A stretch of DNA of 64,000 bases, from contig BPHV01000003.1 in assembly GCA_026003755.1 (NCBI GenBank), positions 186,001-250,000 on the forward strand. Reading direction: 5' to 3'. Numbering within the stretch: the first letter of the stretch is position 1; each line of letters starts with the position of its first letter. A program made the position numbers and the translations under genes. The notes beneath the pieces were generated by a model. That model worked only from the letters and a program-made list of their open reading frames with translations. It ran no database searches and was not told where the DNA came from. The DNA comes from Candidatus Roseilinea sp. Lineage in GTDB: Bacteria; Chloroflexota; Anaerolineae; J036; Brachytrichaceae. Positions 1 through 64,000 of the stretch are shown here, piece by piece.

Positions 1-239
1 CAATACTTCGTTTCGAACAAGCTGCCGCGCGCGTAATAGAGAAACTGTAGCTTTTCGCCGAAGTTGAATCGGCCGAAAGACTCAGCAATATTCGCTCCAA
101 TCGAGTCCGTTGCTCGTACAAGCTGGCTTCCCAACGCGTCGCGCGCAAAGGCATCCCATTGGACGACATATCGCCAGATCTCATCGGCAATGCTTTCGGC
201 AGCTCGAAGCACTTTCAAATCTTCCAACGAAGTTCCCAT
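1..239 (-). CDS. Four-helix bundle protein (S23/TIGR02436-like), 3' end outside window
   Basis: Reading the minus strand from an ATG at 239 gives about 79 residues running off the window edge. The start MGTSLEDLKVLRAAESIAD, the middle LVRATDSIGANIAESFGR and the following YYARGSLFET are typical of the small four-helix bundle family first seen in 23S rRNA intervening sequences. Proteins of this family are usually about 110-130 residues, so roughly one third is missing. A strong AGGAGGT ribosome site lies at 244-250, about 5 nt upstream of the ATG. The cellular role of the family is unknown. It follows murC on the same strand, separated by a short tandem repeat. Confidence 0.8.
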   Translation of the reverse strand, partial: MGTSLEDLKVLRAAESIADEIWRYVVQWDAFARDALGSQLVRATDSIGANIAESFGRFNFGEKLQFLYYARGSLFETKY

Positions 240-253
240 TTCAACCTCCTATT

Positions 254-325
254 CTCCAATCTCCAATCTCCAATCTTCAATCTTCAATCTCTAATCTCTA
301 ATCTCTAATCTCTTCTCTAATCTCC
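254..325. repeat. Tandem heptad repeat (CTCCAAT / TTCAATC / CTAATCT)
   Basis: About ten imperfect copies of a 7-base unit lie head to tail: first CTCCAAT, then CTTCAAT, then CTCTAAT. They fill nearly all of the gap between the murC stop codon (328-330) and the ribosome site of the four-helix bundle gene. The degenerate progression of units suggests slippage-driven growth. No function is evident. Confidence 0.85.
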
Positions 326-327
326 TC

Positions 328-1725
328 CTACCTCCTCAACATCTCCAATAACCTCTCGCCCACCTGGTTGCCATCACCGGCGCTGAGCGTGATGACCACG
401 TCGCCGCCCCTCACCTGCGCCAGCAGCATGCCCAGCGCGTCGCCGAACGAGGCTGCGTTGCGCGCGTCGCGATGGCGGATCTTGCGCGCGATCTCGATCG
501 GATTGAGCGCATTCGCGATGAAGCCGAAATCCTCCTGGCGCTCGCGCGCCGCGTAGATCGGCAGCACGATCACGTGGTCGGCGTCGTCGAAGGCCTCGGC
601 AAACGCATCCAGGAGCGCGGCGGTGCGGCTGTAGGTGTGCGGTTGCCAGATCGCCCAGATGTTGCCTAACGGATAGCGCTGGCGCGCGCCGCGCAGCGTC
701 GCTTTGATCTCGGTCGGATGATGCGCGTAATCGTCGAAGATGCGCACGCCGCGCGCCTCGCCCTTTAGCTCGAAGCGACGGCCGGCGCCTCGGTAGCCGC
801 CGAGCGACTTCACCGCTTCGCCCATCGGCACGCCGCAGGCATCGGCCGCCACCAGCGCCGCCAGCGCATTCAGCACGTTGTGTTCACCCGGCACGCGCAA
901 CGAACATGCCCCACTCACTTCGCCGCGGATTCCTGCGCCCGTGAAGGAGAAGTCCACGCCGCCCAGCGGGTTTGCGCGCAGGTGGGATGCGCGCCACAAG
1001 CCGCCCCGGATGCCGTAGTCCACGACCGGGGCGGACAAGCCGGCGCGCTTGAGCATGGCCACACAACCGGCATCGTCGGCGCAGGTGATCACCACGCCGT
1101 CTTTGGGCACGCTCCGCACGAACATCGCGAAAGCGTCCAACGTCGCATCGAGATCCGCAAATGTGTCGGGGTGGTCATACTCCACGTTGGTCACCACGGC
1201 GACCCGCGGCTGAAAGTGCAGGAAGGTATGGTCGTACTCGTCGGCCTCGACGACGAGGGCTTCGCCTGCGCCCCAGCGCGCGTTCACGCCCAGCGGCTGC
1301 GGCGTCGCCCCGATGACGAACGACGGGGCAAGGCCGGCCTCGGTCAGGATCGTTGCGATCATGCCCGCCGTTGTGCTCTTGCCGTGCGTGCCCGCAACGG
1401 CGATGCCCACTTTGTCCTGCATCAAAGCGCCGATCAAGTCGCCGCGATGCCAAACCGGAATGTCGCGCCGCTGCGCTTCGACCAGCTCCGGCTCATCTTT
1501 GGCGATCGCCGACGACGGCACGAGGATGTCCACCCCGTCGAGATGGCGCGGATCGTGGCCGACGACGACCGGGATGCCTTCGGCCTGCAGCGCCCTGAGC
1601 GTCGGCGAATCGGCGCGGTCGTCGCCGCTGACGCGCACCCCGCGCGCATGCAGCAGGCGGGCCAGCGCGCTCATGCCGGCCCCGCCGACGCCCATGAGGT
1701 GGATGTGTTTATCGAGCCAACTCAT
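328..1725 (-). CDS. murC: UDP-N-acetylmuramate--L-alanine ligase MurC
   Basis: Cytoplasmic Mur ligase that adds L-Ala to UDP-MurNAc with ATP, the first amino-acid step of the peptidoglycan stem peptide. The 465-residue protein has the N-terminal Rossmann motif MGVGGAGMSALARLL (about residues 11-25), the Mur ligase P-loop GTHGKSTT (112-119), the central EADEYDHTFL motif, and a C-terminal domain with FDDYAHHPTEI. Length is normal for MurC. Its ATG overlaps the stop of the upstream CvpA-like gene by 4 nt, implying translational coupling. It is the last gene of the dcw-type operon, the usual position for murC. Confidence 0.97.
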   Translation of the reverse strand: MSWLDKHIHLMGVGGAGMSALARLLHARGVRVSGDDRADSPTLRALQAEGIPVVVGHDPRHLDGVDILVPSSAIAKDEPELVEAQRRDIPVWHRGDLIGALMQDKVGIAVAGTHGKSTTAGMIATILTEAGLAPSFVIGATPQPLGVNARWGAGEALVVEADEYDHTFLHFQPRVAVVTNVEYDHPDTFADLDATLDAFAMFVRSVPKDGVVITCADDAGCVAMLKRAGLSAPVVDYGIRGGLWRASHLRANPLGGVDFSFTGAGIRGEVSGACSLRVPGEHNVLNALAALVAADACGVPMGEAVKSLGGYRGAGRRFELKGEARGVRIFDDYAHHPTEIKATLRGARQRYPLGNIWAIWQPHTYSRTAALLDAFAEAFDDADHVIVLPIYAARERQEDFGFIANALNPIEIARKIRHRDARNAASFGDALGMLLAQVRGGDVVITLSAGDGNQVGERLLEMLRR

Positions 1726-2255
1726 ACCAGAACCACGATGACGAACAGGAAGATCAGGATGAGCACGAAGACCAGCAGCGAGCCGCTGAAGATGACCGGC
1801 GCCCCGCTCTTGATGAAAAAGAACTCATTCCAACCTCCCGGCGGCGGCGTGAAGAGATTGGCGTATTGTCCATCCAGCAAGCCCGCTTGTAGCGCCCAAA
1901 AGGCCAGTGAGCTGAACAACAAGTAGCCGTTGAACATGCCAACCAGGAACGACAGCAAGCCATACTCGAAGCGATTCGCGCCGTTAGCCTGAAAGCGACC
2001 ACGCGCGACGATCGGGCTGAGATAGCCAAAGAACACGATCAGCAAAAAAGGCGCGGCGCGCCAGAAGAAGCGCCAGACCGGGTCTTCATTTGCCCACAGC
2101 GGATTCATGATGTTGGTGAACTGCGGCAGCGAATAGATGAACAGAGCAAACAGCACGGTAAACGTGACGATCACATCGCGCACCCAGCCGCGCGAGGTGC
2201 CGATGAACCCCCACACGATGAGATAGAAGACGAAGAAGATGTCGGCGTTGATCAT
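1722..2255 (-). CDS. CvpA-like integral membrane protein
   Basis: A 177-residue hydrophobic protein with four or five predicted membrane segments. The first two flank a short loop GTSRGWVRDV that resembles the conserved Gly/Arg loop of CvpA-family proteins. It ends in a very hydrophobic final helix (VLILIFLFVIVVLV). CvpA-like proteins have been linked to colicin V export and envelope homeostasis, but the biochemical role is not settled. It lies between murG (1 nt gap) and murC (4-nt overlap), so it is almost certainly co-translated with lipid II synthesis genes. The family assignment rests on topology and one loop motif, so it is tentative. Confidence 0.6.
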   Translation of the reverse strand: MINADIFFVFYLIVWGFIGTSRGWVRDVIVTFTVLFALFIYSLPQFTNIMNPLWANEDPVWRFFWRAAPFLLIVFFGYLSPIVARGRFQANGANRFEYGLLSFLVGMFNGYLLFSSLAFWALQAGLLDGQYANLFTPPPGGWNEFFFIKSGAPVIFSGSLLVFVLILIFLFVIVVLV

Positions 2256-2256
2256 G

Positions 2257-3444
2257 TCAATTCAATTGGCTACGGCTCACTTCAATTAGCAAGGCCGCGA
2301 TCCGCTCCGCGCCATCCCTCCGGCCCAGTCGTAGGGACGCCTGGCGCATCGCGTTCAGGCGTCCCGGCGCGCCCAGCAGCGCGATGACGCGCGGCAGGAG
2401 ACCTTCGCGCTCATCCATGAGCGACCCATCTTCGACCACCATGGCGGCGTCCCGGTCGGCGAGGTATTGCGCATTGACCCGCTGATACCGCCAAGCGTAG
2501 GGATACGGCACCAAGATAGCCGGCAGGCCGAGGTAGGGCAGCTCGCCCAGCGCGCTCGCGCCAGCGCGGCAGACCGCCAGATCCGCCGCAGCCATCGCCA
2601 GCGCCATCTCATCGTGCAGGTATTCGAAGGCCAGATAGCGCGCGCGCTGCCCTTCCGGCAACTGCGCGCGCGCGGCGCTGACCTCTGCCCAGTCCTTTGC
2701 GCCGGTGACGTGCAAGACGACGGTGCCTTCCAGCAGGCGCGCAAGTCCGGCCAGCACCGCACGATTGATGCTGCGCGCGCCCTTGCTCCCGCCATATACC
2801 AACAACACGCGTTCGCCTGGCGCGATGCCGAAGTGTTGACGCGCTTCCTCGCGCGAGACCGCTGCGAAGGCTTCGCGCACCGGGTAGCCGGTGACCACCA
2901 TCTTGTCGGGTGCGATGAAACGTGCCGATGCCTCCGTCGTCGTCGCGACTCTCGCGGCGAAGTGCGCCATGACCCGTAGCGCGTGGCCCGGTTGAATGTC
3001 CGGCAAATACACCACGCTGGGGATGCGCTGCAGCCATGCCGCTAGGCTTACCGGCACGCCGACGAACCCGCCGGTCAGGAACACCACATCCGGCTTGAAT
3101 TCGGCGAGGATGCGCCGCGCCTCGACCATGCCGCGCAACGTGCGCAGCGCGCCGCCGGCAGCGCGCACTGGCCCCACGCCGTGCATCGCGCCGGCCTGGA
3201 TCGCCCGAAAGGGCACGCCCTCGCGGCTCACCAGACTACGCTCCATGCCCCTTGCCTCGCCAACGAACAGCGCCTGGACCGCGCCGGCTGTTGCGCCTGC
3301 CGAGCGCGCCACCGATGCGAATGTCGCGCCCGACGATGAGCGCGTCGGCGGATTCAGGCTCAACTGCGCTTCGAGCGCTTTGAGCACGGTGAGCGCGGGC
3401 AAAACGTGTCCGGCTGTGCCCCCGGCGGATAGTAGAACTCGCAC
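2257..3444 (-). CDS. murG: UDP-GlcNAc--lipid I GlcNAc transferase MurG
   Basis: Membrane-associated GT28 glycosyltransferase converting lipid I to lipid II. The GTG start at 3444 gives MRVLLSAGGTAGHVLPAL, the canonical N-terminal glycine loop. The second loop VYGGSKGARSINRAV and the donor-site region ending LPYLGLPAILVPYPYA are present. A strong AAAGGAGG site lies 12 nt upstream of the start. At 395 residues it is about 30 longer than usual. The extra length is a Ser/Ala-rich stretch at roughly residues 30-58 (from LSLNPPTRSSSGATF to GATAGA) between the first helix and ALFVGEARGMER. That stretch lies inside the region overlapped by the ftsW reading frame. Confidence 0.95.
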   Translation of the reverse strand: MRVLLSAGGTAGHVLPALTVLKALEAQLSLNPPTRSSSGATFASVARSAGATAGAVQALFVGEARGMERSLVSREGVPFRAIQAGAMHGVGPVRAAGGALRTLRGMVEARRILAEFKPDVVFLTGGFVGVPVSLAAWLQRIPSVVYLPDIQPGHALRVMAHFAARVATTTEASARFIAPDKMVVTGYPVREAFAAVSREEARQHFGIAPGERVLLVYGGSKGARSINRAVLAGLARLLEGTVVLHVTGAKDWAEVSAARAQLPEGQRARYLAFEYLHDEMALAMAAADLAVCRAGASALGELPYLGLPAILVPYPYAWRYQRVNAQYLADRDAAMVVEDGSLMDEREGLLPRVIALLGAPGRLNAMRQASLRLGRRDGAERIAALLIEVSRSQLN

Positions 3445-4690
3445 GAACTGCCTTGCCTCCTTTTACACGATCGGCTACGACCGGCGGCCCGGCCTGCATC
3501 TCCCTCTCCCGCAATACGCGGCTGCCGCGCGCGACGCTGATCACCACGCCACAGGCGATGAGCAGCGAGACGAGCGACGACCCGCCGAAGCTCAGGAATG
3601 GCACCGGCAGGCCGGTGAAAGGAATGAGCGCCATGATCGCCATCACGTTGAGCAACATCTGGCCGATCACCCAGATCACTACGCCGATCACGACGAACGA
3701 GCCGAATGCGGTATCGGCTGACTGCGCGATGCGCAGCCCACGCCACGCGAAAGTAACGAACAAGGCCAACGTGATCGCCAACCCCAGCAGCCCCATCTCG
3801 TCGCCCAGCACGGCTATCACGCTGTCGGTGTGCGGCGTCGGCAGGTAGCCAAACTTCTGACCGCTGGCGCCGATGCCGTTGCCGAGCAAGCCGCCGCCGC
3901 CCAGCGTGATCAGCGTTTGTCGGATGTGATAATCCATCTCGTTCGGCGCCTGCCAAACTTTGATGAACTGATTCATCCGGACAGCAGCGTGCGGGACGAC
4001 GGTGGTCAACACCAGGAAGGCCGATAGGGCGATCAACATCACCAGGCCGAGCTGCTGCCAGCTCGCCCCGGCCATGAAAAACATCGCCAGCGCCACCATC
4101 ACGATCACAGCGGCCGTGCTGAGATCGGGCTGGACGACGATGAGGAAGCTCACTACACCGACGATCACGCCAAACGGCGCCAGGCCGTTGGAGACGCTCC
4201 GCACCTGATCACGGCGCGAGGCTAACCAGGCTGCTGCGTAGATGATCACGCCGAGCTTGACCAGCTCGCTGGGTTGCATCGAGCCATTCAGCAGCGTCCG
4301 GCGCGCGCCGAACACGTCGTCGCCGAACAGGAGGACGGCGATGAGTGCAGCCAGGCACCCGGCCATGATCCATACCGCAAAGCGACGGAGGATGCCGTAG
4401 TCGAGCCAACTGAAGACCACCAGCCCGACCAGGCCGATGCCGGCATAGAGCAACTGCCTGCTGAAGATGGCCAGCGGATTGCCCTCCTTCACCTGCGACC
4501 AGAAGAAGGTCGTGCTATAGGCCATGACGAGGCCCAGCGCCGTCAGCAACAGCACCGCGCCGATGAAGACCCAATCGGCCCCCTGGCGCGCAGCCGCCGG
4601 CGCGCCGCTCCGCCTGCTTGAGGATCGCCCTCGCCGAACGGTTCGCATCGTCGTGCCCTTGTCCACCCCGCCGCTCCTGAAGATTCGCAC
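3236..4690 (-). CDS. ftsW: SEDS-family peptidoglycan glycosyltransferase FtsW
   Basis: Polytopic SEDS glycosyltransferase of the divisome, polymerising lipid II together with the transpeptidase encoded upstream. About ten membrane segments are visible, with the SEDS signatures PSELVKLGVIIYAA, GLLGNGIGASGQKFGYLPTPHTDSV and PVPFLSFGGSSLVSLL. The frame starts at GTG 4690; a GTG at 4666 preceded by AGGAGCGG or the ATG at 4648 may be the true start. The membrane domain ends near VVISVARGSRVL. After it, an Arg/Ser-rich tail of about 100 residues runs 209 nt into murG in another frame. The tail looks non-selected, and a single extra base upstream would have destroyed the native stop (in-phase TAG/TAA lie just before murG). 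Confidence 0.93.
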   Translation of the reverse strand: MRIFRSGGVDKGTTMRTVRRGRSSSRRSGAPAAARQGADWVFIGAVLLLTALGLVMAYSTTFFWSQVKEGNPLAIFSRQLLYAGIGLVGLVVFSWLDYGILRRFAVWIMAGCLAALIAVLLFGDDVFGARRTLLNGSMQPSELVKLGVIIYAAAWLASRRDQVRSVSNGLAPFGVIVGVVSFLIVVQPDLSTAAVIVMVALAMFFMAGASWQQLGLVMLIALSAFLVLTTVVPHAAVRMNQFIKVWQAPNEMDYHIRQTLITLGGGGLLGNGIGASGQKFGYLPTPHTDSVIAVLGDEMGLLGLAITLALFVTFAWRGLRIAQSADTAFGSFVVIGVVIWVIGQMLLNVMAIMALIPFTGLPVPFLSFGGSSLVSLLIACGVVISVARGSRVLREREMQAGPPVVADRVKGGKAVRASSTIRRGHSRTRFARAHRAQSARSAVEPESADALIVGRDIRIGGALGRRNSRRGPGAVRWRGKGHGA

Positions 4691-4705
4691 CGATCCACTC
4701 GCCGT

Positions 4706-6142
4706 CTACGCTGCCGGCAGAGCGTCCACCAACTTGCGGAAAAGATCGCCGCGCTCGGCAAAATCCTTGAAGGCGTCGTAGCTCGTCCCGCCGGGCGAGA
4801 GCAGCACCGCATCACCGGGTTGAGCCAGCCGGTGCGCTTCGGCCACGGCCTCTTCCAGCGAGCCACATCGTGACCATTGAAAGGAAGGCCGATTCGTCCG
4901 CTTCTGCTCATCGCTCAACTTTTCGGCGACCATCGGCCCCATTTCGCCGAACAACACGACGGCCTTACAGCGCTCCACCATCATGCGCACGGCTGCCTCC
5001 CAGGGCAGATGTTTGTCGCGCCCGCCGCACAGCAAGATCACCGGCTGATCGAAGCAGCGCAGCGCCGCCATCAGCCGCTCCGGAGTGGTGGCGATGGAAT
5101 CGTCATACCAGCGCACGCCGCCGCGCTGGGCGACGAGTTGCAAGCGGTGGGCCACGCCCCGAAAGGTCGTCGAGACGCGGCGCAGGGCTTCGACGGACGC
5201 GCCGGCCGCTGCGCAGACCGTCGCCGCCGCCAGGACGTTCGCGACGTTGTGCTCGCCCATCAGCAGCAGCTCGCGGCGATGACAGATCACCGCGTCTATG
5301 CGCGATGGGCGATCGCCGATCGGCGATTCAGCGGTGCGATCCACCCGAACGCGCAAATATCCGGCCGCGTCCATCCATGCGCCGTCGCCGCGCGGCTCGT
5401 TCCGGGTGCTGAACCACAGCGCGCGCGCCGGCCCATCTAGGCCGGCCGTCACCGCGTTATCCGCCGAAAGCACCCGCCAGTCGCGGGGCGATTGGAAGTC
5501 GAGGATGCGCCGCTTGGCGGCGATATAAGCCTCCATCGTGCCGTGCCGGTCGAGGTGGTTCGGCGTGATGTTGGTCACGCAAGCGATGTGTGGGCTGCGC
5601 GTCATCAGCTCGAGTTGAAACGAGGACAACTCCATCACCACCCAGTCCTCCGGGCGGATGCGTTCGACATCGCTGATGAGCGGGTTGCCAATGTTGCCGC
5701 CGACCCACACCGATCGGGCCTGCGCGGGGCTTCCCGCCTCTTGGGTGCTGAGCTTCAACATCTCACCGATGAGGGTCGTGGTGGTGGTTTTGCCCGCCGA
5801 GCCTGTGACGCCGATGATGCGCGCCGGGCAAACCTCGAAGAAGATCTGCGCATCGTTGCTGAGCCGGATGCCGCGCCGACGGGCTTCTTGGACGATGGGC
5901 AAATCGCTCGGCACGCCGCCGCTCAGACAGAGCAGATCACAGCGGTCGAGCAGCGCCAACGGATGGCTGCCTAGCACGAAGTCCACGCCGGGCAAATCCG
6001 CCAGCGGTTGCAGGTCGAGCTGTTCGCGCGGTTTGAGGTCGCTCAGCGTCACGCGCGCGCCACGCGCGACGAGGTAGCGCGCCAGCGCTGTCCCCTGTCG
6101 CGCAATTCCCAGAATGACCACTTGCCTGCCGGTCCAGTTCAT
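4706..6142 (-). CDS. murD: UDP-MurNAc-L-alanine--D-glutamate ligase MurD
   Basis: Cytoplasmic ATP-dependent ligase adding D-Glu to UDP-MurNAc-L-Ala. The 478-residue protein has the N-terminal Rossmann start VVILGIARQGTALARYL, the P-loop GVTGSAGKTTTTT (K118), the central NITPNHLDRHGTMEAYIAAKRRI motif, and the C-terminal LLCGGRDKHLPW and LLSPGGTSYDAFKDFAERG blocks typical of MurD. Length is ordinary. It lies between mraY and ftsW, the classical dcw order, with short gaps of 37 nt upstream and 15 nt downstream. Confidence 0.97.
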   Translation of the reverse strand: MNWTGRQVVILGIARQGTALARYLVARGARVTLSDLKPREQLDLQPLADLPGVDFVLGSHPLALLDRCDLLCLSGGVPSDLPIVQEARRRGIRLSNDAQIFFEVCPARIIGVTGSAGKTTTTTLIGEMLKLSTQEAGSPAQARSVWVGGNIGNPLISDVERIRPEDWVVMELSSFQLELMTRSPHIACVTNITPNHLDRHGTMEAYIAAKRRILDFQSPRDWRVLSADNAVTAGLDGPARALWFSTRNEPRGDGAWMDAAGYLRVRVDRTAESPIGDRPSRIDAVICHRRELLLMGEHNVANVLAAATVCAAAGASVEALRRVSTTFRGVAHRLQLVAQRGGVRWYDDSIATTPERLMAALRCFDQPVILLCGGRDKHLPWEAAVRMMVERCKAVVLFGEMGPMVAEKLSDEQKRTNRPSFQWSRCGSLEEAVAEAHRLAQPGDAVLLSPGGTSYDAFKDFAERGDLFRKLVDALPAA

Positions 6143-6179
6143 CTTGTCGGATCTCCCTGCTCTTTGCCCTCCGGCGCGC

Positions 6180-7298
6180 TCACGTGGCCGGGTTGCCGAA
6201 GGTGGCCAACCCGATGCCGATCATGCCGAAGAGCAGGGCAATCACAAAGAAGCGTTGCACGATCTGCGGCTCGCTCCAACCGATCAATTCGAAGTGATGG
6301 TGGAGCGGCGCCATCCTGAAGAAGCGCTTGCCCTCACCGAACCGGCGTCGGGTGTATTTGAAATACGTGGTCTGAAGGATGACGCTCAACACCTCCGCGA
6401 CCGGGATGATGGCGATGATGGGCAGCAGCAACCACTGGCCGGTCATGAGCGCGACCACCCCCAGGGTGGCCCCAAGCGCCTCGCTGCCCAGGTCGCCCAT
6501 GATCATCTGCGCCGGATGAACGTTGAACCACAAAAAGCCGAGCATGGCCCCCACCAGCACCATGCACAACATCGTCAGGAACACCTGGCCCTGCATGTAG
6601 GCTATCACGCCATAGGCCACGAAGGCCACGCCGCTGACCAAGGTGGCGAGCCCATCCAAGCCGTCGGTGAAGTTCACCGCGTTGGCGCTGCCGTGGATGA
6701 CGAAGACGGCCAGCGGTATCCAGAACACGCCGAGGTCTATTGGGTCGGGGATGCCGGGGACGGCCATCTTGCTGATGCCGAACAGCGGTCGGTCGGGGAT
6801 GAGCATGACGCCGGTTGCGCCGAGCGTGAACGACGGCGCCAGGTTCATCACCACGGCGGCTGCCAGCGCAATCAGCAACTGGAACAGCGCCTTGCTGCGC
6901 CCGCGCATTCCCTCGCCGCGCCGAACGCCGCGCACGCCCATGTAATCGTCAATCGCGCCCAGGATGGCAAAGCTCAGCATGACGAACATCGGGATGGCGA
7001 GCGACCGGCCGACGAGCACCACGCCGGCGAAGTTTGGATTGACGCGCACAGCGATGCGCGAATACAGGTACATGGCCAGGATCAGCGTCAATGTCACGCC
7101 GACGAACAGGATGCCGCCCATCGTAGGCGTGCCCATCTTCACGTAGTGGCTGGCCGGACCTTCGATGCGGATCCGCTTGCCGATGCGCAGATGCCTGAGC
7201 GTTCGAATCAACGGCCGCCCACACAGAACGGCGATCAAGAAGGCGACGCCGCCCATCAGCAAACAAACACCCATTTCGGGTGGCGCGGGGTTATACAT
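6180..7298 (-). CDS. mraY: Phospho-MurNAc-pentapeptide transferase MraY
   Basis: Integral membrane enzyme transferring phospho-MurNAc-pentapeptide to undecaprenyl phosphate to form lipid I. The 372-residue protein has about ten membrane helices. Visible signatures are KMGTPTMGGILF, the Asp pair in GAIDDYMGV, NAVNFTDGLDGLA, MGDLGSEALGATLG carrying the third active-site Asp, and the HHH motif in MAPLHHHFELIGWSE. All catalytic Asp residues of the family are present. It lies between murF and murD. Confidence 0.97.
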   Translation of the reverse strand: MYNPAPPEMGVCLLMGGVAFLIAVLCGRPLIRTLRHLRIGKRIRIEGPASHYVKMGTPTMGGILFVGVTLTLILAMYLYSRIAVRVNPNFAGVVLVGRSLAIPMFVMLSFAILGAIDDYMGVRGVRRGEGMRGRSKALFQLLIALAAAVVMNLAPSFTLGATGVMLIPDRPLFGISKMAVPGIPDPIDLGVFWIPLAVFVIHGSANAVNFTDGLDGLATLVSGVAFVAYGVIAYMQGQVFLTMLCMVLVGAMLGFLWFNVHPAQMIMGDLGSEALGATLGVVALMTGQWLLLPIIAIIPVAEVLSVILQTTYFKYTRRRFGEGKRFFRMAPLHHHFELIGWSEPQIVQRFFVIALLFGMIGIGLATFGNPAT

Positions 7299-7350
7299 AG
7301 TGCCGAATGTTCAATGCCGCGCGCGCTGCCGCATCGGCATCGCTTCCTCC

Positions 7351-8805
7351 TCAAACGCCATTGGCGAGTTCCCCAAGGCGAGAGACGATCTCCTCCATCC
7401 TCATGCCGCGCGAGCCTTTGACCAGGATCACGCACCGCTCGCGCACGATGGCGTTCAACACCTCCAAGGCCTCGCGGTTGGTCATGACGTGAAAGACGCG
7501 CTCCGGCGACATGCCACACTCGACCGCCGCCTGGCATGTCCACCGCGAGCGTTCGCCCACGCCAATCACATACTGCGCCACCAGCGCAGCCCGGCATCCC
7601 ACTTCGTCGTGCGCCTGCTTCTCCACGTCGCCGAGTTCGAGCATGTCGCCCAACACAGCGATGCGCGGGCCGACCCCTTCGATCTCGGCAAGCAGGTTGA
7701 GCGCGGCGATGGTTGATTCGGCGCTGGCGTTGTAGGTGTCGTCCAACACGATCGAGTTCAACGGCCCTTTGGCGGTCACCAGCCGCAATTGCACCGGCGC
7801 TGTGCGCAGGGCTTCGACGATCTCGACCAGGTTCATGCCTTCGACCAGCCCAACCGCTGCCGCGCGCAGCGCCGTTTGCACGCTGTGCCGGCCGATCAAC
7901 GGCAGTTTCGCCGGTTGGCGCTCGCGGCCGTAGTGCAGTGTGAAAGAGAGGCCGCCGAGGCCAAAGCTCTCGATGCCGCTGGCCCACACGTGCGCGCGCG
8001 GCGTCAACCCATACGTGACCACGCGCGCGGCAGTCACAGCGGCCATGCTGCGCACGCGTTCGTCGTCGTCGTTCAGGATAGCCACGCCGCCCAGTTCGGC
8101 GGAGGGCAGCGCCGCCGGTAGCTCTGATTTGGCCTTGGCGATGTTTTCGAGCGTGCCCAGGCGTTCCAGATGCACCGGCGCGACGATGGTGACCACGCCG
8201 ACCTGCGGCCTGGCCCATCGGCAGTAGGCGGCGATCTCGCCCAGCGCATGCATGCCCATCTCGATCACGGCGCGTTCGTGCTCCGGTCGCAGCTTGAGCA
8301 GGGTGAGCGGCACGCCAATCTCGTTGTTGTAGTTGCCTTCGCTTTTGAGCGTGCAGTAGCGCGCGCTCAGCACTTGCGCGATCAGCTCCTTCGTCGTGGT
8401 CTTGCCAACGCTGCCGGTAACGCCGATCACGCGCAGGTTGAACTTCGCCCGCCAGTAAGCCGACAGGCGCTGGAGCGCGGTCAGCGTGTCGTCTACGCGG
8501 ATGAGCACGGGCAACGTGACATCAAGGATCTCCGCGGCGGCAGGATGCCGGGCGTCCACTTGCCCCACCCCCAGACCCTCCAAGTGGGGCACGCGATCGT
8601 GATGCACCAGCGCCGCCAGCGCGCCGCGGCCGAATGCATGGCCAACGTAGTCGTGGCCGTCCCGGCTCTCGCCGGGCAGCGCGACAAATAGATCGCCGCG
8701 CTGTGCCTGCCGCGAATCAATGATGACGTTCTGGATGGCGTGCTGCGCCAGCGCCTCAATGCGCCGACCGCCCACCCCTTCGACGATGTCCGCTAGTGTC
8801 AACAT
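7351..8805 (-). CDS. murF: UDP-MurNAc-tripeptide--D-Ala-D-Ala ligase MurF
   Basis: Mur ligase attaching D-Ala-D-Ala to the stem tripeptide. The 484-residue protein has the N-terminal block DSRQAQRGDLFVALPGESRDGHDY, the P-loop GVTGSVGKTTTKE (K135), the MurF-specific EGNYNNEIGVPLTLLKL, and C-terminal VLDDTYNASAEST plus ILVKGSRGMRMEEIV. These tell it apart from MurE. It follows ftsI directly, where murE normally sits before murF. The 72-nt gap to ftsI (8806-8877) holds no gene that I can recognise. Confidence 0.95.
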   Translation of the reverse strand: MLTLADIVEGVGGRRIEALAQHAIQNVIIDSRQAQRGDLFVALPGESRDGHDYVGHAFGRGALAALVHHDRVPHLEGLGVGQVDARHPAAAEILDVTLPVLIRVDDTLTALQRLSAYWRAKFNLRVIGVTGSVGKTTTKELIAQVLSARYCTLKSEGNYNNEIGVPLTLLKLRPEHERAVIEMGMHALGEIAAYCRWARPQVGVVTIVAPVHLERLGTLENIAKAKSELPAALPSAELGGVAILNDDDERVRSMAAVTAARVVTYGLTPRAHVWASGIESFGLGGLSFTLHYGRERQPAKLPLIGRHSVQTALRAAAVGLVEGMNLVEIVEALRTAPVQLRLVTAKGPLNSIVLDDTYNASAESTIAALNLLAEIEGVGPRIAVLGDMLELGDVEKQAHDEVGCRAALVAQYVIGVGERSRWTCQAAVECGMSPERVFHVMTNREALEVLNAIVRERCVILVKGSRGMRMEEIVSRLGELANGV

Positions 8806-8877
8806 GGTCAGAAGTTTAGAAGTCGAATTGACTCAACCGTTCGGGTTCAAGCCCCTGGATGCCGCTGCAGCCCCATC

Positions 8878-10581
8878 TCAGTCCATAGTCGGTGGAATGC
8901 CGAGGATCTGGCAGGCGCGCTCGGCAACGTCGTGAAAGACCGGCACCGTCGTCGGCGCCGCCCACCGTGAGCTCTGTGGCCGATCGAGCTTCACCAGAAT
9001 CGTGATGCGCGGATCGTCGGCGGGCAAGAAACCCACATACGTCACGAGGGTCGTCTCTTGCTTCACCCCGTTCAGGTACCAATCGGCCGTGCCGGTCTTG
9101 CCGGCGACGGGATAGCCCGCGACCAGCGCCATGGGCGTGCCGCGGCGCGTCGCCCTCATCATCACTTGGCGCAACGTGCGCGCCGTCTGCGCCGAAACGA
9201 CGCGCACAACCGGCACCGGCTGCTTGCGGACGATCTCGCCGTTCGTCGCGCGCCACTGTTGCACCACATACGGCTGCATCAACACCCCATCGTTGGCGAT
9301 GACGTTAATGGCGTTGATCACCTGATAGGGTGTGGCTGTAAGACCCTGACCGTAGCTATTGGTCGCCAGGTCAGCGCGCGACCATTCGGGATCGGACGGC
9401 GTGCGCAGTATGCCGCTCACCTCATTGCCTAAATCAATGCCGGTGCGATGCCCGAGGCCGAACAACCGCAATCGCTGGTAGAACGCCTCTGCGCCCATCT
9501 CCAGGGCGATCTGCGCCGTCGGCACATTCAACGAGTTGGCGAGGATGTCCTCGATGTTCACCCGTCCGTAACGCCTGCGGTCGGAGTTGTAGATGCGCTT
9601 GTCTTGGATGACCAGCCGGCCGGTATCGGTGAGGATCGTTTGTGGGGTGACCTGACCCAGCTCCAACGCTGTGGCGAGGGTGAGCACTTTCAAGACCGAC
9701 CCCGGCTCGTATGCGTCGCTTACGGCGGGATCGCGCAGCAATCGGGCGTCGGGCGAGCTGGCCAGTTCAATCGCGCGATTCGGGTCATACCCCGGCCATG
9801 ACGCCGAAGCCAAGACCGCGCCGGTCTTAGTCTCCAATACGATAATCGTGCCGCTGTCCGCGCCTGTGTCCTGAATCGCCCGCGCCAGCCGCGCCTCAAC
9901 GTAGGTCTGCAAGCTGAGATCGAGCGTAAGCACCAGGTCGGCGCCGCTGTGCGTGGGGGTGATCGCCAACAGCTCTAGCCGACTGCGCTCTCTGCGCTGG
10001 CCGATCGGCGAGCTGAGCTGAGCGTTGTAGTAGGCCTCCACGCCCGAGTAGCCCACCGGTTGCAAGCTCACGAAGCCGATCGTCGGTCCGGCAATCGGGC
10101 CGTAAGGATACATGCGCGCCCAGGTCTCGTCCACCAGCAGGCCGCCGCGCGCCAACGACCGCAGCGTTCGGGTCAGTTGGTAAGTCGCCTGCGGCGAGAG
10201 GTTATAGGCGACGATCGTGCTGAGCGTGGGGGTAGGGGACTTGCGATCCGCGAGGATAGCCTCGAGGCGCTGCTGCGCTTCGTCCACGCGCCTGCCGATG
10301 ATCGGCGCGAGCGCCGTTGCAACCGTGGCCGTATCGGTGAGCGTGCGCGCGTCTACGTGGACGATGTAGGCGCGATTGCTCACGGCGAGCGGGTTGCCGC
10401 TGCGGTCGAAGATCGCCCCGCGCGGCGCAAGCGTGATGCGCGTCTCAATCTGTTGGTCATGAGCCGCAGCGGCGTACTTCGGGCTCTCGAAGACCTGCAC
10501 CTGGATCGCCCGCGCGAACGCGATCGAGAGGGTCAGGCCGATGCTGATCGCCAGCATGGTCAGTCGTCGCGAAGATAACAT
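8878..10581 (-). CDS. ftsI: Peptidoglycan D,D-transpeptidase FtsI (class B PBP)
   Basis: Bitopic class B penicillin-binding protein that cross-links septal peptidoglycan as partner of FtsW. The 567-residue protein has one N-terminal membrane helix (about residues 8-28), the dimerisation-domain motif APRGAIFDRSGNPLAVS, and a transpeptidase domain with all three catalytic motifs: SVLK (nucleophile S295, K298), SLN (350-352) and KTG (495-497). No PASTA domains follow; the protein ends soon after the transpeptidase fold. Located between ftsL and murF. The name ftsI rather than a generic PBP2 rests on this dcw context. Confidence 0.93.
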   Translation of the reverse strand: MLSSRRLTMLAISIGLTLSIAFARAIQVQVFESPKYAAAAHDQQIETRITLAPRGAIFDRSGNPLAVSNRAYIVHVDARTLTDTATVATALAPIIGRRVDEAQQRLEAILADRKSPTPTLSTIVAYNLSPQATYQLTRTLRSLARGGLLVDETWARMYPYGPIAGPTIGFVSLQPVGYSGVEAYYNAQLSSPIGQRRERSRLELLAITPTHSGADLVLTLDLSLQTYVEARLARAIQDTGADSGTIIVLETKTGAVLASASWPGYDPNRAIELASSPDARLLRDPAVSDAYEPGSVLKVLTLATALELGQVTPQTILTDTGRLVIQDKRIYNSDRRRYGRVNIEDILANSLNVPTAQIALEMGAEAFYQRLRLFGLGHRTGIDLGNEVSGILRTPSDPEWSRADLATNSYGQGLTATPYQVINAINVIANDGVLMQPYVVQQWRATNGEIVRKQPVPVVRVVSAQTARTLRQVMMRATRRGTPMALVAGYPVAGKTGTADWYLNGVKQETTLVTYVGFLPADDPRITILVKLDRPQSSRWAAPTTVPVFHDVAERACQILGIPPTMD

Positions 10582-10635
10582 GTGTCTTGCCTGCCTCCGT
10601 CGCGTCGTTTGTTAAGCGCATCGCGCGTCCGCGCC

Positions 10636-10989
10636 TCACGGTTTTGTCGCATGCGTCGTCGTGATGGCCGGCGCGCCGTCCAGCGTCGTCACCAAATATT
10701 CGATTCGCTCAGCCGGCCGGAAGCCTAAGCGCTTGGCGCGGTCTTCCATGACCTGCGGCAAGGTCGCTTCGCCGATCTCCGTCCACGTCCGGTTGATCGT
10801 TTCGGTCAGCAGCGTGTGTTTCCATTCCAGATCGTCAAGCTGCTGGTTGAGCAGCGCCGTGCGCGTAGACACGGTCAGCCAAGCCACCGTGAGCGCAACC
10901 AGGACGGTGCCGCTCACGATCGCCATCGCAACTGCGCATCGGTCACTCACACGGAGCGTGCGCACGCTGTACCACCCAGTCTGCGCCAT
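10636..10989 (-). CDS. FtsL-like septum formation protein
   Basis: A 117-residue bitopic protein: a short cytoplasmic N-terminus, one membrane helix (AMAIVSGTVLVALTVAWLTV, about residues 21-40), then an extracytoplasmic coiled-coil-like segment with LLNQQLDDLEWKHTLLTETINRT. This is the architecture of FtsL/DivIC proteins, which assemble with FtsB and FtsQ and bring FtsW/FtsI to the septum. Sequence conservation in this family is low, so the call depends mostly on position between rsmH and ftsI. Confidence 0.7.
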   Translation of the reverse strand: MAQTGWYSVRTLRVSDRCAVAMAIVSGTVLVALTVAWLTVSTRTALLNQQLDDLEWKHTLLTETINRTWTEIGEATLPQVMEDRAKRLGFRPAERIEYLVTTLDGAPAITTTHATKP

Positions 10990-11015
10990 ATCTCCTCCCC
11001 AGCCTCACCGAATAG

Positions 11016-11945
11016 TCACTCAGCGCGCTCGTCGGCCACCCGCTCCGCCACGCGCAGCTTGGCGCTCCGCGCGCGCGGGTTGCGCGCCAGCTCGGCTTCG
11101 CTCGGCCTAATCGGCCCTTTGTTCACCGGCCGAATGCGCGCTGGCCGATCTTCGCCCCCGCCAAAGCCCGGTTGAGCCACCTCGCCGCGCCATTCGCGCC
11201 GAAAGACCTCCTTGACGATTCGATCCTCCAGCGAATGAAAGGTGATCACGGCAATGCGTCCACCCGGCCGCAATAGCGCGATCAACTCCGGCAACGCCTC
11301 CTTCAACCGTCGCAGTTCATCGTTCACCGCGATGCGCAGCGCCTGAAAGACCTGCGTCGCGGGATGGAGGCGACTCGAGCGCGTCCGCGCTACGCCGGCA
11401 ACGATGTCGCGCAACTGACCGGTCGTCACGACCGGTCGAGCCTGCCAAATGGCCTCGGCGACGCGTCGCGCGTTGCACACCTCACCATATTCGCGCAGCA
11501 TCTCGGTCAAGCTGTGTACGTCCATCCGTTCGATCAACGCCCATGCCGGCTCGCCCTGCGTGCGATCCAATCGCATATCGAGTGGGCCATCGCGCATGAA
11601 CGAGAAACCGCGTTCGGCCGCGTCGAGTTGGTCCGACGACAGCCCCAGATCCGCTAATACGCCATCCAACGGCACGAAGCCAAGCGCCCGCGCGAGCGAC
11701 GGTGCTTCGTCCAACCATGCCTGTCGCAGCGTCAATCGGCCTGCATATGCGCCGGATAGCCGCTCGCGCGCGCGCGCGATGGCCTCGGCGTCGGCGTCCA
11801 TCGCCAGCACGCGCCCGTCCGGCGCGCTGGCATCGAGGATGCCTTGGGTGTGTCCGCCGCCCCCCAGCGTGCAATCGAGGTAACGCCCCCCTGGCTTCGG
11901 CTGCAACGCTTGAATGACCTCGTCGAACAACACCGGCACATGCAT
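11016..11945 (-). CDS. rsmH: 16S rRNA m4C1402 methyltransferase RsmH (MraW)
   Basis: S-adenosylmethionine-dependent enzyme that N4-methylates C1402 in the decoding centre of 16S rRNA. The 309-residue protein begins MHVPVLFDEVIQAL. It has the SAM loop DCTLGGGGHTQGIL (about residues 25-38), DGVLADLGLSSDQLD, the family block GPLDMRLD, and the C-terminal AVITFHSLEDRIVKEVFR. It lies directly downstream of mraZ, its usual place at the head of the dcw cluster. Confidence 0.97.
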   Translation of the reverse strand: MHVPVLFDEVIQALQPKPGGRYLDCTLGGGGHTQGILDASAPDGRVLAMDADAEAIARARERLSGAYAGRLTLRQAWLDEAPSLARALGFVPLDGVLADLGLSSDQLDAAERGFSFMRDGPLDMRLDRTQGEPAWALIERMDVHSLTEMLREYGEVCNARRVAEAIWQARPVVTTGQLRDIVAGVARTRSSRLHPATQVFQALRIAVNDELRRLKEALPELIALLRPGGRIAVITFHSLEDRIVKEVFRREWRGEVAQPGFGGGEDRPARIRPVNKGPIRPSEAELARNPRARSAKLRVAERVADERAE

Positions 11946-11995
11946 GGCCTAAACCCTGTTCCGATCTGCGAATGTCCCACCGCGGTAGCCCAACC

Positions 11996-12424
11996 TCAAA
12001 TCCCTAGCCCAGCCCACATTTCTTTCTGAGATGCATGTGCGCGCACCTCCTCAAGCGCGCGCTGCCACTCGCGCGGATTCCAGACTTCGATGAACTTGCC
12101 GACGCCGACAACGACGGCCTCGTTCGTGATCTCGGCATATTCGCGCAACGGCTGCGGAATGACGACGCGGTTTTGCTTGTCGGGCACGGCATCGTGCGCG
12201 TTGCTGTAGAGCATGCGCCGCAGCGTCGCCGCCTCTCGGCCCATCACCGGCAACGCGCTCACGCGCTCGAACAGAAGTTTGAACTCGTCGAGTGGATAGA
12301 TCAGCAGGCATTTGTCTGTGCCGGTCGTCATCACCAGCCCATCGGCCAGACGCGCGCGGAACTTAGCCGGCAACGTCAGGCGGCTCTTCTCGTCCAGGGA
12401 ATGCGTGAATTCGCCGAGAAACAT
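11996..12424 (-). CDS. mraZ: Transcriptional regulator MraZ
   Basis: Ring-forming DNA-binding protein with two AbrB-like SpoVT domains; in characterised bacteria it represses the dcw operon that it heads. The 142-residue protein starts MFLGEFTHSLDEKSRLTLPAKFR and carries the second half-motif NRVVIPQPLREYAEI. Its first codons immediately follow a run of TGG repeats spaced 10 bp apart, the expected MraZ operator, so autoregulation is likely. Confidence 0.97.
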   Translation of the reverse strand: MFLGEFTHSLDEKSRLTLPAKFRARLADGLVMTTGTDKCLLIYPLDEFKLLFERVSALPVMGREAATLRRMLYSNAHDAVPDKQNRVVIPQPLREYAEITNEAVVVGVGKFIEVWNPREWQRALEEVRAHASQKEMWAGLGI

Positions 12425-12426
12425 CC

Positions 12427-12477
12427 AAGCCCTTCCACTCTATTCCACATCAACCCACTTTTTCCCACTAACGGCCA
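12427..12477 (-). promoter_or_regulatory. MraZ-binding repeat array (six TGG cores, 10-bp period)
   Basis: On the minus strand TGG cores begin at 12477, 12467, 12457, 12447, 12437 and 12427, each exactly 10 bp apart: TGGCC, TGGGA, TGGGT, TGGAA, TGGAA and TGGAT. The two central copies match the known MraZ repeat TGGGN with 5-nt spacers, and the last copy touches the mraZ start codon. The array covers the likely transcription start and the whole 5' leader, as expected for an autorepressor site. Confidence 0.85.
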
Positions 12478-12478
12478 C

Positions 12479-12506
12479 ATGATACTCGGAAATGGACATA
12501 TCGCAA
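12479..12506 (-). promoter_or_regulatory. Predicted promoter of the mraZ operon
   Basis: A -35 element TTGCGA (12506-12501) and a -10 element TATCAT (12484-12479) are separated by 16 nt, matching the vegetative consensus at 4/6 and 5/6 positions. The start of transcription would fall near 12472, inside the MraZ repeats. Confidence 0.65.
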
Positions 12507-12510
12507 CCAC

Positions 12511-12519
12511 TTATCCACA
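12511..12519 (+). other. Perfect DnaA box TTATCCACA
   Basis: A single consensus DnaA-binding nonamer lies just upstream of the mraZ -35 element. No cluster of further boxes or AT-rich unwinding region is present, so this is not an origin. It could tie dcw transcription to DnaA or be chance. Confidence 0.5.
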
Positions 12520-12582
12520 GGCTGGGGATAAATCGTGGGCGGATTTGGATAATGCTCGGACCCGGCGGCGCTCCGGCACCGA

Positions 12583-12622
12583 AAAGAATAGAGAGGCCTC
12601 AACCGGTCGGTTGAAGCCTCTC
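12583..12622 (-). terminator. Rho-independent terminator of the SDR gene
   Basis: A 14-bp inverted repeat with one mismatch (12591-12604 against 12609-12622, 4-nt loop) is followed on the minus strand by a T-rich tract TATTCTTTTC. It lies 18 nt after the stop of the SDR gene and upstream of the mraZ promoter. Confidence 0.75.
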
Positions 12623-12639
12623 CCCAGAAGCGCCCGTCG

Positions 12640-13488
12640 CTATAGCCCGGCCATTTCTGCGCTCAATTGCCACAACTTCTCTTGCGCTTGGGTGTCATAA
12701 GATACCCTGGAGGACGGTTTAGGCCGGCAGCGGTAAAAATATTTGCCGGTGACGCCGGCTACCTCGGGCGAGGACGCCAGGTAAACGCTCGTCTGTGCGC
12801 CTTCTTCTGGGCTGATGGCGAACCGACCGAACAGCCTGAACAACTTGCCCCACACGCCGCCGTTGTTCTTGCCGAAGTCCGTCGCCACCGCGCCGGGATG
12901 CAACGCATTGACGGTGATCGTGCTGCCTTCCAGCCGGCGCGCCAATGCGTAGGCATGCATCACGTTGGCCAGCTTAGATTGGCTGTATGCGCCGAACCCA
13001 CTGTAGCGCCTGCGCTCAAACTGCACGTCGTCAAAGGCGATCGTCCCCATCCGGTGCGCGTCGGACGACACGTTGATCACGCGCGCCGCAGGCGCAGCCT
13101 TTAAGGCGTCCATCAGCAGATGCGTGAGCAAAAAGTAGCTCAGATGGTTGAGCGCCCAAGTCATCTCGATGCCCTCCGCGCTGACCTGCCGGGTGGTGAA
13201 GATCGCGCCGGCGTTGTTCAGCAACACATCGAGGCGCGGGTAGGTATCCAGAAAGCGCTGGGCCAACGCGCGAACCTGCGACAACGACGACAGATCCGCC
13301 GGCATGGCCTGGATCTTCGGGTTGCCCGTCTGATGTCGGAGGGCCTCGACCCCCTCTTCGCATTTGCGCGGGTTGCGGCCGACGACGATCACCGTCGCGC
13401 CCATTTCGGCCAACCGATGCGCGCTCACTCGGCCGATGCCGGCAGTCGCGCCCGTGACGACACAAATCTTGTCTTGTAGGCTCAACAT
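12640..13488 (-). CDS. Short-chain dehydrogenase/reductase (retinol-dehydrogenase-like SDR)
   Basis: NAD(P)-dependent oxidoreductase of unknown substrate. The N-terminal cofactor loop VTGATAGIGR, NNAG, the catalytic Ser region VINVSSDAHR and the active-site YSQSK (Y-x3-K) are all present. The pattern NHLSYFLLTHLL followed by SSDAHRMG is that of the retinol dehydrogenase/WWOX-like SDR branch. I place the start at the ATG 13488 (MLSLQDKICVV), with GAGG just upstream; the frame extends to 13551 but those residues look non-coding. It has its own terminator and is not part of the dcw operon. Confidence 0.88.
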   Translation of the reverse strand: MLSLQDKICVVTGATAGIGRVSAHRLAEMGATVIVVGRNPRKCEEGVEALRHQTGNPKIQAMPADLSSLSQVRALAQRFLDTYPRLDVLLNNAGAIFTTRQVSAEGIEMTWALNHLSYFLLTHLLMDALKAAPAARVINVSSDAHRMGTIAFDDVQFERRRYSGFGAYSQSKLANVMHAYALARRLEGSTITVNALHPGAVATDFGKNNGGVWGKLFRLFGRFAISPEEGAQTSVYLASSPEVAGVTGKYFYRCRPKPSSRVSYDTQAQEKLWQLSAEMAGL

Positions 13489-13555
13489 GCCTCGCTCGTG
13501 TGATCTGCCCCGGCACGCCGCTCGGGGCGACGCGCAGGCAGAGACATTCACTCCT

Positions 13556-15010
13556 TCAATAATCCCCGAATAATTCCCTGAAGTTCGGATTGTTGCGCAG
13601 GGCAGCGAGCTCGTTCGGGTCGGTCTCGAGCCGCAGATATTCCTGCATCATCCGACTCGCCTCGGCCATGTTGCGGCGCTCAAGATACAGCACCATCAGG
13701 TTGTAGGCGATTTCCGGATCGCTCGGGGCGACGTTGCGTGCGCGCGTCAGCGAATCGAGCGCGCCTCCCCAATCCCCCACATCCTTTAAGGCCAGGGCCA
13801 GCGCTTTGAGCGTCTGCGCGCTCTCCCCCTCGGCCCGCAGGCGGTTAAATAACACGCCGACCCGCTGAGCCGGCGTTAACTTGTCGAGGTCTACGTCCTG
13901 CCAGCTCGCGCCGGCCTGTGGCGCGCTCGGCGCGGGCGCCGGGGGCGCCTGCTGCGCCTTCGGGGCTTCCGGCTGCGGGGCCGTGGCTTTTGCCAGCGAC
14001 GCGGCGAGGTCTTCTTTGCGCACGCGCAAATCCAGATAGTTCAACGTGGTGAAGACGACGCGAAACGGCGCAAGCAGCAGCGAACTGATGAGGCCAATGG
14101 CAGTGATAGCCACCACGGTCACGACGAAGCCGGGCAACAGGATAGCGTCCTGGTTGATGCCGTTTGACAGCGTCCCCGGCAAGAGCGCGGCCAGGCCGAT
14201 CAGCACTAGAGGCGTTGCGACGAGCGACGGAGCGGCGGTCACGACGAATTCGAGGATGAACAAGAGGACGTAGCGCCAGAAGATGAGCCAGCGGCTGCCG
14301 CGCGCGATGGCGACGCTGCGGCTGAGGCCTTGCAGGCTGCTTGCGTCCTCGCCGACGATGACCGCTGTGCGAAAAGTCCAGTTGATCGCCAGCACGACCG
14401 CGACGACCAATGCGCCGATGACGATCGGCGCGCAAATGGCCACAACGGCAACCGCGACGGCAGGCGAGATGCTGGCGAAGAAATCTGCGCCGAAGACGGC
14501 AAACGTGGGTGCGGCCAGCGCCACCCCCAGGACGCCGGTCAGCGCCGCATAGACGACCACGAGAGGCAGGTTAATGCCGATCTGCGCCAGGCAGTTCGCG
14601 ATCCACAACGAAGCCCAGTGCCGGCGCGTTTGTCCAAACGAGGCGCGCACGCCCAGCGCGCGTCCCAGCACCTGCTCGATCACATTAAAGGTCAATGCGC
14701 CTTCCGCCCAAGGCCAGAAGATGCCCAGCAACCAGACGAGCGCCCCCACGCAGTTAAAGGCAACAGTCAACCCTGCGACAGCCACATCCGGCGCGCCACC
14801 CGGCATGAACGGGGGGGCTTGCATTTGCAGGCTGTCCACTGTGAGGATCACCGCCATTGCGCTCAGCAGTGCGTTCAACCCGAAGATAGGCAGAAGCACA
14901 CTCGAGGTGATCAAGACAAAGGTCGGGAAACGCTGCCGGTAGAGGTTGAACGCCAGTGCGAAAATTTCGCCGGTGGAGCGCGGGCGTAATTCGACAGGTC
15001 CTGTCGTCAT
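13556..15010 (-). CDS. Multi-pass membrane protein with C-terminal TPR-like domain
   Basis: Starting at ATG 15010 (MTTGPVELRPRSTGEIF) this is a 484-residue protein. About six long hydrophobic segments fill residues 20-310. A Pro/Ala-rich linker (PQPEAPKAQQAPPAPAPSAP) follows, then a helical tail of about 100 residues with TPR-like repeats (VGDWGGALDSLTRARNVAPSDPEIAYNLMV). The start RPRSTGEIFALAFNLYRQRF resembles the membrane domain next to glycerophosphodiester phosphodiesterases and DUF7544-like proteins. Function is unknown. A -10 box lies 7 nt before the ATG. It is divergent from ccmC. Confidence 0.75.
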   Translation of the reverse strand: MTTGPVELRPRSTGEIFALAFNLYRQRFPTFVLITSSVLLPIFGLNALLSAMAVILTVDSLQMQAPPFMPGGAPDVAVAGLTVAFNCVGALVWLLGIFWPWAEGALTFNVIEQVLGRALGVRASFGQTRRHWASLWIANCLAQIGINLPLVVVYAALTGVLGVALAAPTFAVFGADFFASISPAVAVAVVAICAPIVIGALVVAVVLAINWTFRTAVIVGEDASSLQGLSRSVAIARGSRWLIFWRYVLLFILEFVVTAAPSLVATPLVLIGLAALLPGTLSNGINQDAILLPGFVVTVVAITAIGLISSLLLAPFRVVFTTLNYLDLRVRKEDLAASLAKATAPQPEAPKAQQAPPAPAPSAPQAGASWQDVDLDKLTPAQRVGVLFNRLRAEGESAQTLKALALALKDVGDWGGALDSLTRARNVAPSDPEIAYNLMVLYLERRNMAEASRMMQEYLRLETDPNELAALRNNPNFRELFGDY

Positions 15011-15017
15011 GCGCATG

Positions 15018-15023
15018 AGTATA
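15018..15023 (-). promoter_or_regulatory. -10 box TATACT, 7 nt before a start codon
   Basis: TATACT lies 7 nt upstream of the ATG at 15010, a spacing that would give a leaderless or nearly leaderless mRNA. No clear -35 is seen. Confidence 0.5.
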
Positions 15024-15047
15024 ATCGGGGTTGCATCGAGCAAAGCA

Positions 15048-15082
15048 AAGGCGCAGCCCATGCCGACAGGCAGCTGCGCCTT
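15048..15082. repeat. Inverted repeat between divergent genes
   Basis: AAGGCGCAGC (15048-15057) is perfectly complementary to GCTGCGCCTT (15073-15082), with a 15-nt loop. It lies between the divergent membrane/TPR gene and ccmC and is followed on the plus strand by ATTCTTAA. It could be an operator, or a terminator-like hairpin in the ccmC leader. Confidence 0.6.
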
Positions 15083-15111
15083 ATTCTTAACTGAAAGTGT
15101 AGGAGCCTGGA

Positions 15112-15867
15112 GTGATGAACGGTGTGATTCGACCCAGTGTTGTAGCGGTGCGCACCCAATCCCAAGCGCAAATTACACGTGGAATTGGCGCGGCAGCCTT
15201 CGCCCTGTTAATCGTGGCGCTGGCGCTGGTGTTCTTGGTCGCCCCCCGCGGCGACGCGCGCTCCGGCGGCGAAGCGCAGCGCATCTTCTATTTCCACATC
15301 TCCTCGGCCTGGTTGGGCTTTGGCGCGTGGCTGGTCACCGCCTTTTGCGGCGTGCGCTATCTACAGACGCGCGACATGCAGTGGGATCGCCGCGCGCACG
15401 CCTCGGCGGAGATCGGCGTGTTGTTCATCACGCTGGTGTTACTGAGCGGTATGTTGTGGGGCCGACCCACCTGGAACACCTGGTGGACGTGGGATTTCAA
15501 GCTCACGTTGAGCGCGCTGCAGTTCCTGATGTACGTTGCTTACCTGATGCTGCGCAGCGGCATCGAGAACCCGGAACAACGCGCGCGTTTCGCTTCGGTG
15601 TACGGCATCGTGGGCGCGTTGACCGTGCCGCTCAACTTCCTGGTCAGCCGCGTCCTGCAGAGCATCCATCCGGCCGTGTTCGGCCCCAGCGTCAACGCCG
15701 CCGAGCAAGGCGGTTTTGGCGTCTCGGCGGACCGCATGGTCATCCTGTTGTTCTGCTTGGTCACCTTTACGCTGATCTACATCTTCCTGTTTCGCTCGCG
15801 CGTGCGCTTGCTGGAGCGAGAAGACGAACTAGCTGCGCGCAAAGCTGCTTTGATTGAAACGACGTGA
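15112..15867 (+). CDS. ccmC: Heme exporter / cytochrome c biogenesis protein CcmC
   Basis: Integral membrane protein of the heme-handling family that presents heme for c-type cytochrome maturation. The 251-residue protein has six predicted helices. Signatures are EAQRIFYFHISSAW and the tryptophan-rich heme motif WGRPTWNTWWTWD near the middle, followed by an outer His in RVLQSIHPAV. The start is GTG 15112 or ATG 15115, after AGGAG at 15101-15105. The gene is coupled by a 4-nt overlap to a tiny ccmD-like gene. A ResB-like gene lies about 20 kb away. Confidence 0.93.
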   Translation: MMNGVIRPSVVAVRTQSQAQITRGIGAAAFALLIVALALVFLVAPRGDARSGGEAQRIFYFHISSAWLGFGAWLVTAFCGVRYLQTRDMQWDRRAHASAEIGVLFITLVLLSGMLWGRPTWNTWWTWDFKLTLSALQFLMYVAYLMLRSGIENPEQRARFASVYGIVGALTVPLNFLVSRVLQSIHPAVFGPSVNAAEQGGFGVSADRMVILLFCLVTFTLIYIFLFRSRVRLLEREDELAARKAALIETT

Positions 15868-16034
15868 CCCTGCTCGAAGACAAAAACGCTGTCTATCTCT
15901 TCACCGCCTATGGCGTGTTCCTTGGCGGGCTGGCGGTCTATTGCGTCTCGCTATGGCTTCGTCGGCGCAACCTGGACCGCGACGAAGCATTGTTGCATCA
16001 GGTCGAGGAAGAGGAACGCGAAAAGCGTCAGTAG
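15864..16034 (+). CDS. CcmD-like small membrane protein
   Basis: A 56-residue protein starting at a GTG that overlaps the ccmC stop codon (GTGA). It begins MTLLEDKNAVYLFTAYGVF, forms one membrane helix (about residues 11-31), and ends in a charged tail LRRRNLDRDEALLHQVEEEE. Size, topology and position right after ccmC fit CcmD, which stabilises the CcmC-heme-CcmE complex. Sequence conservation in this family is too weak for proof. Confidence 0.75.
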   Translation: MTLLEDKNAVYLFTAYGVFLGGLAVYCVSLWLRRRNLDRDEALLHQVEEEEREKRQ

Positions 16035-16103
16035 CCGGCCACGCGATGACCGACGCGCCGGTGCCGGAGCACGCCCCATGCGAACAGCAGTTCGGCATGG
16101 GGC

Positions 16104-16109
16104 TACAAT
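16104..16109 (+). promoter_or_regulatory. -10 box TACAAT before tdk
   Basis: TACAAT lies 9 nt upstream of the tdk ATG and no ribosome site is visible between them, suggesting a very short or absent leader. Confidence 0.5.
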
Positions 16110-16118
16110 TGCCCGGCC

Positions 16119-16700
16119 ATGGACGCCCTCCTTAGAGATGGAAGCATCGAAGTCATCTGCGGTTGCATGTTCAGCGGCAAGACCGAGGAGCTGATCCGCC
16201 GCGTGCGCCGGGCCGTCATTGCCAAGCAGAAGGTGCAGGTGTTCAAGCCCCAGATTGATAACCGTTACGCTGTCGATCAGGTCAAGTCGCACAACGGTTT
16301 GGGGTTCGACGCCACTCCGGTGGCCTGTTCGGGCGACATCCTGAGGCTGACCGAGCCGGACACGGCCGTGGTCGCTATTGACGAAGCGCAGTTTTTCGAT
16401 GACGACCTGCCGCGCATCGTGAACGCGCTGGCCGACAGCGGCAAACGGGTGATTTGCGCCGGCCTCGACCTGGACTTTCGCGGCGAACCCTTCGGCCCGA
16501 TGCCCAAGCTGCTGGCCATCGCCGAGCGCGTGGACAAGCTCACGGCCATCTGCGTCGTCAGCGGCGGGCCGGCCACGCGCACCCAACGCATCATCAACGG
16601 CAAGCCCGCCTCGTATCACGACCCGATCATCCTGGTCGGCGCAACAGAAAGCTACGAGGCGCGCGCCCGCAAGCATCACGAAGTTCCGGATAAACCCTAG
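16119..16700 (+). CDS. tdk: Thymidine kinase (type II)
   Basis: Cytoplasmic salvage enzyme phosphorylating thymidine with ATP. The 193-residue protein has the P-loop [15 protein letters not shown], the Mg-binding DEAQFFD, and the lasso-domain block [19 protein letters not shown]. Family members bind structural zinc with two CxxC/H pairs. Here the first reads CVVS and the second falls in ARARKHHEV, so most zinc ligands are gone. Three nucleotides separate it from hpt, forming a nucleoside/base salvage pair. Confidence 0.95.
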
Positions 16701-16703
16701 GCC

Positions 16704-17237
16704 ATGTCCACCGAACTGACCGCCGGCATCAAGCGCGTGTTGTTCACCGAGTCGCAGATCGCTGCGCGCGTGGCCGAGCTTGGCGCGCAAATCTCGCGCG
16801 ACTACGCCGGCAAGGACCTGTTGCTCGTAGGCATCCTGCGCGGCGGCGTGGTCTTCCTGGCCGACCTCATGCGCCGCATCACCATCCCCTGCAGCCTGGA
16901 CTTCATGGCCGTCGCGTCATACGGCGTCGGCGCGCGCGAGTCCAACCGCTCGCCGCGCATCATGCTCGACCTGCGCGAAGACATCCTCGGCCGCAACGTC
17001 TTGTTGATCGAAGACATCGTGGACAGCGGCTATACCTTCGACCACCTGCTGCAACTGTTGCGCACGCGCGAGCCGGCGTCGCTCAAAGTGTGCGCGCTGC
17101 TGAACAAGCCGGCCCGTCGAGAGGTGCAAGTGCCCATTGACTACCTCGGTTTCGAGATCCCCAACGTATATGTGTGTGGCTACGGCATTGACGCCGATGA
17201 GCGCTATCGCAACCTGCCCTACATTGCGGCGGTGTAG
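16704..17237 (+). CDS. hpt: Hypoxanthine phosphoribosyltransferase
   Basis: Type I phosphoribosyltransferase converting hypoxanthine/guanine and PRPP to IMP/GMP. The 177-residue protein has the PRPP-binding motif LLIEDIVDSGYTFDHLL, the N-terminal LLVGILRGGVVFLADL, the flexible-loop SYG in VASYGVGARESN, and C-terminal DYLGFEIPNVYVCGYGID. All are typical of bacterial HPRT. It follows tdk by 3 nt and is probably co-transcribed with it. Confidence 0.95.
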   Translation: MSTELTAGIKRVLFTESQIAARVAELGAQISRDYAGKDLLLVGILRGGVVFLADLMRRITIPCSLDFMAVASYGVGARESNRSPRIMLDLREDILGRNVLLIEDIVDSGYTFDHLLQLLRTREPASLKVCALLNKPARREVQVPIDYLGFEIPNVYVCGYGIDADERYRNLPYIAAV

Positions 17238-17332
17238 CTCAACTCGGCGCGCATCGCGCCCGCGCCAACCGCACCACATACCGCTCGACGGGGGCCTGGC
17301 TGAGGTCGGCAGTTTGCGCGCGCGCGCCGCAT

Positions 17333-17956
17333 TCACAGGCGCTGCCGGCCTTCCAATGCGCGTCTCAGTGTGATCTCGTCGGCGTATTCCAAGTCGCCGC
17401 CCGCCGGCAAGCCGCGCGCCAAGCGCGTTATGCTCACCTCCAGGCCGGCCAACTTGCGCTGAATGAACGATGCCGTCATCTCGCCCTCGACGGTAGGGTT
17501 GGTGGCGAGGATGACCTCGCGCACCGGTTGGCCGGCCTCCGCCGATCGGCGAATGCGACCGACCAGCTCCTCGATGCGTAAGTCGTCGGGGCCGACGCCG
17601 TTGATCGGCGAGATCACGCCGTGTAAGACGTGATAGGTGCCGTGATAGACCCGCGAGCGCTCGATGGCAGCGACGTCGAGCGGTTCTTCCACCACGCAGA
17701 TCACGCCGGGGTCGCGCAATGGATCGGCGCAGATCGCGCAGGGGTCGTCCTCGGTGATGTTGAAGCAAACCGAGCACAGCCGCGTGCGCGCCTTCAGATC
17801 GCGCAATGCCTCGGCCAACGTCAGCGACGTTTCGGCAGGCGCGCGCAACAAGAAAAACGCCAGCCGCGACGCCGACTTCGGGCCAATGCCCGGGAGCTGG
17901 GTGAGCGCGTCAATCAGGCGCGTGACCGATGGTGGAAGCGTTGGATTGGGCGACAT
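17333..17956 (-). CDS. recR: Recombination mediator protein RecR
   Basis: RecFOR-pathway protein that loads RecA at gapped DNA. The 207-residue protein has the helix-hairpin-helix LPGIGPKSASRLAFFLL, the Cys4 zinc finger CSVCFNITEDDPCAIC (all four Cys present), and the Toprim domain with CVVEEPLDVAAIE, YHVLHGVISPINGVGPDDL and LATNPTVEGEMTA. Length is normal. It follows a YbaB/EbfC-family gene and dnaX on the same strand, the widespread dnaX-ybaB-recR arrangement. Confidence 0.97.
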   Translation of the reverse strand: MSPNPTLPPSVTRLIDALTQLPGIGPKSASRLAFFLLRAPAETSLTLAEALRDLKARTRLCSVCFNITEDDPCAICADPLRDPGVICVVEEPLDVAAIERSRVYHGTYHVLHGVISPINGVGPDDLRIEELVGRIRRSAEAGQPVREVILATNPTVEGEMTASFIQRKLAGLEVSITRLARGLPAGGDLEYADEITLRRALEGRQRL

Positions 17957-17977
17957 CGAACGTCCTGCCCGGTCAGG

Positions 17978-18346
17978 TCAGAACAAGCCGGGCAGTTCAA
18001 TGCCGCCGGTCACGGCCTCCAGCCGCCGCGCGGAATGCGCCTGAGACGCCACAATCGCCTCGTTGATTGCCGCGACCAGCGTATCTTCGAGCATCGCAAT
18101 GTCGTTCGGGTCAATCAACGCCGGATCGAGCTTGATGCTTTGCACGCGCTGGTGCCCGGTGATTACAATGGTGACGGCGCCGCCGGCAGCGGTGACGTTG
18201 ATCAGCTCGGTCTCCAGCGCTGCCTGCGTGGCCGCCATCTCCTCCTGCATCTTCTTGATCTTCTCGAGCATGCCGGGTTGCAGCCCGGTGCCGGCGGCGG
18301 GTTGCGTGCCGCGCGGTATATAGTCACTTCGTCTTCCTTTGGCCAT
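17978..18346 (-). CDS. YbaB/EbfC family nucleoid-associated protein
   Basis: Small dimeric DNA-binding protein. The 122-residue sequence has a 25-residue Gly/Pro-containing N-terminal extension, then the helical MLEKIKKMQEEMAATQAALE and the strand/helix core ITGHQRVQSIKLDPALIDPNDIAMLEDTLVAAINEAI typical of the family. The C-terminus ends with a Gly/Leu-rich tail as in other members. It lies between dnaX and recR. Confidence 0.92.
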   Translation of the reverse strand: MAKGRRSDYIPRGTQPAAGTGLQPGMLEKIKKMQEEMAATQAALETELINVTAAGGAVTIVITGHQRVQSIKLDPALIDPNDIAMLEDTLVAAINEAIVASQAHSARRLEAVTGGIELPGLF

Positions 18347-18409
18347 AGATTCTCCCCTCTGTTGCGTCAGCTCTCAGCCGTCAGATCGGCTGCGAATCTC
18401 AAGCATCAC

Positions 18410-19990
18410 TCATCGTCTCACCATCCCGCCCATCCGTTGAGCTGCTTTCAAGACCGGGTCTTCCTCCGCGTCGAGGTCAACCTGGCGTTGCTGTAGGGAT
18501 ATGCGAATGTCGTACTGGCCGTTGAACATGCGGTTGAGCGTGGCGACCACGCTGGTCTTATTCTTCGGCTCCTGCAGCCGGATGAGCGGGATGTCGTGAT
18601 GGGCGTGCAAGTGCACCACGCCGCCCGCGACGGCATACAGGTCGCACGACCGCAGCAGCGCCGCAGCCGGCTTGTTCACCGCATTGACTTCGCGGATGAA
18701 CTGCTGCCACTGCGCCTTGAGCGCCTCGTAGGTGAGTTCGCCGCCCGGCTGGGCGGGTGCCGGGGGGGCGTCGGGTGCGGGCGGTGTTGTGGCCGGCGCA
18801 GGCCCTGGACCGGCGGGCGCTTGGGAGGCGGCGCGGCCCGCTTGCGTCACGCGCGTCGGTGGCGGCGGGACGGCTGCCGGCGTGCCCTCCGGTTCGACGA
18901 CGCAATCCAAATAGGCCATCTCCAGCGGCAACTGTGCGTCGGTCGCGCTGCGCATCTCGTTGATGGCTTCGCTGAAGGCGCGCACCGCGCGCTTCAACTG
19001 CGCCACGCTCAACTTCTCAGCTTGTGCGGCCAGCTCGACGCGTTCGGCCTCGCTCCGGCCATCTATGCCGTCCGTCAGCGCCGGCGCTTGCTGCGGTGTG
19101 CGGCTCACTTTCACTTGGATCAGCGCGCGCAGATGCTCGACCATCTGCCGGGCGATCTGTCGGGCGTCGGCGCCCTGATCCAGCGCGTTCTGGATGGCGT
19201 CGAAGCCGGCGCCGGGGTCGCGGGCGATTAACCCGTCCACCAACGCGCGCACGGTTGCCGCGTCGGTCGCGCCGAGCGCCTCGCGCACATCCGCCGCCGA
19301 AATGCGCATGGTGCTGGACGAAGCAAGCTGATCGAGCAAACTGACCGCGTCGCGCAGCGAGCCGGCCGCGTGGCGCGCGATCAGCCGCAGCGCGTGGTCA
19401 TCCGCCTCGATGCCTTCGGCCTCGCAGAGCTGGCGCAGGCGCGCGACGATCTTGTCAATCGGCACGCGGCGGAAGTTGAAGCGCTGGCAACGGGAAAGCA
19501 CCGTCGCCGGAATCTTCTGCGGGTCGGTGGTCGCCAGGATGAAGATCACATGCGGCGGCGGCTCTTCCAGCGTCTTGAGCAGCGCGTTGAACGCCGCCGT
19601 CGAGAGCATGTGCGCTTCGTCAATGATGTAGACCTTGTAGCGCAGCTCGCTGGGCTGAAAGCCGACGCGCTCGCGAATCTCGCGGATGTCGTCCACGCCG
19701 GTGTGCGAGGCCGCGTCAATCTCGATCACGTCGAGTGCGCGGCCTTCGGCGATCGCCTCCGCGATCTGCTTGGCGCGCGGCGCGTCCGGCTCGAGGCCGG
19801 CGATGTTGACCTCCTTGGCGAAGATGCGCGCGCTGGTGGTCTTGCCGCATCCGCGCGAACCGACGAAAAGGTAGGCATGACCGATCCGCCCGCTTGCGAC
19901 TTGGTTCTTGAGGGTGGTTGTGACATGTTCCTGGCCGACGACTTCATCGAAGGTCTTCGGTCGCCATTTGCGATACAGCGCCTCTGCCAC
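18410..19990 (-). CDS. dnaX: DNA polymerase III subunit gamma/tau
   Basis: Clamp-loader ATPase of the replicative polymerase. Starting at GTG 19990 the 526-residue protein begins MAEALYRKWRPKTFDEVVGQ. It has Walker A GSRGCGKTTSA, Walker B IIDEAHMLS, the SRC motif LSRCQRFNFRR, a Pro/Ala-rich linker, and a tau-like C-terminal domain (LTYEALKAQWQQFIREV). The Cys4 zinc module usually found between Walker A and the AEGRALDVIEIDAAS block is missing: that segment reads EVNIAGLEPDAPRAKQIAEA. No -1 slippery heptamer was noticed. An upstream extension to 20407 is non-coding in character and overlaps the neighbouring gene. Confidence 0.95.
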   Translation of the reverse strand: MAEALYRKWRPKTFDEVVGQEHVTTTLKNQVASGRIGHAYLFVGSRGCGKTTSARIFAKEVNIAGLEPDAPRAKQIAEAIAEGRALDVIEIDAASHTGVDDIREIRERVGFQPSELRYKVYIIDEAHMLSTAAFNALLKTLEEPPPHVIFILATTDPQKIPATVLSRCQRFNFRRVPIDKIVARLRQLCEAEGIEADDHALRLIARHAAGSLRDAVSLLDQLASSSTMRISAADVREALGATDAATVRALVDGLIARDPGAGFDAIQNALDQGADARQIARQMVEHLRALIQVKVSRTPQQAPALTDGIDGRSEAERVELAAQAEKLSVAQLKRAVRAFSEAINEMRSATDAQLPLEMAYLDCVVEPEGTPAAVPPPPTRVTQAGRAASQAPAGPGPAPATTPPAPDAPPAPAQPGGELTYEALKAQWQQFIREVNAVNKPAAALLRSCDLYAVAGGVVHLHAHHDIPLIRLQEPKNKTSVVATLNRMFNGQYDIRISLQQRQVDLDAEEDPVLKAAQRMGGMVRR

Positions 19991-19996
19991 GCCGGC

Positions 19997-20002
19997 AGTG
20001 TA
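19997..20002 (-). promoter_or_regulatory. -10 box TACACT before dnaX
   Basis: TACACT lies 6 nt upstream of the dnaX GTG, with no ribosome site between. Its position supports the start at 19990 and a leaderless transcript. Confidence 0.45.
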
Positions 20003-20091
20003 CCACGGCGCACGCGATGGCGGCGGGTTGACTGTCGGCAACGAGCGGGCCCGGGCGCAGTGGTCGGCGACGGATGGGCGATGCGGACTGC

Positions 20092-21549
20092 TCAACCCTC
20101 GCCGCGCGCCAGCCGATGCGCCAAGGCCAAGGCGTCCTCGCGCGTGACGAGCTCGCCGATCATCTGCGCTTCGCGCACGGCCTCTAGGATCTCGCCGACG
20201 CGCGGCCCGGGCTTGACGCCGAGCGCAATCACGTCCCTTCCGTTGAGCAGCGGCGCCGGGGCGACCGAGCGCTCGAAGCGCGCGTAGTATTCGCCCAGCA
20301 GTCGTCGGGCAATTTCGACGCTCGGCGCGCAATCCTCGGCGGCAGTCTGCGGTCCGCGTTTGCCCACACAGTCGGCAATGGCGAACAGCGCCAGCTCCGG
20401 CGCGCAATCGCCGACGTCGCGGAAGAAGCGATACAGGGTGCGCAGCGTAGGTGCATGCGCTTGCTGCGCCATGAAGTTTGCCCGCATGTGATGACGAACG
20501 ATCGTGCGCACGCGAGCGACTTCGTCGCCGCTGAACCGCAACGCGCGGGCGCGCGCGGCCGCTAATGTGGCGCCGGTCGTTTCATGGCCGTAGAAGTGCG
20601 CGCGGCCGTCCTCGCCGATCGAGCGCGTCGCCGGCTTGCCGCAATCGTGCAGCATCGCTGCAAAACGGAAGACCGCGGCGCGCGTGTGGTGCTCGGCCGT
20701 GATGGCGCCGAAATGTTCGGCCAACCGCTCGAACCGCACGTCGCCCATCCCGAGCGCCCAATCCTCCAGCAGGTGATCGAGCGCCTCCATCACCACCCAG
20801 GTGTGCTGCAGCACCGTGAAGCGATGAGGCGCCGGCTGATCGCATGCGCGCATCGGCTCGACTTCGGGCACGATCGGGACGAGCAAATTGAGATCATCCA
20901 GCCTCTGCACGGCGCGCCCGGCATCGCGCAGGTTCAGAATGGCCATGAGTTCATCGCGCAGCCGCTCGGCGCTGGGCCGGCCGAGCATCCGGCCGGCGGC
21001 GCGCACCTGCGCCAGCGTCGCCGGCTCGATGCGCATGCCTAATGCAAATGACAAGCGCACGGCGCGCAACGCGCGCACTGGATCATCGGCCATGGCGTGT
21101 TCATTCGCGGCGCGGATCACGCGCGCATCCAGGTCGGCCAACCCGTTGGCCTCGTCCACCAGTGCGCCGTCGTCTAAGTTCACCGCAATGGCGTTGATGG
21201 TGAAGTCGCGCGCGAAGGCATCGGCGCGCCAGTCCGGGCCGCGACATGCGGCGAAGTCCATCGTCATGCCGCCCGTTGGCGTTCGCTCGCGCACCAGCAC
21301 GCGCGCCGTTCCGCGATCGGCGTCGAGCACGTAGAACGACGCGTTCAGGGCGTTCGCCACGGCGCGCCCTAACGCCGCCGCATCGCCCTGAACGGCGAAG
21401 TCCAGATCGCGCGGCAACGGCTGACCGAGCAACGCGTCGCGCACCGCTCCCCCTACCAGCAAGGTAGGCGCGCCCCGCGCGCGCGCGAGTTCGCGCACGA
21501 CCTGCACCTCGGGCCGGCCGACAAGCGCCCGCAACGCATCGAAGTTCAT
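20092..21549 (-). CDS. CCA-adding enzyme / poly(A) polymerase family nucleotidyltransferase with HD domain
   Basis: Class II nucleotidyltransferase, probably tRNA 3'-end maturation. Starting at ATG 21549 (MNFDALRALVGRPE) the protein has 485 residues. Key motifs are LLVGGAVRDALLGQPLPRDLDF with the metal-binding DLD, ARDFTINAIAV, an RNA-binding head block ADDPVRALRAVR, and a C-terminal HD phosphohydrolase domain (AMLHDCGKP). It does not show whether the enzyme adds CCA, only A, or only CC. The start overlaps the stop of the upstream lipoprotein gene by 4 nt. Confidence 0.9.
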   Translation of the reverse strand: MNFDALRALVGRPEVQVVRELARARGAPTLLVGGAVRDALLGQPLPRDLDFAVQGDAAALGRAVANALNASFYVLDADRGTARVLVRERTPTGGMTMDFAACRGPDWRADAFARDFTINAIAVNLDDGALVDEANGLADLDARVIRAANEHAMADDPVRALRAVRLSFALGMRIEPATLAQVRAAGRMLGRPSAERLRDELMAILNLRDAGRAVQRLDDLNLLVPIVPEVEPMRACDQPAPHRFTVLQHTWVVMEALDHLLEDWALGMGDVRFERLAEHFGAITAEHHTRAAVFRFAAMLHDCGKPATRSIGEDGRAHFYGHETTGATLAAARARALRFSGDEVARVRTIVRHHMRANFMAQQAHAPTLRTLYRFFRDVGDCAPELALFAIADCVGKRGPQTAAEDCAPSVEIARRLLGEYYARFERSVAPAPLLNGRDVIALGVKPGPRVGEILEAVREAQMIGELVTREDALALAHRLARGEG

Positions 21550-22406
21550 TGGAACGTAGCGTAGCCTAGGGATTCGATGAGCGCCTTGCCCCGCGGGCCA
21601 AGCGCCCAAGCGACGAAATTGCGCAACTCGCCCTGCGGCTCATGTAGGCTAACCAGGTTGAGTGTGCGCACCAGCGGATATTCGCCGCTCCTCAGTTTAT
21701 CGGACGTCAACGGAACACCGTCCAGGGCGAGCGCCTTCACGTGGACGTTAAGGCCGGCCGCGCCGCTGCGTCGTCCCAGCGCGCGGGCCGATGGCGCGTA
21801 GCCGATCGCGCCGGGCCGGAGGGTGACGAAATTCAGCATCGTCTCGACCGAAGGCATCACCCGCGCGTCGAGCGTCAGGCGCTGATCGCCCATCACCACG
21901 CGGTCGAAGACCACCCGCGCGCCGTCACCCGCTTCGCGCACGGCTACCTCAATGTCGCCGAGTGCATCCTGGCCGTAATCCGCCCATGTGTTACGTGCCC
22001 CGGCGAAGATGTCGCGCAAGTCGTTCAGCGTCAGCCCGTCAATCGGGTTATCGGCGTGCACGATCACGGCTACGCCATCGAGGGCGAGATCGGCCAGCCA
22101 CCACTTCAAGCCTCCGGGCGCCGGCGGCACAAGCGAGGTTGCGCCCAGCAGCACCTGGCCGGAGCGCAGCCGCTCGGCCACGCGATCCGGCGCGCCCTGC
22201 TCAATCGTGAACCGCGCATACGGGTTCACGGACTCCACGTAGGCGTCGGTCAGTCCGCGCACGAGCGGGTAGGTCGCGCCGTCGGCGATCAAGCGATAGT
22301 GCTCGGCCACCGGCGTCGGTGGGGGAGGCTCGGCCCGCGCGCACCCGGCGAACAGCGCACACGCCGCCAGCGCCATCGCGCGCGGCCGGCTCGACCAACG
22401 CATCAT
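21546..22406 (-). CDS. Periplasmic substrate-binding lipoprotein (PstS-like fold)
   Basis: A 286-residue exported protein with a signal peptide ending in the lipobox LFAGC (Cys near residue 22). The body has features of PstS/ModA-type phosphate or oxyanion binding domains: GATYPLVRGLTDAYVES, then LTLNDLRDIFAGARNTWADYG and GAIGYAPSARALG. No permease or ATPase genes are adjacent, so transport is unproven and the ligand is unknown. It is translationally coupled to both the M28 peptidase upstream and the nucleotidyltransferase downstream. Confidence 0.75.
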   Translation of the reverse strand: MMRWSSRPRAMALAACALFAGCARAEPPPPTPVAEHYRLIADGATYPLVRGLTDAYVESVNPYARFTIEQGAPDRVAERLRSGQVLLGATSLVPPAPGGLKWWLADLALDGVAVIVHADNPIDGLTLNDLRDIFAGARNTWADYGQDALGDIEVAVREAGDGARVVFDRVVMGDQRLTLDARVMPSVETMLNFVTLRPGAIGYAPSARALGRRSGAAGLNVHVKALALDGVPLTSDKLRSGEYPLVRTLNLVSLHEPQGELRNFVAWALGPRGKALIESLGYATFQ

Positions 22407-23590
22407 GCGCCATCCTCCGCATCGATCGCCTGTAAAAGGCGCCAGGCGAATTCCGTCGTGCGCTCGAGCGTCCCCTCGTCAAGATTGTCAATCACATCGC
22501 TGAGCGTGTGCCAATTGGGCAAGTCGCCCTCTGGCGTCAGCCCGATCAAGCCCAGTGGGCGCAAGCCATACTTTGCTCCGACAGATAGCTCACTGTATGC
22601 TCGAGCGAAATCACGCACCCGTACGCTCAGTTCCGGCTGTGCATCGGCGACGCGCTGCGCCATCTGCACCAGATGCGGATCGCACACGACGCGTCGCAGG
22701 AACTGCTCGCTGCGCACAACGGTGGGACCCAAATTGCAGCCTCGTAGGCCGCCGACATGATCTATGACGAGATGAACGGCGCCCTGCAGGTCCTGGCGTC
22801 GCGCGCGGATGAGCGCCTCCGCGCCGTATGCGCCAACTTCTTTGCAACCGGTAAAGGCCACAATCACGGCGCGATGCCGGAGCGGATGATGCGCCAGACG
22901 CTCGGCGAGGGCAAGCGCAACGGCTACACCGCTGGCGTTGTCGTTGGCGCCCTTGGTCAACGGTGAAGTTGCGGCCTGGATCATGAGCAGGAAGATGACC
23001 GCGACCAGCGCGCCAGGCGCGAGCGCCAGCTCACGCAGCGCGCGTGCGGGCGAGAAGATGCCAACGGCGAAGATGACGACGAGCGCGGCGAGGCAACCCA
23101 AGCCGGCCGGCATCATAATGCGGAAGACGCGGCGCCAAGCGGGTGAGCTGAATAGCAGCGGCGCGCAATGCGTATCGAGGTGCGCCGTGATCAGGATGGG
23201 CGGTCGCTGCTCACCCGGTCCTGCGGCGGGGATGGTCGCCAACACATTCTGGCTCCAGCCGGTCGGAATGACCCAGCGGAGTGGATTATCGTTAAAAGTC
23301 AGTTCGAGCAACACAGCGCCAAGCGCGGTCGCGGCAAGCACAAACGCGGCAGCGGCGCCAACCGGCTGCGGCTGCCAGAAGAGGAGCACGCCCAGCAAGG
23401 TCGCGCCCGTGACCACCATGAAGGGGGCGTAGGCGGATGTCGCGCTGAGCACGGGCTGTCGTTCCGGCTGCAGCCCCCACCCGCTGAGGCGCTCTTGGAC
23501 GTAGCCAGCCGCTTGAGCTTCGCCCTCGGTCGCGCTTCCGCGCGGGCCGATGTCTTCGGAGAGATGACGGATATGCCCCAAGAGCGACAT
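22403..23590 (-). CDS. M28-family metallopeptidase with embedded membrane helices
   Basis: Zinc aminopeptidase-like protein. Starting at ATG 23590 (MSLLGHIRHLSEDIGPRGS) it has 395 residues. The first zinc motif is ILITAHLDTH, the bridging Asp lies in GANDNASGVA, and TGCKEVGAYGAEAL carries the catalytic Glu region. Four hydrophobic segments are inserted: two before the first metal motif and two between it and the bridging Asp. The catalytic domain is therefore membrane-anchored rather than a soluble secreted M28. The canonical CEEQG-type block reads CKEVG, with one Glu replaced by Lys. Confidence 0.82.
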   Translation of the reverse strand: MSLLGHIRHLSEDIGPRGSATEGEAQAAGYVQERLSGWGLQPERQPVLSATSAYAPFMVVTGATLLGVLLFWQPQPVGAAAAFVLAATALGAVLLELTFNDNPLRWVIPTGWSQNVLATIPAAGPGEQRPPILITAHLDTHCAPLLFSSPAWRRVFRIMMPAGLGCLAALVVIFAVGIFSPARALRELALAPGALVAVIFLLMIQAATSPLTKGANDNASGVAVALALAERLAHHPLRHRAVIVAFTGCKEVGAYGAEALIRARRQDLQGAVHLVIDHVGGLRGCNLGPTVVRSEQFLRRVVCDPHLVQMAQRVADAQPELSVRVRDFARAYSELSVGAKYGLRPLGLIGLTPEGDLPNWHTLSDVIDNLDEGTLERTTEFAWRLLQAIDAEDGA

Positions 23591-23597
23591 GCGCGGC

Positions 23598-23603
23598 ATT
23601 GTA
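23598..23603 (-). promoter_or_regulatory. -10 box TACAAT, 7 nt before the M28 start
   Basis: TACAAT lies exactly 7 nt upstream of the ATG at 23590, supporting that start and a leaderless mRNA. No clear -35 is visible. Confidence 0.5.
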
Positions 23604-23614
23604 GCAAGCCACAC

Positions 23615-23963
23615 TCACCGGCGGATGACTCGGGCGTATTGTGAATTTCCGAAAGGAGGGGCGCACTTCTTACGTCGAAGGCTTCTAGAGCGGGAGAGGC
23701 CCGGCTGAAACGCGGCGATCATCCGCTGCGGGTTGGCGCCCCAGTTTCTGTGGGCGATCGTGCTGGATGTGTAGGGGAAGTGGGGAGGAGACGTCCAGGG
23801 TCAAGGGCAAGAATGCGTTACAGATGTGCGCGAGCATCAGGGCGGGCCTTCCTCTTCTCCTCCTTTTAGTCAGAGAGCCAGCTTTCGATGTAGCTGGCTC
23901 TCACTCACGCTCTTCGAAAGTTCAGACCACCTGGGGCCGTCTGAACTGTTGGCGCTGATTGGT
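23615..23963. repeat. Intergenic region with two consecutive inverted repeats
   Basis: This 349-nt gap has no convincing gene. It contains two hairpins downstream of the cupredoxin gene. The first is an 11-bp perfect stem (23873-23883 with 23892-23902, loop TTCGATGT). The second is a 9-bp stem (23919-23927 with 23939-23947). Neither is followed by a strong T-tract on the minus strand, so they are more likely a structured 3' end than a classical terminator. Confidence 0.7.
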
Positions 23964-24476
23964 CTACTTGACGATGAACTTGCCGCGCATGAGGGTGGCG
24001 TGACCGGGGAAGGTGCATACGAAATCGTATGTGCCAGGCGCCGGTGCGTCAAACGTCACCGAGACCGTCTCCCCTTCTTTGGCCAACTTAGTGTGGGCGA
24101 TCACGCGATTGTCGTTCGGCTTGAGGTAATCGTTCGCCTCGCCGGCGGCAATCCCGTCCGCTGCGACCGCGTCAATCGTGCCCGGCCGCACCAGCACCCA
24201 GTTGTGATACACCCCTGAGCCAGGTGAAGCGTTGTTCTTAAAGTTCAACGTGACTTTCGACCCAGCCGGCACCTCGAACGAGGTCTTATCGTATTCGAGA
24301 GCATCTCCCTTCGAGCCGATCTCCAGCGTCACGGGGGCACCGCTCGCCGCTGACGCTTGGGTTGGCGCAGGTTCGCCACCGCCGCACGCCGCGACCAGTA
24401 CACCCCCCACGAACAAACTACCCGTGACTACTACCGTCCTCAAGAATCCTCGGCGTGAAATATGCGTTACCGTCAT
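23964..24476 (-). CDS. Auracyanin-like blue copper lipoprotein (cupredoxin)
   Basis: Membrane-anchored type-1 copper electron carrier. The 170-residue protein begins with SRRGFLRTVVV, a twin-arginine-like signal, and a lipobox LVAAC (C31). The cupredoxin fold carries the four expected copper ligands: H91 in GVYHNWVL, C154, H159 and M163 in CTFPGHATLM. The Asn-rich segment NFKNNASPGSGVYHNW and the 120-residue core match azurin/auracyanin, the mobile carriers of Chloroflexus-type electron transport. GAGGTC lies just before the ATG. The specific redox partner cannot be read from the sequence. Confidence 0.88.
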   Translation of the reverse strand: MTVTHISRRGFLRTVVVTGSLFVGGVLVAACGGGEPAPTQASAASGAPVTLEIGSKGDALEYDKTSFEVPAGSKVTLNFKNNASPGSGVYHNWVLVRPGTIDAVAADGIAAGEANDYLKPNDNRVIAHTKLAKEGETVSVTFDAPAPGTYDFVCTFPGHATLMRGKFIVK

Positions 24477-24573
24477 TTGGACCTCTTCAGTTATGCTTAA
24501 TTTAGGTGGAGTATATCATCAGTCCGGTGTTAGGCGGCTGCCAGTGACGACCTGCACTAAAATCATAGGATAA

Positions 24574-25206
24574 ATGGCAGGCGTGATCACCGCCTTGAAG
24601 GCGCAGCATGGTAAGGAACGCGTGAACGTCTACCTAGACGGCCGGTTTGCGTTTGGCCTGGCGCTAGTGCATGCGGTGTGGCTGAAAGTCGGCCAAACGT
24701 TAAGCGACGATGAAATCGCCGAACTTCGAGCCGCCGATGCGCTAGAGCAAACGCGCCTGCGCGCGCTGGACTTGATTGCCTATCGCCCGCGCAGCGTGCG
24801 CGAAGTGCAGCGCCGGCTGAAGCGCGCCGGCGCCGATGACGCAGCTATCGCAGCGGTCGTCGAGCGCTTGAAAGAGGCGGGCTTGCTGGACGACGACGCG
24901 TTCAGCCGGGCCTGGGTGGATAGCCGAATGCGTGTCAGCCCGCGCAGCAAGCGCATGATCGCCTGGGAGCTGCGCCGGAAGGGCGTGAGCAGCGCAGACA
25001 TTCAAGCGGCCGTAGAGGAGGTGGATGAGGAGGACGCCGCCTATCGCGCTGCCGTGAAACGCCTGCCCAAGCTTCGGGGCCTTGCGCCGCTGGAGCGCAA
25101 ACGTAAGTTGTACGACTATTTGGCGCGCAGGGGATTCGACTACGAGACGATCGAGCGCGCCGTGCAGCAGGTTGAGTCGTCGGCAAAGAGGGATGTTGAT
25201 CGTTGA
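24574..25206 (+). CDS. recX: Regulatory protein RecX
   Basis: Modulator of RecA filament activity. The 210-residue all-helical protein starts MAGVITALKAQHGKERVNVYLDGRFAFGL and contains the RecX repeats ALDLIAYRPRSVREVQRRLKRAG and LLDDDAFSRAWVDSRMRVSPRSKRMIAWELRRKGV. The N-terminal 70 residues form the small beta extension found in many RecX proteins. recA is not adjacent. TAAAAT at 24558-24563 lies 10 nt before the ATG and is a possible -10 element. Confidence 0.9.
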   Translation: MAGVITALKAQHGKERVNVYLDGRFAFGLALVHAVWLKVGQTLSDDEIAELRAADALEQTRLRALDLIAYRPRSVREVQRRLKRAGADDAAIAAVVERLKEAGLLDDDAFSRAWVDSRMRVSPRSKRMIAWELRRKGVSSADIQAAVEEVDEEDAAYRAAVKRLPKLRGLAPLERKRKLYDYLARRGFDYETIERAVQQVESSAKRDVDR

Positions 25207-25253
25207 GGCCATTTGTGCCAGATTCACGTTGATCGAGCGATCTGAGCATGGGA

Positions 25254-25283
25254 GATCATCCGTCAGAAAGATCATCCGTCAGA
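25254..25283. repeat. Direct repeat GATCATCCGTCAGA x2
   Basis: Two identical 14-nt copies at 25254-25267 and 25270-25283, offset 16 nt, lie in the recX-rny gap. They may be a regulator site or a slippage product. Confidence 0.6.
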
Positions 25284-25353
25284 GTTGATGCACACATGCT
25301 GAAAGAACTATCAACTCCTCGGCCCGACGGCTCGGTTCACAGCGAGAAGACAC

Positions 25354-26901
25354 ATGGAGGCATTGATGATAATCGAGGCCGTCATCGGGGTAATCGTGGC
25401 GGTGGTGGTTGGGTGGCTAGCCTATCGCGTCGGCCGCCAGCAGGCGAAGGATGAGGGAAATGCGCTGCGCGCCGAGGCGGAGAAGACGCTGAGCGAGGCG
25501 CAGGCTAAGGCGCGCCAGATACTGGTCGAAGCCAAAGACGAAATCATCAGAATTCGCGACGAGACGGATCAGGAGATCAAAGAGAAGCGGCTGGAGCTGC
25601 AACGGGAAGATGATCGGCTGAAGAAGCGCCGGGAAGAGCTGGAGATTCAGCGCGAACGCATCGAGCAGCGCGAGAAGAAGCTGAACCAGCGCCAGTCGGC
25701 GCTGGATAGGCGCGAAGCGGAGCTGGAGCGCCTGCAAAAGGAGCGGGTAGCTGCGCTGGAAGCAAAGCTGGAGGAAGTGGCCGGCATGACGCGCGAGGAC
25801 GCGCGCAGCGAATTGCTGGCCGCTGTGCGCGAGGCGGCGCGCAACGACATGGCTCGGGTGATTCGCGAGGTCGAGGCGCAGGCGCGTGAGACGGCCGAGC
25901 AGCGCGCCCGCAAGCTGGTGATCGAGACCATGCAGCGCGTTGCGACCGACGTCGTGGCCGAGCGCGCGGTCGTCACCATTGAGCTGCCCAGCGAGGAAGC
26001 CAAAGGGCGCATCATTGGCCGCAACGGCCGCAACGTGCAGGCCTTCGAGCAGGCCGCCGGCGTGGACGTGATCGTGGACGATACGCCGGAGACGGTGACG
26101 ATTTCCTGCTTCGACCCGGTGCGGCGCGAGATCGCCCGGCGTGCGTTGGAGTCGCTGGTGCGCGATGGGCGCATCCATCCCACGCGCATCGAGAAGGCGC
26201 TCGAAGACGCCCGGCGGGACGTGGAGCGCATTATGGCCGAGGAGGGCGAACGCGCCACAGTCGAAGCCGGCGTGCCCGGCTTGCCCACGGAGATCGTCAA
26301 GACGCTGGGCCGTTTGAAGTACCGCACCAGCTACGGCCAGAACCAGCTCTACCATTCGGTTGAGACGGCCAAGCTGGCCGGCTTGCTGGCGTCCGAGTTG
26401 AAAGCCGATGTGAAGGTGTGCAAGATGGGCGGGCTGCTGCACGACATCGGCAAGGCGCTGGACCGGGAAAGCGAGGGCACCCACGTGCAGCTCGGCGTGG
26501 ACTTGCTGCGCCGGTTTAACATCAATCCCAAGGTGATCCACTGCGTCGAGTCGCATCACCGCGATGTGCCGCAGGAGACGCTGGAAGCCGTCATTGTCGA
26601 GATCGCCGACGCGATTAGCGGTTCGCGGCCCGGCGCGCGCCGTGAGACGCTCGAGACCTACGTCAAGCGCGTGCGCCAACTCGAGGAGACTGCCAAGTCA
26701 TTCAAGGGCGTGAGCGAGGCCTATGCGTTGCAGGCGGGCCGTGAGCTGCGCGTCATCGTCAAGCCGGAAGCGGTGGATGATCTGGCGTGCATCCAGCTCA
26801 GCCGCGACATTGCCAAGCGCATCGAGGAGACGATGGAGTATCCCGGCCAAATCAAGGTCACCGTGGTGCGCGAGACGCGGGCGATCGAGTATGCGAAGTA
26901 G
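25354..26901 (+). CDS. rny: Ribonuclease Y
   Basis: Membrane-anchored endoribonuclease that initiates mRNA decay. The 515-residue protein has an N-terminal membrane helix (VIGVIVAVVVGWLAY), a long Arg/Glu-rich coiled coil (about residues 30-190), a KH domain with GRIIGRNGRNVQAFEQAAGV, and an HD domain with LLHDIGKALDRE and VESHHRDVP. The ATG at 25366 is preceded by GGAGG at 25357-25361 and may be the true start rather than 25354. Domain order and length are standard. Confidence 0.96.
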   Translation: MEALMIIEAVIGVIVAVVVGWLAYRVGRQQAKDEGNALRAEAEKTLSEAQAKARQILVEAKDEIIRIRDETDQEIKEKRLELQREDDRLKKRREELEIQRERIEQREKKLNQRQSALDRREAELERLQKERVAALEAKLEEVAGMTREDARSELLAAVREAARNDMARVIREVEAQARETAEQRARKLVIETMQRVATDVVAERAVVTIELPSEEAKGRIIGRNGRNVQAFEQAAGVDVIVDDTPETVTISCFDPVRREIARRALESLVRDGRIHPTRIEKALEDARRDVERIMAEEGERATVEAGVPGLPTEIVKTLGRLKYRTSYGQNQLYHSVETAKLAGLLASELKADVKVCKMGGLLHDIGKALDRESEGTHVQLGVDLLRRFNINPKVIHCVESHHRDVPQETLEAVIVEIADAISGSRPGARRETLETYVKRVRQLEETAKSFKGVSEAYALQAGRELRVIVKPEAVDDLACIQLSRDIAKRIEETMEYPGQIKVTVVRETRAIEYAK

Positions 26902-26946
26902 AATGTGGAGTAGCACAAATCGCGCGAAGCCCGATTTCCCACCCGC

Positions 26947-26983
26947 GACTCCCGAACTTGGGCGCTGTGAGTCGGGAGTGGGA
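26947..26983. repeat. Palindromic GAGTCGGGAGTGGGA-type element
   Basis: GACTCCCGA (26947-26955) faces GAGTCGGGAGTGGGA (26969-26983) in the rny-yebC gap. Closely related sequences occur at 40663-40688 and 57320-57358, so this belongs to a dispersed family. Confidence 0.6.
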
Positions 26984-27027
26984 GGTCGGCAGTGGCAAAC
27001 GCGCAAGTCAGGAGTGAGGTAAGAGCG

Positions 27028-27768
27028 ATGTCAGGTCATAGCAAATGGGCAACGATCAAGCGCGCCAAGAGCGCCAACGACGCCAAGCGCGGCGCCATGT
27101 TCACGCGGCTCGCTCGCGAAATTACCGTCGCGGCGCGTGAAGGCGGCGGCAACCCCGATGCCAACTTCCGTCTGCGCCTGGCCATAGACAAAGCGCGCGC
27201 TGCGAACATGCCGAAGGAGAACATCGAACGGGCAATCGCCCGCGGCACCGGCCAAGGCGGCGAAGCGGAAGCCCTGGAAGAGGTCATCTACGAAGGCTAC
27301 TTGCCGCACAAGGTGCCCGTCATGATTCAGGTGTTGACGGACAACCGCAACCGCACCGTGGCTGAAGTGCGCAAGGTGCTCACGCGCGCCGGCGGTCAAC
27401 TCGAAGGCGCTTCCGTGTCCTGGCAGTTTCAACGCAAAGGGGTGATCGTGATCGAGCGCAAGGATGGGGTGAACCCGGACGCGGTGTTTGAAACCGCGCT
27501 CGAGGCCGGCGCCGACGACATTGACATCGGCGAGGAAGCCATCGAGATCACCACCGCGGTGGAGGCCTTCCGCGATGTGCGCGAGGCATTGGTCAAGCAG
27601 GGTTACGAATTGGCCAGCGCCGAGATCGCGCTGGTGCCGAACAGCTATATCGAGCTGGAGCGCGACAAGGCGGAGCAGGTCCTCCACGTGATTGACGCGC
27701 TGGAAGAGATGGACGACGTACAGCAGGTGTATCACAACCTGCAGATCCCTGCCGAAGTCGCGGCGTAG
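27028..27768 (+). CDS. yebC: YebC/PmpR-family transcriptional regulator or translation factor
   Basis: Widely conserved protein, variously described as a transcription regulator and as a factor relieving ribosome stalling. From ATG 27028 the 246-residue protein begins MSGHSKWATIKRAKSANDAKR and has the family blocks FRLRLAIDKARAANMPKENIERAI, EVIYEGYLPHKVPVMIQVLTDNRNRT and WQFQRKGVIVI. It is followed 3 nt later by ruvC, a common pairing. The frame extends upstream to 26992 through the palindromic element, but the start at 27028 matches the family. Confidence 0.95.
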   Translation: MSGHSKWATIKRAKSANDAKRGAMFTRLAREITVAAREGGGNPDANFRLRLAIDKARAANMPKENIERAIARGTGQGGEAEALEEVIYEGYLPHKVPVMIQVLTDNRNRTVAEVRKVLTRAGGQLEGASVSWQFQRKGVIVIERKDGVNPDAVFETALEAGADDIDIGEEAIEITTAVEAFRDVREALVKQGYELASAEIALVPNSYIELERDKAEQVLHVIDALEEMDDVQQVYHNLQIPAEVAA

Positions 27769-27771
27769 CGG

Positions 27772-28263
27772 GTGATTACCCTTGGCATAGACCCCGGCAT
27801 CGCGACGACCGGCTACGGCATCGTGCGCGAAGAGGCGGACGGTCGGCTGGTCGCGCTGGCGCACGGCGCCATCGAGACGCCCAAGGGCGAAGCGCTGCCG
27901 CGCCGACTGCAGATGTTGCAGCGGCAACTTGAGGCGCTGATTGCGGCGTGGCAACCCGAAGAAGCCGCCGTCGAAGAATTGTTCTTCGCCACCAACGCTA
28001 AGACAGCGATGATCGTTGGCCAAGCACGCGGCGTGGTGCTGCTCACGCTGTGCAACGCGCAGATCGAGGTGCATGAATACACCCCCCTGCAGGTCAAGCA
28101 AGCCGTCTCCGGCTACGGCCAGGCCGACAAGCGCCAGATGAAGGAGATGGTGCGGCTGTTGCTCGGTCTGCCGGCCATTCCCCAACCTGATGACGCTGCC
28201 GACGCGCTGGCCATCGCCGTCACCCACCTGCAGAGCCGCCGGTGGGTCAAACTGAACGTCTGA
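27772..28263 (+). CDS. ruvC: Holliday junction endonuclease RuvC
   Basis: Dimeric resolvase that nicks Holliday junctions. The 163-residue protein starts at GTG 27772 with MITLGIDPGIATTGYGIV. The catalytic acidic residues are D7 (GIDPG), a Glu in VEELFFATN, and the Asp pair in DDAADALAIAV. GYGQADKRQM is the family's conserved basic block. ruvA follows, as in most genomes; ruvB is not adjacent. Confidence 0.96.
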   Translation: MITLGIDPGIATTGYGIVREEADGRLVALAHGAIETPKGEALPRRLQMLQRQLEALIAAWQPEEAAVEELFFATNAKTAMIVGQARGVVLLTLCNAQIEVHEYTPLQVKQAVSGYGQADKRQMKEMVRLLLGLPAIPQPDDAADALAIAVTHLQSRRWVKLNV

Positions 28264-28309
28264 TTGCGCGCGGCGTTATCGGCTCGTCCCAATTGCCAGG
28301 CTCCACACG

Positions 28310-28888
28310 GTGATTTCCAGAATTCGCGGCGTCGTGCTTCGCCTCAAGCCCCCGACAGCCATTGTGGATGTGCAGGGGGTGGGCTTTCGCGTGTGGTGCT
28401 CGCAAGCCGCGCTCGATGGGCTCACCCTAGGTCGGCCTTGCGATCTGCATACGCACCTGATCGTCCGCGAGGATGAGCTGGCGCTCTACGGTTTCGCCGG
28501 CGAGGAAGAGGGCCGAGCTGTTCTCGCTGCTGCTCGGTGTGCAGGGCGTCGGCGCGCGCACGGCGCTGGCGTTGCTGTCGAAGCTCTCGCCCGAGGCGCT
28601 GCGCCAGGCCATCGCCAACCAGCAAGTCGAGACGCTCGCGCGCGCGCCCGGCGTGGGCAGGAAAACGGCAGAGAAGATCATCTTCGCGCTGCGCGGCAAG
28701 CTGGGCGGATTGGACGCGCTGCCGCCTGGTGCGCCCCCCCTCGGCCATGGATGCCGAGGTGATCGCCGCGTTGACGGCGCTCGGCTACAGCGTGGTCGAA
28801 GCGCAACAAGCGCTGGCGTCGCTGCCGCGCGGACGTGCCCCTCGACCTCGAGGAGAAGATCCGCCGCGCACTGGCTTACTTCGGCTGA
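28310..28888 (+). pseudogene. ruvA: Holliday junction branch migration protein RuvA, broken by three +1 shifts
   Basis: RuvA tetramers bind Holliday junctions and load RuvB. The parts are all present but in four frames. MISRIRGVVLRLKPPTAIV to LYGFAGEEE comes first. Then come AELFSLLLGVQGVGARTALALL and RAPGVGRKTAEKIIFALRGKL (the helix-hairpin-helix pair), then AMDAEVIAALTALGYSVVEAQQAL, and finally DVPLDLEEKIRRALAYFG to the stop at 28886-28888. The shifts fall near the GGG at 28510, in the 7-C run at 28734-28740, and at the GG near 28832, each corresponding to one extra base. Removing three bases gives an intact protein of about 191 residues. Assembly error or real decay cannot be separated here. 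Confidence 0.88.
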
Positions 28889-28988
28889 TGCCCTGCGCCA
28901 CGCTCCCGCACGAGCGCAGGAGCGGCGCCGTTGGGCGCTGAGCGCAAGCAGACGCCGCGTGCGCCCGCAGCGCAGCACCCTGAGCGCG

Positions 28989-28994
28989 TAGAAT
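28989..28994 (+). promoter_or_regulatory. -10 box TAGAAT, 8 nt before murJ
   Basis: TAGAAT lies 8 nt upstream of the ATG at 29003, which I take as the murJ start. Confidence 0.45.
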
Positions 28995-29002
28995 CCGGCA
29001 TC

Positions 29003-30670
29003 ATGCGAGCCACCGAGACTGAGCCGCTGCCCGCCCCGGCGCTCGCCCCGCTGCCAACCGACCTGACGCCAACGGAACGCGCGCCTCAGGCGAACCCTGT
29101 CGGCGTCCAACGTCGGATCGCCTGGGCTGCGGCCATCACCTCGCTCGGCAACCTGAGCAGCCGCGTGATCGGCCTGGCGCGCGAGATGGTCAAGTCGTTC
29201 TATTTCGGCAACGGCCAAGCGGCCAGCGCGTTCGAGTTGGCGGCGAATGTGCCCACGCAGTTCTACGACCTGCTGGTGGGCGGCATGCTCAGCTCGGCGC
29301 TGGTGCCAACGCTCAGCGGGCTAGCTGCGCAGGAGGACGACGAGGCCCGGCGGCGCGAGTTTGGCGCGCTGCTGGGCGCATTGATCGGCCTGTTCACGCT
29401 CGGCCTGTCGGTGCTCATCGCCATCTTGTGGCTGTGCGCAACGCCGATCGCGCACTTCATCGGCGGCGGCCCAAACCAAGATGCCGAACTTGTGGCCCCG
29501 CTACTGCGCATTACGATCCCGGCCATCTTGTTCTTGAACCTGAGTGGGATTGTGAGCGCAGCGCTCTTCGCCCGACACAAGTTCGGGTTCACGGCGTTCA
29601 CGGCCACGATCTTCAACCTGACGCTGATCGTGTGTATGGCGCTGTTCGAGTCGCGGCTGGGTGTGGCGTCGCTGGCGCTTGGGCTGCTGGCCGGCAGCGT
29701 GGCGCAAGTGCTAATTCAGCTCCCCGGCCTGCGCGGCGTGCCGATCAAGCTCTCGTTGAACTGGCGCCTGCCGGGCGTGGCGCAGGTGATCCGATTGTTC
29801 CTGCCGGTAGCGGGCGGGCTGGCGCTGGCGCAGATCGCCGTGCAGGCCAGCTTCATCTTCGCCGGCCGCATCAGCGCCGAAGGGCCGTCCACCATGCGCT
29901 ACGCTGCGCAGGTGATCCAATTCCCGCTGGGCATGATCGTCACCGCGGTATCGGCAGCGATCCTGCCGTCGCTCTCGGCGGCGCGCGGCGAGGCGTTCAA
30001 GGCGACGCTGGCGCAAGGGCTGCGGCTGGTGTGGGTGCTGATTGCGCCGGCGACGGTTGGGCTATATGTGCTGGCGACGCCGGTAATCGCGCTGCTCTTT
30101 CAACACGGCGCGTTCACGGCAGAGAGCACGGCCTACACAGCCGTCGCATTGCGCGCGGCCGCGCCCGGTTTGCTATTCGCCGCCATAGATACGCCGCTGA
30201 TCTTTGCCTTCTACGCCCGACGCGATACGCGCACACCAACGCTGATCGGGCTGGTCTCGACGGTGTTCTACTTAGTTCTCATTGGTGGGCTGGCCCAGAT
30301 GTCACAAGCAGGGATACGCCCGTTCACTTTGGCCGACCTGATCCTAGCTAACTCGCTCAAGACCGGGGTGGACGCGATGCTCATGGGATTCTTCCTGTGG
30401 CGCAAGATCGGTGGTCTCAGTGGCTACGGGTTGGCGGGCCTGATCGCTAGGGTCGGCTTAGCCTCGTTGGTCATGGGCGGCGCAGTGTGGCTGGTCATGT
30501 CGGCATTGCTGACGCGCTTCGGGCTAGAGACGCTGGGGACGCAAGCGTTGGTTGCCATCGGCGCAGCGCTGGTCGGCGGCGGTGTGTATGCCCTTTGCGC
30601 ATCGGCGTTGCGCATCCCGGAATGGATGGCGATCAGCAGCGCCGTGCGCCGGCGGTTGGGAATTGGATGA
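29003..30670 (+). CDS. murJ: Lipid II flippase MurJ (MviN family)
   Basis: Polytopic MOP-superfamily exporter that flips lipid II across the membrane. From ATG 29003 the 555-residue protein has a Pro-rich N-terminal tail of about 40 residues, then around 14 helices. Family motifs are ITSLGNLSSRVIGLAREMV, ANVPTQFYDLLVGGMLSSALVPTLS, and STMRYAAQVIQFPLGMIVTAVSAAILPSLS in the middle. Its stop codon overlaps the next gene by 4 nt. It acts on the product of the dcw operon at 1-12 kb. Confidence 0.93.
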   Translation: MRATETEPLPAPALAPLPTDLTPTERAPQANPVGVQRRIAWAAAITSLGNLSSRVIGLAREMVKSFYFGNGQAASAFELAANVPTQFYDLLVGGMLSSALVPTLSGLAAQEDDEARRREFGALLGALIGLFTLGLSVLIAILWLCATPIAHFIGGGPNQDAELVAPLLRITIPAILFLNLSGIVSAALFARHKFGFTAFTATIFNLTLIVCMALFESRLGVASLALGLLAGSVAQVLIQLPGLRGVPIKLSLNWRLPGVAQVIRLFLPVAGGLALAQIAVQASFIFAGRISAEGPSTMRYAAQVIQFPLGMIVTAVSAAILPSLSAARGEAFKATLAQGLRLVWVLIAPATVGLYVLATPVIALLFQHGAFTAESTAYTAVALRAAAPGLLFAAIDTPLIFAFYARRDTRTPTLIGLVSTVFYLVLIGGLAQMSQAGIRPFTLADLILANSLKTGVDAMLMGFFLWRKIGGLSGYGLAGLIARVGLASLVMGGAVWLVMSALLTRFGLETLGTQALVAIGAALVGGGVYALCASALRIPEWMAISSAVRRRLGIG

Positions 30671-31197
30671 TGGCAATCCAACGCCGAATCCGCACGGTGG
30701 CGATCGTCAAGGCGATCGTCGCAGCCGGCTTCCTGCTCATCGTGCTGTTCACGCTGCGCCACCCGATCAGCGTCGCCGTGAGCCTGGCCGATCTCGCGCT
30801 CATCCCGTTTTTCGTCCGGCTGGCGAAGCGCCATCCCCGCGCAGCAGCCTATGGGCTGACAGCGCAGACGGCGCTCTTCCTCACGCCGCGCCAGTTCGTG
30901 CAGGGCTATGTCAACGGCGTCAACTGGCCGATCTACATCGTGCTGCCGCTGATCGCCGGCTATGTGCTGATGGAGCGGCGCGCCGCGCTGATCGGCGGCG
31001 GGTTGACCGGCCTGATAGCCGCGCCGGCGATGTTCTTTGCGGCGCTCATCCTGCCGCCGGGGATCACCCGCGCCGACGTGTTGACGCTGGCGACATTTGT
31101 GATCGGGCTAACCGCAGCCGTCGCAATCATCGCGCGCGAGATGACCGCGGATTCATCATCGAAAGCAGTGACCGCACCCAGCAACGGCGGCGCGTGA
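30667..31197 (+). CDS. Hypothetical multi-pass membrane protein
   Basis: A 176-residue protein starting at an ATG that overlaps the murJ stop (ATGA). It is highly hydrophobic with about five membrane segments (for example IVAAGFLLIVLFTL and GYVLMERRAALIGGGLTGLIAAPAMFF). It ends in a short polar tail. I do not recognise the family. Coupling to murJ suggests co-expression with the flippase. Confidence 0.7.
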   Translation: MMAIQRRIRTVAIVKAIVAAGFLLIVLFTLRHPISVAVSLADLALIPFFVRLAKRHPRAAAYGLTAQTALFLTPRQFVQGYVNGVNWPIYIVLPLIAGYVLMERRAALIGGGLTGLIAAPAMFFAALILPPGITRADVLTLATFVIGLTAAVAIIAREMTADSSSKAVTAPSNGGA

Positions 31198-31257
31198 TCG
31201 CCGCTTCATACAGCGTCCTGTGACGTGCGTTGATGGGGCATCTTGCCATCGGCGGCG

Positions 31258-33276
31258 TCATGGAATGCGCTCAGGCGGGGCGATCAGCGGCTCGATACCG
31301 ATGCGGAGGGTGGCCGAGGGCTGATCTACGACGGTGGAGAAGCCGAACAGCGGGACATTGACGCGCACCGGCCCATCGTTCACGATGGAGACCCGCACGC
31401 GACCGTCGGAGTCGGTAAACGCCTGACCGAGCGGCGCGCCGCTTCGTTCATCGGATAAGCGCACCGGCGCGCCGATGATGCCCTCGCCCGGATCGAGCAG
31501 GCCGTTGCGATTGAGATCGTTGAACACCTGCACGTCAATCAAAAGCACGCGCGGTGTGGGCGTGGGCGCAACGGTCGGCTGCAATAGGCTAGGCTCGACC
31601 GGCCGAACAACCAGGTTCTGCGCCGGCCGTGGGGTGGGGAAGGGCGTTGGCGTGTCTTCCGGCGGACGCGGCGTCGGCGGCAATGGCGGAGGCGTCGCCG
31701 TGGGCGGGAAGGGGTTGGGCGTAGGCGTCGGCGTGGGCGGGATGCCGATGTTGCAGATGAGCGAATAGCTGCGGATTTGGCCTTCGTTTGCGCGCGGCGG
31801 GTTCACCTCGCCGATCAAGATGTAGGCATAACCGGTGTAACCCGAGAGCCAGACGAAACGACTCTCGAACCGCCCAATCGTTTTGTTCTCCGGCGAGATG
31901 TCGTCATTGCCGCCGATGCCCACGCGATCCTGGTTGTAGACGATGATGTTGGTATCCGCGCCGCCGGCCAAGTCGAGCGTCTCGCAGGTGTAGTACACGC
32001 CTTGCTTCACCGGCATGCGGAAGAAATCGTTATCCACCGTGTCAGGCGAGGGCGGCTGGAAAGGCACAAAGTTAAGGTTGTCGTACTTGACGCCGGGCGC
32101 GATGAGGGTGGCGCTGTCGAAATCGCCGTTGTATTCAAAGCGGTCGGCCCCCCCTGGGAACGGCGTCGGCGAGGAAGTCGGCGTTGGCGTGCCAGGCGCG
32201 AGTTCGACCACGGTCAAGCTATAGGTCTGTCCGCCGATTCGGGGCGAACGGTCCTTGTTCCATAGCTTAATCCAATATACCCCCTCGTAGGGCGCAACGA
32301 AGATCACCTGCGAGCCGCGATCCAGCGGCTGGTAATCATCGTTTGCAGCGACTAACCCCGTGTTGGTGAACAAATTGTTCGGCGGCAACTGGTCGTAGCG
32401 ATAAATAAACAGCTCGGTGTCCACGCCGGGTTGCACGGCGGTCGTCACACGGTAAGTCGAGCCGGCCCGGCCATAGAAGAAATACCAGTCCACATCTCCC
32501 TCATGGAAGATCGGTGGTTCGCCATTCGAGCCCAGCGCAGAGGTGTAGAAATTCAAGTTGGTAAGCTGTTGGCCAACGTTGATGAAGCTGACGTTGGTCT
32601 GAGTCACTTGCTGCGGGGTGTTATTCGGCTCATACGCATCGGGCACAGCGCCCAGCGGCGTCGGGGTCGGCGGCGGCGGCGGCGAGGTGGGCGTAATGGT
32701 GAGATCGGATTGACACACCAACAGTGAGTAGGTCTTCTGTTCGGGATTTAGGACCGAGGGGTTGGTCGCGCCGACGCGGACGAAAAACTGCGCCCCTAAA
32801 TTGAGGTTGTATGTGGTTAGCGTGATGGGTTGGGCATACGTGACGATGCCGCCGGCCAGCACGTTGCTCCCCGTCGCGTCGAGGAGCTGAACCAGCAAGC
32901 TGAGGTCGTTGGAAACTCCTCCCTGGACGGTGACCACCACAGTAATCACGCGCTGCGCCGCCGGTATGAAACGGTAGTAGTCTATATCGCTGGCAGGCGG
33001 AGTAATCCCCGCGCGGTACAGGGTTAAGTTAGGAAGGGGGAATGCTGTGGAACAGGTCGCAATCGGTATCTGCGACGCTGTGCCGGTCGAGTCGTTGTTG
33101 ATCGGACCGGCGTCATACGTGTCGGTGAAGATACTGGTTGACACGTGCAGCGCGTGTAGGCTCCACCTGCTGGGCGAGCTGGCCTGCGCCGGAGAGGCGC
33201 TTAACCACCAAACGGCGACCGCAGCAGCAAGCGCCGTCGCTGCCAGCAGCGTAAACAGAACCACTCGGCTACGCAT
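31258..33276 (-). CDS. Secreted protein with three PPC-like domains and an SdrD-B-like C-terminal domain
   Basis: A 672-residue exported protein of unknown role. An N-terminal signal peptide (hydrophobic core LLAATALAAAVAVWW, ending near SPAQASS) is followed by three beta-rich units resembling bacterial pre-peptidase C-terminal domains. Each carries a phrase such as DVDWYFFYGRAGSTYRV or DNDFFRMPVKQGVYYTC. They are separated by Pro/Thr linkers (TPTPTSSPTPFPGG and a 40-residue one near residue 520). The last 90 residues, starting VQVFNDLNRNGLLDPGEGI, match the Ca-binding SdrD B-like repeat. No peptidase domain is present, so it is probably a cell-surface structural or binding protein. Confidence 0.75.
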   Translation of the reverse strand: MRSRVVLFTLLAATALAAAVAVWWLSASPAQASSPSRWSLHALHVSTSIFTDTYDAGPINNDSTGTASQIPIATCSTAFPLPNLTLYRAGITPPASDIDYYRFIPAAQRVITVVVTVQGGVSNDLSLLVQLLDATGSNVLAGGIVTYAQPITLTTYNLNLGAQFFVRVGATNPSVLNPEQKTYSLLVCQSDLTITPTSPPPPPTPTPLGAVPDAYEPNNTPQQVTQTNVSFINVGQQLTNLNFYTSALGSNGEPPIFHEGDVDWYFFYGRAGSTYRVTTAVQPGVDTELFIYRYDQLPPNNLFTNTGLVAANDDYQPLDRGSQVIFVAPYEGVYWIKLWNKDRSPRIGGQTYSLTVVELAPGTPTPTSSPTPFPGGADRFEYNGDFDSATLIAPGVKYDNLNFVPFQPPSPDTVDNDFFRMPVKQGVYYTCETLDLAGGADTNIIVYNQDRVGIGGNDDISPENKTIGRFESRFVWLSGYTGYAYILIGEVNPPRANEGQIRSYSLICNIGIPPTPTPTPNPFPPTATPPPLPPTPRPPEDTPTPFPTPRPAQNLVVRPVEPSLLQPTVAPTPTPRVLLIDVQVFNDLNRNGLLDPGEGIIGAPVRLSDERSGAPLGQAFTDSDGRVRVSIVNDGPVRVNVPLFGFSTVVDQPSATLRIGIEPLIAPPERIP

Positions 33277-33645
33277 GGGCGTTCCTCGCTGGTGAGGATT
33301 TTATATTGACCGTCGCAGACTTGCATGACGACACACATACGAATGTCCTTCCCCGCTCCCACGCTTGGCTGGTTCGCGCCACAACGGGGCACCCCATCAT
33401 CGCCGCTGCGCATCGGGCGAGGCCGCTGCTGTGCCGATCGGCGGGCGCAGGCGTGGCGAGTCGCTGTGGATGATGGTGTTGGGTGTTGGCCGGCGTCCGG
33501 CGGCCAAAGACCTGGCCGGATGAGCTCGCTTGGGGAGCTGCCAGTCGAAGAGCGGCGCACGGCCGTCACCGCTGCGAAGCGGGCGAAGCCCTTGAGAAAG
33601 TCTCTAACCCGCCTTTGTCGTAGCCAAAGCGCTATCCGCGCCGCG
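33277..33645. other. Intergenic region without recognisable gene
   Basis: This 369-nt stretch between the PPC-domain gene and pheS holds short open frames on both strands, but none resembles a known protein. In particular I could not find a pheT remnant downstream of pheS. A short GC-rich palindrome, GGCCGGCGTCCGGCGGCC, lies near 33489. Confidence 0.5.
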
Positions 33646-34689
33646 TCAGAATTGCTCGAGGAAGCGTAGGTCGTTCTGCCAAAAGTAGCGGATGTCGCTG
33701 ATGCCGAGCAGGCGCATGGCCTGGCGCTCCGGCCCCATGCCGAAGGCAAACCCAGACCATTCGGCCGGGTCGTAGCCCCCATTGCGCAGCACGGTCGGAT
33801 GCACCATGCCCGCGCCGGCGATCTCCAGCCAGCCGGTGCCTTTGGTGATCATCCGGTCGCGCTCAGTGGCCAGTCCCCAGTACACGTCCACCTCCACGCT
33901 TGGCTCGGTGAATGGAAAGTACGAGCATCGGAAGCGGATGCGCGTATCGCTGCCGAACATGCGGCGGGCAAATTCGGCCATCACGCCTTTCAGATCGGCG
34001 AAGGTGATGGCGCGACCGATGGCCAACCCTTCGACTTGGTTGAATTGCATCTCGCTGCGCGCCGTGACCTGCTCGTAGCGGTAGACCATGCCGGGCAAGA
34101 TCACGCGGATGGGCTGGGTGCCGTTGGCGCTGCGCTCGCGCATCACGCGGATCTGGCCGGGTGAGGTATGCGTGCGCAACAGCACGCCGGGTTGTGTGGT
34201 GTAGAAGGTATCCCACATGTCGCGCGCGGGGTGCTCCGGCGGCATGTTGAGCAGGCCGAAGTTCATCTCGTCGGTCTCCACCTCCGGCGAGCGATACACC
34301 TCAAAGCCCATGCGCGCGAAGATGGCGATGATACGCCTGAGGGTCAGCGTGCTGGGGTGCAGCCGGCCGCGCGGGATCGTCGTGCCGGGCAACGTCACAT
34401 CGAGCGCGCCGGCCTTCATCGCCGCTTCCAGTTCTGCTTCCTTCACTGCTGCCTGCTTGGCCTCGAACGCAGCAGCGAGCGCTTGCTTCACCTCGTTGGC
34501 GCGCTGGCCGAAGGCCGGCCGTTCGGCCGGGCTGAGCGATGCAATCGCCGACATCGCCCGCTCCAATTCGCCCTGGGCGCGCTTGGTGCCGAAGTACTTG
34601 CCGTGCCAGGCCTGCAGCGCGGCGCTGGTGTCGGCTTGCGCCAGCGCCGCCAGCGCTTCGCGTTCAAGGGCGTCGAGTGATGGGGTCAT
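33646..34689 (-). CDS. pheS: Phenylalanine--tRNA ligase alpha subunit
   Basis: Catalytic class II subunit of the alpha2-beta2 PheRS. The 347-residue protein has an N-terminal coiled-coil arm of about 90 residues, motif 1 around LTLRRIIAIFARMGFEVYRSPEVET, motif 2 LPGMVYRYEQVTARSEMQFNQVEGL, and motif 3 GFAFGMGPERQAMRLLGISDIR. Length and motifs are standard. pheT, normally directly downstream, is absent here. TATAAT lies 13 nt upstream of the ATG. Confidence 0.96.
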   Translation of the reverse strand: MTPSLDALEREALAALAQADTSAALQAWHGKYFGTKRAQGELERAMSAIASLSPAERPAFGQRANEVKQALAAAFEAKQAAVKEAELEAAMKAGALDVTLPGTTIPRGRLHPSTLTLRRIIAIFARMGFEVYRSPEVETDEMNFGLLNMPPEHPARDMWDTFYTTQPGVLLRTHTSPGQIRVMRERSANGTQPIRVILPGMVYRYEQVTARSEMQFNQVEGLAIGRAITFADLKGVMAEFARRMFGSDTRIRFRCSYFPFTEPSVEVDVYWGLATERDRMITKGTGWLEIAGAGMVHPTVLRNGGYDPAEWSGFAFGMGPERQAMRLLGISDIRYFWQNDLRFLEQF

Positions 34690-34702
34690 GTGCTTGGCGC
34701 GG

Positions 34703-34708
34703 ATTATA
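34703..34708 (-). promoter_or_regulatory. -10 box TATAAT before pheS
   Basis: A perfect TATAAT lies 13 nt upstream of the pheS ATG, giving a predicted leader of only about 6 nt. No T-box-type leader is present. Confidence 0.55.
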
Positions 34709-34735
34709 GCCAGGCGGGTTGATCACGCCGCGCTG

Positions 34736-35308
34736 CTACAGCTTAGCATAGAGGAACCAGAACTTGTCGGCGGGCGCCGCCGGGGCCAGCTCCGGCTCCC
34801 AAATGAACGCGCCCGGCTTGAAGCGCATGCGCAATCGGCCGTCCAACAAGCGCAGCCGCGCGAGCTGATCGCTGAACTGCGCCACATCGTCCTTGAGCAA
34901 CTCCAGCCGAAAGCGCGTGTGGACGCGCTCCGCGTAGCCGGAGCGCGGCGCGTTGTACGGCTCGGAGCGCGCGGTGGCCTCGTGGCGGTCGTTGAGGAAC
35001 ATCTCCCAACTGTCCAGGCGACTCTTGAACTCGCGACGCGCCTTGTTCTGATACAGGTCGGGGATGCGATGGCGCACTTTGCGCACGGTCGCCTGCGCCG
35101 AGGTGAGCACGTCGCCGATCGCTTCGGGATGCGCCTCGCGCAATGCGCTCAACCGCCATTCGGTCTCCAGCCACGCGCCGATGGTGAGCTGCGGCATTTG
35201 CATCCCGTCCACGCTGCCGATGGGGTAGAAGAGCACCTCGGCGTGCAGGTAATCATCCATTTGTTCTGCCGCCACGCGCGCAAAGGTGAGATCGTGCTTC
35301 AGGTTCAT
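34736..35308 (-). CDS. Conserved-type hypothetical protein, soluble
   Basis: A 190-residue protein without signal peptide or membrane helices. It begins MNLKHDLTFARVAAEQMDDYL. It is rich in Arg, Leu and Glu and mostly helical, with a Pro/Trp-containing C-terminus (FIWEPELAPAAPADKFWFLY). I do not recognise a family. Its ATG overlaps the stop of the ResB-like gene upstream by 4 nt, so the two are co-translated. Confidence 0.7.
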   Translation of the reverse strand: MNLKHDLTFARVAAEQMDDYLHAEVLFYPIGSVDGMQMPQLTIGAWLETEWRLSALREAHPEAIGDVLTSAQATVRKVRHRIPDLYQNKARREFKSRLDSWEMFLNDRHEATARSEPYNAPRSGYAERVHTRFRLELLKDDVAQFSDQLARLRLLDGRLRMRFKPGAFIWEPELAPAAPADKFWFLYAKL

Positions 35309-36597
35309 GATGGACTTGCTTCACGGCGGGATTCGACCAGGCGCGCCACCTCACGCCGGCTGTGGCGCCCGCTGGCGTAGAACTCCGTCCACTCCCCGCG
35401 GCGGCGGATGAGGAGGCGCTGCATGGGATAGACGAGGCTGCCGGTTGCGCCGACCAGGGTTGTCGTCAGACCCAGCCACCACAACGGGTCCCCGGGTGCG
35501 TAGCGCACACTCACGACTGCGCCCTGCGCCGGCCGGAAGCGCAACTCGGCATCGCCAACGACCAGCGTGGGCTGAACCGCCGTGTCGGTGATAACCTCGC
35601 CCGAGGGTAGGGCAAATGCGCGCAGCCGAACGGGTGGGCCGGCAGAATCTGCTGTCGTCAGCGCCAGCGCCAGCCGCGCTTCTGGCACCGCGATGTAGCG
35701 CTCCGGCTCATCAGCGTCGAGCGTGACCAGCAACTCCGTCGTCGGTGAGAGAAAGTTTGACGCGCGGATAAGCAGGGGCTTGGCTTGTGAGTTTGTTGCG
35801 CTTAGGCGATAGCCGGGCACGATTCGGTTGAGCGCAAGGTGCAAGCCGGCGACGCGGGCTTGCTCGCCCGCCCCAAGCGTTACCGAAGCGTCATTCGGTT
35901 GCAACACGATCGTGACGCGCGCCGAATCAACGGCCGCATCAGCCAGGGTGATCGCAAGGCCATTGCGCAGCGGCGTGGATGCGCCGATGGCCACCATCTG
36001 GTTCGTCGCCTCCCAGCCGACGACCAGGTTGAATGACAGGCCAACCGCCGCGAACACTAAACCCAGGTGCAGCGCAGCAGACGCCAGCTCGGCCCATGGG
36101 GCGCGGTCGGCGACCAACACGTCGTCACTGTGCCGGAGAATGCGATAGCGCCGGGCGCGCAGCCGGTCGGCGAGGTCGTTTAGCGGCGGCGCGTTTAAGG
36201 TCACACGCGCGCGCCGCTCATCGCGCAGCTCGCCATCGCGCGCGCCGCGCCGCGCGTCTATAAGCCGAACGAGGCGGTCGGCGAGGCGCAGGCCCGCGAT
36301 CGGCATTAACGCAGCCAGCGCCATCCGCCACCAAGCCGCCTGTGCGACATTGTTGAGGCCCAAACCGTTCAGCGGCGCATACAGCGCGCCCTCGCGCTGC
36401 TTGGCTTCTGCTTCCCAGCGGCTGTAAGCCACCGGATCCAAGATGCCGGCCGACGGCTGCTGTGGCAAGATCACCGTCGCAATCAAGCCGACGGCGACGG
36501 CCGCGCATAGCCCAATCAGCAGCCCATCGTGAGTCAGCAGCCGCCACAATGCGCGCCATGGATCACGGTCTTCTAGAGGATCAGCCCAAACGGTCAT
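35305..36597 (-). CDS. ResB-like cytochrome c biogenesis membrane protein
   Basis: From the ATG at 36597 (MTVWADPLEDRDPW) the protein has 430 residues. Two N-terminal helices (LLIGLCAAVAVGLIATVILP and WRMALAALMPIAGLRLADRL) surround an extracytoplasmic loop with PQQPSAGILDPVAYSRW. A third helix near residue 160 leads to a large beta-rich domain, and a last helix lies near WWLGLTTTLVGATGSLVYP. This is the ResB/Ccs1 layout, a heme-handling partner in system II cytochrome c maturation. The same organism encodes a CcmC-type protein at 15 kb. The start is uncertain, since the frame stays open upstream. Confidence 0.65.
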   Translation of the reverse strand: MTVWADPLEDRDPWRALWRLLTHDGLLIGLCAAVAVGLIATVILPQQPSAGILDPVAYSRWEAEAKQREGALYAPLNGLGLNNVAQAAWWRMALAALMPIAGLRLADRLVRLIDARRGARDGELRDERRARVTLNAPPLNDLADRLRARRYRILRHSDDVLVADRAPWAELASAALHLGLVFAAVGLSFNLVVGWEATNQMVAIGASTPLRNGLAITLADAAVDSARVTIVLQPNDASVTLGAGEQARVAGLHLALNRIVPGYRLSATNSQAKPLLIRASNFLSPTTELLVTLDADEPERYIAVPEARLALALTTADSAGPPVRLRAFALPSGEVITDTAVQPTLVVGDAELRFRPAQGAVVSVRYAPGDPLWWLGLTTTLVGATGSLVYPMQRLLIRRRGEWTEFYASGRHSRREVARLVESRREASPS

Positions 36598-36802
36598 GCG
36601 CAAGTTGCGAGATATTAAACTTTCTCCTGCCCTATTATTCACAGCGGCTTCAGCCTCGTCTAAAGTGATTGACGATGATTGAGCATGAAAATCGCTGGTG
36701 ACTGGCCGGCGGCTCGAAGTCGGATTATAGATATGCGCGCTGCTCGACGCGCGAGAGCGACTTCGTCGTCGGGCAGTTTTAACTCTGAGGTAAACGAAAA
36801 TC

Positions 36803-38035
36803 ATGAGGAACAAGCAACTGCTTTCGATCATCGCAGCGGCGGCCATCTTGCTGTCGGGCTGCAGTTCGATCTCATCACTCGCGCGTTCGTTGGCCGACGA
36901 GGCCGAGGTGCGCGCTGCGACCTTAACCCGCAGCGACGAAACAGAGGCGATCACATCGGTGGTTAACGCGCCGGTCGCCATCCAGCCCACGCCAACGGCC
37001 ATTCCCCCTGCTGCGCGCGCCCGGTTGGACGAAGAGGAAGCCGTGCTCATCAACCTATACGAGCGCGTCAACCGTGCGGTGGTCTCGATTTCCGTGCGAC
37101 GCAACACCGGCAGCGGGTTCATCGGCGCGGGGTCCGGATCGGGCTTTGTGATTGATACAGCCGGTCACATCGTCACGAACAACCACGTGGTGGATGGCGC
37201 AGATCGGATCAACGTCATCTTCGCCGACGGCACCTACGCGCGCGCCGAGCTGGTCGGCACCGACCCCTACAGCGACCTGGCACTGCTGAAGGTGGATCGC
37301 CCGGCCGAGCGGCTGACGCCGGTCGAATTGGCCGACTCGGATGAAGTCAAGGTGGGTCAACGCGTCGTCGCCATCGGCAACCCGTTTGGGCTGGCCGGCA
37401 CCATGACGCTGGGCATTGTGAGCGCGCGCGGGCGCGTGTTGCCCGAAGCGTCGTCCAGCGGCCAAGGGTCGTTCTCCAACCCGGACATCATTCAGACCGA
37501 TGCAGCGATCAATCCGGGCAATTCCGGCGGCCCGTTGCTCGACATGCGAGGCCGAGTGATTGGCGTGAACACGGCGATCCGAACCAACAACGTGGCTGGG
37601 TTCGGCCAGCCGGCCAACAGCGGCGTGGGCTTTGCCGTGCCCTCGAACACGGTCAAGCGAGTGGTACGGGCGTTGCTCGAAGAGGGGCGAGTGCGCTACC
37701 CCTATCTCGGCATCCAGGGCGCGTTCAGCCTGGCCGAGGTCGGCGACCAGTTCGACCTGCCGATCGAGCGCGGCGTCGTGGTCGGCGGCGTGGTGGAGCG
37801 TGGGCCGGTCGCGCGCGCCGGGCTGCGCGGCTCGACCATCAGCCGCAGCACCGGCCAAATTCTCAGGCTGGGCGACATCATCCTGGCGTTCAACGGTCAG
37901 CCGGTCAGCAACTACGAGGAGTTGATCGCGCTGCTGGTCAAGAATCATCAACCCGGCGACCGCGTCACGCTGACCGTATGGCGCGACGGACGGCAGCTTG
38001 ACCTCACTGTGACGCTGGGTGAGCGGCCGCAATAG
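36803..38035 (+). CDS. HtrA/DegP-like trypsin-type serine protease lipoprotein
   Basis: Envelope quality-control protease. The 410-residue protein has a signal peptide with lipobox LLSGC (C20), a linker to about residue 85, then a trypsin fold with catalytic H128 (TNNHVV), D158 (YSDLAL) and S241 (GNSGGP). A C-terminal PDZ domain follows (about residues 285-400, GVVVGGVVERGPVARAGLRG). A single PDZ domain makes it DegS/HtrA-like rather than DegP. GAGGT precedes the ATG, and a strong terminator follows. Confidence 0.92.
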   Translation: MRNKQLLSIIAAAAILLSGCSSISSLARSLADEAEVRAATLTRSDETEAITSVVNAPVAIQPTPTAIPPAARARLDEEEAVLINLYERVNRAVVSISVRRNTGSGFIGAGSGSGFVIDTAGHIVTNNHVVDGADRINVIFADGTYARAELVGTDPYSDLALLKVDRPAERLTPVELADSDEVKVGQRVVAIGNPFGLAGTMTLGIVSARGRVLPEASSSGQGSFSNPDIIQTDAAINPGNSGGPLLDMRGRVIGVNTAIRTNNVAGFGQPANSGVGFAVPSNTVKRVVRALLEEGRVRYPYLGIQGAFSLAEVGDQFDLPIERGVVVGGVVERGPVARAGLRGSTISRSTGQILRLGDIILAFNGQPVSNYEELIALLVKNHQPGDRVTLTVWRDGRQLDLTVTLGERPQ

Positions 38036-38073
38036 GGGCGCGACGCTAAACACACCCAAACAGCCACCCGCTT

Positions 38074-38109
38074 CCCCGGCTTTCTAGCGAAAGCCGGGGG
38101 CTTCTTTTC
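38074..38109 (+). terminator. Rho-independent terminator of the htrA-like gene
   Basis: CCCCGGCTTT (38074-38083) pairs with AAAGCCGGGG (38090-38099) across a 6-nt loop, followed by GCTTCTTTTC. It lies 39 nt after the protease stop codon, where it faces the MFS gene on the other strand. Confidence 0.9.
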
Positions 38110-39376
38110 AACCCTCAAACCGACGCACCGTAGGCGTCTTCAGGTGAATCACGATGTGGGTCGCCAGGCAGGCCAGGCCGCTGAACAGCGCCGCCGTCGG
38201 CGCGTCCCACGTCTGCGCAATCCAGCCGATCAACAGGCTGCCGAACGGCGCGGCGCCCTGGAGCGCCCACAAATAAGTGCCGATCACGCGGCCGCGCAGC
38301 GCGTTCGGCGTGACGAGCTGGATGATGGTATTGCTGGTGGCCAGCGCGGTGACCGTCCCCCAGCCGAACAGCGTCAAGAACGGCAGGGTGAGCGCGATGC
38401 TGCGCGAGAGGCCGATGCCCAAAAGGGCGATCGAGAAGGCGAACTGCCCCGCCGTCATCAAGCGGCCCTTGCGGCGAAAGGCGCTGAGTAGCGCGAGCAT
38501 GGCTGCGGCAAGTAGCGCGCCGACGCCCTGGGCCGTCACCATGGCGCTGTTGCGCGCGGCCACTGCTGCATCGGTGTCGCCCGGCTGCGCCAATACGTCG
38601 CGCGCAAATGCAGGGATTTGCTGGATAACCGGGAAGGCCAACAGGCCCGGCACAGCGGCCATGATGATGATCAACCCGATCAGCGTCGTCTGACGAATGT
38701 AGCGCTGACCTTCGCGAAACCGCGCGAGCACATCGTTGGGCGAGGCCGTGGAGGGATGCTCACCCGCTGCTGCCATATCGGCCGCTTTCGGACGAATCGC
38801 CAGCAGGCCAAGAATGACGACCAGGTAACTGACGCCGTTGAGGAGAAAGGCCCAGCCCTCGCCGCGTTCGGCGAAAATCAGCAGCAGCGGCGCGGAGAGC
38901 GCCGGGCCAACCACGCGCGCCACGTTGAACGCAGTCGAGTTCAGCGCGATCGCGTTGGGCAATCCCGCTTTGCCGACGATCTCGATCATCATCGCCTGGC
39001 GCGCAGTGATCTCAATCGAGTTGGCCGCGCCCAGGACGAAAGACAGCCCGATGATCCACCAGATCGTGACGACGCCCGCGAGGGTGAGGCAGGCCAGCGC
39101 CAATGCCTGCGCCATCATCAACGCCTGGAAGACGATGACGGTTTTGCGCTTATCGAGCCCTTCCACCCAAACGCTGCCGGGCAACGTGAATAACAGCGAA
39201 GGCACGCTGCCGGCGACGCCGATCAAGCCGAGGTAGATCGGCTGGCCGGTGATGCGATAGGCCAGATAGGCCTGCACCGTGTTCTGCATCCACGTGCCGA
39301 TGAGCGAGATGAACTGCGTGATCCAGAAGATGCGGAAGTCGCGTGAAGCAAGCGCAGGGAAGCGCGGTCTCATCAT
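38108..39376 (-). CDS. MFS transporter (drug-efflux-like)
   Basis: A 422-residue integral membrane protein with 12 predicted helices. The sequence starts FPALASRDFRIFWITQFISLIGTWMQNTVQAYLAYRITG, the usual beginning of the MFS branch often annotated as enterobactin/arsenite or drug exporter. It continues with GLDKRKTVIVFQALMMAQALALA in the first cytoplasmic loop. The substrate cannot be predicted. It is divergent from the small gene at 39440. Confidence 0.9.
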   Translation of the reverse strand: MMRPRFPALASRDFRIFWITQFISLIGTWMQNTVQAYLAYRITGQPIYLGLIGVAGSVPSLLFTLPGSVWVEGLDKRKTVIVFQALMMAQALALACLTLAGVVTIWWIIGLSFVLGAANSIEITARQAMMIEIVGKAGLPNAIALNSTAFNVARVVGPALSAPLLLIFAERGEGWAFLLNGVSYLVVILGLLAIRPKAADMAAAGEHPSTASPNDVLARFREGQRYIRQTTLIGLIIIMAAVPGLLAFPVIQQIPAFARDVLAQPGDTDAAVAARNSAMVTAQGVGALLAAAMLALLSAFRRKGRLMTAGQFAFSIALLGIGLSRSIALTLPFLTLFGWGTVTALATSNTIIQLVTPNALRGRVIGTYLWALQGAAPFGSLLIGWIAQTWDAPTAALFSGLACLATHIVIHLKTPTVRRFEG

Positions 39377-39426
39377 GGGCGCTGGCGCGATTAAACCCCA
39401 ATTCGCCCCAATGCGACAAACGGCGC

Positions 39427-39432
39427 GATAAT
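39427..39432 (+). promoter_or_regulatory. -10-like GATAAT, 7 nt before a start codon
   Basis: GATAAT lies exactly 7 nt upstream of the ATG at 39440 in the short MFS-divergent region, with no ribosome site between. Confidence 0.45.
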
Positions 39433-39439
39433 CTTCATC

Positions 39440-39727
39440 ATGCGCTACGCCGAGTTCAAAGCATCACTGGCATTGAATCAGCCGCCGGCTGGGCTGAGCC
39501 TGGCCGCGCAAGCGCTGTGGTGGGACGCCAAAGGCGATTGGCACAAAGCGCACGCTTGCGCCCAGGCGCAGGACGACGCAGACGGCGCATGGGTGCACGC
39601 TTACCTGCACCGCAAGGAGGGCGATGTCTTCAACGCCGGCTACTGGTACCGCCGGGCGGGCAAGCCCGCCTTCACCGGCTCGCTCGAGGCGGAGTGGGAG
39701 TCGCTGGCGCAGGCGCTGTTGCATTAG
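39440..39727 (+). CDS. Small conserved hypothetical protein
   Basis: A 95-residue soluble protein, MRYAEFKASLALNQPP at the start. The motif GDWHKAHACAQAQDDADGAWVHAYLHRKEGD and GYWYRRAGKPAF recur, to my knowledge, in a family of short bacterial proteins of unknown function. It overlaps the 3' end of the photolyase gene on the opposite strand by 4 nt. Confidence 0.75.
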   Translation: MRYAEFKASLALNQPPAGLSLAAQALWWDAKGDWHKAHACAQAQDDADGAWVHAYLHRKEGDVFNAGYWYRRAGKPAFTGSLEAEWESLAQALLH

Positions 39728-41331
39728 GCGAGCGAGTCGAGAAAGCGCTTCGCCTGCGCGCGCAGCGCGTTCACGTGGTCAGCCTTCATCTTGCGCAGTG
39801 CCATCACGGGCATACCGGCACGCGGGTTCGCGCTCAGGACGTCGGCGTTGCGCGCCACGAAGTCCCAGTACAGCGCGTTGAACGGACAAGCGCGCTCACC
39901 TAGGCGTTGCTTGGGGTCGTAGCGGCAGCCTGCGCAGTAGGTGCTCATCTTGTGGATGTAGTTGGCGCTGGCGGCATAGGGCTTGGTGCCGACGATGCCG
40001 CCGTCGCCATACATGCCCATGCCCACCACATTGGGCGTCACCACCCAGTCGTAGGCATCTACATACGTCGCGAAGAACCACTCGTTGACTGCTTGGGGGC
40101 TAACCCCGGCGAGCAGCGCGAAGTTGCACAGCACCATCAACCGCTGGATGTGATGGGTGTAGCCGCGTTCCCACACGCCTTGCACGCACGCGCGCAAGCA
40201 GGCCATCTCCGTCTGTGCGTCCCAGTAGAACTTCGGCAGCGGCCGCGTCGCGTTCAGGGCGTTCATCTCGCGCAGCCGGGGCATCTCACGCCAGTAACAG
40301 GCATAGACGAATTCGCGCCAGCCGATCAGTTGCCGGATGAACCCTTCGACGGAATTGAGCGGCGCGCGGCCTTCGCGATAGGCCTGCTCCGCCATTGCGC
40401 ACAGCTCGTCGCGCTCCAGCAGGCCGATGTTGAGCAGCGGCGAGAGCATCGAATGGAACAGCACCGGTTGCCCGCTCACCATCGCGTCTTCGTAAGGGCC
40501 GAAGTTGGGCAAGCGATGGGTGATGAAGTCGGCGCAGAACTTCAGCGCGTCTTGGCGCGTCACCGGCAAGGCAAAGCCATCCAACGCGCCCCAGGCCGAT
40601 GCCACCTGCGCGACTTCGGCGATGACCTCACGGGTGATGGGGTCAGGGGCGAATGCAGGCACGTCGGGAATCGGGAGTGGGGAGTGGGCCGCGCGCCACG
40701 CGCGCGGCGGCGGTCGGCGGTTCTCGCTGTCGAAGTTCCACTTGCCGCCGACGGGTTGGTCCCCGTCCATCAGGTAGCCGGTGCGCCGGCGCATCTGGCG
40801 ATAGAACGTCTCCATGAGCGGCGACCGGCTCGCGCCCAGGTCCTCCGGCTTGGCCGCGAAGAAGCGCGAGTCGAGCAGCAAAAATTCGGCGACCGGATTG
40901 CCTCCGGCCTGGCTTAGCTGCTTCACGAAGGCCCGACCCTGCCAGGTGTTGGGCTGCATGACGACGATGCGCGCGGGCGCATGCGCCGCGATGTGCGCGC
41001 GCAGGCCGGCCTCGAACGTCGCAGCTTTGCGATAGTCCACCGGCCAGCCCAGGTCGCGCATGGCCTGGGCGAAGTGGCGCATGGCGCTGAGCACCAGGAT
41101 GAGCTTGTGCTTGTGCCACGGCCGCGAACGAATTTTGGCCGCGCTCTCGATGAAGAGCAGCCGCGTGTTGGTCGGGCTTAACCCCGCTTGGGCTAACCAC
41201 TCCGGCCAGCGGTGCGAGAGTTGATCGCCGAGGATCCAAGCCGTCGTGTGGATCCCCCCCGATGGGGGATGGGGAATTCGGGATTGACGATTCACACGCA
41301 CAGACTTTCCAAGCCAAGGCTGATGGCTCAT
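39724..41331 (-). CDS. FeS-type bacterial cryptochrome/photolyase (CryB/PhrB family)
   Basis: FAD-dependent, 4Fe-4S-containing photolyase, known for (6-4) photoproduct repair in relatives. The 535-residue protein has a Rossmann N-terminal domain (TTAWILGDQLSHRW) and a C-terminal FAD domain. That domain carries the FAD-site block TYVDAYDWVVTPNVVGMGMYGDGG and the cluster-cysteine region MSTYCAGCRYDPKQRLGERACPF. About residues 218-224 (HSPLPIP) derive from a dispersed GGGAGTGGGG-type repeat and may be an insertion. The N-terminal 25 residues are atypical. Its ATG overlaps the preceding gene's stop by 4 nt. Confidence 0.9.
   Translation of the reverse strand: MSHQPWLGKSVRVNRQSRIPHPPSGGIHTTAWILGDQLSHRWPEWLAQAGLSPTNTRLLFIESAAKIRSRPWHKHKLILVLSAMRHFAQAMRDLGWPVDYRKAATFEAGLRAHIAAHAPARIVVMQPNTWQGRAFVKQLSQAGGNPVAEFLLLDSRFFAAKPEDLGASRSPLMETFYRQMRRRTGYLMDGDQPVGGKWNFDSENRRPPPRAWRAAHSPLPIPDVPAFAPDPITREVIAEVAQVASAWGALDGFALPVTRQDALKFCADFITHRLPNFGPYEDAMVSGQPVLFHSMLSPLLNIGLLERDELCAMAEQAYREGRAPLNSVEGFIRQLIGWREFVYACYWREMPRLREMNALNATRPLPKFYWDAQTEMACLRACVQGVWERGYTHHIQRLMVLCNFALLAGVSPQAVNEWFFATYVDAYDWVVTPNVVGMGMYGDGGIVGTKPYAASANYIHKMSTYCAGCRYDPKQRLGERACPFNALYWDFVARNADVLSANPRAGMPVMALRKMKADHVNALRAQAKRFLDSLA
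40663..40688. repeat. Dispersed GTCGGGAATCGGGAGTGGGG element inside the photolyase gene
   Basis: The plus strand reads GTCGGGAATCGGGAGTGGGG and continues GAGTGGG. It resembles intergenic elements at 26969-26983 and 57320-57358, but here it is translated in frame as part of the photolyase. Confidence 0.6.
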
Positions 41332-42152
41332 TCACAGGGTTGACTCGCGCGCCACAGCGCTGCGAGATCGGCTGGCCGGACAGCCTCGGTGGCGATGCTC
41401 CACACCTGCGCATCCTGCACTGCCTGGACGCCGGCGCCGTCGAAGTCGGTCAGGATGAACGGCGCGACATCCAGCGGCCAATCATCCAGCGAGGACACGG
41501 CATAGACGATGCGGTCGCCAATCAGCGGCGCGTCCGAAGTGTTCCGCAGCCAATCTGGAGCGTGAACCACGATGATGTTATCGGCGCGGTAGCCGCGCGC
41601 GACATCCACCATCCGCTGGTTCATCGCGCGCCACTTCGGCGTGGCAATGGGCCGGGCAAAGGGTTCAAGCCACACGCCGGGCGCGTTGCGCAGATACGTC
41701 AGGGCCAGCCGCAGCCACTCCTCGGCCGCTTCGCCCTGCTTGCGCACCGTCTCGCTAGGGTCGTTGCGATAGGCGAGGACGACGAGCATACCCAGCGCAT
41801 TCGCCTGGTCAATGAATGGGGATACGGCCGCCGGCACGAACGTCGGCGCAATCTCGCTGGGATCAACCGGCAAGCGCACGACGCGCGCGCCGGCCTCGGC
41901 CAGGCTGCGGAGGCGCTGCGCAGCCTGGCGATCGCTGTGCGCCATTTCCGTCAGGGTGGGCAGGCTCGCCCCATGTAGGATGACCACGTGGCCTCCCGCA
42001 TCAACGACCCACCGCCCCTCGACGCGCAACGCGCAGTACTGCGGGACGACCGGTGTCGGTGTGGCTGCGACGGCAAGCGGGCGCCCACCGCACGCGCAAA
42101 GCAAAAGCGCGCCCAGGGCGCTCGCCAACCAGCTCAGAGCAATACGTGACAT
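41328..42152 (-). CDS. GH5-like TIM-barrel lipoprotein with lost catalytic Glu residues
   Basis: From ATG 42152 (MSRIALSWLASALGALLLCAC) the 274-residue protein carries a lipobox and a body resembling a cellulase-type GH5 barrel: WVVDAGGHVVILHGASLP, GARVVRLPVDP and RADNIIVVHAPDW. Where GH5 enzymes have FNEP, this protein reads PFARP, and the nucleophile strand reads ILTDFDG without Glu. It is therefore probably inactive, a carbohydrate-binding or structural protein. It is coupled by a 4-nt overlap to the photolyase. Confidence 0.6.
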   Translation of the reverse strand: MSRIALSWLASALGALLLCACGGRPLAVAATPTPVVPQYCALRVEGRWVVDAGGHVVILHGASLPTLTEMAHSDRQAAQRLRSLAEAGARVVRLPVDPSEIAPTFVPAAVSPFIDQANALGMLVVLAYRNDPSETVRKQGEAAEEWLRLALTYLRNAPGVWLEPFARPIATPKWRAMNQRMVDVARGYRADNIIVVHAPDWLRNTSDAPLIGDRIVYAVSSLDDWPLDVAPFILTDFDGAGVQAVQDAQVWSIATEAVRPADLAALWRASQPCE

Positions 42153-42366
42153 GCGGCCCCGCCGATGGTTCACCGAGCGAACACTGTTCACTTTACCGAG
42201 TATAAACCTCTGCCCATCGAGCATTCCATCCCGCGCAACCTCTCAATGCGCCACGCGCCTGTGGTATAAAGCGCACGCGATCGTAGCCTGACACCGCTGC
42301 TCATGTCAGCCTGGGGTTGAGCCTGTGATGCAGCGGGCTGAGCAACATGAGACGAGGTAGAACGAT

Positions 42367-43545
42367 ATGGCCTCCACGAATCGAACGCGCAAGACGCTGA
42401 TCACAATCATCGTATTGGGCGCTCTGGCCTTCACGGCCTTGCCGCGATCCGTCAACGCGGCCGGCCTGCGCGCGGCTGCCGCTCAACCGGGCGCGCCATA
42501 CCGGCCCGGCTACAACCTGCTCATCAATCCGGGACATGAGCACCCGGGAATCTATTTCGCCGGCCGCGGCGAGATCAACGTGGCCTGGGGATGGGTGCCC
42601 TTCTGGGAAGAGCCGCCCGAAGGCGTTGACCCACGCGATCCTTACTTCCGCACGCCGGAGTTCCGGCCCGTCTTCCAACACGAGTATCCCTATCGGGTGC
42701 ACAGCGGCGGCGGCTCAAACCGCTGGTTCAATTTCTTTGCTCTGAACAAGAAGGCCGGCATCATGCAATACGTGATCAACCTGCCGATCGGCGCGCCGAT
42801 CCGCTTCACCTCCTGGTTGCAGCTCTGGTCGAGCAACCTGAGCGAGCAGGCCGAGATCCCGCCGAAGTCCATCCAGGACGGCGGTCTGAAAGTACGCGTA
42901 TGCATTGACCAAGACGGCGGCCCGCGCGACATGACCGATCCGAACCTGGTCTGCTCCGATTGGGCGCAGCCCTACGACCGTTGGGAGCAGATTGCGGTGG
43001 ACGGCGTGGCGATGAACAGCGCGGTGAACGTGCTGATTTGGAGTTCGGCAGAGTTGCCGGTTGAGCACAACGACATCTATGCCGACGATAGCTGCTTCGA
43101 GATCTTGCCCGCGCCGGGCGCCAAGGGCATCTGCCGCGGGCAGGGATTCATCGAGACCGGGCCGGGCGTCGTCCCGCCACCGGAGGATGTGGTCAACATC
43201 AAGCCTTCGCCTCAAGACCAGGCGAAAGCAACGCCACAGACGACGCTCACGCCGGTGAAAGCGCCGGCGGGCGCACAGCCGGCGCTCGCCGTCAACGCGC
43301 GCAGCAGCCTGAACATCCGCGCCGAGCCGAACCAGAAAGCCAAGATCGTCGGCAACGCCAAGCGCGGCGTGGTCCTACCCGTGTTGGGAAAGAGCAAAGA
43401 CGGCAAGTGGTTCCAAGTGAGGCAGCAAAATAAGCGCGGTTGGGTGATGGCCAGCTTGACGCTCCCTAACGCGGCAGCGCGGGCAATGCCGATCATCACG
43501 CTCGGCGCTGATGAAGAATCGGTGATGAGCGATGGCAAGCGGTGA
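42367..43545 (+). CDS. Secreted protein with carbohydrate-binding-like domain and bacterial SH3 domain
   Basis: A 392-residue exported protein. A signal peptide (LITIIVLGALAFTALP, cleavage near VNAAG) precedes a beta-rich region of about 230 residues beginning GYNLLINPGHEHPG, resembling galactose-binding-like folds seen in CBM-like modules. A Pro-rich linker then leads to a bacterial SH3 domain (NARSSLNIRAEPNQKAKIVG to WFQVRQQNKRGWV). The role is likely binding to the cell wall or an extracellular polymer. GAGGT lies about 12 nt before the ATG. Confidence 0.75.
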   Translation: MASTNRTRKTLITIIVLGALAFTALPRSVNAAGLRAAAAQPGAPYRPGYNLLINPGHEHPGIYFAGRGEINVAWGWVPFWEEPPEGVDPRDPYFRTPEFRPVFQHEYPYRVHSGGGSNRWFNFFALNKKAGIMQYVINLPIGAPIRFTSWLQLWSSNLSEQAEIPPKSIQDGGLKVRVCIDQDGGPRDMTDPNLVCSDWAQPYDRWEQIAVDGVAMNSAVNVLIWSSAELPVEHNDIYADDSCFEILPAPGAKGICRGQGFIETGPGVVPPPEDVVNIKPSPQDQAKATPQTTLTPVKAPAGAQPALAVNARSSLNIRAEPNQKAKIVGNAKRGVVLPVLGKSKDGKWFQVRQQNKRGWVMASLTLPNAAARAMPIITLGADEESVMSDGKR

Positions 43546-43564
43546 ACTGGTGAGGAGGTAAACC

Positions 43565-43596
43565 CCGGTTCCTCTGGGGAACCGGATTGCTCATTT
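43565..43596 (+). terminator. Likely terminator of the SH3-domain gene
   Basis: CCGGTTCC (43565-43572) pairs with GGAACCGG (43578-43585) over a 5-nt loop, followed by ATTGCTCATTT. The T-tract is weak. It lies 20 nt after the stop codon. Confidence 0.55.
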
Positions 43597-43603
43597 GCGC
43601 GAC

Positions 43604-45118
43604 ATGCGATGCGCCGTTGTGTGCTGCTCGATCGCCATGTTCGCGCTGGTGGGGTGCACGCGCACCGGCACATCCGGCGAACCGATCCGGATCCCGACGG
43701 CCGTCGTGCGCAGCGGCGACATGGTGGGCCGCTTAATCGGTGGCGCGCTACCCACGCTGGACGATCCGCCTGAACGCCCGCTTTACGTGATCAACGTCAC
43801 GCTGGATTATGCCGGTGGCAACGTGCACACCCAGCAACGGATCGAGTTCGTCAATCCCACCGGCCAGACCATCAGCGAGGTGAAGTTCAACCTGCCGCCA
43901 GCGCGTCGCGCCGGCGCCGTCGAGTTCCACGACGTGCGCATCTTTGGCCGGGCCGAGCTGCTGCCTTTTGAGCTGACCGACGCTGTGCTCACCGTGCAAC
44001 TGCCGGCGCCGCTGCCGCCCGGTAAGGCCATCGCTATGACCTTCAACTTCACCTTCAAGGTGCCGCTGCAGGAGGTGATCACCGGCATTGGCGGCGACGA
44101 CACCTCCCGCGGGCCTCACAGCCTGACGTGCGGTCACTGGTACGTCATGCTGGCGCCGTTCCGCGACGGCCAATGGGACACGCCCGCCTATGTGCCGATC
44201 GGCGACCCCTACACGTCGGAGCTGGCCGATTACGAGGTGAGCATCCTCGCGCCGGAAGGCGTGACCATCGCGGGCGGCGGTGATGAGACGCGCGACGGCC
44301 GCTTGTGGCGCTATTCGCTGCCGAAGGCGCGCGTGTTCGCCTTCGCCGCCAGCGATGTGTATGAAGTGGATGCGCTGGAAGAAGACGGCGTCACGTTCAT
44401 CCACTACGTCTATCCCGAACATCGCCATACGAGTGAGGCGGTGCTGAACACCGCTGCGCGCGCAGTGCGGCTGTTTACACGGCTGTATGGGCCATATCCT
44501 TACCGGACGTTGCGCATCGTGGAGACCGGCCGGCAACAGGGCCAGGAGTACAGCGCCATGGTCGGCGTCGGCACGACGATCTACGCCGGCTATCCCGGCC
44601 GTGGCGCGCGTCACGACCTGATCGCGACGACGGTGCATGAGGTGGCGCACCAGTGGTGGTTCAACGTCGTCGGCAACGACCAGATCCGTTCGCCGTGGCT
44701 GGACGAGGCCTTCGCCCGCTACGGCGAGCTGCGCTTCTACCAGGAGTACTACGACGCCGACGCCGATTGGTGGTACGGCTACTTCATCCTGGGCAAGGAG
44801 CGCGGCCGGCTGACCGGCGCGATTGACCTGCCGCTGAGCGCCTATCCCGATTCGCGCGCCTACATCAACGCGGTCTACCGGCGCGGGCTGATGTTCCTCA
44901 ACGACATCCGCAAACGGGTCGGCACAGCGACGCTCGATGCTGCGATGAAAGACTACTACCAGTCGCAGATCTACAAGATCGCCGATCAGGATGCTTTCTT
45001 CGATGCGTTGGCCCGCCACACTTCGGAAGACATCAGCGGGCTGGTGAAGGGCTACTTCGCCGGCGCTGTAGATCTGCCCTGCCGCATCAGCAACAACGCC
45101 GCCGGCTGCCGGCGGTGA
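43604..45118 (+). CDS. M1-family zinc metallopeptidase lipoprotein
   Basis: Exported aminopeptidase-like protein. From ATG 43604 the 504-residue protein has a short signal with lipobox ALVGC, a beta-rich N-terminal domain (DYAGGNVHTQQRIEFVNPTG), and a catalytic domain with HEVAHQWW (His345, Glu346, His349). The third zinc ligand Glu368 lies in SPWLDEAFARYGEL. The substrate-anchoring motif GxMEN of typical M1 enzymes appears as GQEYSAMVG, so specificity may differ. An upstream in-frame TTG exists at 43595, but the ATG fits the signal peptide. Confidence 0.9.
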   Translation: MRCAVVCCSIAMFALVGCTRTGTSGEPIRIPTAVVRSGDMVGRLIGGALPTLDDPPERPLYVINVTLDYAGGNVHTQQRIEFVNPTGQTISEVKFNLPPARRAGAVEFHDVRIFGRAELLPFELTDAVLTVQLPAPLPPGKAIAMTFNFTFKVPLQEVITGIGGDDTSRGPHSLTCGHWYVMLAPFRDGQWDTPAYVPIGDPYTSELADYEVSILAPEGVTIAGGGDETRDGRLWRYSLPKARVFAFAASDVYEVDALEEDGVTFIHYVYPEHRHTSEAVLNTAARAVRLFTRLYGPYPYRTLRIVETGRQQGQEYSAMVGVGTTIYAGYPGRGARHDLIATTVHEVAHQWWFNVVGNDQIRSPWLDEAFARYGELRFYQEYYDADADWWYGYFILGKERGRLTGAIDLPLSAYPDSRAYINAVYRRGLMFLNDIRKRVGTATLDAAMKDYYQSQIYKIADQDAFFDALARHTSEDISGLVKGYFAGAVDLPCRISNNAAGCRR

Positions 45119-45366
45119 GGGCACGCCCTCATATGCCGAACGCCAACCCACTCCTGATGTCATCCGGCCGAGCTGCATCCGGTTCGAAGGCGTCGGCTTG
45201 GGATCGGCGGGGGGCAGCGCGTGCAGCCGGCTCTTCGTCGCCTCCGTGGTCGCCGTCGCCGCGGCGGTCGTCAAGGTGATGAGCGCTGTTCTCGGCGTGG
45301 TGAGTTCGACGGAATGCACCCTGGCGCCTGGACAGGGCGGGTCGCTGCCGGCGTTGCGCCGGGCCT
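45119..45366. other. Intergenic region without clear gene
   Basis: This 248-nt gap begins with a short perfect hairpin GAGGGC-AC-GCCCTC right after the M1 stop codon, followed by GC-rich sequence with open frames on both strands that I cannot assign. One of them (plus strand, rich in Val/Ala) may be an N-terminal part of the small gene at 45367, separated by a frameshift. Confidence 0.4.
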
Positions 45367-45525
45367 GTGCGCCGCATCACGATAAAAGACGTTTACCGAA
45401 CGTTCATGCAAGCGGGGTATAGCATCCAGCGTTGTAGCGTGCGCGATGCGCATGGCGATCGTCAGGTCGTCACCCGCGCGAGTTGCCGGATGATGGATAC
45501 AATCACCGGTCAGGTCAAGGTGTAG
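45367..45525 (+). CDS. Small hypothetical protein, possibly the C-terminal part of a broken gene
   Basis: A 52-residue frame from GTG 45367, MRRITIKDVYRTFMQAGYS to MMDTITGQVKV. Its codon choice (GC-rich third positions) looks coding, and it ends 2 nt before the GTG of the LarA-like gene. I recognise no family. It could be the tail of a longer gene whose upstream part is in another frame. Confidence 0.35.
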   Translation: MRRITIKDVYRTFMQAGYSIQRCSVRDAHGDRQVVTRASCRMMDTITGQVKV

Positions 45526-45527
45526 AC

Positions 45528-46886
45528 GTGTGCGAGGAAGGCCGATGCTTCTTTATCAGTTCCTACAGTTTGCCGACTCGCTGGCAAATTGAACAGACCG
45601 ATGCCGCTGCTGCCGTGCCGCTGGCAGCCGTAGACAGGGAAGTCGAAATCCGACTGTCCAATCCGCTCAACTCGCTGCCACTGGCCGATTTGTGCAGCGC
45701 GAATACGAACGTCGTCATCGTCTGCGATCGCGCGCCCATGGACGAAGCGCGCTTAGCAATCCTGCGCGGCCTATTGTCGCACTTGGAGCGCGCCGGCATC
45801 GCTCCCCAGCGGGTGACGCTGCTGATTGCCACGATGGACGACGAGAGGCCCAACCATGCCGAACCGCTGCATAGCGTCCATACTGCCCTCAACGGCCTGG
45901 GAGAGTACGCGAATCGGATTCACGTCGTCCAGCACGATCCCGAAGACGTGCGCGAGCTGGACGACATGGGCAGCTTCGAAGGCGTGCCGCTCACGATCAA
46001 CTATCGGGCGGCTGAGGCCGACCTGCTGATTGCGATGTACGTCATGCAACTAGGCGACGACGCCTACCGCGCCGGCAGTTGCGCCACCATCACGCTGGGT
46101 GTGGTCGGGGCGCCTGCGCGGCGCGAACTGCGCACCACACGCTTCTATGACGACCGCATCGGACCGTCGGCGGTTGATCTACCGCTCTTCCAGCGCGTCG
46201 CGCGCGAGGGCGCCCGGCGCGCCGGTTTGATGTTCGCCGTTGGCGCGCTGGTGGACGCGAAAGGCCATCCGCTGGCCGTCTACGCCGGCGCGCCGATTAA
46301 CGTGGACGACGCCCTCGCCGACGCAGCCCGCGCGCTGCAAGAATGCGACGTGGACGCGCCGAGTTACGACGTTGTGCTGGCCGAGCCTAACCGCAGTGGG
46401 CGCGCCGGCGGAAGCCTGTTCGACGCCGGCCTGGCTGCCATCCACATCAGCCTGGCGCGCAACCCGATCTTGATGCCCGGCGGATCGCTGATCTTGCCCA
46501 TTGGCCGTTGCGACGATGACGGCGCATCGGCTCGTGCCTTCTACAATGTGCTGACGAATGCGCCATCGCCCGAGTCGGTGATCAGACAACTCCAAGGGCG
46601 CAGCCTACAAGCCGGCGAGGCGCGCGCCTATTTGCTCGCCCACGCTATGCAGCGCCATCGTGTGATTGTCGCCGGACCCCAATGCGAGCAACTCGCCCGC
46701 GACATTCACTTTCTCTCCTCGCCCAGCGTGCGCGAAGCCGCCGAATTGGCCGAGAACTTCACCGGCAAGCACCCGCGCGCGCTCATCGTGCGCCATGCGC
46801 TGAGCACGACGCCGGTCTTCCGCGGAAAGCCGTTCACCCACGACGCGTTCGACGCGCCTGAACGCGTCGCGCTGCGCTGGAACTGA
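45528..46886 (+). CDS. LarA-like (lactate racemase / DUF2088) family protein
   Basis: From GTG 45528 the 452-residue protein begins MCEEGRCFFISSYSLPTRWQ. The block ADLCSANTNVVIVCDRAPMDEARLAILRGLLSHLERAG followed by VTLLIATMDD resembles the N-terminal half of LarA and related DUF2088 proteins. VPLTINYRAAEADLLIAMYVMQLGDDAYRAG resembles the substrate-contacting part. The characteristic GTHR motif and a Ni-pincer His/Lys set are not convincing, so racemase activity is doubtful. AAGG lies 8 nt upstream. Family assignment is moderate. Confidence 0.5.
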   Translation: MCEEGRCFFISSYSLPTRWQIEQTDAAAAVPLAAVDREVEIRLSNPLNSLPLADLCSANTNVVIVCDRAPMDEARLAILRGLLSHLERAGIAPQRVTLLIATMDDERPNHAEPLHSVHTALNGLGEYANRIHVVQHDPEDVRELDDMGSFEGVPLTINYRAAEADLLIAMYVMQLGDDAYRAGSCATITLGVVGAPARRELRTTRFYDDRIGPSAVDLPLFQRVAREGARRAGLMFAVGALVDAKGHPLAVYAGAPINVDDALADAARALQECDVDAPSYDVVLAEPNRSGRAGGSLFDAGLAAIHISLARNPILMPGGSLILPIGRCDDDGASARAFYNVLTNAPSPESVIRQLQGRSLQAGEARAYLLAHAMQRHRVIVAGPQCEQLARDIHFLSSPSVREAAELAENFTGKHPRALIVRHALSTTPVFRGKPFTHDAFDAPERVALRWN

Positions 46887-46913
46887 GGTGTGATGATACG
46901 ATTGCGCCTGAGA

Positions 46914-46919
46914 CACAAT
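46914..46919 (+). promoter_or_regulatory. -10-like CACAAT, 7 nt before a start codon
   Basis: CACAAT lies exactly 7 nt upstream of the ATG at 46927, a further instance of the short-leader pattern. Confidence 0.35.
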
Positions 46920-46926
46920 CAAAGTC

Positions 46927-48378
46927 ATGTGGCGCGATTACTTCATCCCCGATTCGCTTGACCGAGCGCTGGCGCTGCTCGCCGAATACCCAGACAAGGC
47001 GCGTGTGATCGCCGGAGGAACCGACCTGGTCGTTGAGTTCGACCGCAAACTTCGCCCGCCGTGTGCGCTGATAGACATATCGCGCCTGCCCAATTTGGAC
47101 GCCATTCGCCTGGATGCAGAGGGGCGGATTCACCTCGGCCCGCTGGTCACCCACAACGACGTGGTGGCGTCGGCCCTGTGCGTGTCGCGCGCGCTGCCGT
47201 TGGCGCAGGCCTGCCGGCAAGTCGGCGCGCCGCAGATCCGCAACCGAGGCACAGTCGCCGGCAACCTGATCACCGCGTCACCGGCGAATGACACCATCAC
47301 CGCGCTGATGGCGCTGGACGCGCAGGTGACGCTGCGTTCGCTGCGGGGCGAGCGCAGCATGGCGCTGGCCGATTTCTACACCGGCGTGCGCCGGACGGTG
47401 ATGCAGCCCGATGAGATGCTCACCGATATCGCCTTTCGCGCGTTACAGCCGAATCAGCGCGGCGCATTTCTCAAACTCGGCCTGCGACAGGCGCAAGCGA
47501 TCGCCGTGGTGAATTGCGCCGTGGTGCTCACCCTGAGCGACGATGGACGAGTTGGCGATGCGCGGATCGCGCTGGGCGCGGTTGCGCCAACGATCATCCG
47601 CGCGCCCGAAGCCGAACGCTGGCTGGTGGGCCGGACGCCCGACGAAGAGGCGCTTCGCAGCGCGGCCGAGTTGGCTGCCCAGGCGGCCCGCCCGATTGAC
47701 GACATTCGCGGCAGCGCCGAATACCGACGCGATGCGGCTGCCGTCCTCGTACGCCGCGCGCTCTCCACGGCGCTGGCGGCCGCGCCGGGGGCAGGATGGC
47801 CGGAGCCGCCAGCGTTGCTGCGGCTTGCGCAGAGGGATGCCCGCGAGGCACCCATCCGCGAGGGGGGGCGCCCGATCTCGGCCATCCACACAACGGTCAA
47901 CGGGCGCGCCTATTCAATCGGCGACGCCGAGGCGCGCGAGAAAACGTTGCTGAGGCTGTTGCGCGAAGACTGCGGCTTGGTCGGCGTAAAGGAAGGATGC
48001 AGCGAGGGCGAATGCGGCGCATGCACGGTGATCCTGGACGGGCGCGCGGTCATGGCCTGCCTGACGCCCGCGCCGCGCGCCCATGGCGCGACGATCTTCA
48101 CGATCGAAGGCGTCAATGCGCTGCAAGAGTCGCCGGGCGACGAACTGCACCCGCTCCAACGCGCCTTCATCGAAGCGGGCGCCGTGCAGTGTGGCTACTG
48201 CACCCCCGGCTTCATCATGAGCGGCGCGGCGCTGCTATGCGAGCATCCACACCCATCGGACGCGCAGATCAAGGAAAGCATCAGCGGCAACCTGTGCCGT
48301 TGCACGGGATACTACAAAATCATCGAGGCCTTCCAGCGCGCGAGGAATGCGTATGAGCGATCAAGAGCGAGCGCATGA
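46927..48378 (+). CDS. Fused FAD-binding and [2Fe-2S] subunits of a xanthine dehydrogenase/CO dehydrogenase-type enzyme
   Basis: A 483-residue fusion of the two electron-transfer subunits of molybdenum hydroxylases. The N-terminal FAD domain (about 1-285) has YFIPDSLDRALALLAEYP, VIAGGTDLVVEF and GAPQIRNRGTVAGNLITASP. The C-terminal ferredoxin-like part (about 310-483) has both cluster sites: KEGCSEGECGACTVILDG, then VQCGYCTPGFIMSGAALL and SGNLCRCTGYYKIIEAF. No molybdopterin large subunit is in this window, so the partner and substrate are unknown. A LarA-like gene precedes it by about 40 nt and era follows with overlap. Confidence 0.92.
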   Translation: MWRDYFIPDSLDRALALLAEYPDKARVIAGGTDLVVEFDRKLRPPCALIDISRLPNLDAIRLDAEGRIHLGPLVTHNDVVASALCVSRALPLAQACRQVGAPQIRNRGTVAGNLITASPANDTITALMALDAQVTLRSLRGERSMALADFYTGVRRTVMQPDEMLTDIAFRALQPNQRGAFLKLGLRQAQAIAVVNCAVVLTLSDDGRVGDARIALGAVAPTIIRAPEAERWLVGRTPDEEALRSAAELAAQAARPIDDIRGSAEYRRDAAAVLVRRALSTALAAAPGAGWPEPPALLRLAQRDAREAPIREGGRPISAIHTTVNGRAYSIGDAEAREKTLLRLLREDCGLVGVKEGCSEGECGACTVILDGRAVMACLTPAPRAHGATIFTIEGVNALQESPGDELHPLQRAFIEAGAVQCGYCTPGFIMSGAALLCEHPHPSDAQIKESISGNLCRCTGYYKIIEAFQRARNAYERSRASA

Positions 48379-49397
48379 CGACACCGAACGGCTGATCCAA
48401 GCCTTTCTGGGCGATGAGGAACAGCCGCTGCCGGCAGATCATCGCAGCGGATACGTGGCCGTGGTGGGCAAGCCAAACGTCGGCAAGTCCACGCTGGTTA
48501 ATGCCCTCATCGGCCACAAAGTGGCCATCACTTCGCCCAAGCCTCAAACCACGCGCCGGCGCATCTTGGGCATTCTCACCCGCGAGGACGCCCAGGTGCT
48601 CTTCCTCGACACGCCCGGCGTGCACGAACCGAAGCAGGCGCTCAACCGCTACATGATGCGCGAGGTGGACGCAGCGCTGAAGGGCTGCGACGCGATCCTG
48701 TTCGTCACCGACGTCAGCCGGCTGCCGACCGACGAAGACCATCGCGTAGCCGAGCGCATCGCGCAACTGCCGCAGCCCAAATTGCTGGCCATGAACAAGG
48801 CTGACCTGCTCGACCCGTGCGACGTGGTTGAGCATGTCGCGGCGCATGAGGCGCTGCTGCCCCAGCTAGGCACAGACGCCGCCGCGGAGGCTGCTGGGCA
48901 AGCGCAAGCCCGCTCGGCTGCCTCCATCTTCGACGTGCAAACCTCGATTCTGACCTCGGGCACGCGCGGCGACAACCTAGACAAATTGCTGCACATGATT
49001 CTGAAGACGTTGCCCTACGGCCCGCGCTACTTCCCGGCCGGGCAGTTCACTGACCAGAACCAGCGCTTCCTGGCCGCCGAGTTCGTGCGCGAGCAAGCGC
49101 TGCGCTTTCTTGAGCAGGAGGTGCCACACGGCATTGCCGTCGCCATCGAAGAGGTGGCAACCGCGCCCGAACGGCGTGATCTACATCGCGGCAACGGTCT
49201 ACGTCGAGCGCGAATCGCAAAAAGGCATCTTGATCGGCAAAGGGGGCGAGATGCTAAAGAAGATCGGCGCAAACGCGCGCAAGGAGATCGAACGCGAGCT
49301 GGGCACGAGGGTCTATCTGGAATTGTGGGCGAAGGTGCGTCCGGGTTGGCGACGCGACGACGTTTGGGTCGCACGCCTGATGGGCGCAGGGGCATAG
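48353..49397 (+). CDS. era: GTPase Era, reading frame broken by a +1 shift
   Basis: Ribosome assembly GTPase binding 16S rRNA 3' end. The G domain is complete: [18 protein letters not shown] (G1), [14 protein letters not shown] (G3), MNKADLLD (G4). The KH domain continues in the next frame: [33 protein letters not shown]. The shift lies around 49168-49178 (ACCGCGCCCGAACGG) and equals one extra base; left uncorrected, the first frame runs on to 49813. Era is normally essential, so I suspect a base-insertion error. GAGGA supports the ATG at 48353 rather than 48347. Confidence 0.88.
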
Positions 49398-49418
49398 TCC
49401 ACGCCAAAACCCCGGTGA

Positions 49419-49813
49419 TGATGACCTCACCACACTGCACCGTCGAAGGGGGCACGCTCGAGGGCGGCATGCGCACGGCGTGCATGCAGAACCCGTTCAT
49501 GACGGTGGACGCGCTGCCGGACAAGGGCGCGGGCATCTTTGCAGCGAGCCATCACATGAGCTTCATGTGGGGCCCCCTTGCCTATGGCGCACCGTTCCTG
49601 AGTGCGCAACTGCGGGCTGCAGAACTGATCCGGGCTTACGACAGCGCGTTCTGCCGCGCTGTGCCAGGCGCGACCACGCAGTGGCCGTTCGCGCAGGGCA
49701 AAGACGGCCCCTTTGCCGCCTCACGATGCGTCTCCTCATCTCACGCTCACCCCTGCGGCTACAATGCCCGCGGAGGTTTTCTACATGTCGTTGCTTTACC
49801 GACATCGGCCTAG
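49419..49813 (+). CDS. Hypothetical protein between era and the ABC1 kinase
   Basis: After the end of Era, the plus strand keeps an open frame with strongly GC-biased third positions, starting MMTSPHCTVEGGTLEGGM at about 49419. It reads through ASHHMSFMWGPLAYGAPFLS to a stop at 49811-49813. Codon bias suggests real coding down to about 49740, but no family is recognised. It may be a genuine small gene or a fragment created by frameshifts. Confidence 0.35.
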
Positions 49814-51590
49814 AACAGTTGAGGACGCTTGTGGAAAGGCGAGCTGACTCGGCCGCGCCTGCCCGACGAGCTGACGAACCGCCCCCAGATCGGCGTGCAC
49901 TGCGCGCGCGCGCAGTCAAAGCCCTCTGGTTCGGCGCAACCATGGTTGCTGGGTTCGTCTGGTGGGAGCTGATCCTGGCAAAGATTGTCGGTCAAGCGCG
50001 CGTGGCGCAGGGGCGCATGGATCGCCTCATCAAACTGGCGGGCGACTTTCGCAACCTGGCCATCGAGTTGGGCGGGCGTGTGGATCAAGCTCGGCCAATT
50101 CCTCAGCAGCCGCGTCGATCTGCTCCCGCCGCAGATCATCGCAGAACTCTCCGGCCTACAGGACGCCGTGCCGCCTGCGCCGGCCAGCGTCATGTTGCCC
50201 GTGATCGAACGCGAGTTAGGCCAACCCATCGAGGCCGTCTTCGAGGAGTTCGACCCCCAACCGGTCGCTGCTGCGTCGTTTGGGCAGGCGTATCTGGCTA
50301 CGCTGCGCACCCCATCGCCGAACGGCAAGGCGGCGGCCCGGCGGGTCGTCGTCAAGGTGCAACGGCCACACATGCAGGCCATCGTGGATACCGACCTACG
50401 CTCACTGAAGACCATCGCCGGGATGGTTGAAACTCTACAAGCCGATTCGCCGGCGCGCGAATCTGGATGCGCTGGTCAGGGAGTTCAGCGAAGTGGTGAT
50501 GCAAGAACTGGACTACGCGCAGGAAGCGCGGCACGCGCAGGAGTTCGATCGCAACTTCGCTCAGGACACCGGCGTGCGCGTGCCTAAGGTGTACACCGAT
50601 CTCACCACCCGGCGGCTGATCGTGATGAAGAACGTCGAGGACATCAAAATCCTGGACTTCGAGGGGTTGGAGAGCGCCGGCGTGTCGCGGCGCGAAGTGG
50701 CTAACAAGCTGTTCGACACGTACCTGCGCCAGGTGTTCGAGCACGGCTTTTTTCACGCCGACCCGCATCCGGGCAACCTGTTCGTGCAACCGCTGGATCG
50801 CGCCACCGCGCGTGCGTGGAAGGTGCCGATCGGCCAAGGCACGCCCTTCCGTTTGACCTACGTGGACTTCGGCATGATGGGACGCATCCCGCCGGCCTTC
50901 ATGCGCGAGCTGCGCGAGTTCATCATCGCCGTGAGCTTAAAGGACGCGCGACGCTGGACGGCCGCCGCGCAGCGCATGGGGTTCTTCCTGCCCGAAGCCG
51001 ACCTGAATCGCGTGGAGCAGGCCGTCGGCGCACTGTTTGACCGCTTCTGGGGCGCGGCGGTGAACGACATCAGCAACGTCGAGTTCGGCGAGATGTACGC
51101 CTTTGCCACCGAGTTCCGCGATTTGCTCTCCAGCTTGCCCTTTCAGATTCCGCAGAACGTGCTGTATCTGGGACGCGCGGCCAACATCCTGGCCGGCATG
51201 CTTACCGCGCTGGATCCGGCCTTTAACCCCTGGCGAGCGATTCAGGCCTTTGCAAGCGGCCTGGCCGGACCGACCACGGCGCGCACGGTGCAGGACGTGC
51301 TGAATGAGGGCGCGCGCCTGATCCGGCAGACGATACAACTGCCCAACCAAAGCGACGCATTTTTCTCACACGCGCTCAACGGGCAGCTCGAGGTCCGCGC
51401 CCAGTTGAGCCCGAAGTCCACCGAGGACCTGCGACGCATTGAGGCCGGCGTATCACGGCTGACGTGGGCGGTGGCATTTGCGGCGCTGCTGGTGTGCGGC
51501 ACGTTGCTGACCATCAACGCGCTGAGCGCCTTGGGCGCGGTCTGTTTGGCGTTGGCGGCGATCGCATTCTTCCGGCTGTGGCGCTCGTAA
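49785..51590 (+). pseudogene. ABC1/UbiB-family atypical kinase, broken by +1 shifts
   Basis: Atypical protein kinase-like family (UbiB/ADCK3) tied to isoprenoid lipid metabolism. The start ATG 49785 has GGAGG 8 nt upstream (MSLLYRHRPRTVEDA). The frame then shifts three times: near 49840, near 50080 (before VWIKLGQFLSSRVDLLP) and near 50430 (before KLYKPIRRRANLDALV). Each shift equals one extra base. Diagnostic motifs are SFGQAYLATL, VVVKVQRPHM, the KxGQ-type KLGQFLSSR, and FHADPHPGNLF with FVDFG-like YVDFGMMGRI. Two C-terminal membrane helices follow (VAFAALLVCGTLLTI). Correcting three bases restores a protein of about 600 residues. Confidence 0.8.
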
Positions 51591-51632
51591 CGCTGGCGTA
51601 AGCCGGGGCGCCTGAGCGCGCCTAGACTGCTA

Positions 51633-51638
51633 TACAAT
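51633..51638 (+). promoter_or_regulatory. -10 box TACAAT, 7 nt before the MBL gene
   Basis: TACAAT lies exactly 7 nt upstream of the ATG at 51646, with no Shine-Dalgarno sequence. Confidence 0.5.
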
Positions 51639-51645
51639 CGCTCAT

Positions 51646-52281
51646 ATGGAGATTACGTGGTACGGACAAAGCTGCTTCCGCATGACCGAACGAGCCACGC
51701 TTGCCATCGTCACCGATCCTTATAGCGCCGACGCCGGCCTGGAGCCGCCCAAGCTGAAAGCCGATGTCGTCACGATCAGCCGCGACCATCCGCGCCACAA
51801 CAACATCAACGCGGTGGTCGGCGCACAACGCGGCGACGTGCGTAAGATCACCGGGCCGGGCGAATACGAGATGGGCGGTGTATTCATCACCGGCGTGGCC
51901 ATGCGGCCGGAGAAGAAAGGGGCGCATCAGAAATGCACGGTCTATGCCTTCAACTTCGACGGACTCAGCGTGGCGCATTTGGGCGGGCTGTCTTTCGTCC
52001 CCACGCAGTCGCAGATTGATGCGCTTGAGACGGTAGATGTATTGCTCGTGCCGATCAGCGGCGACGAGGAGCTCAACCCCGCACAGGCTGCCGAGGTGAT
52101 CAGCATGATCGAACCCACCCTCGTCGTGCCGATGGGTTATGGCCCGAAGAGCAAAGACAGCCTCAATAAGTTCCTGAAAGAGATGGGGCGGACCAATCCA
52201 CAGACGCAAGAGGCGCTCAAGGTGACGCGCAGCAGCCTGCCGGAGGATACCCAGGTCATCCTGCTGGAGATGAAGCATTGA
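51646..52281 (+). CDS. MBL-fold hydrolase-like protein with altered metal motif
   Basis: A 211-residue protein of the UlaG/YtkL-like metallo-beta-lactamase fold: MEITWYGQSCFRM and TDPYS at the start, ITGPGEYEMGGVFITGVAM in the middle, VDVLLVPISGDEELNPAQAAEVISMIEP near the end. The usual metal motif HxHxDH reads SRDHPRHNN, losing the first His and the Asp, so hydrolase activity is doubtful. A leaderless-type -10 precedes it. It is followed by a short alpha/beta protein. Confidence 0.85.
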   Translation: MEITWYGQSCFRMTERATLAIVTDPYSADAGLEPPKLKADVVTISRDHPRHNNINAVVGAQRGDVRKITGPGEYEMGGVFITGVAMRPEKKGAHQKCTVYAFNFDGLSVAHLGGLSFVPTQSQIDALETVDVLLVPISGDEELNPAQAAEVISMIEPTLVVPMGYGPKSKDSLNKFLKEMGRTNPQTQEALKVTRSSLPEDTQVILLEMKH

Positions 52282-52305
52282 CGTCGCTCATTGCCATCGA
52301 ACACC

Positions 52306-52584
52306 ATGGTTAGACTCATCTTCAGTTGGAACATCAAATCGGATGAAGAGACCGCCTATTTTGAGTTCATCGTGCAGGAGTTCGCGCCGAAGATCATCAA
52401 AATGGGGATTCGTCCAACCGAGGCTTGGTACACGGTATACGGCGAGGGTCCGCAGATCATCATGCCGGCCGTCGCTGCCGACCACGAATCGCTCCGGCAA
52501 GTGCTGGAAAGCGAGGAATGGCTTGAGCTGGTGAACAAGCTCAAGAATTTCGTCACCGACTACCAGTACCGCATCCTCGACTGA
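52306..52584 (+). CDS. Small hypothetical protein (possible alpha/beta dimer)
   Basis: A 92-residue soluble protein from ATG 52306, MVRLIFSWNIKSDEETAYF. The pattern of strands and helices and the ending LVNKLKNFVTDYQYRIL suggest a dimeric alpha-beta barrel. I cannot name a family. It lies 24 nt after the MBL-fold gene and may be co-transcribed. Confidence 0.7.
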   Translation: MVRLIFSWNIKSDEETAYFEFIVQEFAPKIIKMGIRPTEAWYTVYGEGPQIIMPAVAADHESLRQVLESEEWLELVNKLKNFVTDYQYRILD

Positions 52585-52609
52585 CCACTCGTTGAATAGC
52601 TCGCCCACG

Positions 52610-53129
52610 CTACGGCCTTCGTGCACGCGGGCCGACGGACAGCGTGTGGATATTCGGAAGCATGCGCCCCAGTGGGAGGGGAAGGGTGTTGGTCGTGACG
52701 AGTTCCTTCACCGGCAGCGCCCGTAGGCGCTCGATCGCCGGCCGCGCGAGCGCCGGATGGGAGCAGCTCGCGTAGATCTCTCGCGCGCGCCGTGCGCTTT
52801 CACCACCCGCACGGTGTTCGCAATCAAGCCGCCGGTTGAGAATTTCGTCATCCACGATGATGACGTTCCTGCCGCCCACAGCGCCGATGACCGTCAGCGC
52901 TTCCGAACGGTTATCGTTGCCGCTGCGACGTTTCTGCCATCGGCACTGGGAGCCTGGCCGCGAAGTTGCGTCCCTTGTTGGCAAATCCTAGGTCGGCGGT
53001 CACAATCACCACGCCTCAGGCTGTTGTGGGGCGAAGTATTCATTCAATCGCGGAGATGCTGAAGCAGCCCTGAATTTGCCCGGCGTGCAGATCCACCGTG
53101 ATGTAGCGAGCGGCGCCGGCCGCTCGTGC
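52610..53129 (-). pseudogene. Ribose-phosphate pyrophosphokinase remnant (prs-like)
   Basis: Read on the minus strand, three fragments in different frames match PRPP synthetase in order. ARYITVDLHAGQIQGCFSI is the catalytic DLHAxQIQGFF block. VVIVTADLGFANKGRNFAARL follows. GRNVIIVDDEI and YASCSHPALARPAIERL to VKELVTTNTLPLP come last, ending at 52610. The N-terminal third is missing, the middle is shortened, and the PRPP loop is damaged. The remnant abuts the stop of the downstream-transcribed fusion gene at 53130. It cannot encode an active enzyme. Confidence 0.7.
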
Positions 53130-54293
53130 TCAGTGCCTCACGGCGGCGACGATCTGGTCGAGATGCTCGCGGGCGTGATCGGGCCAGGAGAGCATCCGCA
53201 ACGCCAGGCGCCGGTAGCTGCCTTTGCGAGCGACGAACTCATCGGGCAGCGCGTTGAGCAACGCCACCGTCTCGGCTTCGTTGCGCTTGAGCTCGGTCAA
53301 CAGTGCTTGAACGGTGGGGAAACCGTTGATGACGGCGTCGAGCCGGATGCGCAACGCGCCGGTTTCCGCGTCATACCACGGCTCGTTGCCGGCAATCAAA
53401 TCGGTGAGCCAGGTGTGCAGGTTGCGTTCCTCCGCGATCAAGTGCGCCAGCACGTGGCGCGCGCTCCACTCGCCGGGCGCCGGCGCGCGAGCCGCCTTCT
53501 CTTCGCTCACACCCTTGAAGGCTTGCGTCAGGTCGCGGTTGACTTCGGTGTATTTGCGCGCCACGATTTCGGCCAGCGCCTCAGCGGTCGCCGGCACTTC
53601 GGGCGCCGGCCGCGCCGAGAGGGTGACGGTGGCATTCATCGTCTTGCCGTTGCGCCGGAAGACGACCTTGACCTTGTCGCCTGCGGCGTGGCCGTTCAAT
53701 GCTGCGCCGATCGCATTCCAGCTCGGGGTCTTCTTGCCGTTTACGCTCAGGATCACGTCGCCTTGCTGCAGGCCGGCTTCACACGCGCCCATGCCCTCGG
53801 TGACGCCATCCAGCCGGACGCCTTCATCCCTCGGCTGTGTTTCGCTAATCTCCACGCCCAGCACCGGCTGCCGGGTCTGGCGTAGATCAATACCCGTCTC
53901 CAACACCGACTTGAGATTATCCAGCGCAGCATCCCATTCGGCCTCGCGCTCGTCGGCTGTCTTGATCCACAATTTGCCCTCGCTGGAGTCGGTGAGCTGC
54001 AACGTGGTGACGCCATCTTTGGCAGAAAGGGTAATGACGCACTGGGAATAATTTCCCTCCTCGTCACCGCGCAAGTCGAGGGCGATCTTCTTCTCCGGGG
54101 TCAGGGCGGTATATTTGCCCATCAGGGCATGGCCATCATCCCATTGACAGTACAGTCGGCCGCCGACGCGAGGTTGCACCATGGCACCGTCACAGAACCA
54201 CTCCCGCAGCGATGTGGCATTGGTGAAGGCGCGATAAACAAGCGCTATTGGGGCGTTGAGGGTGCGTTTGAGAGAGAGCGTCTTAGTCGCCAT
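53130..54293 (-). CDS. SRPBCC (AHSA1-like) - PDZ - DinB-like three-domain fusion protein
   Basis: A 387-residue soluble protein with no signal peptide. Residues 1-137 are an AHSA1/SRPBCC ligand-binding fold (TKTLSLKRTLNAPIALVYRAF, LREWFCDGA). About 141-230 form a PDZ domain (PVLGVEISETQ, GACEAGLQQGDVILSVNGKK, NGHAAGDKVKVVFRRNG). About 237-387 form a DinB-like helical bundle (WSARHVLAHLIAEERNLHTW, and HAREHLDQIVAAV with candidate metal His). A cytoplasmic PDZ between these two domains is not an arrangement I know. Function unknown. Confidence 0.8.
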   Translation of the reverse strand: MATKTLSLKRTLNAPIALVYRAFTNATSLREWFCDGAMVQPRVGGRLYCQWDDGHALMGKYTALTPEKKIALDLRGDEEGNYSQCVITLSAKDGVTTLQLTDSSEGKLWIKTADEREAEWDAALDNLKSVLETGIDLRQTRQPVLGVEISETQPRDEGVRLDGVTEGMGACEAGLQQGDVILSVNGKKTPSWNAIGAALNGHAAGDKVKVVFRRNGKTMNATVTLSARPAPEVPATAEALAEIVARKYTEVNRDLTQAFKGVSEEKAARAPAPGEWSARHVLAHLIAEERNLHTWLTDLIAGNEPWYDAETGALRIRLDAVINGFPTVQALLTELKRNEAETVALLNALPDEFVARKGSYRRLALRMLSWPDHAREHLDQIVAAVRH

Positions 54294-54432
54294 GGCGTAT
54301 CAGCGTAACTACAGCAACATGCTCCCCTGTGCCGAATCGAATGTGCACGAGAGGGCATTTTTGGCAAATCGAACAATATGTTCCGACTTTGTTTTTATGA
54401 TAGCACATTCGTTCTAGGCGGTCAAATGCGGC

Positions 54433-54441
54433 GTCACTCAT
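54433..54441. repeat. Target site duplication, left copy (GTCACTCAT)
   Basis: The 9-bp sequence directly outside the left end of the insertion element is repeated exactly at 56024-56032, as expected for a transposition event. Confidence 0.9.
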
Positions 54442-56023
54442 GGGTCTATTTCAGTTTGGGGGCGAAGAATAGGCAGCAGACCACATCGCGTCAAAGGCGT
54501 GACCCATGACGGCCGCCCGAATCGGGAGCAGACGCTCGATGCCGGGACGGCTCCAGCGCATCCCGCTACCGGCGAAGCGATGACGGAATTGCTTGCAGGC
54601 GCTCTCGACCACGCCGCTGCCGATCGGCCAGCCATCTTCGCGCAGGCTCTGGTATTGCATGCGTCGCCGGTTGTTCCCGAAGTAGCCCGCTTCACGCCGT
54701 AGCATCTCGGCGTGCTGGGGATGGGTATGGGCGGCCTGACGGAGTCGAGCCGCAATCCGGTCGGCATGGCCCTGGAACAAGAGGGTTTCGTGGGCACGAT
54801 ACCAAGCCTGGGCCGCCGGGCTGCCTGCTGCGTGCAGGCCGTGAGCAACCTGCCACAGATGCTGGCTGGCGTGATACCAGTCCACGGCTTGTCGGCTGTC
54901 GTAGAAGTGCTCGCTGAGCAGATTCCAAATCCACGCGGCGCCATCGCCCAAGGCGATGGTGTCACGTGCCTGCGTCCAGCCGCGACGTTGGGCGGCCGTC
55001 CACAACACCTGGCCGAACCGTTCCGGCCCGCCCAGATGGGCGACGTAGCCGGCGCGGACGGCGTGGGCCGTGTCAACCCACTCCTCGCTCTGGCGATCCC
55101 AAGTCGGCTGTAGCACGACATCGAACACGCACCCCACCTTGAGTTCCTTCCAGCCTTCGCCACGCACATGAACCGTTGCTCCGTCCAGGGCGACACCCAT
55201 CTTGCCCGGCACGGTCGCCGCCTCGGCGGTGCGCCCGCCGCCGTCCGCCAGGGCGCGTTGTGTGGCTTCTACCCCCCGAAAGCGCTCTCCCCATACCGCC
55301 ACCCGCCGCCACACACTGCTGTCGGACATGACCAGCCCGCCCACCTGTCCCAGGATGCGCTCCGCTTCCTCAAACGTCACCAGCCCGCTCAGCCACACCG
55401 CCTGCTTGGCCACCTGTTCGCTCCAGTGCTTGTCCCACACCGCCAGCTGCCGATCGAGGGGGGAAAAGCCCGACGCGGCAGGCTTCACAGTAGTAGTATC
55501 CTCGCTGCACGGACAGGCTGCCCACGCGGCTCTCGACCGTGTTCCGCTTGCGGCCTTTGGAGTGCATCTCCCGCCCGCACTGCGGACAGACCGGCCCCGG
55601 CACCGGGCGGCTCGCCTCTTGCGCCTCGATCACGGTGACCGCCATCGCCTCGCTCATCCGCTTGCGCAGCTTCAGGATCACCTCCTCGATCTGCGTCAGC
55701 GTCGGCTGGCCGGCCTGTTCATTCCAGTCCAGCAATTCATCGATCACGGCCTCCGCTTCTCGCATCAGCACCGCTTTCATCTCGCCTCGCCGTGGCGAAG
55801 ACGCTGACTTGCGCTGTGTCGTCGCCCTGGTCTCTTTCATGGCACACCTCCCGGATATAACTGTCCTCGCATTATGCCCGCAGCGGCCTGCGGCTTGTCG
55901 TCCCTCGCTGAGATGCCGGTCTGTCAATCCACGACGACGTCCGTGATCTTCGGATGTTCACGCGGGCGAGGTCAATCTGCGCGCTTTTTGAGTGCGCTCC
56001 TGCCCCAAAACTGAAATGCACCC
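54442..56023. mobile_element. ISKra4-like insertion sequence, complete (1582 bp)
   Basis: The element is bounded by terminal inverted repeats: GGGTCTATTTCAGTTTGGGG at 54442 and onward, facing GCCCCAAAACTGAAATGCACCC (56002-56023), 19 of 22 positions paired. Both sides carry the 9-bp duplication GTCACTCAT. It encodes a transposase in two overlapping frames on the minus strand and no passenger gene. The intact ends and exact duplication suggest a recent insertion. Confidence 0.93.
54451..55840 (-). CDS. ISKra4-family transposase, two frames joined at a TTTTCCCCCC site
   Basis: The first frame (ATG 55840 with GGGAGGTG 6 nt upstream, ending at 55370) has a helical region and the zinc-type motif CPQCGREMHSKG followed by YYYCEACRVGLFP. 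The second (from about 55488 to 54451) continues PLDRQLAVWDKHW and holds the catalytic domain: MGVALDGATVHVRG, DTIALGDGAAWIWN and GSGVVESACKQFRHRFAGSGM with the acidic triad. The frames join at T4C6 (55467-55458) by a +1 step. That could be a programmed shift, transcriptional slippage, or one extra C in the assembly. Confidence 0.88.
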
Positions 56024-56032
56024 GTCACTCAT
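56024..56032. repeat. Target site duplication, right copy (GTCACTCAT)
   Basis: Right-hand copy of the 9-bp duplication. It includes the stop codon of the MacB-like permease gene (56025-56027), so the insertion left that gene intact. Confidence 0.9.
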
Positions 56033-57302
56033 AGCGCAGCGCCTCAATCGGGTTGAGTTGTGATGCGCGCCAGGCAGGATATACACCAAACAAGATACCG
56101 ACGAACACCGAAAAGCCAACTGCCAGGGCCACGGCGTCGGCCGTCACCAGCGCCGTGAATTGCCCCTGTGAGAGCAGCGCCACGAGGTTCGCCAGCGCCA
56201 CGCCCAGCACAATGCCGACCAACCCGCCCAGCACGGAGAGGACGACCGACTCGATTAAAAACTGCGTCAAAATCACACTGCGCCGCGCGCCGATGGCCTT
56301 GCGCAGGCCGATCTCGCGCGTGCGCTCGGTCACGCTCACCAGCATGATGTTCATGATGCCGATGCCACCCACGAACAAAGAGATGCCGGCAATGGCTGCC
56401 AGGAAGACCGTAATCGCGCCGGTGACTGCACCAATGGTGTTGAGCAAATCGCGCTGGCTGGCGATCGAGAAATCATCCTCGTCCTGAAAGCTGATGCCGT
56501 GTCGCTCGCGTAGCAGGTCGGTCGCCTGCTGGATCACGGCGTCAATGCGCGATTGGTCTACTGCCTGGATGAGGATGATGCCGGCCAAAGGCTCCCCCTT
56601 GGCGTTGCGCTGCGGGAACAGGCGTTCGGTCGCCGTCGTGATCGGCATGATGATCAAGTCGTCGTCGCTGCCCTCGGCGCCACCCACGCGCTGGGCCAGC
56701 ACGCCGATGATGCGAAAGAGCACGCCGTTGATGCGAATGTCCTGGCCAGTAGGGTCACCGCCCGCAGGGAAGAGCTTTCGATACGGCACGTCGCCCAGCA
56801 CGACCACGCGCGAGCCGGCGCTCGTCTCCTCCTGCGTGAAATACCGGCCGTACAGCAGCCGCGCGTTGTTGAGCGCGCGATATTCCGGCACTGTGCCCCG
56901 CACGCGCGTTTCGTATTTTTGCTCCCCGGCCACGGCCCGACCGGTGCCGCTCACGATCGGCGCGACAATCTTAGCGTCGGGGACGCGCGACTTGTCGCGC
57001 AACGCTTCGGCATCGGCCTGGGTGAGCGAGAGCGCCGTGCCGGCGCGCGCGCCGGGCGCGAACGCGCGAAAGCCGGCGCGGTTGGCGCCGCCGCCGATCT
57101 CGACCCGCGCCGGAAACACGAACACCAGATTTGATCCTTGTCCCTCGAACTGGCGGTTGATGAAATCCTGCACGCCGTTGCCGAGCGACAGCAGCGCAAT
57201 CACCGAGGTGACGCCGATGATGATGCCGAGCGTGGTCAACGCGCTGCGCAGTTTGTTGGCGGCCAGCGCGCGCAGGGCCACCTTCAGGTTCTCGATGAAC
57301 AT
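56025..57302 (-). CDS. MacB-type ABC transporter permease (second copy)
   Basis: From ATG 57302 (MFIENLKVALRALAANKLR) the 425-residue protein has one N-terminal helix, a large extracytoplasmic domain of about 230 residues, and three C-terminal helices with the FtsX-like block [28 protein letters not shown]. This is the MacB/FtsX permease architecture without a fused ATPase. It follows a paralogous permease after a 73-nt palindrome-containing gap. The two likely form a heteromeric pair for export by a MacA-type pump. Confidence 0.93.
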   Translation of the reverse strand: MFIENLKVALRALAANKLRSALTTLGIIIGVTSVIALLSLGNGVQDFINRQFEGQGSNLVFVFPARVEIGGGANRAGFRAFAPGARAGTALSLTQADAEALRDKSRVPDAKIVAPIVSGTGRAVAGEQKYETRVRGTVPEYRALNNARLLYGRYFTQEETSAGSRVVVLGDVPYRKLFPAGGDPTGQDIRINGVLFRIIGVLAQRVGGAEGSDDDLIIMPITTATERLFPQRNAKGEPLAGIILIQAVDQSRIDAVIQQATDLLRERHGISFQDEDDFSIASQRDLLNTIGAVTGAITVFLAAIAGISLFVGGIGIMNIMLVSVTERTREIGLRKAIGARRSVILTQFLIESVVLSVLGGLVGIVLGVALANLVALLSQGQFTALVTADAVALAVGFSVFVGILFGVYPAWRASQLNPIEALRYE

Positions 57303-57319
57303 ACTGCTCAAATTGTGCT

Positions 57320-57358
57320 CCCACTTCCGACTCCCTTCCGAGGGGAGTCGGAAGTGGG
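57320..57358. repeat. 16-bp perfect palindrome between the two permease genes
   Basis: CCCACTTCCGACTCCC (57320-57335) pairs exactly with GGGAGTCGGAAGTGGG (57343-57358), loop TTCCGAG. It is related to the elements at 26969-26983 and 40663-40688. It may adjust expression of the second permease or be a mobile repeat. Confidence 0.8.
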
Positions 57359-57375
57359 GAGCTGGACGGTCCCAA

Positions 57376-58622
57376 CTATTCAAACCTCAGCGCGTCAATC
57401 GGATTCAGCCGGCTGGCGCGCCGCGCAGGATAGATGCCGAAGAACAAGCCCACGGCGACCGAAAAGCTCACGGCCAGGAGCACGGCGCCCGGCTGCACAA
57501 TGGCGCTGAAGTCCACGAATCGCGTGACGCCGAGCGCAATCCCCACGCCGAGCATGATGCCGATCAGGCCGCCGATGAACGACAGCACAACCGCCTCGAT
57601 TAAGAACTGGCCCAGGATGGCCGCCGGCGTCGCGCCGATGGCCTTGCGCAGGCCGATCTCGCGCGTGCGCTCGGTCACGCTCACCAGCATGATGTTCATG
57701 ATGCCGATGCCGCCGACCAGCAGCGAGATGGCCGCGATCGCGCCCAGGAACAGCGTGAGCACGCTTGTCACAGCGCTAAACGTGTTCAACAGCTCGGTCT
57801 GGCTGATGATCGAGAAATCGTCGTTGTCGTCTGGAGCGAGCCGATGGCGTTCGCGCAAGATGTCACGCGCGATCGCCTCGATCTGTGGCCGAGCAGCGTC
57901 GCTGGTGGCCTGCAGGTAGATCGTGGACACGAGGCGTTCGCCTGTGCGCGCCTGAGCCTGACGCTGGAAGAGGCGCTCTTGCGCCGTGCTGAGCGGAATG
58001 AACGCGATCGCATCTTGGTCGCCGAGGAAGGAAGACCCTTTCGACTCCATGACGCCGATCACCCGGAAAGGCACGTCGTTGATCTTCACCACTTGGTCGA
58101 GCGGGTCTTCGCCGGGGAAGAGGTCGTTGACCACGGTCTGGCCGAGCACGACCACGCGCGCCCGGCTGTTGTTGTCGGCTTCCTCGATGAACCGGCCGCT
58201 CATTGCCCGCCAGTTGCGCACCTCTGAGAAGCTGGGCGTGACGCCGCTGACTTGCACCTGCGACGTCCGCGAGCCGTAGGAGAAGTTGCCGACCGAGGTG
58301 AAATCGGCGGCGTGCGCCTCGATGTTCGGTGCGCCGGCCACCACCGCGCGGTAGTCGCCCATCGTCAAAAAAGATGACTGCCCAAATGGATTTTGCCCGC
58401 CGCCGGGGCCGCGCTGGATTCGACCCGGCACAATGCCGAGCAGGTTCGTCCCCGAACTGGCGAACTGGTCATTGATGTATTGTTGTACGCCTGCGCCGAT
58501 GGCCATCAAGGCGATCACGGCGCCAATGCCGATGCTGATCCCGATCATCGTCAGGAATGCGCGCAACTGGTTGGCGCCCAACGCGCGCAGCGCCAGCTTG
58601 ATCGCCTCCACAAGGTCTATGT

Positions 58623-58626
<4 letters not shown>
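57376..58626 (-). CDS. MacB-type ABC transporter permease (first copy)
   Basis: A 416-residue paralogue of the downstream permease: [22 protein letters not shown] at the start, a periplasmic domain beginning [17 protein letters not shown], and the same [28 protein letters not shown] block before the last two helices. Its ATG overlaps the stop of the ATPase gene by 4 nt, so the ATPase and this permease are co-translated. It forms the core of an export complex with the ATPase and adaptor encoded upstream. Confidence 0.93.
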
Positions 58627-59444
<818 letters not shown>

Positions 59445-59461
59445 GGGTCAGGCCGGTAATT

Positions 59462-59545
59462 GGTGATTGGTCATTGGTGACGACGCCGGGTGAGGCGGCG
59501 GTCGCGCCTGTGCGGAGCGCCATAAGTGACCAATGACGCATCACC
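59462..59545. repeat. Inverted repeat between adaptor and ATPase genes
   Basis: GGTGATTGGTCATTGGT (59462-59478) and ACCAATGACGCATCACC (59529-59545) are complementary at 15 of 17 positions with a 50-nt loop. They lie in the gap between the adaptor stop (59559) and the ATPase start (59444). The TGATTGGTCATTGG unit is of the same slippage-like style as other intergenic repeats here. Confidence 0.65.
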
Positions 59546-59558
59546 GACTCGCCATCCC

Positions 59559-61070
59559 TTACTGACCCAAAAGGTTTGGCGCGCTGGGCGCGACGACGAC
59601 ATCGCCGGGCTTCGCGCCGGAGAGGATCTCGCTAAACGCATCGTTGCGCAGGCCGGTCTGCACCTCCACCTCGGTCACTTGCTGATCGTTCACCCGCACG
59701 GTGAGGAAGGTCTTGCCGCTGTTCCGGTCGCGGCGCACGGCCCAGTTCGGCGCCAGCAACACGCCGTCGCGCCGGTCGAGCACAATGGAGGCGTTCGCCG
59801 TCATGCCGCTGCGCAGCTCCACGTCCTTGGCAGCGTCAACGCTCACGCGCACGTCATATGACACCACGCCGTTGACCAGCTTCGATGTCGGGGAAATGCG
59901 CACCACCTTGCCCTTGACCTCGACGCCCGGCAGCGAGTCTAACGTGACGTTGACCTCCTGGCCCACTTTCACCTTAGCGATATCAATCTCGTCTACGGTG
60001 ATGTCAATGTGATACTTTGAGAGGTCAACCACGATAGCAGCCGGTTGTCCGCCGGCGCCGACGGTTTCGCCCACCTTCACGTTCAACTCGGCAAGGACGC
60101 CGTCAATCGGCGATTTGAGCGACGCTTGCTCGAGTCGGCGCTGCGCTTGTTTAACCTGAATCTCGGCCAGCTTCACCTGGTTGTTGGCGCTGGCGACCTG
60201 AATCTCGGCGTTCTTGACCTGTAGGCGCGCCTGCCGAAGTTGCGCCTCGGCCTGGTCGAGATCGAATTGCCGCGCCGGGGTGAGTATTTTGTCGAGGTTT
60301 GCTCGTGCGTTGAGCACCTGCTGCTCGGCAGCCTTGATCTGAGCCTCATCTGCGCCTGCGGCGATCTTGTCATATTGCGCCTTGGCGGAGTTGTAGTTGT
60401 TGGTCGCCTGCTCGAGTTGGAGCGCAGCCGGGCTGGCGGCGATGCCGGCCGGGTTGAGCTTGAAAGCGACATCGTAGGCGCTTTGCGCCTGGCGCAGCGC
60501 AGCTTCCGCATTGCGCAGCGCGGCTTCGGCTGCGGCCAGCTCTTCCGGCGTCGGCCCGGCCTTCAGCTTGTCCAGGTTGGCCTGGGCAGCGGCCAGCGCC
60601 GCCCGGGCGGCGCTCACCTCGCTCGGTCGCGCACCAGACACGGTGCGGCTGTAGTTGGCCATGGCGACGATTTCCTGCGCCTTTGCATTCTCAATGGCGG
60701 TTTCGGCCTGAGCTAGCCCGTGCTTCGCTTGTTCGAGAGAGGCCTGCGCCTGGGCCAGCGCCAGCTCGAAATCGGCTGTGTCCAGCCGGGCGATCACATC
60801 GCCCTTCTTCACCGCATCGCCTTGCTCGAAGAACACTTCGGCCACGGTGCCGGGCTGTTGAAAGGTCAGCCGAACTTCGGCTTCCGGCTTGATGTTGCCG
60901 GTCGCATTGACGGTGGCTGTCAAGGTGCCGTTTTCGAGGACGGCTACACGTTGGGAGGTTGTGTCGGCCATGGCGCCTGGCCGAGCGCATGCCCCCAACA
61001 GCAACGCGCTCGCTAACGCTGCAACCACGTAGATTGACTTCGAATAATCGCGATCCAAGCGTGCGTTCAT
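59559..61070 (-). CDS. MacA/HlyD-type periplasmic adaptor lipoprotein
   Basis: A 503-residue membrane-fusion protein with a signal peptide and lipobox LLLGAC (Cys near residue 28). It has a split biotinyl-lipoyl fold (PGTVAEVFFEQGDAVKKGDVIARLD and later DGVLAELNVKVGETVGAGG). A very long Ala/Gln-rich coiled-coil hairpin lies between them (about residues 105-325). The beta-barrel and membrane-proximal domains (EVNVTLDSLPGVEVKGKV) follow. As an adaptor it would link the MacB-type ABC pump encoded downstream to the cell surface or wall. Confidence 0.93.
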   Translation of the reverse strand: MNARLDRDYSKSIYVVAALASALLLGACARPGAMADTTSQRVAVLENGTLTATVNATGNIKPEAEVRLTFQQPGTVAEVFFEQGDAVKKGDVIARLDTADFELALAQAQASLEQAKHGLAQAETAIENAKAQEIVAMANYSRTVSGARPSEVSAARAALAAAQANLDKLKAGPTPEELAAAEAALRNAEAALRQAQSAYDVAFKLNPAGIAASPAALQLEQATNNYNSAKAQYDKIAAGADEAQIKAAEQQVLNARANLDKILTPARQFDLDQAEAQLRQARLQVKNAEIQVASANNQVKLAEIQVKQAQRRLEQASLKSPIDGVLAELNVKVGETVGAGGQPAAIVVDLSKYHIDITVDEIDIAKVKVGQEVNVTLDSLPGVEVKGKVVRISPTSKLVNGVVSYDVRVSVDAAKDVELRSGMTANASIVLDRRDGVLLAPNWAVRRDRNSGKTFLTVRVNDQQVTEVEVQTGLRNDAFSEILSGAKPGDVVVAPSAPNLLGQ

Positions 61071-61233
61071 GCAAACTTCTCTCTAGCTTAAGCGGAAAGT
61101 AGAACTGGATGTCCTCATCGAAGGACATCCGAAAAGATGGCGTGATTCTATCGGCGTAGGATTAACGCTCGATAAGTAACTGCGCATGCGTGCCGCAGCG
61201 CGCCGGCGCACTGTGCAATAATCTGATGCCGAA

Positions 61234-61935
61234 ATGGCCGAGGTGACGACGAATAAGCCGGCAAGCAAAACCAGCGCCGTAGTGCAGGATTTCTTGAGCG
61301 AGACCTACCTCGAGGCGAGCGAATCCGGCCGGGTGTCGCTGCGCGCGTTGGCGGCGCGCTTGGGCGTGACGCCGCCGGCGGTCTCGCGCATGGCGCAGCG
61401 CCTGGTGCGCCACGGGCTGGTGCGACGTGAGGGCGCGTGTGGCCTGGTGTTGAGCGAGGCCGGCGAACGCATCGCGCTGCGGGCAATTCGCAAGCGCCGC
61501 ATCTTCGAGGTCTTCTTGACCCAAAAGCTCGGCTACACCTGGGACGAGGTCTATCCGCTTGCTGCGTCCGCCAGCAACTATCTCGACGACGAGCTGATCG
61601 AACGCATGAACGCGCAACTGGGCCATCCCACGCGCTGCCCGCATGGCGACCCGATCCCCTCGCGCGATGGTCGCATCCAGCCGCTTGACGATGCCCGCTT
61701 ATCTGACTTGGCCAACGGCGCGCAGGGCGTGGTCAGCCGCGTCTCATCGCATGACGGCGATTTGCTGCGTTATCTCTCCTCGCTTAACATCAAGCCGGGA
61801 ATGCCGATCCACATCGTGTCGCGCGCGCCCTTCTCCGGCCCGCTGCGCGTGCGCGTGGCCAACGGCAACTTCTACGACGAACACGTGATCGGCTCGGAAC
61901 TGGCGTCCAAAGTCTGGGTCGAAGTCGCGCGTTGA
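61234..61935 (+). CDS. DtxR/MntR-family regulator with degenerate metal site
   Basis: A 233-residue protein: a winged helix-turn-helix (VSLRALAARLGVTPPAVSRMAQRLVRHGLV), the dimerisation domain with GHPTRCPHGDPIP, and a C-terminal FeoA/SH3-like domain (GAQGVVSRVSS to ELASKVWVEVAR). In metal-sensing relatives the dimer helix carries ExxHxxS/E ligands. Here it reads PLAASASNYLDDELIER, with the conserved Glu-His replaced, so metal sensing may be lost. It is divergent from the MacA-B operon and is a candidate regulator of it. Confidence 0.85.
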   Translation: MAEVTTNKPASKTSAVVQDFLSETYLEASESGRVSLRALAARLGVTPPAVSRMAQRLVRHGLVRREGACGLVLSEAGERIALRAIRKRRIFEVFLTQKLGYTWDEVYPLAASASNYLDDELIERMNAQLGHPTRCPHGDPIPSRDGRIQPLDDARLSDLANGAQGVVSRVSSHDGDLLRYLSSLNIKPGMPIHIVSRAPFSGPLRVRVANGNFYDEHVIGSELASKVWVEVAR

Positions 61936-62155
61936 GCGCTGCGCATACCTGCTGCAGACGATGCTCCGGTTTGCTTGGCGGCGTACCGAGGGTGTGATCC
62001 ACCCTGGGCAATCCTTCCGCTTCGAGCGCGGGCAGCGCGCCGAGCGCAAACGCGGCGCAGCTCGCATGCGATATGCCGATGCCGGCGGCATGGATGAAGG
62101 ATGACGCGATCGCGATCGGGGAAGCCGAGCCGCTTCAGCGCGGGATTGGATTCAT
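61936..62155 (-). pseudogene. YdjC/ChbG-type deacetylase remnant
   Basis: Minus-strand fragments in several frames match the N-terminus of the YdjC/ChbG family: NPALKRLGFPDRDRVILH, then GIGISHASCAAFAL, then ALEAEGLPRVDHTLGTPPSKPEHRL, which lies much further into intact proteins. An internal deletion and several frame changes are needed to join them. It ends next to the DtxR-like gene. The assignment rests on these short matches. Confidence 0.45.
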
Positions 62156-62168
62156 GGCTCTGCCCCGG

Positions 62169-64000
62169 TCAAAAATCCCGCAGGATGGTCAGCGCCTTCA
62201 GGTCGCCGCCCACCTTGATGCGGCCGGTGAGGACGGCGGCCATGGGGTTGACTTTGTCGCGAAAGACCTTGAGCGCCATGTCCCCCGCCATGCGCACCCA
62301 TGCTACGGCTTCGCCGTCTCCTTCCACCACCGACACGCGGCCGTCTCGAATCACAAAGCGGTATACGCCATCGCTGCCGAAGTCAAACTTTAGCGTTGTG
62401 GTCAGGCCGGGGCGCGTGCCATCAATCCGGCGCGCCACCTCTTCCAACATGACGCGCAGCGCGCTGGTGGGTTGAGCGATGGCGTGGCTCGTTGCCGGCG
62501 GCGCGGCTGCCGCTGACGTCGCGACTTCAGGGACTGCCGCAGGGCGTGTGGACGATGGCGCTTCTCGCCATAGCTCGCGCAGCACATGGGCAGCCAGCTT
62601 GGGCCGGCGGTCGCGCGTGAAGACCCCTTTCTGGTTCAGCCCGCCCACCCGCCGGGTGGACTGCACCGAGAGGAAATCGGCGAAGTTCCACACATGCGCG
62701 CCGATGACAAAATCTTTGCGCCGCGCCGTCGTCACGTAACCACGGATCAACTCGGCTTGATATTCCTCAGACCACATCACCGGGGGTTGAGCGTGCAAGC
62801 CTGCCGGAGCGTCGGCGCCGAACTCACTGATCAAGATGGGCTTTTGGAAGGTCTCGTAGATCAGGTCGAGTTCTTGATCCAGGGTTTCTACGGCGCGCGC
62901 AAGCTGGCCGCCTTGCTCGTGCCAGCCCCAATAGCGATTGACGCAGATCACGTCGGTCAGCGCCTGCCATTCCAGGGGCGCGCCCATCCGCCCGACGAAA
63001 GTCACCGGCCGGGTGGGGTCCAGGGCGCGGGCGCGGGCGAGCAGATCTCGGAAGAAATCGAGGGCGTAGGCAGGGGGCGGCGTCGTGTCTTGGCCGCTCA
63101 GTCGCGCGATCAGGTTGGGCAAGAGCGGCTCGTTCGCCACCGACCACATCACCACGGCCGCATGATTCTTGTCGCGGGCAATCAGCTCCTCTAGCATGCG
63201 CAGACACGTCGCTTTGCGCGTCTCCACGCTCGCCCGATCATCGAAGAGGAAGCTCACCGCGGGCAGCTCATCAATGATGAGGATGCCCAGCCGGTCGGCC
63301 ATCTGCATCTCCTCTTCGGAATACGGGTAGTGCGAAGTGCGATAAGAGTTCGCGCCTACCCATCGCAGCAGGTCGTAATCCTTCACCAACAGCGGCAGAT
63401 TCAAGCCGCGCCCGCTGGCGTAGAAGTCCTCGTGCCGCCCGAAGCCCTTGAACCATACCGGCTCATCGTTCAGCAAAAACTGCTTGCCCTGCACCGCGAC
63501 CGTGCGCAGCCCCACCGGCATGGCATACACATCCTGCCCGGCGACGACCGTGAGGTTATACAGGAACGGATCGTTGGGCGACCACCACCGCGTATGAGAA
63601 AGTCGCAGCTCCACCTGGCCGACCTCGTCCGCGCTGTGCATCTCGCCCACCGCCGACGACTCCCCGCCGACCAAACGCACCTGGCCGCGCGCCGGCGCCT
63701 CGTTCATGCGCACCATCACCTGCACGCGCGCTTGCCCGCCCTCGCGCCGGGTGATCACGGTGATGTCCTGAATGTGCGCAGGCGGCGCGCAGTAGAGCAC
63801 TACCGGACGGTGCAGGCCGGCATACGGGTAGAAATCGAAGCTGGTGTCTGGGTAGCCCTGGGTCAGCTCGATGTCGAGTGAATTTAAGTTGCCGGCGGGC
63901 ACGCGATCCGGGCGCAGCATGTTCTCCACCATGATGGCGATGACGTTCTCATCGCCGAAGCGCGCCGCAGCCGTGATGTCGCAGACAAACGGCAGGTGGC
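62169..64000 (-). CDS. GH2-family glycosidase (beta-glucuronidase-like) fused to an SCP2 domain, 5' end outside window
   Basis: The frame stays open to the window edge (HLPFVCDITAAARFGDENVIAI), so the N-terminal sugar-binding domain is truncated. The GH2 core is complete: YPYAGLHRPVVLY, the barrel start KGFGRHEDF, the acid/base Glu in SVANEPLLPN, and the nucleophile in ILISEFGAD. After an Ala/Pro-rich linker (near residue 475 of the visible part) a C-terminal SCP2-like domain follows: VRMAGDMALKVFRDKVNPMAAVLTGRIKVGGDL. GH2 enzymes cleave beta-glucuronides, galactosides or mannosides. No signal peptide can be judged. Confidence 0.9.
   Translation of the reverse strand, partial: HLPFVCDITAAARFGDENVIAIMVENMLRPDRVPAGNLNSLDIELTQGYPDTSFDFYPYAGLHRPVVLYCAPPAHIQDITVITRREGGQARVQVMVRMNEAPARGQVRLVGGESSAVGEMHSADEVGQVELRLSHTRWWSPNDPFLYNLTVVAGQDVYAMPVGLRTVAVQGKQFLLNDEPVWFKGFGRHEDFYASGRGLNLPLLVKDYDLLRWVGANSYRTSHYPYSEEEMQMADRLGILIIDELPAVSFLFDDRASVETRKATCLRMLEELIARDKNHAAVVMWSVANEPLLPNLIARLSGQDTTPPPAYALDFFRDLLARARALDPTRPVTFVGRMGAPLEWQALTDVICVNRYWGWHEQGGQLARAVETLDQELDLIYETFQKPILISEFGADAPAGLHAQPPVMWSEEYQAELIRGYVTTARRKDFVIGAHVWNFADFLSVQSTRRVGGLNQKGVFTRDRRPKLAAHVLRELWREAPSSTRPAAVPEVATSAAAAPPATSHAIAQPTSALRVMLEEVARRIDGTRPGLTTTLKFDFGSDGVYRFVIRDGRVSVVEGDGEAVAWVRMAGDMALKVFRDKVNPMAAVLTGRIKVGGDLKALTILRDF

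Follow-up and report, generated by a model that had tools for sequence, protein, structure and literature searches.

A gene on the minus strand of the 64,000-nucleotide stretch of Candidatus Roseilinea sp. DNA under analysis (the window) codes for a protein in which an AHSA1 domain, an HtrA-type PDZ domain and a DinB domain follow one another in a single chain, each belonging to a known family but in a three-domain combination that is apparently undescribed. The simplest reading of the comparative sequence data is that one old fusion has been passed down as a unit. In functional terms, the most economical reading is that of a metal-dependent enzyme of the DinB/STL type in which AHSA1 supplies a ligand pocket and PDZ a means of docking, a tentative proposal that is rather more apt to prove wrong than right.

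The gene constitutes a single uninterrupted open reading frame (ATG at 54293, stop at 53130, minus strand, 387 aa). Pfam scans placed AHSA1 (PF08327; 2.4e-17) at residues 13–132, PDZ_2 (PF13180; 1.1e-11) at residues 143–225 and DinB_2 (PF12867; 1.1e-9) at residues 249–380, all above the curated cut-offs, the DinB_2 score being 39.3 bits against a cut-off of 24.8. Both the coordinates and the three-domain layout proposed in a preliminary description of this DNA were thereby confirmed, and corresponding searches of 42 aligned fusion proteins (domain match at E ≤ 0.001) recorded PDZ_2 and DinB_2 in all 42 and AHSA1 in 41. The claim made in the same description that no protein with this layout had been reported was likewise upheld, in that a literature search on DinB with SRPBCC, AHSA1 or PDZ found no paper joining them in this way.

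Table 1. Position of the fusion gene and of its constituent domains in the window.
Feature	Position	Strand	Basis
AHSA1-PDZ-DinB protein gene, 387 aa	53130..54293	-	ORF, Pfam, full-length relatives
AHSA1/SRPBCC domain and its C-terminal helix, residues 1-134	53892..54293	-	PF08327, fold Z, conservation
HtrA-type PDZ, about residues 142-232	53598..53870	-	PF13180, DegS/DegQ fold match, DegQ profile match
DinB/STL four-helix domain, residues 236-387	53133..53588	-	PF12867, invariant His, YfiT Z

Full-length relatives of the fusion free of internal stops were recorded in 42 of 396 sampled Anaerolineae genomes, distributed over 12 family codes, and in 23 of a set of 99 relatives' genomes that included the source genome. 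Every other sampled genome of the source genus carried a full-length copy (74–97% identity), and further copies were recorded in the same family and far across the class. When a profile of the 42 members was run over 400 Chloroflexota genomes, with the best four candidates per genome scored and the class split counted from the resultant listing, full-length matches were confined to 15 genomes, all of them Anaerolineae; among the best four candidates from each of the ~345 sampled genomes of other classes there were single-domain AHSA1 or PDZ matches and no full-length fusion. A search of plasmids yielded single-domain matches only, and beyond the phylum a close-relative scan of genome contigs found only near kin.

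The most distant of these relatives exhibited identities of 22–33% per domain and nonetheless retained all three domains within a single open frame, so the layout is the product of neither chance nor a frameshift, and the frameshift named in the preliminary description as a possible refutation is ruled out. Trees constructed separately from the two halves of the protein (residues 1–232 and 236–386) shared 16 splits, against 0.16 on average and at most 3 for shuffled labels, and contained no conflicting pair of splits at a support of 95 or above: this agreement indicates that the protein has been inherited as a unit. The probability that separate genes were fused by an artefact of assembly or prediction is consequently close to nil: no supporting point was found, the two halves have congruent trees, and the 42 class genomes that share the layout represent different assemblies, single-contig ones among them. 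With the exception of one fragmentary solo row, the DinB domains of the fusions also clustered apart from the sampled solo DinB domains. In none of the solo-DinB loci examined (~1.5 kb flanks) did a separate AHSA1 gene lie next to the DinB gene.

Comparison with stand-alone AHSA1 proteins of the Chloroflexota, which bear both the WLC motif and the LETGxDLRE tail of the fusion, confirmed that the LETGxDLR stretch located between the AHSA1 and PDZ domains is no special linker, and the shared motifs point to this AHSA1 subfamily as the putative source of the N-terminal part. Two such stand-alone genes from other Chloroflexota, at 1681–2184 (-) of locus L129 and 1129–1638 (-) of locus L130, exhibited the WLC and LE[TI]GVDLRE motifs; each adjoins a 148-aa ORF judged MoaE-like by eye.

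The AlphaFold model of the whole chain generated from the 42-row alignment (mean pLDDT 92.5, pTM 0.85) suggests a defined relative arrangement of the predicted domains. In this model the N-terminus leads directly into the first AHSA1 strand (residues 4–12), the AHSA1 part assumes a predicted helix-grip fold (Z 19.5 to 3q63), and the PDZ domains of DegS and DegQ align with the modelled PDZ part at a Z of about 15. As the rows returned by Foldseek for the full-length model were taken up by AHSA1 and PDZ matches, the DinB part was modelled and searched alone (pLDDT 93.5). Its best match was YfiT/BstA of B. subtilis (1rxq; Z 14.2, rmsd 3.6 over 146 residues), succeeded by a run of DinB/YfiT entries and, lower down, by ClbS, DfsB, mycothiol-dependent maleylpyruvate isomerase, mycothiol S-transferase and EgtB. 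The relevant Foldseek E-values were weak (best 1.4e-3), and assignment of the fold consequently draws on three lines taken together: the profile match, His triad and Z score.

Each part thus has well-established relatives from which the fusion departs in its architecture. The N-terminal part shares the fold of AHSA1/CalC-like SRPBCC proteins such as 3q63, 1z94, CalU16 and DynU16, but the solved relatives are stand-alone proteins or, in the case of DynU16, longer yet devoid of PDZ or DinB, and among the sequences examined AHSA1 was joined to PDZ and DinB solely in the fusion family. The PDZ part resembles those of HtrA, DegQ, DegP and DegS in sequence, fold, carboxylate loop and, in many cases, a helical insert before the second strand, and the 42-member profile returned DegQ/DegP as its first PDZ matches; unlike those proteins, the fusion has no trypsin-like, HtrA-type protease domain detectible by Pfam scan. 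In a survey of microbial PDZ proteins, 88% of those classified paired the domain with a protease, and neither DinB nor AHSA1 is named in the main text (PMC6411480). In the fusion, a PDZ domain apparently occurs in a setting that is neither a protease nor an envelope system. The C-terminal part shares with the DinB/STL superfamily (BstA-H, mycothiol S-transferase and the DinB domain of EgtB) a four-helix bundle, a three-His site with H-x3-H spacing and a DinB_2 match, but is preceded by AHSA1 and PDZ, whereas the known members are single-domain proteins or, like LmbV and EgtB, possess a different second domain (PMC5815605).

Alignment of the 42 sequences revealed invariant residues throughout the chain. 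In the AHSA1 part these were W32, W120, L127 and G134, accompanied by the conserved C34 (40 of 42) and followed by an invariant R138; in the PDZ part G146, D179, G205 and R214; and in the DinB part W276, H284, E289, H373 and H377. The proposal that the PDZ domain is of a peptide-binding type is consistent with its sequence, in which the LG[VI] carboxylate-binding loop (L145-G146-[VI]147) is intact. Inspection of the DinB site for its His residues, also advocated in the preliminary description, identified H284, H373 and H377, present in 42 of 42 proteins, as the match to the DinB metal triad. The equivalent triad of B. subtilis BstA consists of H67, H160 and H164, and in eight B. subtilis enzymes three His were the sole fully conserved residues and EDTA abolished activity in every case (PMC5815605); H373 and H377 of the fusion reproduce the H-x3-H spacing of H160 and H164.

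Comparison of the window protein with its genus relatives gave dN/dS values of ~0.03–0.08 for DinB, 0.08–0.21 for AHSA1 and 0.07–0.32 for PDZ, and all three parts are therefore under purifying selection within the genus (~0.03–0.32). DinB was the most constrained part within the genus, and PDZ the least similar part in most sister genera, a pattern that would fit a DinB domain holding conserved chemistry and a PDZ domain tracking a changing partner. Binding of the PDZ domain to the protein's own C-terminus is not favoured, as the C-termini vary across the 42 fusion proteins.

On the reading tentatively preferred, the C-terminal DinB/STL bundle would act as a metal-dependent enzyme with H284, H373 and H377 as its putative three-His site, both metal and catalysis being suggested by the residues and the predicted fold. 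The AHSA1 domain would most likely bind a small molecule of hydrophobic or electrophilic character, either presenting it to the DinB site or gating that site, and the intact carboxylate loop suggests that the HtrA-type PDZ would most likely dock the fusion on the C-terminus of another protein. The bound molecule would probably receive a nucleophile, for example a thiol, by a transfer reaction of the kind seen in BstA or the mycothiol S-transferases, and the cofactor would be none of bacillithiol, mycothiol, glutathione or ergothioneine. In favour of this still doubtful assignment are the invariant His triad, the YfiT/BstA-like model, the constraint on DinB, the LG[VI] loop, the whole-chain pTM and inheritance as a unit; opposed to it are the failure to detect any known thiol pathway in the genus, the lack of a neighbour conserved beyond the genus and the spread of DinB folds over proteins whose activities are diverse or unknown.

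In the source genus, searches for the genes of known thiol cofactors detected neither BshC nor glutathione synthetase nor EgtD, and no MshC hit above cut-off. The bacillithiol synthase BshC was found in none of the 23 fusion carriers among the relatives, the four positive genomes all being without the fusion; MshC above cut-off and EgtD were each absent from 29 of 29 genomes, sub-cut-off MshC matches occurring also in 12 controls, as expected for the related CysRS. Known thiol cofactors are thus not supported by the gene content of these genomes, not all of which are complete, and an unrecognised pathway is possible; any thiol partner would be something else. Of the original suggestion, the DinB metal-site histidines are upheld as intact, and a thiol-transferase role stays putative. 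The negative gene searches favour a non-thiol metalloenzyme, in which AHSA1 would be the substrate-holding half and the DinB metal would serve to hydrolyse or otherwise modify the ligand, as does the presence of ClbS, EgtB/SenA-type and unassigned DinB structures among the fold matches. However, the closest assayed structural precedent is a thiol transferase (PMC5815605) and the residues alone do not decide between reactions, leaving this alternative possible but unlikely.

A different and somewhat less likely alternative treats the protein as a stress adaptor or chaperone-like scaffold, with AHSA1 and DinB binding ligands or clients, PDZ recruiting a client or protease, and the metal site serving a structural or sensory purpose. 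The HtrA quality-control type of the PDZ domain and the naming of AHSA1 after an Hsp90 activator domain are in keeping with such a role, but the strict invariance of the His triad, W276 and E289 suggests catalysis, and HSP90 was found neither in the source genome nor in any of nine genus genomes, and was missing from 21 of the 23 carriers in the relatives set, being present in the other two. A co-chaperone role is unsupported there, and an Hsp90 partnership or Aha1-type activator function in the genus was rejected on the same counts. The search for conserved neighbours recommended in the preliminary description pointed to no partner: no gene next to the fusion is kept beyond the genus, and a conserved operon partner was accordingly rejected.

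The preferred enzyme reading may be extended, at an improbable further remove, to a class of cytosolic Anaerolineae enzymes in which a START-like pocket would feed the DinB metal site, PDZ would steer the protein to a partner's C-terminus, and an undescribed thiol or other nucleophile would be deployed. The fusion matters because this combination of domains is old, extends across the class and retains an intact active site, in bacteria for which no small-molecule thiol was identified here; it also gives a practical starting point for studying detoxification or ligand chemistry in the Anaerolineae.

Upstream of the fusion gene and on the same strand are two MacB/FtsX-type permease genes (56025–58626), the nearer of which ends ~140–216 bp before the fusion gene within the genus, an arrangement not conserved outside it. 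In the window, a recent insertion element (54442–56023), missing from the close relatives compared, lies between the stop codon of this permease and the start of the fusion gene, and may as a result alter transcription of the latter in the source genome. Inverted repeats of 22 nt (86%) form the termini of the element, which is flanked by a 9-bp target duplication (GTCACTCAT at 54433–54441 and 56024–56032) and holds two overlapping minus-strand ORFs (54451–55488 and 55370–55927) with a weak UPF0236 match. Elsewhere in the window (48347–50587, plus strand), the ORF of an Era-like GTPase and those immediately before the ABC1 kinase gene (50427–51590) seem to be split over overlapping frames, possibly as a consequence of sequencing errors or decay.
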